Assembly (NCBI GenBank): GCA_025936755.1 | Contig: JAICSS010000024.1 | Coordinates: 1 to 36,651, forward strand | DNA length: 36,651 nt | Source: Solirubrobacterales bacterium | GTDB taxonomy: Bacteria > Actinomycetota > Thermoleophilia > Solirubrobacterales > 70-9 | Direction of reading: 5' to 3' | Part shown: positions 1-36,651 of the stretch, piece after piece | How positions within the stretch are numbered: position 1 is the first letter of the stretch | Layout: every line of letters begins with the position of its first letter | Program-made: the position numbers and the translations under genes | The notes under the pieces: generated by a model | What the model was told of the DNA's origin: nothing | The model's input: only the letters and a program-made list of their open reading frames with translations | Database searches by the model: none

Positions 1-110
1 CCCCCGGCCCCCCGCGCCGCCCCCCCCCGCCCCCCCCCCCGCCCCGCCGCGCCCCCCCCCCCGCCCCCCCCCCGCCCGCCCCCGCCCCCGCCCCCCCGCC
101 CCCCCCCCCT
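1..110. repeat. C/G-only low-complexity run at window start
   Basis: The first 109 or so bases contain only C and G, with C runs of up to about ten. The following 65 bases are still homopolymer-rich, with a run of eight G and runs of six to nine C. No coding signal is visible. The abrupt change to normal coding sequence near 180 suggests an assembly or read-end artefact rather than biology. Confidence 0.75.
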
Positions 111-186
111 CTTGTGTGGGGGGGGTGTTTTGTTTGGGCGGTGTCCCCCCCCCAACCCCCCACCCACACCCGTTCACAATGTCTGC

Positions 187-1674
<1,488 letters not shown>

Positions 1675-1688
1675 TCCCGCAACTCCCG

Positions 1689-1727
1689 TTCCAAAGTTCC
1701 AAATTCCAAATTCCAGAATATGGAATT
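1689..1727. promoter_or_regulatory. TTCCAAA tandem repeats and palindrome, candidate operator
   Basis: Four copies of TTCCA(A/G)A begin at 1689, 1697, 1704 and 1711, the last three exactly 7 bp apart. The last copy overlaps an inverted repeat, AATTCCA-5 bp-TGGAATT, at 1709-1727. The block is AT-rich in a GC-rich setting and lies just upstream of a helix-turn-helix gene. That fits an autoregulatory operator for the toxin-antitoxin-like pair that follows, which is inference. Confidence 0.5.
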
Positions 1728-1729
1728 GC

Positions 1730-1735
1730 TAGCTT
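1730..1735 (+). promoter_or_regulatory. candidate -10 box TAGCTT, leaderless start
   Basis: TAGCTT fits the actinobacterial TANNNT -10 pattern and ends 6 bp before the GTG at 1742. A transcript starting here would begin at or next to the start codon. There is no Shine-Dalgarno sequence in front of 1742, which fits leaderless expression. Confidence 0.35.
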
Positions 1736-1741
1736 GCCTCT

Positions 1742-2260
1742 GTGCTCAGACCCCAGGATCTCTTCGTTCTTCTCAAGCTGGCCTGCCTTCCCGTGGGTGG
1801 CTGGACCTTCGCCAGCGTCGGCCATGAACTTGGATTGAGCTCTTCGGCGGTGCATCGTGGCCTCGAGCGGGCGGCAAAGGGGGGCCTCTACCAGCCGCAG
1901 CAAAAGGGGCTCGTGCCCGGAGCCCTGCTCGAGTTGCTTCTTCACGGCGCGCGTTTCGTCTATCCGGCGATGAGAAGCGGCGAGGCCCGCGGTCTGCCGA
2001 CCGCTTGGGCGGCGCCGCCGCTTTCCGCCGCCCTCGCCTTCGCCGGCGAGAACGCGCCTGTCTGGCCCGACCCTCATGGCGAGGTGCGCGGGATGGCAAT
2101 CGAGCCCCTGCACCCGGCGGTCCCCGACGCCGCGCGCCGCGACCGGCGGCTGTGGGAAATGCTGGCTCTGTTCGATGCGATCCGCGTGGGGGGGCCGCGC
2201 GAACGTGGCCTCGCAAGCGAGATGCTGGAGCAGAGAATCGGCGCGGGGAACTGGGGATGA
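1742..2260 (+). CDS. winged-helix DNA-binding protein, putative antitoxin/repressor
   Basis: A 172-residue protein with a GTG start. Residues 1-50 form a winged helix-turn-helix: LRPQDLFVLLKL, then a recognition-helix region LGLSSSAVHRGLERAAKGGL. The remainder is alpha-helical and lacks a recognised catalytic motif. The TGA overlaps the ATG of the nucleotidyltransferase gene (ATGA), so the two are translationally coupled. Together they resemble type IV AbiE-like toxin-antitoxin pairs, in which an HTH antitoxin represses its own promoter and counters a nucleotidyltransferase toxin. The tandem-repeat block immediately upstream supports autoregulation. An ordinary MarR-like regulator is the alternative. 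The fold is fairly clear and the antitoxin role is inferred. Confidence 0.7.
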   Translation: MLRPQDLFVLLKLACLPVGGWTFASVGHELGLSSSAVHRGLERAAKGGLYQPQQKGLVPGALLELLLHGARFVYPAMRSGEARGLPTAWAAPPLSAALAFAGENAPVWPDPHGEVRGMAIEPLHPAVPDAARRDRRLWEMLALFDAIRVGGPRERGLASEMLEQRIGAGNWG

Positions 2261-2958
2261 ACTCAGAGAACCTCCTGATGCTGGAACTGACCCATGAGCA
2301 CCTCGGCGAGCTCGCTGGCGAGGTCGTCTTCGTCGGCGGGGCAACCGTCGAGCTCTGGATCACCGATCGGGCGGCTCCCGAATTCCGTCGCACCGAGGAC
2401 GTCGACGTGGTCGTCGAGGCGACCACCCGACAGGACTACTATCGCCTCGAAGAGCGGTTGCGAGGCCTTGGCTTCGAAAACGACGAAGGGAGCGAAGTGA
2501 TTTGTCGTTTCAGGCGCCCCGACTCGGAGCTACTGCTCGACGTGATGCCGACCGATGCGTCGATTCTGGGTTTCGACAACCGCTGGCAAGCCGAGGCCTT
2601 CTCGCACGCGGTCGAGGTGTCGCTGCCGAAGGGACAGGTGATACGGGCGTTGCCTCCGCCGTATCTGCTGGCGACGAAGCTCGAGGCCTTCCAGAGCCGG
2701 TACCAGCATGACTTCTACGGAAGTCGGGATTGGGGCGACGTCGTCACCCTCATCGACGGGCGTGAGGAGTTGATCGACGAGGTGGCGCAGGCCGAGGAGG
2801 CGGTGCGGTCCTATGTGTCGGAGCGGCTGCGGGAGCTGTCGGAGCACCGCGACTTCGATCCCGGGGTCGAGGGTGCGCTCCCGTCCAGCCCGGAGTCACG
2901 AGATCGGGTCGATCGCGTCCTGATGCCGAGGATTCGTGAGTTGATCGGCGACCGATGA
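2257..2958 (+). CDS. AbiEii/DUF6036-like nucleotidyltransferase, putative toxin
   Basis: A 233-residue protein starting at the ATG that overlaps the upstream stop codon. The N-terminal half has a nucleotidyltransferase signature: FVGGATVELW (residues 25-34), then RRTEDVDVVVE with metal-ligand aspartates near D48 and D50. The later PYLLATKLEAFQSR and RDWGDVVTLID segments match the K/R and D motifs of AbiEii and MenT relatives. Members of this superfamily transfer nucleotides to tRNA or other targets and can act as toxins. Partnership with the HTH protein supports a toxin-antitoxin or regulatory module. The NUDIX gene downstream overlaps this one by four bases, so all three may share a transcript. 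A housekeeping nucleotidyltransferase role cannot be excluded. Confidence 0.72.
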   Translation: MNSENLLMLELTHEHLGELAGEVVFVGGATVELWITDRAAPEFRRTEDVDVVVEATTRQDYYRLEERLRGLGFENDEGSEVICRFRRPDSELLLDVMPTDASILGFDNRWQAEAFSHAVEVSLPKGQVIRALPPPYLLATKLEAFQSRYQHDFYGSRDWGDVVTLIDGREELIDEVAQAEEAVRSYVSERLRELSEHRDFDPGVEGALPSSPESRDRVDRVLMPRIRELIGDR

Positions 2959-3476
2959 AGCGCCTGAGCACCAAAACGCTGCACGAAGGCAAGCACGTCG
3001 ACTTCCTCGCCAAGCGCTACCGGCGCGCCGACGGGAGCGAGGTCGAGCGGGAGGTGATCGAGCATCCCGGCTCTGTCGCCGTGCTCGCCCACGACGAGGA
3101 GTTCGCCTATCTGGTGGCGCAGCCGCGGGAGGCGGTCGAGGAGGACGAGCTGCTGGAGATCCCGGCGGGGACGCTGGACGTCGAGGGCGAGGACGAGCTC
3201 GAATGCGCGAAGCGGGAGCTGGCGGAGGAGGCGGAGCTGCGGGCCGAGCACTGGGCCCTGCTCCACGTCGTCTACCCCAGCCCCGGCTTCCTCAGCGAGA
3301 AGGTGACGATCTTCGAGGCGACCGGCCTCTCGCCGGCCAGCGGCGAGCGCGACGAGGACGAGGAGATCGAGATCGTCCGCCTGCCGCTGGCCGAGATCGA
3401 GCAGGCGCTGCCGGACATCCGCGACGCCACCACGGTGATCGCGCTGCTGCGACTAAAGGAGAAGCTCGAGGGGTAG
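2955..3476 (+). CDS. NUDIX hydrolase, ADP-ribose pyrophosphatase-like
   Basis: A 173-residue NUDIX hydrolase predicted to cleave ADP-ribose or a related nucleoside diphosphate to AMP plus sugar phosphate. The order of elements fits the ADPRase group: an N-terminal beta domain (VEREVIEHPGSVAVLA), the lead-in LLEIPAGTLDVEGED, and the NUDIX helix AKRELAEEAEL. The metal-binding REL-EE core is intact. However, the glycine that normally follows (REUxEExGU) is glutamate here. The downstream YPSPGFLSEKVTIFEA segment is typical of ADPRases. The ATG overlaps the stop of the nucleotidyltransferase gene, so they are probably cotranscribed. Confidence 0.88.
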   Translation: MKRLSTKTLHEGKHVDFLAKRYRRADGSEVEREVIEHPGSVAVLAHDEEFAYLVAQPREAVEEDELLEIPAGTLDVEGEDELECAKRELAEEAELRAEHWALLHVVYPSPGFLSEKVTIFEATGLSPASGERDEDEEIEIVRLPLAEIEQALPDIRDATTVIALLRLKEKLEG

Positions 3477-3485
3477 CCGGCCCTC

Positions 3486-3593
3486 GTGTTCCTCTTCTTC
3501 TCCAACAACCTCGGCTGCGCCGGCTCGCTGCTGGTCTCGGCCGTGGTGACGTTGGTCCTGCTGCTGCTCTTCGGCGTGATCGAACTGGGCTAG
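3486..3593 (+). CDS. 35-residue single-pass membrane peptide
   Basis: A short reading frame with a GTG start nine bases after the NUDIX stop. The product begins VFLFFSNNLGCAGSLL and continues as one hydrophobic helix rich in Leu and Val, ending ELG. I recall similar tiny proteins with an FFSN-LGC-GSLL start near NUDIX genes in other actinobacteria, which supports it being real. No function is known. The small spacing suggests it belongs to the same transcript. Confidence 0.6.
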   Translation: MFLFFSNNLGCAGSLLVSAVVTLVLLLLFGVIELG

Positions 3594-3601
3594 ACCCGCC
3601 G

Positions 3602-6145
3602 CTACCGGGAGCGCAGGGGCACCGGCTCCTGAGCGGCGGCCTCGTCGGCTCCGCGCTCCCGGGCCGGCTTGGTCCGCTCGCAGAGGTCGGCGAACTTGGC
3701 GAGCAGGGCTTCCAGCCGGGTCAGCGTCGGGCCCTCGCGGCCGAGCGGTTCCTGGTGGGCGGCGCCGGAGATCTCGCGCATGGCGACGTCGATCTCCTCG
3801 GCCAGCTCGGGCGACCAGCGGATCCCGTGCAGTTTCTGGACCCGGATCGGCAGCGCCTGGCGCTCGACGACGCTGTTCAGCAGGTAGACCTCGATCAGCC
3901 GCTCGTAGCCCTTGCGCAGGTCGAGCAGCCAGAGCTGGGCCCGCCGCTCGTAGGCGGAGTCGCGGCCCTTGTAGAGACCCCGCAGCTCGTGGTTCAGCTC
4001 GTGCCGCAGCGCCTTCAGCCGCTGCATCGGCGAGCGCGCTTCCCAGGGCAGGTTGTCGCTGACGACGCCGACCTCGCCGCCGGCGCGGGTCAGCGCCTGC
4101 GAGTGCAGCTCCAGCCCCAGCTCCTCGGCCCGCTCCAGCAGGTAGTAGACGAAGACGAGGTCGTGGGTGAGGACGACGACCTGCCGCTTGCGGGCTTCCT
4201 CGGCGAGGCGGGCGGCGAGGTGCTCACGGCGCTGGTGGTCGAGCGAGGAGATCGGGTCGTCGAGGACGATCGTGCTGCGCTCGTCGCTGACCCGCAGCTC
4301 GGCGAGGAAGAAGGCGGTGGCGAGGGCGGTCTGCTCGCCGGTGCTGAGGACCTTGGCGACCCGCTCGCGCCCCTCGCTGCGGAGCTTGAAGCGGACCGCC
4401 GGCTTGCCCTTGCTGGCCGAGGCGTTGAGCTCGACCCGGTCGGCGATCGGGTCCAGCTCCTCGATCTCCTCCGCCAGCGCCTCCTGCAGCCGGCCGGTGA
4501 TCGCCAGCCGGCTCAACTCGCCGATCCGCTGGGAGATCTTCCTCGTCGAGAGCTCGGACCGCGCCTCTTCCCAGGCGGCGATCTGGTCCAGCCCGCGCAG
4601 GTGCTCGATCAGGTCGTCGAGAGATTCCTCGACCTCGCGCCGGCCGCGCAGCTCCAGCAGGCGGCGCTCGATCCGCTCGCGCTCCTCCCGGTCGCGGAGG
4701 ACCGCGAAGCCTTCGGCTTCGGCCACCTGGATGGCGACGTAGTCCCGCAACGGCCCGAGGTCGAGCGGGCGGCCCTGGTGCGGCTCCGTGGCCCCCGTCG
4801 CGATCGAGAGGCGATCGGCGAGCGCCTCCAGGGCCGCCTCGGCTGGCGCCCGCAGGTGCTCGCCGCCGGCGGCGACCGCGACCTCGGCGAGGTTGACGAT
4901 CTTCTCCAGGCCGGGCAGCCCCTGCAGCCGCTCGGTCAGCGCCAGGTCGACGAGGCGGACCTGCTCGCGCAGCTCGCCGGAGACGAAGGCCTCGAAGCGG
5001 TGCATCCGCTCGTGCGCCTCGGAGTCGAGCCGCTGCTGGCAGACCGGGCAGGTGGAGTCCTCGCCCCCGTCGGGGAACTCGCCGCCTGCCGCCGCGACGA
5101 AGCGCCGCGCCGCCTCCCACATCTCCCGCCACTCCTCGCCCCCCGTGCCCGGCCGGGGCTGGTCGGAGAAAGCCTCGGCGGCGAGCTGGTCGACCGCCGC
5201 TTCGGCCCGCGAGAGCCGCTGCCGCAGCTCCGCGACTTCCCTCAGCGCCTCGTCGTCGAGCCGGTCCCAGGCGTCCTGCAGCTGCCCGACCAGCCTGCGG
5301 ACGGCCGCCGCCCGCTTCCTGGCCTCCCCCTCCAGCTCCTCGCTGCGGTCGGCGGCGATCGTCGCCTCGGCACGCTCCAGCCCGGCGAGCTCCTCCAGCT
5401 CCGCCTCGTCGAGCCGCTCGAAGCTCCGCGCCTCCTCCGCGCTCATCTCCCCCGGCAACGGCGGCAGCGTCTCGCGCCGCTCCTCGACCCGCCGCGCCAG
5501 CTCCGCCGCCAGCTCGTCCTGGGCCTCGGCCAGTTCCTTCAGCAGGCGCAGCGGCCGCGGCGTGTGCTCGATCGTGTTCGACTTGGAGATGTGGACGTCG
5601 GCGCAGCTGGCGTCGAACGCGGTCATCGCCGAGAGGATCCGCGGCGCTTCGGCGCCCAGGTCGACCTCGACCGTCCGCTCCTCGCCGTCGACCGCGAGCA
5701 CGAACTCCGCCGTCTGCGGCGCGTCGGCCTTGCCGGGGTCGAAGACGTCGTGCAGGACCTCGCCGACTTCGGCCGAGCGGCAGACCCGCCGGCAGAGGCG
5801 TCCGTAGCCGCTCTTGCCCGCCCCGTTCTCGCCGAAGACGATGTTCAGCCCCGGCCCGAAGCGCAGCACCTGGTCTTCGGCCAGCCGGTTGACGTTGCGC
5901 AGGCCGCGGATCTGGCGCAGTTCGACCCGCCCGTGCTCGGCCTCGTCAGCCGGCAGGTTCGCCAGCTCCAGCGGCGGCAGCGCCTTCGCGCCGGCCTCGC
6001 CGCAGAGCACCGCCAGCACCTGCGCCCGCCCCGCCTCGTCGAGCGGACCGTCGCAGAGCTTGCGCATCAGGCCGCGCTGCCAGCCCGGCAGCCCCTGCGA
6101 CCAGTTGAAGATCCTCCTTTGCAGCAAGGCGTCCTGGTCGTTCAT
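3602..6145 (-). CDS. zinc-hook AAA ATPase, RloC-like (putative anticodon nuclease)
   Basis: An 847-residue ABC/SMC-type ATPase of the AAA_13 group. Walker A is GENGAGKSG (about residues 105-113). Long coiled coils at about 200-350 and 370-560 flank a Rad50-like hook CPVC (366-369). The signature LSTGEQ is at 600-605, Walker B STIVLDDP at 624-631, and the switch histidine is in LTHD at about 661. The last 140 residues have the layout seen in RloC/PrrC nucleases. A candidate triad is R744 and E748 (RKGYE) with H797 (GAAHQE), although the E-to-H spacing is longer than in PrrC. RloC enzymes cut tRNA anticodons on phage attack. The gene stands alone here, with no restriction-modification genes. 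ATPase assignment is firm and nuclease activity is inferred. Confidence 0.75.
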   Translation of the reverse strand: MNDQDALLQRRIFNWSQGLPGWQRGLMRKLCDGPLDEAGRAQVLAVLCGEAGAKALPPLELANLPADEAEHGRVELRQIRGLRNVNRLAEDQVLRFGPGLNIVFGENGAGKSGYGRLCRRVCRSAEVGEVLHDVFDPGKADAPQTAEFVLAVDGEERTVEVDLGAEAPRILSAMTAFDASCADVHISKSNTIEHTPRPLRLLKELAEAQDELAAELARRVEERRETLPPLPGEMSAEEARSFERLDEAELEELAGLERAEATIAADRSEELEGEARKRAAAVRRLVGQLQDAWDRLDDEALREVAELRQRLSRAEAAVDQLAAEAFSDQPRPGTGGEEWREMWEAARRFVAAAGGEFPDGGEDSTCPVCQQRLDSEAHERMHRFEAFVSGELREQVRLVDLALTERLQGLPGLEKIVNLAEVAVAAGGEHLRAPAEAALEALADRLSIATGATEPHQGRPLDLGPLRDYVAIQVAEAEGFAVLRDREERERIERRLLELRGRREVEESLDDLIEHLRGLDQIAAWEEARSELSTRKISQRIGELSRLAITGRLQEALAEEIEELDPIADRVELNASASKGKPAVRFKLRSEGRERVAKVLSTGEQTALATAFFLAELRVSDERSTIVLDDPISSLDHQRREHLAARLAEEARKRQVVVLTHDLVFVYYLLERAEELGLELHSQALTRAGGEVGVVSDNLPWEARSPMQRLKALRHELNHELRGLYKGRDSAYERRAQLWLLDLRKGYERLIEVYLLNSVVERQALPIRVQKLHGIRWSPELAEEIDVAMREISGAAHQEPLGREGPTLTRLEALLAKFADLCERTKPARERGADEAAAQEPVPLRSR

Positions 6146-6207
6146 CGACCAGGAAGCTTCTCAGAAGCCGGGTTCGGGCTGCGGCGGTTCCTGCGATCCT
6201 TGGACCG

Positions 6208-6636
6208 ATGTGGGTGCAGCGCCCGATCCGGCTGGCGGCCCGGCCGCGCGGCTTCCACCTGATCACCGACGAGGTCGTCGGGGCGCTGCCGGAGGTCGGG
6301 GAGACCGCGACCGGCCTCCTCCACCTCCTGATCCAGCACACCTCGGCCTCGCTGGCGCTGAACGAGAACGCCTCGGCCGAGGTCCGCCGCGACTTCGAGA
6401 GCTGGTTCGACCGCGCGGTGCCGGAAGGGGCGCCCTACTGGACCCACACCCTCGAGGGCGCCGACGACATGCCCGCCCATATAAAGGCGGCGCTGCTCGG
6501 CCCCTCGCTGACGCTGCCGATCGCCGGCGGCCGGCTCGCGCTCGGGACCTGGCAGGGGATCTACCTCTGCGAGCACCGCGACCACGGCGGCGCGAGAAAC
6601 CTCGTCGCGACCTGCTGGGGAGAGCGGGCGGAGTAG
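6208..6636 (+). CDS. YjbQ/UPF0047 family protein
   Basis: A 142-residue protein of the YjbQ family, at the usual length. Conserved blocks are LLIQHTSASLALNENA, DDMPAHIKAALLGPSLTLPI and LGTWQGIYLCEHRDHGG, with the histidines and acidic residues that line the putative active site. Some members have been reported to have weak thiamine-phosphate synthase activity, but the physiological role is unsettled. It diverges from the ATPase gene across a 62-bp gap and converges with the zinc-ribbon gene at 6640. Confidence 0.9.
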   Translation: MWVQRPIRLAARPRGFHLITDEVVGALPEVGETATGLLHLLIQHTSASLALNENASAEVRRDFESWFDRAVPEGAPYWTHTLEGADDMPAHIKAALLGPSLTLPIAGGRLALGTWQGIYLCEHRDHGGARNLVATCWGERAE

Positions 6637-6639
6637 GCG

Positions 6640-6843
6640 CTAGGCGGCCAGGCGCCGGTGCTCGCGCCGGCGCAGCTGGATCACTTCGCCGCCCTCGATC
6701 TCGACCGGCTCGAACTCGGCGACGGAGAGGATCACGTAGCTGTAGCCGCAGGCGCAGGCCTCGCGCCCGACCTGGTCGAGGTCCTCGACCAGGACGTCGG
6801 ACTCCTCGGCGCAGCTCGAACAGACGACGGTGACTTGCAACAT
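6640..6843 (-). CDS. small zinc-ribbon-like protein
   Basis: A 67-residue protein with paired cysteines: CSSC at residues 8-11 and CAC at 30-32, followed by GYSYVILSV and a basic tail RRREHRRLAA. The arrangement suggests one structural zinc site. No enzymatic motif is visible. It sits between the YjbQ-like gene (convergent) and the PucR regulator (same strand, 74 bp upstream). Function unknown. Confidence 0.65.
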   Translation of the reverse strand: MLQVTVVCSSCAEESDVLVEDLDQVGREACACGYSYVILSVAEFEPVEIEGGEVIQLRRREHRRLAA

Positions 6844-6917
6844 GGCCCGATGGTTGCGCGGCGGCCGGACGGAGCCCCGGATCTGCACGGTCCTTTGCAT
6901 GCCCGGGGCGCGCGCGG

Positions 6918-8066
6918 TCAGTCCACCAGCTGCAGCGCCGTTTCGAGGTGTGCGGCGATGTCGCCGAGGGGCCGGCCGAAGAGCTCCTCGATGCCGCGCA
7001 GGCGGTTGGTGACGGTGCGGCGGTCGACCCCGAGGGCGGCGGCGGTGGAAGAGACGTTGCGCTCGGTGGCGAAGTAGGCGCGCAGCGTTTCGCGCCCGAC
7101 CCTGCCGCCGTCCTTCGCCGCTTCCAGCGGCTGCAGGTAGATCTGGCGCAACGAGGTCGTCCCCAGGTCGTCGCGGAGGATCGAGGCCAACACGGCCACG
7201 TCGGAGTAGCGGAGCGCCGGCGTGCCTCTGCGCTCGGCGATCGGCAGCGCCGCCTTGGCCTGACGGTGGCTGAGGCGCCAGCCGGCGATTCCCGCGGCGG
7301 GCTCGCCGACGGCGGCGATCACCGAATCGGGCGAGATCGAGTTCAGCGCCCGCACGGCCTCCTCCGAGCCGAGCCCCGCTCTGCCGCCGAGCCAGCACGC
7401 CCAGGCCGGTTCCTCCCGGTGAGCGTCTGCGAGCAGGCGGCGATCGAGGGTGGCGGCGAGCTCGCGCATCGCCTCGTGGGCTCCCTCGCCTTTCACCATC
7501 AGGCCGAGGTGGTGGCCGTCGAAGTCGTACTCGAGCCCCGTCTCGCCGCTGGGCTGACGCCCGGCGAGCAGTTCCTCGAGGTAGCGGTGGCGCCGCTCCG
7601 CGGTGGTGGCGGGCCGGCTGCCGGCCTCGCGGACATGCTCGTCGCTCACCGCCTGCAGCAGACGGTCGAAGACCGTCGCCTGCAGGTGCAGGAGGCGGCG
7701 GAGGGTGGAGGTCGAGACCCCGACGCGCTCCGCCTCCTCGACGAGGATGTCGCCGAAGAAGGCATTGCCGGCCGAGTAGCGCCGCAGGACCACGTCGAGG
7801 GGGACGCCGCAGCGAGCGGCCAGCCGGGGCGCCGTCAGCACCGCGGCCGGGATTTCCGGGTTCTGGCGGTCGCCCAGCTCCGTCGCTTCCACCGCGTAGC
7901 GGAGCACCGCGACGCGGGTCGCGGGCAGGCAGTCCATGTATTCCAGGTAGAGGGGGTCCGCGACGCGGGACTCCGGGATCGGGTCGACGAGAGCGGCGAG
8001 GCTCGCTTCGATCTCCGGGACCCTGGCCCGCAGGCGCGCTGCGAGCGCGGCAACCGAGTCGCTCAT
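6918..8066 (-). CDS. PucR-family transcriptional regulator
   Basis: A 382-residue regulator. The start at 8066 (MSDSVAALAARL) is preferred to the in-frame start 69 bases upstream because that extension runs into the dipZ stop region and looks non-native. The N-terminal half is a helical sensor-like domain of the RsbRD/CdaR-associated type. The C-terminal ~45 residues form the PucR helix-turn-helix: ETLRAYFATERNVSSTAAAL, then GVDRRTVTNRLRGIEELFG. PucR-type regulators usually respond to metabolites, and the ligand cannot be predicted. The gene follows dipZ on the same strand by about 50 bp, so cotranscription is possible. Confidence 0.87.
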   Translation of the reverse strand: MSDSVAALAARLRARVPEIEASLAALVDPIPESRVADPLYLEYMDCLPATRVAVLRYAVEATELGDRQNPEIPAAVLTAPRLAARCGVPLDVVLRRYSAGNAFFGDILVEEAERVGVSTSTLRRLLHLQATVFDRLLQAVSDEHVREAGSRPATTAERRHRYLEELLAGRQPSGETGLEYDFDGHHLGLMVKGEGAHEAMRELAATLDRRLLADAHREEPAWACWLGGRAGLGSEEAVRALNSISPDSVIAAVGEPAAGIAGWRLSHRQAKAALPIAERRGTPALRYSDVAVLASILRDDLGTTSLRQIYLQPLEAAKDGGRVGRETLRAYFATERNVSSTAAALGVDRRTVTNRLRGIEELFGRPLGDIAAHLETALQLVD

Positions 8067-8115
8067 GCCGGAACTATCTACCGATCGGCGCAAGCGCCCG
8101 CAACCGCCTCCCTCG

Positions 8116-9861
8116 CTAGCCGAAGGTGAAGGCATAGCCCATCGTCCCCGCCTGCGGGATCAGGCGGAGGACGTGGCGACCGACGGCGGGCAGGTCGACG
8201 AGGTCGTAGAGGCGCTGTGAGCGAACGGTGACGGAGCCGCCGTGGACGTCGGTCCCGGCGGCTCCGCCCACCGGCCTGCCGTCGAGCAGGACCTCGATCC
8301 GGCGCGGCCTGCCGTCGACGGTGCCGAGGACCAGGTACACGTGGCGGGCGCCGAAGTTGAGTTCGAGCGAGCCCCCGGCGGCGGTCGCCGACTCCGGCGC
8401 GATCCGCCAGGGCCCGCGGTAGGCGAGGTGGTCGGGGGGCACTTCGGCCGGGGCGCTGAAGTCGTGCAGTCCCGGCCTCAGCAGGCCGTTGACGAAGCCG
8501 GTCGCGCGGGCGGAGCCGAGGTAGCTCTCCGGCGTCGTCACCCCGGCCGCGGGATGGAGGCCGTGAGCGCCGGACATCGAGCTGCCGACTTCGTCGCCGG
8601 CTTCGGCCAGCAGGGCCCGGATCACCTTCTCTTTCTCCCCGTATTCGCCCTCGCCGAAGTGGACGTAGCGGACGCGGCCGCGGGCGTCGATGAAGTACTC
8701 CGCCGGCCAGTACTGGTTGCCGTAGGCGTTCCAGGTCTGCTGTTCGTTGTCCTGGGCGACGGGATAGCGGATGTCGTTGCGCTCGATCGCTTCTTCGACG
8801 TTGGCGGCGTCGCGCTCGAAGGGGAACTCCGGCGTGTGGACGCCGACGATCGTCAGGCCGTCCTTGCGGTAGCGGGCGTCCCAGGCCTTCAGGTAGGGGA
8901 AGGTGCGGATGCAGTTGATGCAGGTGTAGGTCCAGAAGTCGACGAGGACGACGCGGCCGCGCAGCCCGCGCAGGGTCAGCGGCCGGTCGCCCGGGGTGTT
9001 GAACCAGCGCTCGTTGCCGACGAATTCCGGCGCCCGGCCGAGCACCGGCAGGTGGAGCTCTTCGCCCGCGCCTGCGGGCGGGACGCCCGCGGCGGCGAAC
9101 TTGACCCCGTGGCCGGCTCCGCGCAGTTCGGCCAGCGCTTCCTGGGCCGAGGCGCTTTCCTCGAGGCCGCTGCTGGGGTCGACGAGGAAGCTCGGCAGGT
9201 CGCTGGCGATCGCGTTCTGGAAGCGGAGGTCGTAGTTGCCGAGCATCGCCAGGCCGACGACGACCATCACCGCCCCCATCGCCACCTGCAGGGCGACGCC
9301 GCGCCGCGCCAGCGGCGCGATCGCCCGCCGGCCGCCGAGCATCAGCACGTAGAGGACGACGGCCGAGCCGATCCCGTAGCTGAGGGCGACCGCGAGGCGG
9401 CCGGTGTCGAAGGACTGCGAGGCGGAGACGGTGATCACGCCGGCCAGGATCGGCCCGGCGCAGGGGGCGTAGACGAGACCGAGGCTGAGGCCGACGAGGA
9501 TCCCGGACCAGAACCCCTCGGCCCCCGTCCGCGGCCCGCCGCCGCGGCTGACGATGCCGCTGATCCAGCCCTCGAGACGGGCGGCCAGCGGCGGCGCCAT
9601 CAGGGTCAGGCCGAAGCCGATCAGCACCGCGATCGCCACCTTGCGCAGCAGCCCGTCCGGCAGCCCCAGAGCGGCGATCACGTAGACGAGGGCGACGGTG
9701 GCGAAGGTGAAGGAGACCGCCAGCCCGACGACGATCCCCAGCGGCCGCCCCCGCCCCCCGGTCGCCCCGGCCGACAGCGCCACCGGCAGCACCGGCAGCA
9801 CGCAGGGCGAAAGCGCGGTAGCCGCTCCGGCAAGGAACCCGAAGAGAACCAGCAGTGCCAT
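8116..9861 (-). CDS. DipZ-like CcdA-TlpA fusion, thiol-disulfide exchange
   Basis: A 581-residue fusion. Residues 1-210 are a CcdA/DsbD-type membrane domain with about six helices and cysteines in LSPCVLP (C20) and YAPCAGP (C134). Residues about 265-410 are a TlpA/thioredoxin-like domain with active site WTYTCINC (C314/C317). A C-terminal beta-rich domain (about 440-581) with HLAYRGPWRIAPES resembles the carbohydrate-module-like end of mycobacterial DipZ. The protein should carry reducing equivalents across the membrane to extracellular thiols. The ATG at 9861 directly precedes the first membrane helix, whereas the upstream in-frame extension is charged and implausible. It diverges from the ECF sigma gene. 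Confidence 0.9.
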   Translation of the reverse strand: MALLVLFGFLAGAATALSPCVLPVLPVALSAGATGGRGRPLGIVVGLAVSFTFATVALVYVIAALGLPDGLLRKVAIAVLIGFGLTLMAPPLAARLEGWISGIVSRGGGPRTGAEGFWSGILVGLSLGLVYAPCAGPILAGVITVSASQSFDTGRLAVALSYGIGSAVVLYVLMLGGRRAIAPLARRGVALQVAMGAVMVVVGLAMLGNYDLRFQNAIASDLPSFLVDPSSGLEESASAQEALAELRGAGHGVKFAAAGVPPAGAGEELHLPVLGRAPEFVGNERWFNTPGDRPLTLRGLRGRVVLVDFWTYTCINCIRTFPYLKAWDARYRKDGLTIVGVHTPEFPFERDAANVEEAIERNDIRYPVAQDNEQQTWNAYGNQYWPAEYFIDARGRVRYVHFGEGEYGEKEKVIRALLAEAGDEVGSSMSGAHGLHPAAGVTTPESYLGSARATGFVNGLLRPGLHDFSAPAEVPPDHLAYRGPWRIAPESATAAGGSLELNFGARHVYLVLGTVDGRPRRIEVLLDGRPVGGAAGTDVHGGSVTVRSQRLYDLVDLPAVGRHVLRLIPQAGTMGYAFTFG

Positions 9862-9949
9862 CGGGCGGAACGCTAGAGCAGGAAGCTGGCCGGGAGATAA
9901 ATCCGCGCGCGGCCGAGAACCCGATCCGGCCGCACGGACAATTGGGGGT

Positions 9950-10546
9950 ATGGCGCATCCCCCGCCGGACAACGTCGCGATCGCGGCCTCGCTCGACGCG
10001 CCGGCGGAGTTCGCGCCCGTCTTCGACCGGCACTTCGATTTGGTCCACGGCTACATCCGCAGGCGGGTGGGGGAGTCGCTTGCCGACGACCTCGCCTCGC
10101 AGGTGTTCCTCGTCGCCTTCGATCGCCGCGACCGCTACGACCGCTCGCGGGCTAGCGCCCGGCCCTGGCTGCTCGGCATCGCCACGAACCTGATCCACGG
10201 CAAGCGCCGCCAGGAGATGCGCCAGCTGCGCGCGTACGGCCGGGCCGGGGCGGAGACCGCTGTCGAACCGCTGGAAGGGGCGGAGGAGCGGGCCGACGCC
10301 AGGCGCCTGCGGCCGCAGCTTGCCGCCGTGCTTGCGGGGCTCCCCAAGGACGAGGTCGACCCGCTGCTCCTCCTCGCCTGGGCCGAACTCAGCTACGAGG
10401 AGATCGCCGAGGCGCTGGAGCTGCCGGTCGGCACGGTCAAGTCCCGCCTCTCGCGGGCCCGTCGCCGGATACGGGAACAGCTTCGCCTGCCGCGGTCAAG
10501 TGATCGGCAGAACCCGATTCCGAGCTTGGAGGTAGACCATGGATGA
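9950..10546 (+). CDS. ECF-type RNA polymerase sigma factor
   Basis: A 198-residue sigma-70 family ECF factor. Region 2 is FAPVFDRHFDLVHGYIRRRV...LADDLASQVFLVAFDRR, followed by ARPWLLGIATNLIHGKRR. Region 4 is LLLLAWAELSYEEIAEALEL then PVGTVKSRLSRARRRIREQL, a clear helix-turn-helix. The ATG at 9950 follows a GGGGGT run, and sequence upstream lacks sigma similarity. The stop overlaps the start of the next gene by 8 bp, so the two are coupled. The downstream membrane protein may be the anti-sigma or output partner. Confidence 0.9.
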   Translation: MAHPPPDNVAIAASLDAPAEFAPVFDRHFDLVHGYIRRRVGESLADDLASQVFLVAFDRRDRYDRSRASARPWLLGIATNLIHGKRRQEMRQLRAYGRAGAETAVEPLEGAEERADARRLRPQLAAVLAGLPKDEVDPLLLLAWAELSYEEIAEALELPVGTVKSRLSRARRRIREQLRLPRSSDRQNPIPSLEVDHG

Positions 10547-11726
10547 GATCGCCCTGCTTCGCGCGCTCGCCCCCGGGGGGGAGAGTCCCGGCGCCGGCGC
10601 CCGCGTCACCGCGCTGCGCGCGCTCGAGGCGCGGTTCGAGCGCCGCTCGGCGCCGCGGCGGCCGCTGGTCGCGGCCCGGCGCCGCGGCGTTCTCGCCTTG
10701 GCTGGAGCCGCCGCAGCGATGGCCGCGATCGTCGCCGCGGTCCTCCTGATCGGCTCCGGCCCTCGGGCCGAACCGGCCGCCGCCGAGGTCCTGCGGCAGA
10801 CGGCGGCGGTCGCGCGGGCGTCGGGTGCGCCGGCGATGGCGCCGCCCGGCCCCGGCCGGTTCCTCTACCTGAAGACGAAGCTGGTCGAGCTGCAGGGCTG
10901 GCTGCCGGATGGCCCCGGCACGGGCCCGAGGTCCGACCCCAGGTACTTCACCGCCCACATCCCCGGTGCCTATCCGGACGCGGCCGTCGCCCTGGTGCCG
11001 ACCTCGCGGGAGTTCTGGATCAGCCGCGACGGCAGCGCGCACATCCGCGAAGTCCTCGGACACGTCAGCTTCCTCCTGGCCGCCGACCAGCGGCGCTGGG
11101 AAGAGGCGGGCTCGCCGCCCCCGTTCGCCTTCGACCCGAGCGAGCATCACGTCCGCAGCGACAGCTCCGACGATTTGGTCAAGGAAGGCGACGCCTCGCA
11201 AGCCAAGGGCGTCTTCCTCGACTCCGGCGTCTTCCCGGACCTCTCCAACCTCCCGACCAAGCCCGAAGCCCTGCGCCTCACGCTCGAAGGCTCGCGCACC
11301 GGCGGGCTCCCGACCGTCCACACGGCGCCCCCGCCTCCCGCCGATCGCAACTCCGACACGATCGAAAAGCTGACCACCATCCTCACCCGCCCCACCGCGC
11401 CCCCCGCCCTTCGAGCCGCCGCTTTCAACGCCCTGGCCGAAATCCCCGGCATCGTCCTCGACCCTCGCGCCACCGACGTCGCCAACCGCCCCGGCGCCGC
11501 CATCGCCTGGGAACTGGAACCCAACTCCGGCTTCCAGCACCAGCTCATCTTCGACCCCAAGACCTCCAGGGTCCTGGCCGACGCGCAGGTTCTCGCCACC
11601 TCCAGGGCGGCCGACGACTACGGGGTCCCGGCGGGCACGGTCTTCAGGGAGACCGCGTACCTGCGGGCGGGAGTGGTCGACCGCCTCGGGGCAAGCCAGG
11701 CTCGACGAGGGGGCGACCAAAGCTAG
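10539..11726 (+). CDS. CU044_5270-family membrane protein, sigma-linked
   Basis: A 395-residue protein with a cytoplasmic arginine-rich N-terminus, one membrane helix at about residues 49-73 (LALAGAAAAMAAIVAAVLL), and a large extracellular domain. The layout (short inside segment, single helix, long outside domain, gene overlapping an ECF sigma factor) matches CU044_5270-type proteins of actinobacteria. Whether it binds the sigma factor is not shown; no ZAS-type zinc motif is present in the N-terminal segment. The start is supported by an upstream GGAGG (10528-10532). Confidence 0.7.
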   Translation: MDEIALLRALAPGGESPGAGARVTALRALEARFERRSAPRRPLVAARRRGVLALAGAAAAMAAIVAAVLLIGSGPRAEPAAAEVLRQTAAVARASGAPAMAPPGPGRFLYLKTKLVELQGWLPDGPGTGPRSDPRYFTAHIPGAYPDAAVALVPTSREFWISRDGSAHIREVLGHVSFLLAADQRRWEEAGSPPPFAFDPSEHHVRSDSSDDLVKEGDASQAKGVFLDSGVFPDLSNLPTKPEALRLTLEGSRTGGLPTVHTAPPPPADRNSDTIEKLTTILTRPTAPPALRAAAFNALAEIPGIVLDPRATDVANRPGAAIAWELEPNSGFQHQLIFDPKTSRVLADAQVLATSRAADDYGVPAGTVFRETAYLRAGVVDRLGASQARRGGDQS

Positions 11727-11762
11727 CCCCTCGCTGGTGGGCCCTATGAAAGGGGCTCATCC

Positions 11763-13823
11763 GTGTTCTTGAGAAGCTCCTGCCCGGTGCTCCAGCGATC
11801 CCTCCAGATCCGCTCTCCCGCTCTCGGCGCCCTGATCGCGGCGGCCACGGTCCTCTCAGCCTGTCCCGGGACGGCCGCGTCGCCGTTCCCCGGCCCGCAC
11901 CACCGGGCAGGAGCGGCGCAGCCGGGAAGGTGCCTCGGCCGGCCCGCCACGATCGTCGGCCACGGAACCATTCACGGCACCGCCCACGCCGACGTGATCG
12001 TCGGAGGCCCTGGTGAGGACCACATCTTCGGCGGGGGCGGCAACGACCGGATCTGCGCGGGCGGCGGCGACGACGCGATCGAAGGCGGGACCGGCAGCGA
12101 CCGGATCGACTCGGGAGCGGGGGACGACGAAGCGATCGGCGGCAACGGCAGCGACCTCGTGCTGGCCGGCCCCGGGACCGACACCGTCTTCGGCGAACGC
12201 GGCAACGACCGTCTGTACGGCGGGCCGGGGGAGGACGACTACCTCAACTCGGGTCTGGGCGACGACACCGCCGGCGGCGGGCCCGGCAACGGCGACCACG
12301 TGATCGGCGGCGTCGGCAACGACCGCCTCTCCGGCGGCCCGGGCGACGGCGACGCGATCGAGGGCGATCTCGGCGCCGACACGATCGACGGCGGTCGCGG
12401 CGCCCACGACATCGCTTCCTATGCGCTCGCCGGCCAGAGCGCGATCTATCCCGGCGGCATCGGCGTGGACGTCGACCTCGCCGCCGGCACCGGCAGCGGC
12501 GACGGCGAAGACACCTTGAGCGGGATCGAGGACGTGGCCGGCACGCCCTTCGCCGACACGATCGCCGGCGACGCCGGACCGAACGATCTCTACGGCGGGG
12601 GCGGGAGCGACGAACTGATCGGCGCCGGCGCCGCCGACGCGGCGTTCGGCGGCACCGGGCTCGACCTCTGCCGGGGGGCGGCGAGCGCCGAATCGTGCGA
12701 GCTGCGCGGTGGGCGCGCGGACAACGCCGCCGACGAAGCCGCCTTGATCGCGTTCGAAGAACACCCGCCACCGCCGCCGACGTTCGAGGTCGACCTGCCC
12801 GGCGGCCCCGGCGCCGGTGAGCTCACCGGCGCCGTCGCACACGGCGTCGATCTCGTCCAGAAGCAGGGCATCCAGGTGCGCGCCGCCTTCCTCGGCGAAG
12901 CCTGGGTCGTCACCGAGCAGGGGTTGCCGTTGGCGGTCGGCGAAGGCTGCGCGCTGCTCGGCCCGGATACCGCGAGCTGTCCGATCGCGACGACGGCGAC
13001 CGGGCTTCTCCTCGACGGCGGCGAAGGCGCCGACCTGCTCGCGGTCGAGCCCTCGGTCCCCGCCACCGTCTCCGCCCGCCTCGTCGGCGGCAACGGCGCC
13101 GACGTCCTGATCGGGGGCGCCGGGGACGACAGCCTCAACGGCAGCTCCGGGCCGGGCAACGGCGATCGGCTCTACGGAGGGCCGGGCGACGACGCCCTCG
13201 CCGAAGGCTCGGTGCTCGACGGTGGAGGCGGCTCGGACCTGCTGATCGCGGCTCCCTGCGGCGAGACGACCGACGGCGGCCCGGGCATCGACAGCGTCTC
13301 CTTCGCCCGCTCCACCCACGAGGGCGTCGAGGCGACGCTCGGCGGCAGCGCGGGCATCGCCCCGTACGGCGGCTTCCCCGGCGGCTGTCCGACCGAGCAC
13401 GGCGGCCCGCCGCCGAGCCAGATCTCGAGCTCGGTCGAGCGCATCGAGGGCAGCCCCAACGGCGACGTCCTCAGCGGCGACGGCGGACCCAACGTCATCC
13501 TCGGCCGCGGCGGCGGCGATGAGATCCATGGCGCCGGCGGCGACGACTTCCTGGTCGGCGGGCGAGGGAGCGACGCCCTCTATGGCGAAGCCGGGGCGGA
13601 TCGCCTCTACGCCCGCGACGGCCGCCGCGACGAGGCGATCGACTGCGGGTCGGCCGGCCGCGACGGGTCGGCCGGGCGCGACGCCTCCGCCATCCGCGGC
13701 GACGTCGCCATCGCCGATCCGGGCGACCCGCCGGCGTGGGACTGCCGCGAAGCCGGCTCGGGCGTCCGGTCCCCCCACGGGACCGCTGAACTTCCGCCGC
13801 GACCGCCGCGTAGATCGCCATGA
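11763..13823 (+). CDS. secreted RTX-type calcium-binding repeat protein
   Basis: A 686-residue exported protein. The GTG start has AAAGGGG about ten bases upstream. The N-terminus carries a hydrophobic signal segment with a lipobox-like LSAC (C34). Residues about 65-300 and 430-630 contain many GGxGxDxxx nonapeptides (for example GGGGNDRIC, GGVGNDRLSG, GGAGDDSLNG, GGRGSDALYG), which bind calcium and fold as parallel beta-rolls. The central part (about 340-430) lacks repeats. No protease or adhesin catalytic motif is visible, so it is probably a structural or surface protein. Its stop overlaps the ATG of the next gene, which may couple it to the biosynthetic cluster. Confidence 0.85.
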   Translation: MFLRSSCPVLQRSLQIRSPALGALIAAATVLSACPGTAASPFPGPHHRAGAAQPGRCLGRPATIVGHGTIHGTAHADVIVGGPGEDHIFGGGGNDRICAGGGDDAIEGGTGSDRIDSGAGDDEAIGGNGSDLVLAGPGTDTVFGERGNDRLYGGPGEDDYLNSGLGDDTAGGGPGNGDHVIGGVGNDRLSGGPGDGDAIEGDLGADTIDGGRGAHDIASYALAGQSAIYPGGIGVDVDLAAGTGSGDGEDTLSGIEDVAGTPFADTIAGDAGPNDLYGGGGSDELIGAGAADAAFGGTGLDLCRGAASAESCELRGGRADNAADEAALIAFEEHPPPPPTFEVDLPGGPGAGELTGAVAHGVDLVQKQGIQVRAAFLGEAWVVTEQGLPLAVGEGCALLGPDTASCPIATTATGLLLDGGEGADLLAVEPSVPATVSARLVGGNGADVLIGGAGDDSLNGSSGPGNGDRLYGGPGDDALAEGSVLDGGGGSDLLIAAPCGETTDGGPGIDSVSFARSTHEGVEATLGGSAGIAPYGGFPGGCPTEHGGPPPSQISSSVERIEGSPNGDVLSGDGGPNVILGRGGGDEIHGAGGDDFLVGGRGSDALYGEAGADRLYARDGRRDEAIDCGSAGRDGSAGRDASAIRGDVAIADPGDPPAWDCREAGSGVRSPHGTAELPPRPPRRSP

Positions 13824-14833
13824 TGGGAAGGCTCCGAGAAGACGTACCGGCTGTCGGTCCTGACGCGCACGCGTTCTGGCTGCGCTCACCCGGCCGCGGC
13901 GAGATCCGGCCCGCCGCGCTGCGGGACCCGGGACCCGACGAGGTGCTGGTCCGCACCGTCTGCTCCGGCGTCAGCCGGGGCACCGAGACGCTGGTATTCC
14001 GGGGCGCCGTGCCGCCGGACCAGCACGAGGCGATGCGGGCGCCTTTCCAGGAGGGGGACTTCCCCGGCCCCGTCAAGTACGGCTACCTCAGCGTCGGGAC
14101 GGTTGAGCGCGGACCCCCCGGTCTCCGCGGCCGCACGGTCTTCTGCCTCTACCCGCACCAGAGCGCCTACGTCGTGCCCGCCGGCGCGGTGACCGTCGTC
14201 CCCGAGGGCGTGCCCGCGACCCGCGCCGTCCTCGCCGGCACGGTCGAGACCGCGGTCAACGCCCTGTGGGACGCGGCGCCGCTGATCGGCGACCGGGTCG
14301 CCGTGGTCGGCGCCGGGATGGTCGGCTGCTGCGCGGCCCGCCTGCTGAACGCCTTTCCGGCGACGCAGGTCACGCTCGTGGACGTCGACGGCGGTCGGGC
14401 CGAGGTCGCCGCCGCGCTCGGTGTCGACTTCGCGCTGCCCGACGATGCCCACGGCGATCGCGACCTGGTCGTGCACGCCAGTGCCACCTCCGCGGGGCTG
14501 CGGCGATCGCTCGACCTGCTCGCGCCCGAGAGCACCGTCATCGACCTCAGCTGGTACGGCGACGAGGAGGTCCGGCTGCCGCTCGGCGGCGCCTTCCACT
14601 CGGGCCGCCTCGCCATCCGCTCCAGCCAGGTCGGCACGGTCTCGCCGGCCCGCGCCGGGCGCCGCACGGCCGCCGAGCGCATGGCGCTCGCGCTCGAGTT
14701 GCTGCGCGACCCCGCCTTCGACGCCTTGCTCACCGGGCAGTCCCGCTTTCGCGAGCTGCCCGACGTGATGGCCCGGCTCGCCGCCGGGCGCCTGCCGGGG
14801 CTTTGCCAGACCATCACCTACGAGGAGGAGTGA
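13820..14833 (+). CDS. MDR-family (zinc-type alcohol) dehydrogenase
   Basis: A 337-residue medium-chain dehydrogenase/reductase. The N-terminal domain has VCSGVSRGTETLVFRG, typical of a small MDR subgroup. The Rossmann domain has VAVVGAGMVGCCAARLL and the acidic strand end TLVDVDGGRAE, indicating NAD(P) use. Several normal zinc-site residues are not obvious, so zinc-dependence is uncertain. It opens a plus-strand operon with a PTPS-fold protein (3 bp gap), a GT4 glycosyltransferase and a methyltransferase. A redox step on a polyol, sugar or pterin side chain would fit the context but is inferred. Two ATG codons in tandem (13820, 13823) are possible starts. Confidence 0.8.
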   Translation: MMGRLREDVPAVGPDAHAFWLRSPGRGEIRPAALRDPGPDEVLVRTVCSGVSRGTETLVFRGAVPPDQHEAMRAPFQEGDFPGPVKYGYLSVGTVERGPPGLRGRTVFCLYPHQSAYVVPAGAVTVVPEGVPATRAVLAGTVETAVNALWDAAPLIGDRVAVVGAGMVGCCAARLLNAFPATQVTLVDVDGGRAEVAAALGVDFALPDDAHGDRDLVVHASATSAGLRRSLDLLAPESTVIDLSWYGDEEVRLPLGGAFHSGRLAIRSSQVGTVSPARAGRRTAAERMALALELLRDPAFDALLTGQSRFRELPDVMARLAAGRLPGLCQTITYEEE

Positions 14834-14836
14834 CCC

Positions 14837-15235
14837 GTGTTCAGCGTGACGGTCCGCGACCACATGATGATCGCCCACAGCCTGCGCGGCCAGGCTTTCG
14901 GGCCCGCCCAGGGCTTGCACGGCGCCACCTACGTGGTCGACGCCACGTTCCGGCGCCCCGACCTCGACGCCGACGGCGTCGTGATCGACATCGGCCTGGC
15001 GTCCGGGCACCTGCGCGCGGTGCTGGGCGAGCTCACCTACCGCAATCTCGACGACGAGCCCAGCCTGGCGGAGGTGAACACGACGACGGAGGAGCTCGCG
15101 CGGGTGATCGCCGACCGACTCGCCGAGCGCGTGCTCGCCGGCGGCGCGGACGAGGCCGCCCGGGAGGGGGGCGCCATCCTGATCACGCTGCACGAGTCCC
15201 ACATCGCCTGGGCGAGCTACGAACGGCCGTTGTGA
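14837..15235 (+). CDS. PTPS/QueD-fold protein with altered active site
   Basis: A 132-residue protein of the 6-pyruvoyl-tetrahydropterin / 6-carboxytetrahydropterin synthase fold with a GTG start. The core segments are [41 protein letters not shown] and [12 protein letters not shown]. Canonical QueD binds zinc with three histidines (H...HGH) and uses a cysteine just before HGH. Here H14 and H28 remain, the third ligand position is alanine (HGA) and the catalytic cysteine position is alanine or nearby non-cysteine. It is therefore unlikely to make 7-deazaguanine precursors in the usual way. The same HGA form is, as I recall, shared by homologues in similar clusters of other actinobacteria. Its stop overlaps the GTG of the next gene. 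Confidence 0.85.
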
Positions 15236-16278
15236 GGACCGTGCACTTCGTCGTGCCCGACGGCATCGCCGATCCGGTGCGGCCGAGCGGCGGCAACACC
15301 TACGACCGGCATCTCTCCCGGGAGCTCGGCCCGCACGGCTGGACGGTGCGCGAGCGCGCCGTCGAGGGCTTCTGGGACCGTCCCGACGCGGCGTCGTTCG
15401 CCGCCCTCGAAAGGACCCTGCGGCAGATCCCCGACGACGCCGTCGTGCTGCTCGACGGGCTGATCGCCTCGACCGCGCCGGAGGTCCTGGTGCCGCAGGC
15501 AAGCCGGCTGCGCCTGATCCCGCTCGTGCACATGCCGCTCGGCCACCGCCCGCGCGAGGACGCGGCGCGGGCGCGGGAGGGCGCGGTCCTCGCCGCCGCC
15601 ACCGCCACCGTGACGACGAGCGAGTGGAGCCGCCGCCGGCTGGTGGAGCTCTACGGCCTGCCCGCGGACGGCGTCCGCGTCGCCGAGCCGGGCGTCGAGA
15701 CCGCCGACCCGGCCCGAGGGACCGCGGCCGGCGAAGCGCTGCTCTGCGTCGGCGCGGTCAGCTTCGAGAAGGGCCACGACATCCTGATCGAGGCGCTCGC
15801 CTCGATCTCGGCGCTTTCCTGGCGCTGCACCTGCGTGGGGAGCGCGGGCCGCGACCCGGCGTTCGCAGCGGGGCTCGGCCGGCGCCTGCCCGGCGAGCGG
15901 GTGTCCTTTCCGGGGCCGCGGACCGGAGCCGATCTAAACCGCAGCTACGCCTCCGCGGACCTCCTGGTGGTGGCGTCGCGTGCCGAGACCTACGGCATGG
16001 TCGTGACCGAGGCGCTGGCGCGTGGCCTCCCGGTCGTCGCCGCCGAGGTCGGAGGGGTGGTGGAGGCTCTCGGCGAGGGCGCGGCCGGGACCCGGCCGGG
16101 GTTGCTGGTCGCGCCGGAGGACCCCGCCGCGCTCGCCGGAGCGCTGGCCTCCTGGCTCGGCGACGCCGAGCTGAGGGCGCGCCTGCGTCGGGCCGCCGGC
16201 GAGCGACGCGAGTCGCTCCCCCGCTGGCCGGCCACGGCGGCGGTCGTCGCCGGGGTCCTGGCCGAGGCGTCGCCATGA
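15232..16278 (+). CDS. GT4-family glycosyltransferase
   Basis: A 348-residue GT-B fold glycosyltransferase of family 4. The GTG at 15232 overlaps the preceding TGA and leads directly into [20 protein letters not shown], the glycine-rich acceptor loop. The donor-binding C-terminal domain shows [20 protein letters not shown] and the E-x7-E motif in [20 protein letters not shown]. It is a retaining transferase using a nucleotide sugar. The acceptor is probably the product of the cluster's pterin/pyrimidine enzymes or a lipid intermediate, which is inference. No membrane helix is present. Confidence 0.88.
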
Positions 16279-17099
16279 GCGGCGCCGAGCCTGTCCGCGT
16301 CAGCCCCGGATGGCTCGCCCTGCGGGAGCCCGCGGACGCCGAGGCCCGCGCGCGCGACCTCGCCGAGGCCCTCGAGCGAGCGCTTCCGGCGCGCGGCCCC
16401 AGGGTCGTCCACGATCTCGGCTGCGGCGCCGGCGCGATGGGCCGCTGGCTGGCTCCGCTGCTGAGGGGACCGCAGCACTGGGTCCTCCACGACCGCGACG
16501 AGGATCTGCTGGCGCGGGCGGTCGCCGACGCGCCCCTGCCGGCCGCCGGCGGCGCGGCGGTCAGCGTGGAGGCGAGGCGCACGGACATCGCCCGGCTGCA
16601 ATCGGATGACCTCGCGGGGGCGACCCTGATCACCGCCTCGGCGCTGCTGGACCTGCTCACCGGCGAGGAGCTGGACCGGCTGGCCGGCCTCTGCGCGGGA
16701 GCCGGCTGCCCGGTCCTGCTGACCCTCTCGGTCGTCGGTCGCGTCGAGATCGCGCCCGCGGATCCACTGGACCGCCGCGTGGCCGCCGCGTTCGACGCCC
16801 ACCAGCGCCGGCCGGCGAAGCGCGGCAGGCTGCTCGGGCCCGATGCCGTCGAATTCGCCGTCGAGGCCTTCCGCCGACTGGGCGGCGAGGTCATCGTCAG
16901 ACCCAGCCCCTGGCGGCTCGGGCCCGCGCACGCCGCCCTCGCCGCGGAGTGGTTCAGCGGATGGGTGCAGGCCGCCTGCGAGCAGGAGGCCGAGCTGGCC
17001 GGCGAGCGCGAGCCCTACTGCCGCCGGCGACTGGAGCAGGCGAGCGCCGGGAAGCTCGCCGTCGGCGTGGGTCACGCCGACCTCCTCATCCTCCCCTGA
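16275..17099 (+). CDS. class I SAM-dependent methyltransferase
   Basis: A 274-residue methyltransferase. The start is the ATG overlapping the glycosyltransferase stop. Motif I is VVHDLGCGAGAMGRWLAPLL, with the acidic strand-2 end VLHDRDEDLL. The later SALLDLLTGEELDRLAGLC and GHADLLILP complete the fold. The target is unknown, most likely an O- or N-position on the cluster product. It is the last gene of the plus-strand operon and ends 13 bp from the stop of the oppositely directed ribA gene. Confidence 0.82.
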   Translation: MSGAEPVRVSPGWLALREPADAEARARDLAEALERALPARGPRVVHDLGCGAGAMGRWLAPLLRGPQHWVLHDRDEDLLARAVADAPLPAAGGAAVSVEARRTDIARLQSDDLAGATLITASALLDLLTGEELDRLAGLCAGAGCPVLLTLSVVGRVEIAPADPLDRRVAAAFDAHQRRPAKRGRLLGPDAVEFAVEAFRRLGGEVIVRPSPWRLGPAHAALAAEWFSGWVQAACEQEAELAGEREPYCRRRLEQASAGKLAVGVGHADLLILP

Positions 17100-17117
17100 G
17101 GAGGGTCTGACCTCAGG
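17095..17117. terminator. candidate bidirectional terminator between convergent genes
   Basis: CCTGAGG (17095-17101) and CCTCAGG (17111-17117) form a 7-bp perfect inverted repeat with a 9-nt loop. It spans the stop codons of both converging operons. No T-run follows on either strand, so its strength as an intrinsic terminator is doubtful. Confidence 0.4.
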
Positions 17118-17757
17118 CCGCCGGGGGCGGGACGTCGAGCGTGTGGCCGCGCCGCACCTTCGCCGCCAGATAGCGGGCGTTCGCGGCGGACAGGTGCACC
17201 CCCGTCGGCACCCGCTCGGTCACGGTCACCCCGAAGCGGCCGAGCTGGCGGGCCTTGTCGGGGTTGTTGGAGAGCAGGGCGACCCGCGGGGCTCCGAGGG
17301 CGCGCAGCATCTGGGCGGCGACGAGGTAGCTGCGCTCGTCCTCGTGGTGGCCCAGCGCGAGGTTGGCCTCGTAGGTGTCCATTCCCTCGTCCTGCAGCGC
17401 GTAGGCGTCGAGCTTGGGGTAGAGGCCGATGCCGCGTCCCTCCTGGCGCAGGTACAGCAGGTAGCCACCGGAGTCGGCGATCAGCTCGACGGCCTCGCGC
17501 AGCTGCGCGCCGCAGTCGCATCGCTGACTGCCGAACACGTCTCCGGTGAGGCACTCGCTGTGCGGCCGGACCAGCGGCTCGAGCTGGTTCTCGGTGAAGC
17601 CGAGCGGGCCGGTCCGGTCACCGAGGCCGAAGGCGACGTGCTCGCGGCCGTCGATCAGGCCGTCGAAGCTGAACACCCGGGCGAAGCTGGTGTTGCCGTC
17701 GGAGAAGCGCACGGGCATCGAGACCTGGGTACGGATCGTCGCCGTGGGCAGCGGCAT
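17113..17757 (-). CDS. ribA: GTP cyclohydrolase II
   Basis: A 214-residue enzyme that opens GTP to 2,5-diamino-6-ribosylamino-pyrimidinone 5'-phosphate plus formate and pyrophosphate, the entry to riboflavin synthesis. The zinc site is complete: C69, C80 and C82 in HSECLTGDVFGSQRCDCG. LRQEGRGIGL carries the catalytic arginine, and the tyrosine of AYALQ (Y119), linked to complete turnover rather than stopping at the formylated intermediate, is present. There is no DHBP synthase (RibB) domain fused to it and no ribE or ribH nearby, so this is probably a cluster-dedicated paralogue. The ATG overlaps the stop of the reductase gene upstream on the same strand. Confidence 0.93.
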   Translation of the reverse strand: MPLPTATIRTQVSMPVRFSDGNTSFARVFSFDGLIDGREHVAFGLGDRTGPLGFTENQLEPLVRPHSECLTGDVFGSQRCDCGAQLREAVELIADSGGYLLYLRQEGRGIGLYPKLDAYALQDEGMDTYEANLALGHHEDERSYLVAAQMLRALGAPRVALLSNNPDKARQLGRFGVTVTERVPTGVHLSAANARYLAAKVRRGHTLDVPPPAA

Positions 17758-18449
17758 CAGTCGGTCTCGAAGCGGGCCGAGAGGGCGTAGCGCAACAGCA
17801 CCACGTCGCCGATCTGGCGGACCTCCGCCAGCCGCGCGCGGCGGTCGGGATTCCACGGGAAACGTCCGTCGCTGACGAAGCGCGTGGCCCGGGAGTCGCC
17901 GACGAAGAAGGGCGCGACGACCAGCTGCAGCTCGTCGACGAGATCGTCGGTCAGGAACTGGGTGTGGACCCTGCCGCCGCCCTCGACCATCAGGCGCCGC
18001 ACGCCGCGCTCGCCGAGGTCCTCGGTGAGGCGGCTCATCCTCACCCGCCGGCCGCCGTCGACGACGGTCGCCACCGACCCCAGGCGCGAGCGGGCGTCGG
18101 CCACGCGCGGGCTCGTGCAGTAGACGACCTTCTCGATGTCGCCGGCGGTGAAGAAGTCGGCCTGGGCGTCGAGCTCCATCCGTTCGGTCACGGTGACCTT
18201 CATCGGCGACGGCGGAAGCCCGCGGGCCCTGCGCTCCTCGCGGCGGTCGTGCGAGCGCACCAGCAACCGCGGGTTGTCCATGCGGACGGTGGTAGCGCCG
18301 ACCAGGATCGCGTCGGAGGAGGCGCGCACCTCGTCGACCCGGTCGAAGTCGGCGTCGTTGGAGAGCTCGAGGCGCCGTGGCGCCGCGCTGCCGAGATAGC
18401 CGTCGATCGAGAGGGCGCAGCTCAACAGGATGTAGGGGCGGTCGGGCAT
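17757..18449 (-). CDS. RibD C-terminal-type reductase (DHFR fold)
   Basis: A 230-residue stand-alone reductase of the RibD_C/DHFR fold, predicted to reduce the ribosylamino side chain of the GTP cyclohydrolase II product with NADPH. Family marks are ILLSCALSIDGYLGS, SDAILVGATTVRMDNPRLLV and LMVEGGGRVHTQFLTDDLVD. The deaminase half of a normal bacterial RibD is absent, so the pathway may use the reductase-first order or a product that stays aminated. It is translationally coupled to ribA downstream by an ATGA overlap and lies 11 bp from the phosphotransferase/sulfatase fusion gene. Confidence 0.87.
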   Translation of the reverse strand: MPDRPYILLSCALSIDGYLGSAAPRRLELSNDADFDRVDEVRASSDAILVGATTVRMDNPRLLVRSHDRREERRARGLPPSPMKVTVTERMELDAQADFFTAGDIEKVVYCTSPRVADARSRLGSVATVVDGGRRVRMSRLTEDLGERGVRRLMVEGGGRVHTQFLTDDLVDELQLVVAPFFVGDSRATRFVSDGRFPWNPDRRARLAEVRQIGDVVLLRYALSARFETD

Positions 18450-18460
18450 TCCGCTCGCCG

Positions 18461-20734
18461 CTACCGGGCCGCCGGCTTGGAGTCGAAGGCTTCCAGGAAC
18501 CGGTCGCGGAAGGAGCTCATCGGCCAGACCGGGGCGTCCTTGCGGGGTTTCAGGCCGGGATTCCAGCCCCAGCCTTCGATCCGCCTCAACACGCTCGGGT
18601 CGTGGGCGATGATCGAGATCGGCACCTGGTGGCCGGCCCGTTCACCGGTGACGGGGTTCCGCGGTTGGTGGTCGCCGAGCTCGATCACCACCAGGTTCTT
18701 CCTGCCATAGCGCTGAATGAACCCGGTCAGGGTGTTGATCGTGTAGACGATCGACCTGCCGTAGTTCGCCTGGACGCGCGGCGCGTCGCCCCAGTACGAG
18801 AGGAACGCCCCGCCTTCGTAGTGATTCGGGAGGCGGTCGTAGACCGAGCCGTCGCCGACCTCGTTCCAGCCGATTTCCGCCGGGATCCGGTTCCAGGGCT
18901 GGTGGCTCGAGACCGTGTCGACCTCGGCGAAGAGCGGCCGGCGGTGCGTCTTCCCGAGCTCGAGCCGCTCCAGCGCCGAGTAGATGTACTGGTCGGGCAT
19001 CGCCGCGTAGGAGAAGGTCGGGCCGCGATAGCCGACCTGGTTGCGGTCGTAGATCTCGTCCCAGTGGTAGAAGGCCTTCCCTTCCGGCCAGGGACGGTCG
19101 TTCGAGGGCACGTCGTCGACGGTCCGCCAGCCGGCGCGGTTGAACGCCGAGGCAAGCGTGAGGCGCCGTTCCGGCAGCAGCTGGGCGTAGCGGCGTAGGT
19201 TGTGGACCCAGAGCCCCGAATTCAGGGTCGAGTGCGCCAGCCAGCTGCCGCCGCCGAAGGTCGGTGAGATCAGGAAGCCGCTGCGGGAGTGGAACCCGGC
19301 GCTCGCCAGTCGCCTGTTCCCCGCGGCCAGCGCTTCGTCGACTTCGGGCGCGAACGAGGATTCTTCGATCGCCACCCGGCCGAAGGACTCGGCGAACACG
19401 AGCAGGACGTCCTTGCCGCGCAGGGCCCGCAGCAGCGACCCGGTCGGAATGCCGCGGTACGGGTCGTGCTTGATCGCGGCGGCGAAGACGCCGACGTCGT
19501 TCACTTCGGCTCGCAACGTCTGTGCCTCGTCGACGAGCACGCCGGCGGAGATGGCGGAGGCGATCGGCGTGGGGGAGGCGAACTGCGCGCCGAGCACGGC
19601 GCAAGCCGCCCCGACCGCGCCGAGGCCCGCGACGGTCCGGAGCGCAAAGCGGCGATTGTCGGCCGCGACCCGCGTCACCCGCAGCATCGCCAGGGGCAGG
19701 AGGACGATCGCGGCCGCCACGCCGACCACGGCGCCTATCTCGATCAGCCGCGCCTGCGACGCGCCGTTCTCCAGGCGCAGGGTTTCGAGGGCGTTCCCGA
19801 TCTGCCCGATGTCGCCGAGGGGTTCGAACGGACGATCGAACAACGAGAAGATCTGGTAGTCGACCACCTTCAGGACGACCACCAGCGCCAGGGCCAGCCC
19901 GGCGAGCACCGCCAGGATCCGCCGGCCGGCGGCCGGCAGGAAGACCGCCAGCGCGACCAGGACGAGACCCTCGGTCGGGATCCTCAGGAACGCGGCCGAG
20001 CCGAAACGGCCCGGCTGGTCGGGAGCGACCAGCGCGGCCCACACGAGCGCGATGGACGAGGCCGTCAGCGTGAGGGCGACGACCGCCCGGGGCTCGCCGC
20101 GTCCGCGCCCGGCCCCCGCGGGCCGGTCATCCGCGAGCGCCGGGCCCGCGCCGGCCCGGGATCGGGAAGCCTCTCGGCGCCTGCGGCTCGAGAGCCACCA
20201 CACGTCCCGGCCGAACGACTCCGCGAGCAGCACGAGCGCGACCCCGAGGGCGGCCTTCGCCAGGCCCGACGGCAGCACCTGCGCGGCCGCGACCGCGAGG
20301 ACGATCCCCTGTATCGCGCACACGACCTTGCGCCAATGGCGCGGCGGCAGCGGCGCGCGCAGCCACGGAAGCACGTATCCGGCCGCGAGGAAGGCGTAGC
20401 GGGCCGCGCCGATCGCGAGCACCCAGGCGCCGAACGAGCGGGCGACGTACACGCTCAGGACCGCGATCAGGAACGCGTCGACCTCCGCATCCAGGCGCTC
20501 GCCCCGCGCCGACGCCGTGCCGGTGCGCCGTGCGACCTGCCCGTCGACCGCGTCGAGGACGAGCGCGGCCGCCGCGAGCGACACCAGCAGGCCGACCGGC
20601 GCGGGCCCGGTGAACGAGCCCGCGACCAGACCCGCGACCCCGGCGGAGAGCGCGGCGCGGGCGAGCGTCACCCAGTCGGCCGGACCGAGGCGGTCGCTGT
20701 CCCAGTAGGAGCGTCGCGAGGGGTCGACTGCCAT
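18461..20734 (-). CDS. CDP-alcohol phosphotransferase fused to sulfatase-fold enzyme
   Basis: A 757-residue membrane protein with two catalytic units. Residues about 15-185 hold a CDP-alcohol phosphatidyltransferase domain with the full metal motif D61, D64, D82 and D86 in DAVDGQVARR...GERLDAEVD. A charged linker (185-215) leads to a second membrane region (about 217-385). Residues 435-750 form an alkaline-phosphatase/sulfatase-superfamily domain: metal-binding E449 in LLVFAESFGR, a nucleophile candidate Ser/Thr in FGGGSWLAHSTL (493-504), and metal-binding D688/H689 in GDHQP. LtaS and EptA phosphotransferases use this fold outside the membrane. The fusion suggests assembly and transfer of a phospho-alcohol headgroup. 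It begins the minus-strand half of the cluster. Confidence 0.85.
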   Translation of the reverse strand: MAVDPSRRSYWDSDRLGPADWVTLARAALSAGVAGLVAGSFTGPAPVGLLVSLAAAALVLDAVDGQVARRTGTASARGERLDAEVDAFLIAVLSVYVARSFGAWVLAIGAARYAFLAAGYVLPWLRAPLPPRHWRKVVCAIQGIVLAVAAAQVLPSGLAKAALGVALVLLAESFGRDVWWLSSRRRREASRSRAGAGPALADDRPAGAGRGRGEPRAVVALTLTASSIALVWAALVAPDQPGRFGSAAFLRIPTEGLVLVALAVFLPAAGRRILAVLAGLALALVVVLKVVDYQIFSLFDRPFEPLGDIGQIGNALETLRLENGASQARLIEIGAVVGVAAAIVLLPLAMLRVTRVAADNRRFALRTVAGLGAVGAACAVLGAQFASPTPIASAISAGVLVDEAQTLRAEVNDVGVFAAAIKHDPYRGIPTGSLLRALRGKDVLLVFAESFGRVAIEESSFAPEVDEALAAGNRRLASAGFHSRSGFLISPTFGGGSWLAHSTLNSGLWVHNLRRYAQLLPERRLTLASAFNRAGWRTVDDVPSNDRPWPEGKAFYHWDEIYDRNQVGYRGPTFSYAAMPDQYIYSALERLELGKTHRRPLFAEVDTVSSHQPWNRIPAEIGWNEVGDGSVYDRLPNHYEGGAFLSYWGDAPRVQANYGRSIVYTINTLTGFIQRYGRKNLVVIELGDHQPRNPVTGERAGHQVPISIIAHDPSVLRRIEGWGWNPGLKPRKDAPVWPMSSFRDRFLEAFDSKPAAR

Positions 20735-20775
20735 GGCTTAGGGCCCCGGCCGCGGGCCGATGCTTTGCGGCGGAC

Positions 20776-20781
20776 TAGCAT
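20776..20781 (+). promoter_or_regulatory. candidate -10 box TAGCAT, leaderless start
   Basis: TAGCAT fits TANNNT and ends 7 bp before the GTG at 20789. No Shine-Dalgarno sequence precedes that GTG. It lies in the 54-bp gap between divergent genes, where a promoter is expected. Confidence 0.35.
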
Positions 20782-20788
20782 CCTCGGC

Positions 20789-21553
20789 GTGAAGCAGGAC
20801 GAGCGCGCTCCCTTCGTGCGTGCCCTCCAACGGGCCCGGGAAGGGGCGTATGCGCCCGGCGAGTTCGTCGAACAGGAGAGCTTCATGGGGGCCGCCGAAG
20901 TCCGGGCGCTGGCGCGTCACGCGGGCATCGGCCCCGGCGTCCCGGTGCTCGACCTCTGCTGCGGCATCGGGGGCCCGGGGCGCTTCATCGCCCGGGAGAC
21001 CGGCTGCGACTACCTCGGGGTCGACTACAGCGCGGGCGCCGTCGAGATCGCGCGCCGGCGCGCCGGCGAGCTTCCGTGCCGCTTCGAGGTGGCCCGGATC
21101 CCGCCGCTTCCCCCCGGCCCGTTCGAGGTGGTGCTCCTGCTCGAGACGATGCTGGCATTCGCCGAGAAGGAGCCGTTGCTCCGGCAGATCTCCCGCGCGC
21201 TCACGATCGGCGGGCGGTTCGCCTGCACCTTCGAGGGAGGCCCGCCCCTCACCGAGGCGGAGCGAGAGCGGATGCCCGACGCGGACACCGTCTGGCTCGT
21301 CCCGATCGAGGAGATGCTCGCTTCCCTGGACCGGGTCGGGCTGGTCGTCCGTAGGCAGGAAGACCGCACTCGGTCGCACGCCGCCACGGCCGAAGCGCTG
21401 ACCGAGGCGTTCGCCGCCGACGCCGCCGCCATCGCCGCGGAGATCGGAGACGGGGCGCTGGAGGAGCTGCTGGCCGCCCACAGGCTGTGGAGCGACTGGC
21501 TGCGGACGGGACGCGTGCGCAAGGTCGCCCTGGTCGCGGAGAGGACCCGCTGA
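20789..21553 (+). CDS. class I SAM-dependent methyltransferase (DMT/SDMT-like)
   Basis: A 254-residue methyltransferase starting at a GTG. Motif I is VLDLCCGIGGPGRFIARETG, followed by YLGVDYSAGAVEIARRR, a pattern seen in sarcosine/dimethylglycine-type N-methyltransferases. The middle EVVLLLETMLAFAEKEPLLR and ALTIGGRFACTFEGG complete the fold. It is transcribed alone between the divergent fusion gene and a converging methyltransferase operon. The substrate is unknown; an amino group on the cluster product is one possibility. Confidence 0.82.
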   Translation: MKQDERAPFVRALQRAREGAYAPGEFVEQESFMGAAEVRALARHAGIGPGVPVLDLCCGIGGPGRFIARETGCDYLGVDYSAGAVEIARRRAGELPCRFEVARIPPLPPGPFEVVLLLETMLAFAEKEPLLRQISRALTIGGRFACTFEGGPPLTEAERERMPDADTVWLVPIEEMLASLDRVGLVVRRQEDRTRSHAATAEALTEAFAADAAAIAAEIGDGALEELLAAHRLWSDWLRTGRVRKVALVAERTR

Positions 21554-21561
21554 CCCCGGCG

Positions 21562-22251
21562 TCATCTCGACGCCCCGCTCGGAGCGGCCGGCGACCCGGC
21601 CGCGAGGAACGCGGTCCCGAAGCACAACTCGCTCCAGAGGAGATCGCCCAGCGCCTCCTGCATGGATGCGCGAACCCCCTCCCAGGGGCGGCGCGCGAGC
21701 CACTCGTCGATCGAGCCGAACGGGCGCCCGAGCGCGGTTCCGAGCCGTGCCAGCATCGGATGCGTGTCGTCAGGGGCCTTGAGATCGAGCACGACGCAGC
21801 GCCCGTCGCGAGCGAGCGCTGCGGCGCCACGGGCGATGACGTCCCCGCAGTCGGGCAGGTGCGAGAGGGCGTAGGTCGAGAGGACCGCGTCGATCCCGGC
21901 CGGGAAGGCGTAGTCGGCCGCGTCGGCCTGTACGAGGCTGACGTTGCTCCAGCCGTTGCGCTCTATCCGGCGCTGGGCCTGGGCGAGCATCGCGTCGGTG
22001 AGATCGACGCCGACGATCCGGCCGCCAGGGCCGATCGCCCGCTCGATCAGCGGGAAGTTCTGACCGGTGCCGCAGGCGACGTCGACGACGGTGGCGCCGG
22101 GGCGAAGCCGGAGTGCTTGCACGGCGCGGCGGCGCTGGGCCTGCTGGGGGTATCCGGGCACGGGGTAGAGCCGGGAGACGACGTCGTAGTGCTTGGCCTT
22201 CCTGCGGTAGGTCGCGATCAGGCGCTCCTGCGTGGCGTCGAGCTGGCTCAT
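21562..22251 (-). CDS. UbiE-like SAM-dependent methyltransferase
   Basis: A 229-residue methyltransferase. KAKHYDVVSRLYPVPGYPQQ at the N-terminus resembles lipid-modifying UbiE/PmtA/BtaB types. Motif I is VVDVACGTGQNFPLIERAIG, then GVDLTDAMLAQAQRRI. STYALSHLPDCGDVIARG and DGRCVVLDLKAP are the later motifs. The Y-x-x-V/L-S-R-L-Y element hints at a membrane lipid or quinone substrate. Its ATG overlaps the stop of the SRPBCC gene, so the three genes 23749-21562 are one coupled unit. Confidence 0.83.
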   Translation of the reverse strand: MSQLDATQERLIATYRRKAKHYDVVSRLYPVPGYPQQAQRRRAVQALRLRPGATVVDVACGTGQNFPLIERAIGPGGRIVGVDLTDAMLAQAQRRIERNGWSNVSLVQADAADYAFPAGIDAVLSTYALSHLPDCGDVIARGAAALARDGRCVVLDLKAPDDTHPMLARLGTALGRPFGSIDEWLARRPWEGVRASMQEALGDLLWSELCFGTAFLAAGSPAAPSGASR

Positions 22252-22772
22252 GGCGGGCGCTCTTCGAGCGGGCGCTCCGTGGAGACTCCACCGGGACTCG
22301 CGTCCCTACGGGGGATGGACTCGACCGCAGCCTTGATCGCGACCATCTCGATGTCCATCACACGCTGGATCCGGTCCCGGAAGGCACGCCTGGGAAGTGC
22401 GCGCATGACATTCCTGAAGTCGACCTCGACCCACATCTCGGTCTCGGTCCGCCCACCGTCGATCGGTGCGAGCTCCATTCCCCAGCGCGCCGCCGAGGTG
22501 CCCAGCGGCCCGGCGAAGGCCAGGCTGCGGGGCGCCTCCACCGCGGTCACGTGCTGGGCTCGGTGGCGAGTGGCTCCGAACATCAACTTCGCTCGCTGCT
22601 CTACCCGCGCGCCCGGCGCCAGCGGACCCCCGCCGGCGACCCAGCCTGCCTGGACGGTCGGCGCCCACTGCGGCCAGCGTTCGACGTCGCAGATGTAGTC
22701 CCACACCTCGGGGACGCTGCGGCCGATCGCCAGTCGGCTCTCGCACCTGATCGTCTTCGCGCCGGCGCTCAT
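22248..22772 (-). CDS. SRPBCC-fold lipid/ligand-binding protein
   Basis: A 174-residue protein of the START/Bet v 1-like SRPBCC superfamily. RLAIGRSVPEVWDYICDVER begins the fold and WPQWAPTVQAGW is the typical tryptophan-rich element; RHRAQHVTAVEAPRSLAFAG and GGRTETEMWVEVDF form the strands, with a long C-terminal helix. Such proteins bind hydrophobic ligands or act as polyketide cyclases. Both ends overlap neighbours by four bases, so it is coupled with the methyltransferase and the membrane protein. A carrier for a hydrophobic intermediate is the simplest reading. Confidence 0.82.
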   Translation of the reverse strand: MSAGAKTIRCESRLAIGRSVPEVWDYICDVERWPQWAPTVQAGWVAGGGPLAPGARVEQRAKLMFGATRHRAQHVTAVEAPRSLAFAGPLGTSAARWGMELAPIDGGRTETEMWVEVDFRNVMRALPRRAFRDRIQRVMDIEMVAIKAAVESIPRRDASPGGVSTERPLEERPP

Positions 22773-23749
22773 GACGCCTTGCCCGGGTGAGGACGTTGGC
22801 GATGCCAGGCGCCGAGGAGCACCTCGGGCGCCGACCCGCGGCGCCGGGGGAGCCACTCCAGGAGCAGCACGAATCCACCGGGGAGGCTGGCTGCGAGCAC
22901 CATGATTCCGTAGGCGACGGCCGTCGCGGCGCCAAGGCCGGCGCCGAGCCCCGCCGCGGAAAAGGCCCAGGCCGTGACGCCCTCGCGAGGCCCCCAGCCG
23001 CCGATGTTCGGCAGCGCCATGGCCATGATCGAGATGAATGCCAGCGGCAGGAGGCGGGTGACGGGGGCGGTGACCCCCACCGCGCGGGCGGCGATCAGGA
23101 AGGTGAGCACGTGGCCGAGCACGCCAACGGTCGACGCGAACAGGACCCTCGGCAGCGCCCGCCTGGTGAGCAGGCCTCTGTGGACGTCCGCCACCGCCGC
23201 GTTCCGCGCGCGCTCCCACCGGGAATGCACGCGTCCCGTTCGCGCCTGGACGACGAGGAAGGCGGCCGCCGCCGCCGCGAGCAGCGCAAGCGCCGCGAAC
23301 GGCATCGCCGAACGCAGAGGCGAAGGCATCGCGAGGAGAACCGAGACGGTCAGCAACACCTGGACGAACTGCCCGGCGGTGCGCTCCCAGACGACTGCCC
23401 TCAGGGCATGACCGAGGTTCCGGACGTCGCGCCCATGGCGCACGCCGCGATGCACATCCCCGGCGACGCCGCCGGGAAGCGTGAGGTTCAGAAAGAGGGC
23501 CCGGTAGTAGGCCGCGAACGCGTCGGCCAGGGACAGCCGCACGCCGAGGCCGGCGGCCACGGTCTGCCACCGCCAGGCGAAGCAGACGGTGGTGAGGAGG
23601 AAGATGGCCGCTGCGGCCCCGAGCGCCCGGCCGTCGAGCGCGCGCGCCCCGTCGAGCAACGGGCCGCTGCCGAGGCGCCAGGTTACGGTCGCCAGCACGG
23701 CCGCTCCGACCGCTGGACCGGCCGCCCGGAAAATTCCCCTCGTGCCCAT
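22769..23749 (-). CDS. UPF0104/LPG-synthase-type polytopic membrane protein
   Basis: A 326-residue membrane protein of the lysylphosphatidylglycerol synthase transmembrane/UPF0104 family, with seven or eight helices. The family landmark is LFLNLTLPGGVAGDVHRGVR followed by VWERTAGQFVQVLL, and later LPNIGGWGPREGVTAWAF. The ATG at 23749 is preferred over an in-frame GTG 66 bases upstream because GGTGGAGG lies about nine bases before it and the extra N-terminus is hydrophilic. Relatives move or build lipids and lipid-linked intermediates. It starts the three-gene minus-strand operon and supports a membrane-associated product. Confidence 0.83.
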   Translation of the reverse strand: MGTRGIFRAAGPAVGAAVLATVTWRLGSGPLLDGARALDGRALGAAAAIFLLTTVCFAWRWQTVAAGLGVRLSLADAFAAYYRALFLNLTLPGGVAGDVHRGVRHGRDVRNLGHALRAVVWERTAGQFVQVLLTVSVLLAMPSPLRSAMPFAALALLAAAAAAFLVVQARTGRVHSRWERARNAAVADVHRGLLTRRALPRVLFASTVGVLGHVLTFLIAARAVGVTAPVTRLLPLAFISIMAMALPNIGGWGPREGVTAWAFSAAGLGAGLGAATAVAYGIMVLAASLPGGFVLLLEWLPRRRGSAPEVLLGAWHRQRPHPGKAS

Positions 23750-23896
23750 CCGGCCGTCGCCTCCACCGAGGTTCGGCTCGGCGTGGATCTCTATTCCGCT
23801 GCGGCTCGCTTCCACCGACCGGTGTACGGAGGCTCTCCCGCAAAGGTTCGGCCACGAGGAAAGCGGGCCCCGATCAGGGGCAGATGCCGGTCGGCT

Positions 23897-24139
23897 TCAG
23901 CTGCCTCCTGCGTGCGGCGGCGCATCGTCGAGCGGAGCTCGGCTGAAGGCGGGGCGGTTGCCGGCGCGTACCGAGCGGTAGAGGATCGCCAGGACCAGCA
24001 CCGGCGGCAGGGCCCAGGCCGGCAGGCCCGTGGCGGCGGCGAGCGCGGTCAGCGCCAGCGACGCCGTCACGGCCACGGCGACGTGCCAGTCCTCGCCGGC
24101 GACGAAGCTACACGCAGCCAGGGCGGCGCGGCCGATCAT
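23897..24139 (-). CDS. small two-helix membrane protein
   Basis: An 80-residue hydrophobic protein: residues about 18-37 (HVAVAVTASLALTALAAATG) and 40-55 (WALPPVLVLAILYRSV) are membrane helices, then a hydrophilic tail. The ATG overlaps the stop of the upstream membrane protein gene (ATGA), so the two are coupled. No family is recognised. Confidence 0.55.
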   Translation of the reverse strand: MIGRAALAACSFVAGEDWHVAVAVTASLALTALAAATGLPAWALPPVLVLAILYRSVRAGNRPAFSRAPLDDAPPHAGGS

Positions 24140-24882
24140 GCGCTCACCGGCGTCCCCTTCGCGCGTCGTTGGCGTAGGTCCCAGACCATCGCCGTCGAGG
24201 CGGCCAGGATCAGGAGGAGAAGCGGCGCCAGGGCGGCCTCGCCTCCGGGCCATGAGGCGCCGGCTCCCTCGGCGCTCCAAAACACGCCGAAGGTCGTCAG
24301 CAGCACGCCGACCGCGAATTTCATCGCGTTCTCCGGAACCCGTGCCAGAGGCGCCCGAGCGGCCAGCCCAGCAAGGACGACGAGAGCGACGGCGAGCGCC
24401 GCGGCGCCCGCGGCAAGCGGGACTTCGCCGCGGTTGGCGCCGAAGGTGACGACGATGAAGGCGACCTCCAGACCCTCGAGCAGCACCGCTTTGAAGGAGA
24501 TCGCGAAGCCGTAGGAGTCGAAGCCGCTCGCCGCCGGCGCCAGCGCCGCCGCTTCGCGCTCCTCGGCGAAGATCGCCAGCTCGTCGTGCAGGGCCTTCGC
24601 CCCCGCGGCGCGGAGGATCGCCTTTCGCAGCCACTGTAGGCCGAAGATCAGGAGCAGGCCGCCGACGCACAGCCGCAGCAGGCCGATCGGAACATCGACC
24701 AGCGCCGGCCCGGCCACCCCGACGATCGCCGCCAGGACCGCCAGCGCCGCGCCGACCCCCGCCAGGGCCGAGGACCAGTGTCGGCTGGAGCCGACAGCGA
24801 GCACGATCGTGAACGCCTCCACCACCTCGACTGCGCTGGCAAGGAAGACCGAGAACGCGAGACCTGCCTGGGCGCCGCTCAT
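24136..24882 (-). CDS. COG4280-like polytopic membrane protein
   Basis: A 248-residue membrane protein with about six helices in two related halves. Each half has an acidic helix motif: ASAVEVVEAFTIVLAVGSS near residues 15-33 and FKAVLLEGLEVAFIVVTFGA near 130-150. Paired E-x-x-E/EGLE helices of this kind occur in cation transporters of the GDT1 and FTR1 types and in the uncharacterised COG4280 group. Metal transport is plausible but not shown. It is cotranscribed with the 80-residue protein downstream. Confidence 0.68.
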   Translation of the reverse strand: MSGAQAGLAFSVFLASAVEVVEAFTIVLAVGSSRHWSSALAGVGAALAVLAAIVGVAGPALVDVPIGLLRLCVGGLLLIFGLQWLRKAILRAAGAKALHDELAIFAEEREAAALAPAASGFDSYGFAISFKAVLLEGLEVAFIVVTFGANRGEVPLAAGAAALAVALVVLAGLAARAPLARVPENAMKFAVGVLLTTFGVFWSAEGAGASWPGGEAALAPLLLLILAASTAMVWDLRQRRAKGTPVSA

Positions 24883-25290
24883 CGTCTCTCAATTGCCTCG
24901 GGGTCGGCCTTGCCCATGCGCTAATGGTGGCTGACGGGAAACTTTGACTCCCGCTTCAGGCTGACGGCGGCACAGGTCCGCGTCGAGGGGAATATGCACC
25001 AACGCAGCGGGCTTTGCATGGAGCTAGGCGGATTCGAACCGCCGACCTCCTGGGTGCGATTTACGCCGCTGGTTCTCTGCGGGTCGCGCGAATCCCGCAT
25101 GACAAGTGGGCTTGCGCCGCTCGCGATTCGCCACCGACCGCGCCCGATATGCGCGGATATGTGGCGATTGTCGGGCCATCTCGGGTTAAGTCCCTCGGTA
25201 AGAACCTGCTGATCATGGTTGGCGGGGTACCATGACTCTTTTGTCGTGAGAGGGGTTATCGGGCGTTGGCCCCTGCGATCATCGTCTTAG
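24883..25290. other. gene-free stretch containing the left island end
   Basis: This 408-base gap lies between the COG4280-like gene and the first island gene. It contains the left 43-bp tRNA repeat (25018-25060). To the left is ordinary intergenic chromosome. To the right are about 230 bases of lower-GC sequence without a convincing gene or integrase remnant. Open frames through the repeat are antisense tRNA artefacts. Confidence 0.6.
25018..25060 (-). repeat. attL: 43-bp copy of the tRNA-Ala(CGC) 3' half
   Basis: The 43 bases are identical to 29361-29403, which span the anticodon loop to the 3' end of tRNA-Ala(CGC) plus one flanking base. Identity stops abruptly on both sides. A 3' tRNA fragment facing an intact tRNA across a stretch of foreign-looking genes is the usual footprint of tyrosine-recombinase integration. 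Confidence 0.85.
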
Positions 25291-25809
25291 ATGAGCGAAA
25301 AGGCGCCCAACAGAGAATGGGAAGAAGTCGTCGCCAAGCTTCCGCGCCATCTCAAGGCGCTTCTGGCTTGTGAGGTTTTCGGCCGCGGCCCGGGACGAAA
25401 GCCGCCGCCCCGTGAGCACGGCGTATATCTGTTCACCGAGGCTGGCCGCCATCTTTATGTCGGCCGCTGTGGGCTCACCGAGCGGGCGGCGAGGAAGGGA
25501 GCTGGCCACTCGAACTTCCGCACCAGGCTCGCCGGCCACACTCGCCCTTCCTCTGGCCACAACCAGGCGACGTTCGCCTGGCGGCTCACGATTGAGGCGG
25601 TCGAGGGCCGTTGGGAGGATCTGCCGACTACCCGGTTGGCGCTTGGGCGCGACAGTCGCTTCCTGCAGGAGTTCCTCCGCCAGAAAGAGCGGGTCACCGC
25701 GATGGAGTTCCGGGTGGTGGCGATCGCGGACGATTTCGAGAGCTACGTCTTCGAGCCCTATACGGCGATGATGCTTGATACGCCTTATAACTCCTGGGCA
25801 ACCAGTTGA
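25291..25809 (+). CDS. GIY-YIG-type nuclease
   Basis: A 172-residue protein with a GIY-YIG-like core: HGVYLF (G44-V-Y46) and HLYVGRCG (Y56-V-G58), an arginine-bearing helix SNFRTRLAGH (about 75-83), and the catalytic glutamate candidate E155 in FEPYTAMML with the later N167 in PYNSW. The order and spacing fit the nuclease fold. A poorly conserved 40-residue helical lead precedes the domain. It is the first gene inside the island's left end. Roles from DNA repair to self/non-self restriction are possible and the target is unknown. Confidence 0.72.
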   Translation: MSEKAPNREWEEVVAKLPRHLKALLACEVFGRGPGRKPPPREHGVYLFTEAGRHLYVGRCGLTERAARKGAGHSNFRTRLAGHTRPSSGHNQATFAWRLTIEAVEGRWEDLPTTRLALGRDSRFLQEFLRQKERVTAMEFRVVAIADDFESYVFEPYTAMMLDTPYNSWATS

Positions 25810-25826
25810 AGGCTGCCAGCCAACCT

Positions 25827-25970
25827 TCAGCGAGATTCGCCCACTTCCTCCAAGCGCCACTTGGGCTTGCCGCAAATGTCGGCGACCGCCTCGCAGATGA
25901 GTAGTAGGTTAAGCGCGGCCCAGATGCGCTGCGAGATTCCGCCATCCGAGGGGCCTCGCGCAAAGTTCCG
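25827..25970 (-). pseudogene. possible C-terminal gene remnant
   Basis: On the minus strand, 47 sense codons are open between two stops, and the conceptual peptide looks protein-like (SDGGISQRIWAALNLLLICE, then AVADICGKPKWRLEEVGESR). No in-frame start is present and a TGA immediately precedes it. It may be the broken end of an older island gene. The call is weak because a 144-base open frame can occur by chance. Confidence 0.25.
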
Positions 25971-25992
25971 TCATATGGCGCCGTCATATTTT
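25968..25992 (+). promoter_or_regulatory. CCGTCATAT direct repeats and -10-like TATTTT
   Basis: CCGTCATAT occurs at 25968-25976 and again at 25981-25989, 13 bp apart, with GGCGCC between. TATTTT (25987-25992) fits a TANNNT -10 box and ends 5 bp before the TTG start at 25998. The layout suggests a regulated, possibly leaderless promoter for the operon encoding the XRE-ImmA protein, which is the natural candidate to bind the repeats. Confidence 0.4.
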
Positions 25993-25997
25993 GCATC

Positions 25998-26570
25998 TTG
26001 ATCCAGCGCGAAGAAGCCATCCCGCTGCTTCAGCCCTTGGCCAAGCCGACGCTTGAGGCGTTCGCCAGTGCGCAGGCGACCACCCAGCGGATGCGGGAGG
26101 CAGCGGGTTCTGATCTGATCTTGCTCGATAGAGGCGTGGCGGGAATAGTCCACGGCGTCGACTTTTGGGGCTTCTTCGCAGGGCATCTCCAGAAGAACCT
26201 TCAAGGGCTCGCGACTCGCGATGCGAGTACCTCCGACCAGCGACATCGCTGGCTAATCGCCGAGGGCGCCGTCTGTATTCACCTCAAAAGCAATGTCGAC
26301 CTACTCTGCAACGAGCAGTTGACGCTCGATCATTTCCCCGATGTCGGGACGAGCGGCCAGCCCGCACTTGTCGCGCTGACCTGGACGCACCTGGGCGTGG
26401 ACCGCTACCACCCGACCTTCGTCCACCTTGAGGAAGGATCGCCTAAGTGGGAGATACCCCTGAAGGAGCTCGCCGAGTCGAACCTCCGGGTCCTTAGACC
26501 TCAGGTGCCGAATCCGGTCATACGTTTACGGCGACGCCGCGGCCAGGAATCAGCGGGCGGCGTCGAGTAA
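25998..26570 (+). CDS. unknown protein paired with XRE-ImmA
   Basis: A 190-residue protein I do not recognise. It looks soluble, with segments such as SDLILLDRGVAGIVHGVDFW, DQRHRWLIAEGAVCIHLKSN, DHFPDVGTSGQPALVALTWT and the basic end VIRLRRRRGQES. The TTG at 25998 is a tentative start supported by the promoter-like sequence before it; an ATG at 26091 would give a protein 31 residues shorter. Its stop is 3 bases before the ATG of the XRE-ImmA gene, so the two are an operon. Paired with a regulator-protease, it could be a toxin, a partner, or a substrate of the peptidase. Confidence 0.6.
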   Translation: MIQREEAIPLLQPLAKPTLEAFASAQATTQRMREAAGSDLILLDRGVAGIVHGVDFWGFFAGHLQKNLQGLATRDASTSDQRHRWLIAEGAVCIHLKSNVDLLCNEQLTLDHFPDVGTSGQPALVALTWTHLGVDRYHPTFVHLEEGSPKWEIPLKELAESNLRVLRPQVPNPVIRLRRRRGQESAGGVE

Positions 26571-26573
26571 CAG

Positions 26574-27662
26574 ATGTTCAACGCCGCGTTCTTACGAGTC
26601 GCCCGGGAGGCGATCGGTCTCACGCAGGCCGAAACGGCTGCCAGGTCAGGGATAGACCAGGCTGAGATATCTCGCTGGGAGCGCGGGATGAGGGAGCCGT
26701 CCGCCGGCCAGGTCTCGGCTCTCGCCGATGTACTCGATATCTCGCCGAGGCTTCTGGTGGAGCCAATGGCGGTCGCCGTGCCCGTGCACCGATCGGCCAG
26801 GGTGGAATCGAAGCGGGTCCAGCGTCGTGCGAACGGGAGGCTAGAGCTCGCGCGGATCGCCGCCGAACGTGTGCTTGCCGACATCGATATCGATGCGCCC
26901 TTCCGGTTCCCGACGCTTGCGGAACCCGGTCCGACGGACCCGGAACGGGCGGCAGACTCCGTGAGGAGGGTCTGGCGAATTCCAGACGGCCCACTGCCTC
27001 AGATTTCTGCCTATCTCGAGTCGGCCGGCGCGACTGTGCTCTCGGTTGACTTCGGGACGGAAGCGATCATCGCTGCCTATACGCAGCTTGCGGGTAACGG
27101 CCGATGGTTCTTCCTGAACACCGCGGTCGACGATGCAGCTCGAGGTCGGTTCAGCCTCGCCCATGAGCTCGGGCACGCAATCCTCCATTGGGATCGGTTC
27201 GACGCCCCGGTGGCGACGGATGCCGAGCGGGAGGCTCACCTTTTCGCCGCCTCCTTGCTCATGCCGAGGCACGACATCTGCGCCGAGTTCGCCGCATCTT
27301 CGATGTCACTGGTCGAGTTGGTCCAGATCGGCGAGCGGTGGGGCGTTAGCCCACAGGCCCTCGTCATGCGCGCAGCTAGCTTGGATCTGATCACCTCAAG
27401 CAGGAAGTCACGTCTCTTCGCACAACTGAACGCCCGTGGGCTCCTGCGCAGTGGTCTGTCGTCGATCCAGCGCGATGAGCCGCGACTCTTTCGTGATGCG
27501 TTGAGGTTGCAGCGGGTGGAGAATGGCTATGCGGACGGAGAGCTGGCTGAGGTGATCGGCCTCCCGCTCGATCGACTCCAGGACCTGCTTCCCGATTACT
27601 TTGCCCCGGACGCAGGACCCCGGCTAAAGCTGGTCGGAGCTGTCCGCGCGGGTGGTGTCTAG
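26574..27662 (+). CDS. XRE-family regulator fused to ImmA/IrrE metallopeptidase
   Basis: A 362-residue fusion. Residues 1-65 are an XRE helix-turn-helix (REAIGLTQAETAARSGIDQA, EISRWERGMREPSAGQ). Residues about 140-270 are an M78 ImmA/IrrE zinc peptidase with RFSLAHELGHAILH (H197, E198, H201) and the third-ligand helix EREAHLFAASLLMP near E218-E220. ImmA-type proteases cleave repressors to switch mobile elements on; fused forms also regulate toxin-antitoxin and stress modules. It follows the unknown protein by 3 bp and its end overlaps the convergent membrane protein gene by 4 bp. It is probably the regulator of the island operon. Confidence 0.88.
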   Translation: MFNAAFLRVAREAIGLTQAETAARSGIDQAEISRWERGMREPSAGQVSALADVLDISPRLLVEPMAVAVPVHRSARVESKRVQRRANGRLELARIAAERVLADIDIDAPFRFPTLAEPGPTDPERAADSVRRVWRIPDGPLPQISAYLESAGATVLSVDFGTEAIIAAYTQLAGNGRWFFLNTAVDDAARGRFSLAHELGHAILHWDRFDAPVATDAEREAHLFAASLLMPRHDICAEFAASSMSLVELVQIGERWGVSPQALVMRAASLDLITSSRKSRLFAQLNARGLLRSGLSSIQRDEPRLFRDALRLQRVENGYADGELAEVIGLPLDRLQDLLPDYFAPDAGPRLKLVGAVRAGGV

Positions 27663-28192
27663 GCTCCGACCGTGGTGTCCGTCGGGCCCTGACCGCGACC
27701 GCGGCTCGGATCGTCCGGCTCGTCGGCGTGTCTGAGAACTAGCCAGAAGGTCACCCCCGCGGCGAGCAGGGCCAGGACGGTCGTGGCCGCGCAGGCGAGG
27801 ACAATCTGCTCAAGCCATTCGATGCCGATGACGCCATTATCGGCGGCCGCGGCGACATGTGCACCGACGAGGGCGAGGAGGGCAAGGAGACCTACCATCA
27901 ACAGGAGTCCCTGTAGTCGAGGCCAGGTATCGCTATCGCGTAGGTCGGCGATCGCCGGTCGGTCGGGCAGCGCGAGGAGGATTGCCAACACCGTGAGCGA
28001 GATCCCGAGCAGGGCGACTGCAGTCGCCGCGATTTGGCCGTAGAGGGTCAATCTCGCTTCGGATTCGGCGCGCGCAAGGAGGAGTGGTCCGTCGTGGACG
28101 GCCGACCAGATGTGAAGGCCCCCGAAGACGACGAGGGCTACGATCAGCGTTGCCGCGACCGGATGGTCGTCAGCCCATCGGAGGATCGGCAC
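27659..28192 (-). CDS. four-helix membrane protein, RexB-like
   Basis: A 177-residue protein with four membrane helices: about 13-29 (ATLIVALVVFGGLHIW), 52-73 (IAATAVALLGISLTVLAILL), 93-114 (LLLMVGLLALLALVGAHV) and 128-150 (LACAATTVLALLAAGVTFWL). It starts one base after the stop of the upstream cytosolic protein gene, so the two form an operon. Lambda RexB is also a small four-helix inner-membrane protein encoded directly after rexA, and forms a depolarising channel. The similarity here is architectural only. An unrelated small membrane effector is the alternative. Confidence 0.6.
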   Translation of the reverse strand: MPILRWADDHPVAATLIVALVVFGGLHIWSAVHDGPLLLARAESEARLTLYGQIAATAVALLGISLTVLAILLALPDRPAIADLRDSDTWPRLQGLLLMVGLLALLALVGAHVAAAADNGVIGIEWLEQIVLACAATTVLALLAAGVTFWLVLRHADEPDDPSRGRGQGPTDTTVGA

Positions 28193-28193
28193 G

Positions 28194-29117
28194 TCACCCT
28201 TCGTCGAGGGAGAGCCGCGCCTCGACTGCGTCTTCCAGTGCCCCGGTCTGATCGAGTCCCGACCGGGCGGAGGCTAAGGCGGTGAACACCCTTGCCTGAT
28301 CCGGCAGGCTCGGGTTCACGGTGTCACTTTCGAGGTTGCGCTCGACGTGGAGACGCTCGGAAAGGAGGTTGACCTTGACCGACTTTTTCTTACCGGTGGC
28401 CGTCTTCTCGGTCTTGCTGAGCCCCCGGACAATCAGGCGATCGAAAAACTGCTCCGCGTCGTCCGCGAGTCCGAGGAGCTCCTCTTCGACGTCAGGTTCG
28501 ATGTAGGAGTCCTTCGGCTCCTTCCTGCTCATGCCGACGGCCACGCTGATCGACGGGAACTTACGGCGCGGGATAAGAGATCGCAGCATCCCGCTCTTGC
28601 GTGCTTGGACGATCTTGTGGGACTCGTGGATCGCGAAGTCGACGCCCCTGATCCCCTCGAGGTCCTTCAGGCGGTCGGCGGTCCCCTGGTTGTAGAGCGG
28701 CCGGAAGATCACTCGTTCGCCGGCCTGTCTTCGGAAATAGACGGCGAGCCGACCGAATCCCGGAGAGTTCGTGTGGATGTCGGTCGCGGCGATCTTGTCC
28801 TCCCAGATAAGAACGTGCCCGGTGAATGCCGTATAGCTGCCTTTGCCGATCTGGATGGTCCGGGTACCAACGCCGGGTCCATATTCGCTGGGCCTGCTGC
28901 CAGGACCGTGGAGTGCATGGAGCAGCAGCTTCGTAGGGGCGGTCATCGTGCCGACCGAGACGATCTCGACCGCCGTCAGTTCGTCTTCGCCATGGTCGAG
29001 CACAATCTTGCCTTTGCCGAGGCCCTTAAGGGCGCTGGCGCCCTTGAGACGGTCGAAAGGATGCTTCTGGTTGGTGTCCGCCCAAGCGTAGAAAGTCAAC
29101 CTACGATCAACTGCCAT
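28194..29117 (-). CDS. cytosolic protein, RexA-like candidate
   Basis: A 307-residue soluble protein without a known enzymatic motif. It begins RRLTFYAWADTN. Beta-rich sections follow (YTAFTGHVLIWEDKIAATDI, FGRLAVYFRRQAGERVIFRP), then a KKKSVKVNLLSERL segment and an acidic C-terminus. The start has GGGGAG about seven bases upstream. From memory, lambda RexA also starts with F-Y-A and has GERV...EPL before a beta segment, and it lies immediately before rexB. No alignment was run, so RexA kinship is a hypothesis. It is the first gene of the two-gene minus-strand operon at the island's right end. Confidence 0.55.
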   Translation of the reverse strand: MAVDRRLTFYAWADTNQKHPFDRLKGASALKGLGKGKIVLDHGEDELTAVEIVSVGTMTAPTKLLLHALHGPGSRPSEYGPGVGTRTIQIGKGSYTAFTGHVLIWEDKIAATDIHTNSPGFGRLAVYFRRQAGERVIFRPLYNQGTADRLKDLEGIRGVDFAIHESHKIVQARKSGMLRSLIPRRKFPSISVAVGMSRKEPKDSYIEPDVEEELLGLADDAEQFFDRLIVRGLSKTEKTATGKKKSVKVNLLSERLHVERNLESDTVNPSLPDQARVFTALASARSGLDQTGALEDAVEARLSLDEG

Positions 29118-29153
29118 CTGTACTCCCCTGCTTTCCCTGGGATCAGTCCGGTT

Positions 29154-29174
29154 TTCGAGCCGCCGACCTCATGG
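29154..29174 (-). repeat. degenerate third tRNA 3'-half fragment
   Basis: These 21 bases match the T-arm/variable-loop part of the 43-bp att repeat at 19 positions (TTCGAgCCGCCGACCTCaTGG on the plus strand). The stem partner half is not preserved. It could be a relic of an earlier integration at the same tRNA, which would make the island composite. Chance similarity is less likely but possible. Confidence 0.4.
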
Positions 29175-29265
29175 TGACAGCCATACCGGCGCCGTACCGA
29201 GAGGCGTAAGACGGGGCCGGCGAGCGGAATCAACCGGCAATCGGGGCCAATCCCCGCATATCCAG

Positions 29266-29292
29266 CCCATCAGGCAGTTTCTGCCTGATGGG
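29266..29292. terminator. perfect 12-bp hairpin with TTT loop
   Basis: CCCATCAGGCAG (29266-29277) and CTGCCTGATGGG (29281-29292) pair perfectly around a 3-base loop. No T-run follows, so it may be a weak terminator or a recombination/arm-type site near the island's right end rather than a classical terminator. Confidence 0.45.
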
Positions 29293-29360
29293 GAGCGGCA
29301 TTTGGGTCTCGGTTAAACGGTCGCCGAAACCCGATCTTGCGACATGCGGGGGTTTCGCCG

Positions 29361-29403
29361 ATGGAGCTAGGCGGATTCGAACCGCCGACCTCCTGGGTGC
29401 GAT
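29361..29403 (-). repeat. attR within intact tRNA-Ala(CGC)
   Basis: Right copy of the 43-bp direct repeat, identical to 25018-25060. It covers the anticodon loop through the 3' end of the tRNA gene plus one flanking base. Confidence 0.85.
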
Positions 29404-29434
29404 CCAGGCGCTCTGCCAGCTGAGCTATAGCCCC
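29362..29434 (-). tRNA. tRNA-Ala(CGC)
   Basis: Seventy-three bases fold as a full cloverleaf on the minus strand. The acceptor stem GGGGCTA/TAGCTCC includes the G3:U70 pair that identifies alanine tRNAs, the D arm is GCTC/GAGC, the anticodon stem CCTGG/CCAGG holds loop ATCGCAC (anticodon CGC), and the T arm is GGCGG/CCGCC with loop TTCGAAT. CCA is not encoded. The 3' half is duplicated at 25018-25060. Confidence 0.95.
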
Positions 29435-29526
29435 GGGGCTTGCGGGGTGGGAAGTTGGTCCCAGTTCCTCGCAAGCGACAGGATAACCGCATAGTCTTTG
29501 ACAGCCTCCCCGCGGAGCTGGCGAGC

Positions 29527-30411
29527 ATGAGCATTCTCGACGACGCAATCCGAGAGCATTTGGAACTGAAGCGCGCCCATGGCGCGGACGAGTCCGAGGT
29601 CAAACGGCTCGAGGACGAGGCGTTCGGGCCTCCGGGCCGGCCGGACGAGCCCGACCCGCTGGCCGAGGCGCCGACCGAGTTCATGATTACGCCGGAGGCG
29701 GAGGCCGCCCAGGCCGAGGAGTCGGGCGGGCGCCGCATCAACATCGCCGATCTGCAGGAGCCCCCGCCCGCCGACGCGCCGGCCGAGGACGCGGCCCAGG
29801 CGGCACCGCCGGCCGAGGAGGAGCCGCCGGCGCTGGAGCACGAGATCGTCCCCGAGCCCACGGCGGCAGAGCCCGAGCCCGAGGAGCCGGTCGCCGAGGC
29901 CGGCCCCTCGACCGAAGAGCGGCACGCGATCGCCGAGCAGCCGACCGAGTTCTTCGACGTCGAGGCCGAGATGGGGACCGAGGACGCGCCCGCCGTCGAG
30001 GCGCCCAGCCCCTCCGACGAGGAGATCGTCGAGGCCGAGGCCGTCGAGCCGCCGCTCGCCCCGGTCGAACCGGCCACCGAGATCCACGCCTCCCGCGCCG
30101 AGGCGCCCGCCGAGGACGTCATCGACGAGGAGGAAGAGGACGAGGACTTCTGGAGCGACCAGCGCCTCTCCGACGAGCTCGACCAGGCGCTCGAGGCGCC
30201 GCTCGCCGCGGAGGACGAGGAGGCCGAAGAGATCTCCGAGGAGGAGCCCTCCGAGGAGCACGAGCAACCGCGGCCGGCGGCGAATTACGACCCCGACACC
30301 GGCCACGAGGACGTGCTCGAGGACACCCCCGAGTTCCTCGAGGACGCCCCGGAGGACGACGAGCTCTGGTTCGAGCAGAAGCCTCCGAAGGACTTCGACT
30401 TCGACGACTAA
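29527..30411 (+). CDS. very acidic, probably disordered protein
   Basis: A 294-residue protein starting at the ATG at 29527 (MSILDDAIREHLELKRAHGA). The upstream in-frame TTG lies against the tRNA and is unlikely. The first ~45 residues form a charged amphipathic helix (DESEVKRLEDEAFGPPGRP). The remainder is dominated by Glu, Asp, Pro and Ala with runs such as EEEEDEDFW, and carries repeated PTEF motifs (APTEFM, QPTEFF). The end is ELWFEQKPPKDFDFDD. Only the N-terminal helix and the aromatic-acidic C-terminus look conserved-type; I recall similar proteins in Thermoleophilia. No function can be assigned. It is bracketed by two tRNA-Ala genes on the other strand. Confidence 0.75.
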   Translation: MSILDDAIREHLELKRAHGADESEVKRLEDEAFGPPGRPDEPDPLAEAPTEFMITPEAEAAQAEESGGRRINIADLQEPPPADAPAEDAAQAAPPAEEEPPALEHEIVPEPTAAEPEPEEPVAEAGPSTEERHAIAEQPTEFFDVEAEMGTEDAPAVEAPSPSDEEIVEAEAVEPPLAPVEPATEIHASRAEAPAEDVIDEEEEDEDFWSDQRLSDELDQALEAPLAAEDEEAEEISEEEPSEEHEQPRPAANYDPDTGHEDVLEDTPEFLEDAPEDDELWFEQKPPKDFDFDD

Positions 30412-30424
30412 GAGTTCACAAAGT

Positions 30425-30444
30425 TGGCGCAGTTCTGTGCGCCA
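30425..30444. promoter_or_regulatory. inverted repeat TGGCGCA-6-TGCGCCA
   Basis: A 7-bp perfect inverted repeat with a 6-base loop lies 13 bases after the stop of the acidic protein and 33 bases before the endonuclease ATG. It could end the first transcript or be an operator for the second. No T-run follows. Confidence 0.3.
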
Positions 30445-30477
30445 CGCGTGAATTGTTTTGTCGTAGGCTCGGGAGCG

Positions 30478-30975
30478 ATGGCTCCCTTGAAGAAGAAAGG
30501 CGACCTCGCGGAGCTGAAGGTTGCCGCCGACCTCATCGATCGCGGCTGTCGACTCTCTATCCCCTTTGGCGAGGACTGCGACTATGACCTGATCGCAGAC
30601 TACGAAGGTCGGCTACATCGGGTGCAGGTCAAGCACAGCACTTCGGACGGCCACATCATCGTGGTCCGCTGCCGCTCCCATTCGCTCACGAAGGGGAAAG
30701 TGCGGTTCGTCAAGCGATACACCGCCGCCATGGTGGACTGGATTGCCGCCTACGACTGCACGACCGAGTGCTGCTACTACCTCCCGTCGAGGGAGCTGGG
30801 AGATGGACGCAACACCTTGACCCTGCGTCTGCAGCCCGCTCGGAACAACCAGCAGGCTGGGATTCGAAACGCCGGGGACTACCTTCACCCCGACTTTGGC
30901 GTCGATCCTGGGATGGAGCCAGCCGGGATCGAACCGGCGACCTTTCGCGTGCAAGGCGAACGCTCTGCCAGCTGA
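30478..30975 (+). CDS. PD-(D/E)XK endonuclease, group I intron-homing type
   Basis: A 165-residue protein of the PD-(D/E)XK family related to I-Ssp6803I-type homing endonucleases (PF11645 style). The helix LKKKGDLAELKVAADLIDRG (with E12), CDYDLIAD (D37) and LHRVQVKHS (Q50, K52) make the nuclease core. The ATG at 30478 follows GGGAG. The last ~20 residues (from residue ~146) are translated from the antisense strand of tRNA-Ala(TGC) and the stop lies within the tRNA gene, so the native C-terminus was probably replaced or lost. No intron is visible nearby. It may be a stray homing nuclease or the remains of a small element that entered at this tRNA's 3' end. Confidence 0.75.
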   Translation: MAPLKKKGDLAELKVAADLIDRGCRLSIPFGEDCDYDLIADYEGRLHRVQVKHSTSDGHIIVVRCRSHSLTKGKVRFVKRYTAAMVDWIAAYDCTTECCYYLPSRELGDGRNTLTLRLQPARNNQQAGIRNAGDYLHPDFGVDPGMEPAGIEPATFRVQGERSAS

Positions 30976-30986
30976 GCTATGGCCCC
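30914..30986 (-). tRNA. tRNA-Ala(TGC)
   Basis: Seventy-three bases on the minus strand fold as tRNA-Ala. The acceptor stem GGGGCCA/TGGCTCC keeps the G3:U70 identity pair, the anticodon stem TTCGC/GCGAA holds loop CTTGCAC (anticodon TGC), and the T arm is GCCGG/CCGGC with loop TTCGATC. CCA is not encoded. The endonuclease gene on the other strand runs into its 3' half. Confidence 0.95.
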
Positions 30987-31034
30987 ACTCCCTTGATTGT
31001 AGGCGGACATAGCCGACCCGCAGAGGTCGAACGT

Positions 31035-32006
31035 CTAGCTCGCCAGCAGGCTCTCCGCCCGCTTACCCTCCGGCAGGTTCTGATCGGCGTGGTAGCTGGA
31101 CCGCACCAGGGGGCCGGCAGCGACGGACTCGAAGCCGAGGTCGTAGGCGGCCCGCTCGAGCGCCGCGAACTCGTCGGGGTGCCAGTAGCGGACCACCGGC
31201 AGGTGGTTCTCGGTCGGGCGCAGGTACTGGCCGACGGTGAGGACCTGGACGTCGTGCTCGCGCAGGAGGCCGAAGGTCTCGACCATCTCCTCGAAGGACT
31301 CGCCGAGGCCGACCATCAGCCCGGACTTGGTGACGACCTCGTCCCCGCCCATCTCCTTCGCCATCCGCAGCACCCGGGCCGAGCGTAGGAACTGGGAGCC
31401 GCGGCGGGCGATCGGGTAGAGGCGCGGCACCGTCTCGACGTTGTGGTTGAAGACGTCGGGCCGCTCGTGGACGACCTTGGCCAGCGGCATCTCCTGGCCG
31501 CGGAAGTCGGGGGTGAGGATCTCGACCTTGCACCCGGGCGCCAGCATCCGGATCGAGCGGATGACGCCGACGAAGGCGCTCGCCCCGTAGTCGGGCAGGT
31601 CGTCGCGGTCGACCGAGGTGACGACGGCGTGGCGCAGCCCCATCGCCTTCACCTGGTTCGCCACCCGCAGCGGCTCCAGCGGGTCGTTCCAGGTCGGCTT
31701 GCCGGTCTGCACGTTGCAGAAGCCGCACCGCCGCGTGCAGACGTCGCCGAGGATCATGAAGGTCGCCGTGCCGCGCTCCCAGCACTCGCCGACGTTCGGG
31801 CAGTTGGCCTCCTCGCAGACGGTGTGGAGGTTGTCGCTGCCGATCTTCTCCTTCAGGCGCCGGTAGTTGGGCCCGCCCGGCGCCGGCACCTTCAGCCACG
31901 GCGGCTTGCGGGCGCGGCGGAAGGGGACGGTCCCCTCGCTCTCGGCGGCGGTCCCGCCCGGCTTGGCGCGGGAGCGGGTGACGTGGATGCGGTCGGCGCC
32001 GGACAC
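31035..32006 (-). CDS. lipA: lipoyl synthase
   Basis: A 323-residue radical-SAM enzyme that inserts two sulfurs into octanoyl groups on lipoyl domains. Both iron-sulfur sites are complete: the auxiliary cluster motif CEEANCPNVGEC and the radical-SAM motif CTRRCGFC. The C-terminal RSSYHAD supplies the serine ligand of the auxiliary cluster. TSVDRDDLPDYGASAF and NHNVETVPRLY are further family marks. A GTG start is used; the basic 30-residue N-terminus is common in actinobacterial LipA. It works after LipB, encoded upstream on the same strand beyond the beta-helix gene. Confidence 0.97.
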   Translation of the reverse strand: MSGADRIHVTRSRAKPGGTAAESEGTVPFRRARKPPWLKVPAPGGPNYRRLKEKIGSDNLHTVCEEANCPNVGECWERGTATFMILGDVCTRRCGFCNVQTGKPTWNDPLEPLRVANQVKAMGLRHAVVTSVDRDDLPDYGASAFVGVIRSIRMLAPGCKVEILTPDFRGQEMPLAKVVHERPDVFNHNVETVPRLYPIARRGSQFLRSARVLRMAKEMGGDEVVTKSGLMVGLGESFEEMVETFGLLREHDVQVLTVGQYLRPTENHLPVVRYWHPDEFAALERAAYDLGFESVAAGPLVRSSYHADQNLPEGKRAESLLAS

Positions 32007-32017
32007 CGACGCCTACG

Positions 32018-33568
32018 TTAGCTGAGTGGCTTCACTCGCCAGCCGAAGCGGGCGGGGGTCGGATCGACGTTGCCGAAGCGGTCGATCGCCCGCACCATGA
32101 AGACGTGCCTGCCCGGCTTGACGCTGCGCCTGAACGGGTTCGCGCAGGCGTTCCACCTCTTCTTGTCGAGCTTGCACTGGAAGGTCGACTGCGCCTCGGT
32201 CGAGGCGAAGCGGAACCTGGCGAGCCGCCTGTAGCCGAGCCGCGCCGGCCCGCGGACGATGCGGGTGTTCGGCGCCGTCGTGTCGCCGGGCTGCTCGACC
32301 ACCACGGCTGGGCCGCCACCGCCTCCCGGCGCCACCGCCGCCGGCGCCTGCAGCTCGAAGGCGCCGATGTCGGAGCCGTCGCCGCCTTCTTTGTTGCTGA
32401 CCTCGGGGAAGTCGCTGGGACGGGGGAGGCCGCGCTGGTCGACGCCGCTGCCGAAGGAGCTGCCGCGGTCGATCGCGATGCTGCCGGGGAGGAGGGCGTG
32501 AGTGGGGGTCGGCCCGCCGTTGTCCCTCAGCACGGGATCGAGCCCGGCGACCTCGCCGACCAGATCGCTCCCCAGGCTGAACCCGCAGCTGCCGTCTTCG
32601 TCGAGGTTGTAGCCGCCGGAGGTGAAATCCCCGTGACAGCTCTTCCTGTCGCCCACCGGTTCGGCGACGATCGTGTCGCGGACGACGCTTAGGGTGAGAT
32701 TGAGGTTGGCGCCAGTTTCGTTTCCGCCGCCTGCCACGGAGTTCTGAGTGACGGTCGAGCCGGTCAGCTTCACCTTCCCGTCGATGCCTCCGCCCGAGGG
32801 GAAGTCGAGATTGGTTGCTCCGCTGGCCGCGACGGAGTTGCCGCTGATCGTGCTCTCTTCTATTTCGACCCCGGATCCGAAACTCTGGATGCCACCTCCC
32901 TGGGCACCCGAGAACATGCCGCCCTCGGCGTCCACCTGGACCGAGTTTTCGGCGATCGTGCTGCGTTCGACGACCAGCCCTTTGGCTGCGTTGATGCCCC
33001 CGCCGGCACCGAAGCTTTCTTCGCTGCCCCCGCTGGCCATCACCCGGTTTCCCCGGATCACCGACTGGAACACGGTGAGGTCCTGCGAGCAGGAGACGCC
33101 CCCGCCGCGGGCGATGGCTTTGACCCCCCCGCTGCGCCTCGCTTCGTTGTCGGTGACGAAGACATCGGAAAGTTCGAGCGGGCTTTCGCTGGAGATCCCG
33201 CCCCCGAGCCTGGCGACGCCGCCGCTGATCGCGACCCCTTCGATGGAGGCGGCGGCGGAGGGGCCGATGCTGAAGATGCGGAATTCCGGCGCCGAGGCAT
33301 CGCGGGCGATCGTCAGCGCCTGTGGCCCGGCGCCCGCGATCGACACTTCGTCGACGATCGCCGGCAGTTCGGTCTCCAATTCGATCGTCCCGGTCGCCTC
33401 GATCGGAATCGTGTCCAGGCCGGGGTGGGCGTTCGCGCTTTCGATCGCCGCTCGTAGGGTCCCGGGGCCGGCGTCGCCGCTGTTGTAGACGAAGAACGGC
33501 TGGGCCCGGGCGACGCCGCCGCTCAACATGGCGATCGAGAAGACGAGCGGGAAGAGCAGCCGGCGCAT
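32018..33568 (-). CDS. secreted right-handed beta-helix protein
   Basis: A 516-residue exported protein. The signal peptide is residues 1-22 (MRRLLFPLVFSIAMLSGGVARA, cleaved after ARA). Residues about 28-400 have short beta-helix repeats (for example SSESPLELSDVFVTDNEARR, VVERSTIAENSVQVDAEGGM). A choice-of-anchor-Q-like end, AIDRGSSFGSGVDQRG ... GSDIGAFELQ, follows. The last ~90 residues form an Ig/fibronectin-like domain (STEAQSTFQCKLDKKRWNAC). No polysaccharide-lyase catalytic motif is evident. It is likely a surface or matrix protein. Its location between lipB and lipA, with gaps of 11 and 9 bp, is unexpected. Confidence 0.82.
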   Translation of the reverse strand: MRRLLFPLVFSIAMLSGGVARAQPFFVYNSGDAGPGTLRAAIESANAHPGLDTIPIEATGTIELETELPAIVDEVSIAGAGPQALTIARDASAPEFRIFSIGPSAAASIEGVAISGGVARLGGGISSESPLELSDVFVTDNEARRSGGVKAIARGGGVSCSQDLTVFQSVIRGNRVMASGGSEESFGAGGGINAAKGLVVERSTIAENSVQVDAEGGMFSGAQGGGIQSFGSGVEIEESTISGNSVAASGATNLDFPSGGGIDGKVKLTGSTVTQNSVAGGGNETGANLNLTLSVVRDTIVAEPVGDRKSCHGDFTSGGYNLDEDGSCGFSLGSDLVGEVAGLDPVLRDNGGPTPTHALLPGSIAIDRGSSFGSGVDQRGLPRPSDFPEVSNKEGGDGSDIGAFELQAPAAVAPGGGGGPAVVVEQPGDTTAPNTRIVRGPARLGYRRLARFRFASTEAQSTFQCKLDKKRWNACANPFRRSVKPGRHVFMVRAIDRFGNVDPTPARFGWRVKPLS

Positions 33569-33577
33569 TCGAGGACC

Positions 33578-34246
33578 CTATGCCGCGAGGCTGGCGACCT
33601 CAACCGGCGCTCTGGCGAAGACCTCGGAGTAGGCGGCCACCAGCGCGTCGGCGAAGGCGTTGAGGTCCTGCTCGGCGCCGAGCTCGCGCGAGAGCGAGGT
33701 CATCGAGACGCCCTCGATCCCGCACGGCACCACCCACTCGAACGGCTGCAGGTCGTTGTTGACGTTGACCGCGAGGCCGTGGGTGGTGATGCCGCGGCTG
33801 ACGTGGAGCCCGATCGAGCCGATCTTGCGGGTGCCGACCCAGACGCCGGTCAGGCCCTCGATCGTGCTCGCGCGCACGCCGGCCTCGGCCAGCGCCGCGA
33901 TCATCGTCCGCTCCAGCCCGCGCACGTAGCGGTGGACGTCGTCGCCGTAGCCGCGCAGGTCGACGATCGGGTAGGCGACGAGCTGGCCGGGCCCGTGGTA
34001 GGTGACGAGGCCGCCGCGGTCGGTGTCGCGGACCTCGATCCCCTGGGCTTCGTACCAGGCCGCCCCCATCGGCAGCTCCTCGGGCTTGGAGCGGCGGCCG
34101 CGGGTGTAGACGGGCGGGTGCTCGAGCAGGAGCAGGACGTCGCCGGTCTCCCCTCGCCGACGCCGCGCCGCCAGCGTCTGCTGCAGCTCGCGCGCCTCCT
34201 CGTAGGGCACGAGGCCGCGCCGCGCGACCAGGATCTCACCGCTCAT
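33578..34246 (-). CDS. lipB: octanoyl-ACP transferase
   Basis: A 222-residue LipB that moves octanoyl from acyl carrier protein to lipoyl domains. Conserved blocks are LLLLEHPPVYTRGRR, DRGGLVTYHGPGQLVAYPIV, the lysine-containing TRKIGSIGLHVSRGITTHGL and the active-site cysteine in VVPCGIEGVSMTSL. Length and motif order are standard. It heads a minus-strand group lipB, beta-helix gene, lipA, and starts 45 bp from the divergent membrane protein gene. Confidence 0.95.
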   Translation of the reverse strand: MSGEILVARRGLVPYEEARELQQTLAARRRRGETGDVLLLLEHPPVYTRGRRSKPEELPMGAAWYEAQGIEVRDTDRGGLVTYHGPGQLVAYPIVDLRGYGDDVHRYVRGLERTMIAALAEAGVRASTIEGLTGVWVGTRKIGSIGLHVSRGITTHGLAVNVNNDLQPFEWVVPCGIEGVSMTSLSRELGAEQDLNAFADALVAAYSEVFARAPVEVASLAA

Positions 34247-34272
34247 TCACGAATCGTTGCAGGAGGCGGCCG

Positions 34273-34278
34273 TATCCT
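34273..34278 (+). promoter_or_regulatory. candidate -10 box TATCCT
   Basis: TATCCT fits TANNNT and lies 13 bp before the ATG at 34292 in the divergent intergenic gap. A transcript from it would have only a very short leader. Confidence 0.3.
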
Positions 34279-34291
34279 GTGACCGCCGACC

Positions 34292-35920
34292 ATGGTCCAG
34301 TCCAAACCCCTCCGACCCGAATGGCTGCCGGCGGTCGCCCTCTCCTCGGCGCTGGCGCTGGCGATGCTGCTCTGGAGCCCGCCCGTCGGGGACCTCGCCG
34401 CGCAGGTCTTCCGCACCGAGCTCTTCCAGCGCGCCGGCCTGGCGATCTGGAACGGCAGCTGGTACGGCGGCCACTACACCCTCACCTACAGCCTGCTCTT
34501 CCCGCCGCTGGCGGCGCTGCTGGGCCCGCAGGTCGTCGGCGGCCTCGCGGTCGTCTCCTCCTCCTATCTCTTCGACCGCCTCGTCCGCGACCGCTGGGGC
34601 GTCGAGGCGCGCTGGGCGACGCTCTGGTTCGGGGCCGGCGTCGTCACCCTGCTCGCCGACGGCCAGCTCACCTTCGCCCTCGGCGTCGCCTTCGGCCTGG
34701 CGACGCTGCGCTGCCTGCAGACCGGCCGGGCGCCGCTCGCCCTCGGCGCCGCCGCGGCCTGCCCGCTTGCGAGCCCGGTCGCCGGCGCCTTCCTCGCCGG
34801 CGTGCTGCTCGCGGGAGCGGTCGAGCCGGGACGCCGCGCCAGCCGCATCGCCCTCGCCGCCGCCGCGCTCGCCCTGGGCCTGGTCCTGGCGCCGAACCTC
34901 GCCTTCCCCGAAGCCGGCCACTTCCCCTTCGCCTTCTCCTCCTACGTCGCGATCCCGCTCTGGTGCGCCGGCGCCCTGGTCCTCACCCGGGGCGTCCGCG
35001 AGGAGGAGCGGCAGCTGCGCCGCGTGCTCGTCGCCTACGCCCTCGCCTCGACCCTGATCTGGCTGGTGCCGAACGCGATGGGGGGCAACGCGGTCCGCCT
35101 CGGCGCCCTCTTCGGCGGCCCGGTGCTGGCGGCGGTCCTGCTCTCGCGGCGGCCGCGGCCGACGGTGCCGGCGTGGGTCTTCGCGCCGCTCCTGGCGCTG
35201 GCGATCGCCGGCAGCCTCTACTGGCAGCTGACCGCGAGCGTCGCCCAGATCGCCCGCTTGGCCGGCGACCCCTCGACCGCCTCCGCCTACTTCCACCCGG
35301 TGGCCAAATGGCTGCGGGACGAGGGGGCGGCGGGGGCGCGGATCGAGGTGCCGCCGACGGCCAACCACTGGGAGTCCGCCTACCTCGCCAACAAGTTCGA
35401 CCTCGCCCGCGGCTGGCTGCGCCAGCTCGACACCACCCGCGACGACCTCTTCTACGAGGGCGAAGCCCTGACCGAGGCGAGCTACGCGCACTGGCTGCGC
35501 GCCAACGCGATCTCCTACGTCGCCCTGCCCGACGCCCCGCTCGACTACTCCTCGGTGCGCGAGCGCAAGCTGATCCTCGCCGACCCCTCCTACCTGACCC
35601 TGCGCTATCGCACCGAGGACTGGCGGATCTACCAGGTGCGCGACCCGAAGCCGCTGGTGGCGCCGCTCGGGGCGGCGGCCGCGAAGACCCTCTGGTTCGG
35701 CCGCCAGGGCTTCGCCCTCGACGTCGAGCGACCCGGCGAGTTCCTCGTCCGCGTCAGCTTCACCCCCTACTGGTCGATCGACCGCGGCAGCGGCTGCATC
35801 CTCCGCCGCGGCGAGTGGACCGTCGCCCGCGCCAGCCGTCCCGGCATCTTCCGCGTCGGCGCCGACTTCAGCGTCGGCCGCGCCTGGAACGCGGCCACGG
35901 GCGCAAGCAAGACGTGCTAG
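34292..35920 (+). CDS. polytopic membrane protein, GT-C/PTPS-related type
   Basis: A 542-residue protein with about ten membrane helices up to residue ~320, then a soluble extracellular domain with SYVALPDAPLDYSSVRERKL. The early DLAAQVFRTELFQRAGLAIW and WYGGHYTLTYSLLFPPLAAL segments resemble the membrane glycosyltransferase-like (GT-C) or PTPS-related domain proteins of actinobacteria. An acidic pair expected of a GT-C catalytic loop is not clear, so function is uncertain. The stop overlaps the convergent pdhB stop by 3 bp. Confidence 0.65.
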   Translation: MVQSKPLRPEWLPAVALSSALALAMLLWSPPVGDLAAQVFRTELFQRAGLAIWNGSWYGGHYTLTYSLLFPPLAALLGPQVVGGLAVVSSSYLFDRLVRDRWGVEARWATLWFGAGVVTLLADGQLTFALGVAFGLATLRCLQTGRAPLALGAAAACPLASPVAGAFLAGVLLAGAVEPGRRASRIALAAAALALGLVLAPNLAFPEAGHFPFAFSSYVAIPLWCAGALVLTRGVREEERQLRRVLVAYALASTLIWLVPNAMGGNAVRLGALFGGPVLAAVLLSRRPRPTVPAWVFAPLLALAIAGSLYWQLTASVAQIARLAGDPSTASAYFHPVAKWLRDEGAAGARIEVPPTANHWESAYLANKFDLARGWLRQLDTTRDDLFYEGEALTEASYAHWLRANAISYVALPDAPLDYSSVRERKLILADPSYLTLRYRTEDWRIYQVRDPKPLVAPLGAAAAKTLWFGRQGFALDVERPGEFLVRVSFTPYWSIDRGSGCILRRGEWTVARASRPGIFRVGADFSVGRAWNAATGASKTC

Positions 35921-36651
35921 CGGGCACCCTCCAGGGTCGCCAGCGCCGCCTTCACCACGTGCTCCTCGTGCGGGATCGCGGCCTGCTCCAGGCGCTTGGA
36001 GTAGGGCATGTGGACGTCGGCGCCGGTGACACGCTGGACGGGGGCGTCGAGGTGGTCGAAGGCCTGCTCGGTGATCAGGGTCGAGAGGTTGGCGCCGACG
36101 CCGCCGTGCGGCCAGCCCTCCTCGACGATCACCGCGCGGTTGGTCCTGCGGACGGAGGCGAGGATCGTGTCGAGGTCGAGTGGGCGCAGGGTGCGGGGGT
36201 CGATCACCTCGGCCTCGACCCCGTGCTCGTGCGCGAGCTGGCTCGCCGCCGCCTCGGCGACCTGGGCCATCTTCAGGACGCCGACGATCGTCACGTCGGA
36301 CCCCTCGCGCCGCACCGCCGCTTCGCCGAACTTCAGCGGCCCGGCGCCGTCTTCGTCCCCTTCGGGCACCTCGCCCCGCGTCCCGTATAAGGACTCGTGC
36401 TCGATGAAGACGACCGGGTTGTCGTCGCGGATCGCCGCCTTCAGCAGCGCCTTGCCGTCGGCCGGGGTCGAGGGGCAGGCGACGAGCAGCCCCGGCACCT
36501 GCAGGAAGAGCGCCTCGAAGCTGTGGGAGTGGGTGGGGCCGAGCTGGTGGCCGCCGCCGCCCGGCATCCGGATCACCATCGGCACCTTCGCCTGGCCGTT
36601 GAACATGTAGGGGATCGCGGCGGCGTGGTTGACGATCTGGTCCAGCGCCAG
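35917..36651 (-). CDS. pdhB: pyruvate/2-oxoacid dehydrogenase E1 beta subunit (5'-truncated)
   Basis: The frame is open to the window edge and encodes 244 C-terminal residues of a transketolase-like E1 beta chain; about 80-90 N-terminal residues lie outside. LDQIVNHAAAIPYMFNG, MPGGGGHQLGPTHSHSFEAL, VVFIEHESLYGTRGEV, DVTIVGVLKMAQVAEAAASQ and VIVEEGWPHGGVGANLSTLI are family marks. With E1 alpha and the lipoylated E2 it decarboxylates pyruvate or a branched-chain 2-oxoacid. Proximity to lipA and lipB fits the lipoate requirement of E2. Confidence 0.93.
   Translation of the reverse strand: MALDQIVNHAAAIPYMFNGQAKVPMVIRMPGGGGHQLGPTHSHSFEALFLQVPGLLVACPSTPADGKALLKAAIRDDNPVVFIEHESLYGTRGEVPEGDEDGAGPLKFGEAAVRREGSDVTIVGVLKMAQVAEAAASQLAHEHGVEAEVIDPRTLRPLDLDTILASVRRTNRAVIVEEGWPHGGVGANLSTLITEQAFDHLDAPVQRVTGADVHMPYSKRLEQAAIPHEEHVVKAALATLEGAR

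What the first reader, a model, noticed from the sequence alone, without database searches (positions are those of the whole stretch)
14837..15235. PTPS-fold protein lacking the catalytic cysteine and one zinc histidine
The HGH motif is HGA and no cysteine precedes it, while the rest of the fold is well conserved. Together with the cluster context this argues for a new reaction or a substrate-binding role rather than decay.
Basis: partly seen in the sequence, partly recalled or inferred. Interest (0 to 1): 0.62.

Follow-up and report, generated by a model that had tools for sequence, protein, structure and literature searches.

The report
Rewired PTPS-IV protein in pterin-like cluster
This gene encodes a pterin-enzyme-fold protein that has lost the usual catalytic residues, but so has its whole family: a relative's crystal structure was released in 2008, and the protein belongs to a widely transferred gene cluster of unknown product that starts from GTP.

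Summary
ORF 14837-15235(+) is a PTPS-fold protein with HGA for HGH and no cysteine at all; the Asp/His of the catalytic triad are gone too (T67/Y68). It is not decay and not a lone oddity. It is 67% identical to SCO6650 (PDB 3D7J, released 2008) and carries the FGPAQ signature of the published subfamily PTPS-IV. In 91 family members HGA, A24, H14, H28 and E120 are invariant, and dN/dS is 0.18-0.42. The gene lies between a zinc-less dehydrogenase and a GT4 glycosyltransferase in 66 of 66 loci with enough flank, usually with GTP cyclohydrolase II and a methyltransferase, and often a RibD-C reductase. New here: two sister groups in related clusters also lack Cys but keep the zinc histidines, so Cys loss probably came first and loss of the zinc ligand second. 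Three different GTP-opening modules feed the cluster: RibA-Tyr, RibA-Met plus creatininase, and archaeal GCH III. Queuosine, folate and F420 roles are disfavoured. Best reading: a dedicated enzyme or binding protein for a GTP-derived 2-amino-4-oxopyrimidine; I propose ring closure after dehydrogenase oxidation, untested. New member of a known kind; product unknown.

The parts
13820..14833 (+). MDR-type dehydrogenase annotated 'zinc-binding alcohol dehydrogenase' in relatives; the zinc ligands are absent (Cys47->Ser, His67->Tyr against human ADH3)
   Evidence: Pfam ADH_zinc_N weak; weak BchC similarity; adjacent upstream of the PTPS gene in 66/66 loci; ligands absent in the 8 diverse cluster members aligned
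14837..15235 (+). PTPS-IV protein (SCO6650 type), HGA motif, no Cys, FGPAQ signature
15232..16278 (+). GT4-family glycosyltransferase, overlaps the PTPS stop codon
16275..17099 (+). class I SAM-dependent methyltransferase
   Evidence: present in 60/66 loci
17113..17757 (-). second GTP cyclohydrolase II (likely start at 17757, TGATG overlap with the reductase stop); keeps the E. coli Tyr105 equivalent; the longest ORF extends to 17856
17757..18449 (-). RibD-C type reductase, closest to 2,5-diamino-6-ribosylaminopyrimidinone 5'-phosphate reductase, no deaminase domain
   Evidence: Pfam RibD_C; TIGR01508 141 bits, below its cut-off of 186; PDB relatives
18461..20734 (-). CDP-alcohol phosphatidyltransferase with the D-x2-DG-x2-AR...G-x3-D-x3-D motif, fused to a sulfatase/LtaS-like C-terminal part (the latter by eye)
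   Evidence: Pfam CDP-OH_P_transf; CDP gene in 62/66 loci; sequence; a separate sulfatase gene in L091/L092
22769..23815 (-). LPG_synthase_TM (flippase-like) membrane protein; homologues in 55/66 cluster loci
   Evidence: Pfam PF03706

Best explanation
The gene encodes a PTPS-IV T-fold protein dedicated to a horizontally spread biosynthetic pathway. Steps shown by gene content: a cluster-owned GTP cyclohydrolase II opens GTP, and a RibD-C reductase of the deaminase-free (archaeal/fungal) type goes with it, so the intermediate should keep its 2-amino-4-oxo pyrimidine ring. Inferred: the PTPS-IV protein holds that ring through the invariant Glu120 in the usual T-fold pocket, without a Cys nucleophile and, in this branch, without the canonical zinc site. 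My most likely reaction (about 25% on its own): the zinc-less dehydrogenase oxidises the 2'-hydroxyl of the ribityl chain, giving the same 1-deoxy-2-ulose that GTP cyclohydrolase I forms by Amadori rearrangement, and PTPS-IV assists closure of the 5-amino group onto that ketone to make a dihydroneopterin-phosphate-like pterin, which the methyltransferase, glycosyltransferase and membrane CDP-alcohol transferase then decorate. The confidence given is for the pathway assignment (dedicated enzyme or binding protein for a GTP-derived 2-amino-4-oxopyrimidine), not for that specific step.
For: HGA, A24, H14, H28, D51, E85 and E120 invariant in 91 sequences and dN/dS 0.18-0.42, so the altered site is maintained. 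ADH-PTPS-GT order in 66/66 loci with enough flank; methyltransferase 60, CDP transferase 62, GTP cyclohydrolase 58, LPG_TM 55, RibD 38. Three substitutable GTP-opening modules in clusters: RibA with Tyr105, RibA with Met105 plus creatininase, and GCH III in Haloarcula pelagica. The host keeps its own RibD and RibA-type genes on contig C8, so the cluster copies are extra. The reductase is closest to the diaminopyrimidinone reductase model. All no-Cys PTPS proteins form one group, 98/96 support even with motif columns removed, and all three of its subgroups sit beside the dehydrogenase, with RibD and/or a GTP cyclohydrolase in most members examined. The T-fold and QueD/PTPS as next neighbours were confirmed by structure.
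Against: No biochemistry; neither product nor substrate is known. RibD is missing from most Streptomyces clusters (30 creatininase loci with a cyclohydrolase, RibD found in 3), so the reductase step may be supplied elsewhere or not be universal. The two haloarchaeal clusters examined show no RibD hit by tblastn. The dehydrogenase regiochemistry and the ring closure are chemical inference only. The conserved membrane enzymes are not explained by a simple soluble pterin.
Confidence: 0.72

Rival explanations
1. PTPS-IV is a non-catalytic substrate carrier or scaffold that hands an unstable diaminopyrimidine between the dehydrogenase and the transferases.
For: Complete loss of the Cys/Asp/His triad (0/91 keep the His, 1/91 the Asp) and of one zinc ligand while the ring-binding Glu is invariant; always a direct neighbour of the dehydrogenase.
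Against: Further near-invariant polar residues (H9, S15, D35, R69, N70, D72, H122) beyond ring binding suggest active chemistry; two sister groups keep a complete His set.
Confidence: 0.25
2. PTPS-IV serves cofactor F420 synthesis, as the 2016 review states for the archaeal members (unpublished work).
For: Statement in PMC5041015; GTP cyclohydrolase plus reductase could make the F420 precursor; 8 of 9 genomes tested with the cluster have CofD.
Against: 68 of 149 class genomes have CofD over its cut-off but only 2 have a strong PTPS-IV match; two genomes with PTPS-IV have no cofD-grade match (G137, only E=3.6e-4; G512, none), though both may be incomplete; the cluster carries methyl-, glycosyl- and CDP-alcohol transferases that F420 does not need.
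Confidence: 0.05
3. It is a QueD (queuosine) or folate PTPS with a local mutation or a relaxed motif.
For: Automatic annotation calls relatives 6-carboxytetrahydropterin synthase; the same Pfam family.
Against: QueD model score 36.7 against a cut-off of 89.25; the motif is uniform in 91 sequences; only weak partial QueC-like matches in the host; the host has FolE2 and HPPK for folate; a well supported clade apart from all CxxxHGH proteins sampled.
Confidence: 0.02

Closest known systems
SCO6650 of Streptomyces coelicolor (PDB 3D7J, released 2008)
   Same: 67% identity over the full length; same HGA, FGPAQ, E120; AlphaFold model TM 0.92 to it. From memory, the 2008 structure paper reported no zinc, no triad, no PTPS activity, and a pocket still fit for a pterin-like ligand.
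   Different: Host lineage; in the window the GTP cyclohydrolase and reductase genes lie reversed after the methyltransferase, as in L019 and L024, and there is no creatininase.
PTPS-IV subfamily of COG0720 (FGPAQ signature)
   Same: Signature, and neighbourhood with PF00925 and PF01872, as published for network cluster 62 (561 sequences; PMC5445326)
   Different: The literature links archaeal PTPS-IV to F420 without published data (PMC5041015); the bacterial cluster here argues otherwise.
SCO6655-type GTP cyclohydrolase II (Spoonamore et al. 2006, Biochemistry 45:12144; not held, content from memory)
   Same: Streptomyces clusters of this family carry the Met-type enzyme reported to stop at the formamide stage
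   Different: The window copy keeps Tyr and lacks the creatininase; in 66 clusters Met and creatininase always go together (30/30) and Tyr never has it (36/36), but the tree counts only one or two independent switches.
QueD / PTPS-I and PTPS-II, III
   Same: T-fold, ring-binding Glu, first two zinc histidines
   Different: No Cys, no Asp/His pair, third zinc His replaced by Ala

Membership tests
PTPS-IV (COG0720 subfamily) | PTPS/T-fold domain | tested here: met
   Pfam PF01242 E=1.2e-22; model matches 3D7J, QueD, PTPS
PTPS-IV (COG0720 subfamily) | FGPAQ signature | tested here: met
   residues 21-25 of the window protein; 88 of 90 sequences scanned; signature from PMC5445326
PTPS-IV (COG0720 subfamily) | neighbourhood with GTP cyclohydrolase II and RibD-C | tested here: met
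   window genes at 17113-18449(-)
PTPS-IV (COG0720 subfamily) | role in F420 synthesis (as claimed for archaeal members) | tested here: inconclusive
   presence pattern argues against it but no biochemistry
PTPS-I / QueD | CxxxHGH motif | tested here: not met
   AQGLHGA, no Cys in the protein
PTPS-I / QueD | score over the NCBIfam QueD cut-off | tested here: not met
   36.7 bits against 89.25
PTPS-II | CxxxxxHGH motif and Asp/His triad partners | tested here: not met
PTPS-III | ExxHGH motif | tested here: not met
   Q25 at the Glu position, HGA
SCO6650 group | no bound zinc in the structure | not testable with these tools
   reported for SCO6650 from memory; the ligand set is the same in the window protein

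The most novel reading that the evidence does not exclude
The cluster is a GTP-cyclohydrolase-I-independent route to a pterin: GTP cyclohydrolase II opens GTP, RibD-C reduces C1', a zinc-less dehydrogenase oxidises C2', and a Cys-free, zinc-free T-fold protein closes the ring, after which the pterin is methylated, glycosylated and, through the CDP-alcohol transferase and flippase-like protein, placed in or across the membrane.
Probability: 0.18. Interest if true: 0.78.

Novelty: new member of a known kind. Interest (0 to 1): 0.42.

Why it matters
Function prediction pipelines name these proteins 6-carboxytetrahydropterin synthase, which the motifs contradict. The cluster is widespread (Actinomycetota, Alpha- and Gammaproteobacteria, plus a related haloarchaeal version), sits on plasmids in many hosts, and I found no described product. 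The inferred three-step history (normal motif, Cys lost, zinc ligand lost) inside related operons gives a ready series of natural variants to learn which T-fold chemistry needs zinc or a thiol.

Tried and rejected
Decay or local mutation: rejected. Queuosine: rejected. Folate bypass: the host lacks FolE (PF01227) but has FolE2 and HPPK, so the cluster is not needed for folate. Riboflavin: the host has another RibD and RibA-type copy on contig C8. F420: argued against by distribution. Creatininase-Met link: perfect in 66 clusters but only 1-2 independent events, so not a statistical proof. Phage origin: one weak partial match only. Original papers on SCO6650, SCO6655 and COG0720 were not held (the DOI and the PMID were tried from memory and may not be right); paper searches for the cluster gave no description of its product.

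Full report
What is there. The ORF at 14837-15235(+) encodes 132 residues with a Pfam PTPS domain (E=1.2e-22). Against E. coli QueD and human PTPS (sequences typed in from memory for the alignment) it keeps the first two zinc histidines (H14, H28) and the ring-binding glutamate (E120). The third zinc histidine is Ala30, the QueD cysteine position is Ala24, the PTPS-III glutamate position is Gln25, and the Asp-His pair of the triad is Thr67-Tyr68.

Not decay, and not alone. phmmer against solved structures returns 3D7J, SCO6650 of Streptomyces coelicolor, at E=7.5e-54 and 67% identity. An AlphaFold2 model from 27 aligned relatives (pLDDT 87) has 3D7J as best fold match (TM 0.92) and QueD and PTPS next. 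In 91 sequences (90 from the window and retrieved loci, plus SCO6650) HGA, A24, H14, H28, D51, E85 and E120 are invariant and the triad His never occurs. dN/dS against four relatives is 0.18-0.42 and GC3 is 0.97.

A described subfamily. Residues 21-25 read FGPAQ, the published signature of PTPS-IV, whose network cluster of 561 sequences neighbours PF00925 and PF01872 (PMC5445326). PMC5041015 says PTPS-IV serves archaeal F420, citing unpublished work. From memory, the 2008 structure paper on SCO6650 reported no zinc, no triad and no PTPS activity, and a 2006 paper reported that the GTP cyclohydrolase SCO6655 releases the formamide intermediate; neither paper was held, only the 2006 citation was seen.

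The cluster. In all 66 loci with enough flank the order is dehydrogenase, PTPS-IV, GT4 glycosyltransferase; a CDP-alcohol transferase is present in 62, a methyltransferase in 60, GTP cyclohydrolase II in 58, an LPG_TM membrane protein in 55, RibD-C in 38 and a creatininase in 30. These loci were found through the PTPS gene and are weighted towards Streptomyces and Micromonospora, and the 80 kept by the scan are the closest of 575 confirmed ones. The cluster also sits on plasmids of Rhizobium, Methylosinus, Thiodictyon and others. In the window's class only 2 of 149 genomes, the window's own included, have a strong match, which together with this spread suggests horizontal transfer. The window holds the dehydrogenase, PTPS-IV, GT4 and methyltransferase as an overlapping or nearly overlapping run, then GTP cyclohydrolase II, reductase and a fused CDP-alcohol transferase on the other strand. 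The dehydrogenase lacks the zinc ligands of human ADH3 in all eight diverse members aligned.

Pathway entry. The host has a second RibA-type and RibD gene pair on contig C8, so the cluster copies are extra. Clusters use one of three entry modules: RibA with the Tyr105 equivalent and no creatininase (36 of 36), RibA with Met and a creatininase (30 of 30), or GCH III in Haloarcula pelagica. Some clusters show no cyclohydrolase at all and may use the host's. Creatininase-family proteins include the archaeal FAPy deformylase (from memory), so all three modules could converge on the diaminopyrimidine. On a tree the Met-creatininase pairing amounts to one or two events, so it is suggestive only. The reductase is closest to the 2,5-diamino-6-ribosylaminopyrimidinone phosphate reductase model, though below its cut-off, and has no deaminase domain, which leaves the 2-amino group in place.

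How the odd motif arose. Lower-identity relatives retrieved from other genomes fall into three groups that lack the Cys: the HGA group of the window; a group in one other family of the phylum with FGPAxxxHGH and LHYRxL; and a group with EGPEGxxHxHxY, joined by haloarchaeal plasmid proteins (GPEGxxHSHxY). All members whose neighbourhood was read lie beside the dehydrogenase. The second group's operon is RibD, dehydrogenase, PTPS, GT4, methyltransferase (read directly in L116; homology hits for all but the methyltransferase in the others). The third has dehydrogenase, GTP cyclohydrolase II and RibD in bacteria. The maximum-likelihood tree separates all no-Cys proteins from the 19-21 CxxxHGH-type proteins sampled (99/97; 98/96 with motif columns removed), and the HGA and HGH-no-Cys groups are each one clade. 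The branching among the three no-Cys groups is unresolved. The simplest history is loss of Cys in the common ancestor and later loss of the third zinc ligand in the HGA branch; it rests on the root lying among the Cys proteins, which is likely but not proven.

What it is not. The QueD model scores 36.7 against a cut-off of 89.25, and the host shows only short, weak QueC-like matches. The host makes folate precursors with FolE2 and HPPK. CofD passes its cut-off in 68 of 149 class genomes while PTPS-IV is nearly absent there, and two PTPS-IV genomes lack a convincing cofD, so F420 is unlikely. In S. coelicolor expression data, SCO6655 is anticorrelated with predicted flux of its annotated riboflavin reaction (PMC2853524), and SCO6652, probably a cluster gene by its locus number, is among strongly changed genes in a comparison of mycelial stages (PMC3610822); both are weak hints.

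Mechanism. Shown: gene content, conservation, fold. Inferred: substrate is a GTP-derived 2-amino-4-oxopyrimidine held by E120. Proposed: dehydrogenase oxidation at C2' of the ribityl chain gives the ketone that GTP cyclohydrolase I reaches by Amadori rearrangement, and PTPS-IV assists ring closure, which needs neither thiol nor zinc. The membrane genes suggest that the product is lipid-linked or exported; this is not tested. Verdict: correct observation, known family, new member; the cluster and its unknown product are the interesting part.

Noticed in passing
window 18461-20734 (-): CDP-alcohol phosphatidyltransferase fused to a sulfatase/LtaS-like domain; in Rhizobium and Thiodictyon clusters a separate sulfatase-like gene is present (L091, L092).
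   Followed up: partly
L102 3373-7223 (Haloarcula pelagica plasmid): A haloarchaeal version of the cluster uses GTP cyclohydrolase III instead of RibA and has no glycosyltransferase between PTPS and methyltransferase.
   Followed up: partly
L110, L111, L112, L116: In the genomes with the HGH-no-Cys form, a FolB (dihydroneopterin aldolase) gene lies divergently next to the cluster reductase.
   Followed up: partly
L045, L046: Sciscionella and Actinomadura clusters have the creatininase but no GTP cyclohydrolase II hit in the retrieved stretch.
   Followed up: no
window 11763-13823 (+): Large protein with repeated GGxGxD-type calcium-binding (RTX-like) repeats directly upstream of the dehydrogenase; not part of the conserved cluster.
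   Followed up: no
window 20738-22769: Two further SAM methyltransferase-like ORFs and an SRPBCC-like ORF between the fused transferase and the LPG_TM gene; not tested for cluster membership.
   Followed up: no

What the first reader, a model, noticed from the sequence alone, without database searches (positions are those of the whole stretch)
25018..29403. A 4.4-kb defence-type island in tRNA-Ala(CGC) with clean att repeats but no integrase
The 43-bp direct repeat covers exactly anticodon loop to 3' end, the standard footprint of tyrosine-recombinase integration, and the intact tRNA is reconstituted on one side. The cargo is a nuclease, a regulator-peptidase pair and a RexAB-like pair, with no mobilisation gene. 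An element this small with perfect repeats suggests a satellite that borrows an integrase, or recent loss of one.
Basis: partly seen in the sequence, partly recalled or inferred. Interest (0 to 1): 0.85.

Follow-up and report, generated by a model that had tools for sequence, protein, structure and literature searches.

The report
Integrase-less defence cassette in tRNA-Ala
A small block of likely anti-virus genes sits in a bacterial tRNA gene between two ends that closely match those of a larger mobile element carrying the missing insertion enzyme, which suggests that it moves by borrowing that enzyme.

Summary
The interpretation mostly holds and can be sharpened. In this genus tRNA-Ala(CGC) is an integration hotspot. 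Thirteen intervals bounded by two repeat copies were found (in 8 of 12 genomes): 5 hold a tyrosine integrase of one clade, 8, this one included, hold none. Elements share their ends rather than their middles. Outside the core, both ends of this element are 84% identical to the ends of a 26-kb integrase-bearing element in a congener; the interiors share nothing at DNA level. The window's genome has no integrase of that clade and no second copy of either end. Related ends abut six kinds of tRNA gene in relatives. Cargo: a GIY-YIG-like nuclease, a RosmerTA-like pair and a rare two-gene module; 'RexAB' is unsupported. Best reading: a non-autonomous, CIME-like defence cassette kept compatible with a helper integrase. 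Excision and transfer are inferred, not shown. Closest known: CIMEs and Dehalococcoides ssrA islands; different here are the end sets shared by elements with different, mostly defensive, cargo.

The parts
25018..25060 (+). distal att copy (43 bp, 3' part of tRNA-Ala)
   Evidence: 43/43 identical to 29361-29403
25060..25176 (+). left (distal) inner end with arm-like repeats GATATGCGCGGATATGTGGCGATT; the palindrome and TTCGAA box seen in most relatives are missing here
   Evidence: 98/117 identical to the left end of the integrase-bearing G002_B element; 200 letter shuffles reach 24 against a score of 133; alignment A2
25291..25809 (+). GIY-YIG-like nuclease, 172 aa
   Evidence: no Pfam match; tblastn to 9 plasmid records at 33-38% identity, 5 of them annotated GIY-YIG
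25998..26570 (+). putative RosmerTA-like toxin, 190 aa (TTG start as called)
   Evidence: no family match; the one relative among 399 genomes of the class (31%) also lies directly before an XRE-M78 gene
26574..27662 (+). XRE + ImmA/IrrE-type (M78) regulator-peptidase, RmrA-like antitoxin
   Evidence: HTH_3 1.7e-16 and Peptidase_M78 7.1e-16; PADLOC RmrA 1.7e-51
27659..28192 (-). 177-aa protein, membrane-type by eye, partner of the next gene
   Evidence: 39% over 150 aa to the gene next to the 28194-29117 relative in G402
28194..29117 (-). 307-aa orphan protein
   Evidence: 2 of 399 class genomes, itself included; 1 relative found in the genome-contig scan, none in viral contigs
29154..29174 (+). 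degenerate att-like piece, 90% identical over 21 nt
   Evidence: family D6
29220..29361 (+). right (tRNA-side) inner end: arm-like CCCCGCATATCC, palindrome ATCAGGCAG-TTT-CTGCCTGAT, GGTTAAAC box, TGCGGG box
   Evidence: 123/146 identical to the right end of G002_B, shuffles reach 22 against 166; leave-one-out E 2.3e-12, lost when both G002 elements are also dropped
29361..29403 (+). tRNA-side att copy
29362..29434 (-). intact tRNA-Ala(CGC)
   Evidence: ARAGORN
29527..32006 (.). conserved right flank (acidic ORF, PD-(D/E)XK protein, LipA) that anchors the locus in congeners
   Evidence: LipA 94-97% identical in G001, G002, G004 and, in part, G010 beside their tRNA-Ala(CGC)

Best explanation
This is a non-autonomous integrative element: a 4.3-kb cassette of defence-type genes between two ends that fit an integrase it does not encode. 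Shown: exact att repeats, intact tRNA, no integrase in the element, no integrase of the relevant clade in the genome, and both inner ends 84% identical outside the core to those of an integrase-bearing element at the same tRNA in a congener. Shown for the genus: a hotspot with tandem arrays in which integrase-bearing and integrase-less elements carry related ends and different middles. Inferred: when an element carrying a clade integrase is present (tandem neighbour or newcomer), its integrase joins the two repeats, excises the cassette as a circle, and can insert it at a tRNA-Ala(CGC); transfer between cells is piggy-backed on that helper or on other means. The cassette persists because it defends the host and carries a toxin-antitoxin-like pair.
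For: Repeat and tRNA. Ends against G002_B. Integrase in G002_B, G009_a and G003: Pfam PF00589; two more in G007. 8 of 13 bounded intervals lack PF00589 and PF00239 matches. Leave-one-genome-out, both ends are recognised in 7 of 8 integrase-less elements. Integrase-less elements of three genomes share about 830 bp of left end with a PemK-type toxin-antitoxin pair (78-86%) and 170-190 bp of right end (85-88%, core included) around different cargo; a fourth genome has the same left end on a contig that stops there. End searches: right end in 12 of 12 and left end in 10 of 12 genus genomes, one each in G000. Right ends lie within 10 bp of Ala(CGC), Ala(TGC), His, Thr, Gly and Val tRNA genes.
Against: No excision, circle or transfer was observed. 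This element's left end lacks the palindrome and TTCGAA box of most relatives, so it may be damaged. With both G002 elements left out of training, its left end drops to E 1.3e-4 and its right end is not found: the match rests mainly on one congener. Of the three integrase-bearing elements tested leave-one-out, only G002_B has both ends recognised; the right ends of G009_a (no match) and G003 (E 4.6) are not, nor is that of integrase-less G001_C98. Integrase remnants near ends in G005 and G006 show that loss also happens.
Confidence: 0.7

Rival explanations
1. A dead relic: an integrase-bearing element lost its integrase and most genes by deletion, and what is left no longer moves (a CIME that only decays).
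For: Left end incomplete; no clade integrase in the genome; integrase remnants in G005:C72 and G006:C90 show decay at this locus; CIMEs are described as decay products (PMC5704250, passages).
Against: No integrase remnant inside; both outer arms kept at 84% with no detectable shared interior; integrase-less elements in several genomes keep end sets around different cargo, which repeated decay alone would not give.
Confidence: 0.25
2. A phage satellite that is packaged by a helper phage.
For: Small size, tRNA site, defence cargo.
Against: All five genes scanned; PHROG matches are regulator/peptidase types plus weak unknown or holin-like matches (best 0.026) for the 177-aa protein; nothing for capsid, terminase or replication; no relative of the 307-aa gene in viral contigs.
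Confidence: 0.03
3. An assembly duplication of the tRNA 3' half.
For: MAG-like assembly of 45 contigs.
Against: The inner sides of both junctions match the junctions of another genome; low GC of the block.
Confidence: 0.02

Closest known systems
CIME (cis-mobilizable element; Streptococcus ICESt1-related islands; PMC5704250, passages)
   Same: att sites at both sides, no integration or transfer genes, tandem accretion at one target gene.
   Different: CIMEs are defined as decayed ICE/IMEs; here end sets are shared by elements with different cargo, integrase-less elements outnumber the others (8 of 13), and cargo is mostly defence.
Dehalococcoides ssrA genomic islands (PMC3146451, passages and section 10)
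   Same: Tandem islands at one RNA gene; 16 with and 15 without an integration module; the authors suggest cis-mobilisation.
   Different: Serine (CcrB-like) recombinase, ssrA target and rdhA cargo there; tyrosine integrase clade, tRNA targets and defence cargo here.
CALINs and MITEs (hitcher elements; PMC11389934, passages)
   Same: Recombination sites without the enzyme, served by an enzyme encoded elsewhere.
   Different: Not attC cassettes and not inverted-repeat transposons; the ends are tRNA-derived att sites with arm-like repeats.
RosmerTA (PMC10440598, passages)
   Same: RmrA-type HTH-protease antitoxin beside a small partner.
   Different: The partner has no detectable similarity to a described toxin here.
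E. coli defence hotspots without recognisable mobility (PMC10121019, passages)
   Same: Defence islands whose mode of movement could not be determined.
   Different: Here the att ends give a concrete candidate mode.

Membership tests
CIME | attL and attR at both sides | tested here: met
   43-bp repeats; conserved inner ends
CIME | no integration or transfer genes | tested here: met
   five genes, none matching integrase, recombinase or relaxase families
CIME | derived by decay from an ICE or IME | tested here: inconclusive
   ends match an integrase-bearing element, no internal remnant
CIME | mobilised after accretion with a related element | not testable with these tools
   needs excision and transfer assays
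phage satellite (PICI, P4-like and others) | integrase and capsid-hijacking or packaging genes | tested here: not met
   no such match among the five genes
RosmerTA | RmrA antitoxin with HTH and ImmA-type protease | tested here: met
   RmrA 1.7e-51; HTH_3 and M78
RosmerTA | adjacent toxin neutralised by RmrA | tested here: inconclusive
   adjacent 190-aa gene, pair kept in G319; toxicity not tested
RexAB | RexA and RexB homologues | tested here: not met
   no match in Pfam, NCBIfam, PADLOC, PHROGs or PDB sequences; model pLDDT 34 is too poor for a fold comparison
integron cassette / CALIN | attC sites | not tested
   the repeat is a tRNA 3' half; attC folding not examined

The most novel reading that the evidence does not exclude
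In this Solirubrobacterales-type lineage a tRNA-targeting integrase clade serves a shared pool of integrase-free 'chassis': standard left and right ends (sometimes with a built-in toxin-antitoxin pair at the left end) around exchangeable defence cargo, so that defence systems move and stack at tRNA genes much as cassettes do in an integron, with the ends, which are matched within an element, deciding which integrase may move which cassette.
Probability: 0.35. Interest if true: 0.85.

Novelty: new variant of a known kind. Interest (0 to 1): 0.6.

Why it matters
Many defence islands have no visible means of movement; in E. coli hotspot 37, 68% of cases had no detectable mobile element (PMC10121019, passage). 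Here integrase-less islands carry ends that match integrase-bearing neighbours or congeners, which turns 'how do these islands move' into a two-plasmid recombination test. If true, searches for mobile defence should look for end sequences, not for integrases.

Tried and rejected
RexAB: no family or PDB-sequence match; AlphaFold models of the 307-aa and 190-aa proteins, each from a 2-sequence alignment, have mean pLDDT 34.3 and 42.6, so no fold search was run.

Empty site in G004: rejected, because its tRNA side carries a right end. No unoccupied tRNA-Ala(CGC) was seen among the 11 intact target genes held for the genus.

Cargo relatives as mobile copies: the loci in G402 and G319 that hold relatives of the 307-aa and 190-aa genes show no recognisable end and no tRNA in 17.7 and 19.9 kb, so they do not show the cassette moving as a unit.

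Left flank as a common anchor: of the window's left-hand genes only a few reappear near the arrays, so the original left neighbour was not settled.

Slips in scripts: a name clash made the window unread (its references came out empty; the window was skipped); redone. Half-sites for the pairing test were picked by hand from nine elements, G000 not among them.
Full report
What is there. The window is a whole contig (C34) of a 2.41-Mb, 45-contig genome. A 43-bp repeat stands at 25018-25060 and 29361-29403. The right copy is part of an intact tRNA-Ala(CGC), 29362-29434 on the minus strand, and the repeat runs from position 32 of the tRNA to its 3' end plus one base. The core occurs nowhere else in the genome with up to 3 mismatches. 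The block between is the GC low of the contig and holds five called genes.

Cargo. 26574-27662 encodes HTH_3 + Peptidase_M78 and matches PADLOC RmrA at 1.7e-51, the antitoxin type of RosmerTA, in which different toxins pair with RmrA (PMC10440598, passages). The 190-aa gene just before it has no family match; among 399 genomes of the class one relative was found besides itself, and it too precedes an XRE-M78 gene. No match in plasmids or phages. 25291-25809 has no Pfam match, but 9 plasmid records hold relatives at 33-38% identity, 5 annotated GIY-YIG. The 307-aa and 177-aa genes form a pair that reappears together in G402. The 307-aa gene was found in 2 of 399 class genomes, itself included, in one record of genome contigs, titled Solirubrobacterales bacterium RYN_259, and not in viral contigs. 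RexAB is not supported.

Hotspot. Searching the tRNA 3' half in 121 relatives gave more than one copy in 9 of the 11 other genomes of the genus, and mostly one or none elsewhere. The right flank (LipA 94-97%) shows that the loci of G001, G002, G004 and G010 are the same place. Counting intervals bounded by two neighbouring copies on one contig gives 13, in 8 of the 12 genus genomes: G000 1, G001 1, G002 2, G003 1, G006 1, G007 3, G009 3, G011 1. Five contain an integrase (PF00589) that is 47-59% identical to, or is, the G002_B integrase. Eight contain no PF00589 or PF00239 match. The integrase-less ones are 4.3, 6.5, 7.0, 7.5, 10.2, 11.3, 11.5 and 18.9 kb long; the others 11.1, 26.2, 35.7 kb and about 58 and 84 kb (positions). 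The window's genome has three PF00589 proteins elsewhere, one beside tRNA-Pro(GGG) in a shortened frame, and two serine recombinases on contig C6; its best match to the clade integrase is 27.9 bits.

Ends. The DNA just inside the repeats is related between elements. Left end: GATATGCGCGGATATGCGGCGATT-type repeats, then a spaced palindrome (mostly GGGCACT-N10-AGTGCCC), then GGTTCGAA. Right end: the arm-like repeats in the opposite sense, a palindrome (mostly GGGCACTAGTGCCC), GGTTCGAA, and a TTTGCAGG box 15-20 bp from the core. For the window: left end 98/117, right end 123/146 identical to G002_B outside the core, with scores of 133 and 166 against maxima of 24 and 22 in 200 letter shuffles. 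With cores, blastn gives 158 bp at 88% and 186 bp at 88%, and no other DNA match between the two elements. Leave-one-out models without G000 find its left end at E 1.3e-8 and its right end at 2.3e-12; without the two G002 elements as well, the left end falls to 1.3e-4 and the right end is lost. Leave-one-genome-out over all 12 ends of each kind: left 12 of 12 (worst 9.7e-5), right 8 of 12; no right match for G009_a, G001_C98 and G026_a, and E 4.6 for G003. G026_b was dropped before building.

Ends with exchanged middles. G007_C7, G009_b and G011_C2, all without integrase and in three genomes, share about 830 bp at the left, including a PemK-type toxin-antitoxin pair, at 78-86%, and 170-190 bp at the right at 85-88%, around different cargo. 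G008 has the same left end on a contig that stops there. G006_C90 and G009_c share other end sequences. The 58-kb integrase-bearing element next to G007_C7 has ends of 75% (left) and 80% (right) identity to its neighbour, core included. In nine elements with both palindromes, left and right half-sites are more alike within an element than after shuffling (p 0.001); this rests on hand-picked half-sites and mainly on three unusual elements, and G000 could not be included.

Range of the ends. Models of the ends (trained on 12 and 13 sequences, G000 among them) were run on 121 genomes: right end in 25 (12 of 12 in the genus), left end in 34 (10 of 12). G000 has one of each, at this element. In the 30 loci taken from the right-end search, right ends end within 10 bp of the 3' end of tRNA-Ala(CGC), Ala(TGC) (L171), His (L169, L185), Thr (L174), Gly (L179) and Val (L186); further Gly and His cases lie 31-52 bp away. 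So one family of ends goes with several tRNA targets.

Occupied or empty. The TGCAGG box stands at the expected place beside 8 of 11 intact target tRNA genes of the genus, and 11 of 11 with one mismatch allowed; the window has TGCGGG. Beside intact tRNA-Ala genes of other genera, as far as loci were held, it is 0 of 21 exact and 4 of 21 with one mismatch. A second, divergent tRNA-Ala(CGC) in G007 also lacks it. In 19 of these 22 other-genus loci (one of the 22 is a tRNA fragment) the same right-hand ORF follows, so unoccupied-looking orthologous sites exist outside the genus. Outside the outermost copy held, the box reappears in 8 of 8 other arrays (7 exact, 1 with a mismatch) but not in the window: G000 seems to hold a single cassette where relatives hold stacks.

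Other cargo. Of 57 called genes in the seven other integrase-less elements, 30 were scanned with Pfam and 10 with PADLOC. Matches include SIR2 + HerA (5.6e-70 and 1.4e-152) with a cytosine methylase (G009_c), SIR2-AAA (G002_A), a BsuBI/PstI-type endonuclease beside an SMC-like ATPase (G011), a GajB-like UvrD helicase with an XRE-M78 gene (G007), TacA-GNAT and DUF559-type nucleases (G006), ResIII, PIN and PemK (G009_b). G001_C98 is an exception: of its two scanned genes one is a thiamine-pyrophosphate enzyme and the other has no match. So 7 of 8 integrase-less elements carry at least one defence or toxin-antitoxin type gene.

How it most likely works. A helper integrase of the clade recombines the two repeats and excises a circle in which right end, core and left end come together; the same enzyme inserts it at a tRNA-Ala(CGC) 3' end. 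G003's integrase-bearing element also has a Replic_Relax protein, a hint that some helpers may transfer by conjugation (inference). Shown: anatomy, shared ends, missing enzyme. Inferred: recognition, excision, transfer, defence.

Known relatives. CIMEs and Dehalococcoides ssrA islands are the nearest described kinds. Paper searches for integrase-less, tRNA-borne, tandem or Solirubrobacterales/Thermoleophilia cases (listings only, apart from the papers named) showed no description of these ends. The library holds open-licence papers only, so this is not proof of absence.

Noticed in passing
window 29154-29174: A 21-nt piece, 90% identical to the T-arm part of the repeat, lies inside the right end; perhaps a vestige of an older att site.
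   Followed up: partly
L058:15920-18877 (G002): The clade integrase of G002_B has a C-terminal Mrr_N domain, and two small genes behind it resemble that C-terminal part.
   Followed up: no
G007:C7, L061 4751-5122: Two tRNA-Ala(CGC) genes lie 226 bp apart, one the att target, one divergent.
   Followed up: partly
L003 (G000:C26) 1447-2955: A shortened tyrosine integrase frame lies beside a tRNA-Pro(GGG) in the window's own genome.
   Followed up: no
G005:C72:4178-4294 and G006:C90:2057-2200: Short integrase remnants of the clade lie near repeat copies, a sign of decay in arrays.
   Followed up: no
L067 (G001:C98): An integrase-less interval whose scanned cargo includes a thiamine-pyrophosphate enzyme instead of defence genes.
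   Followed up: partly
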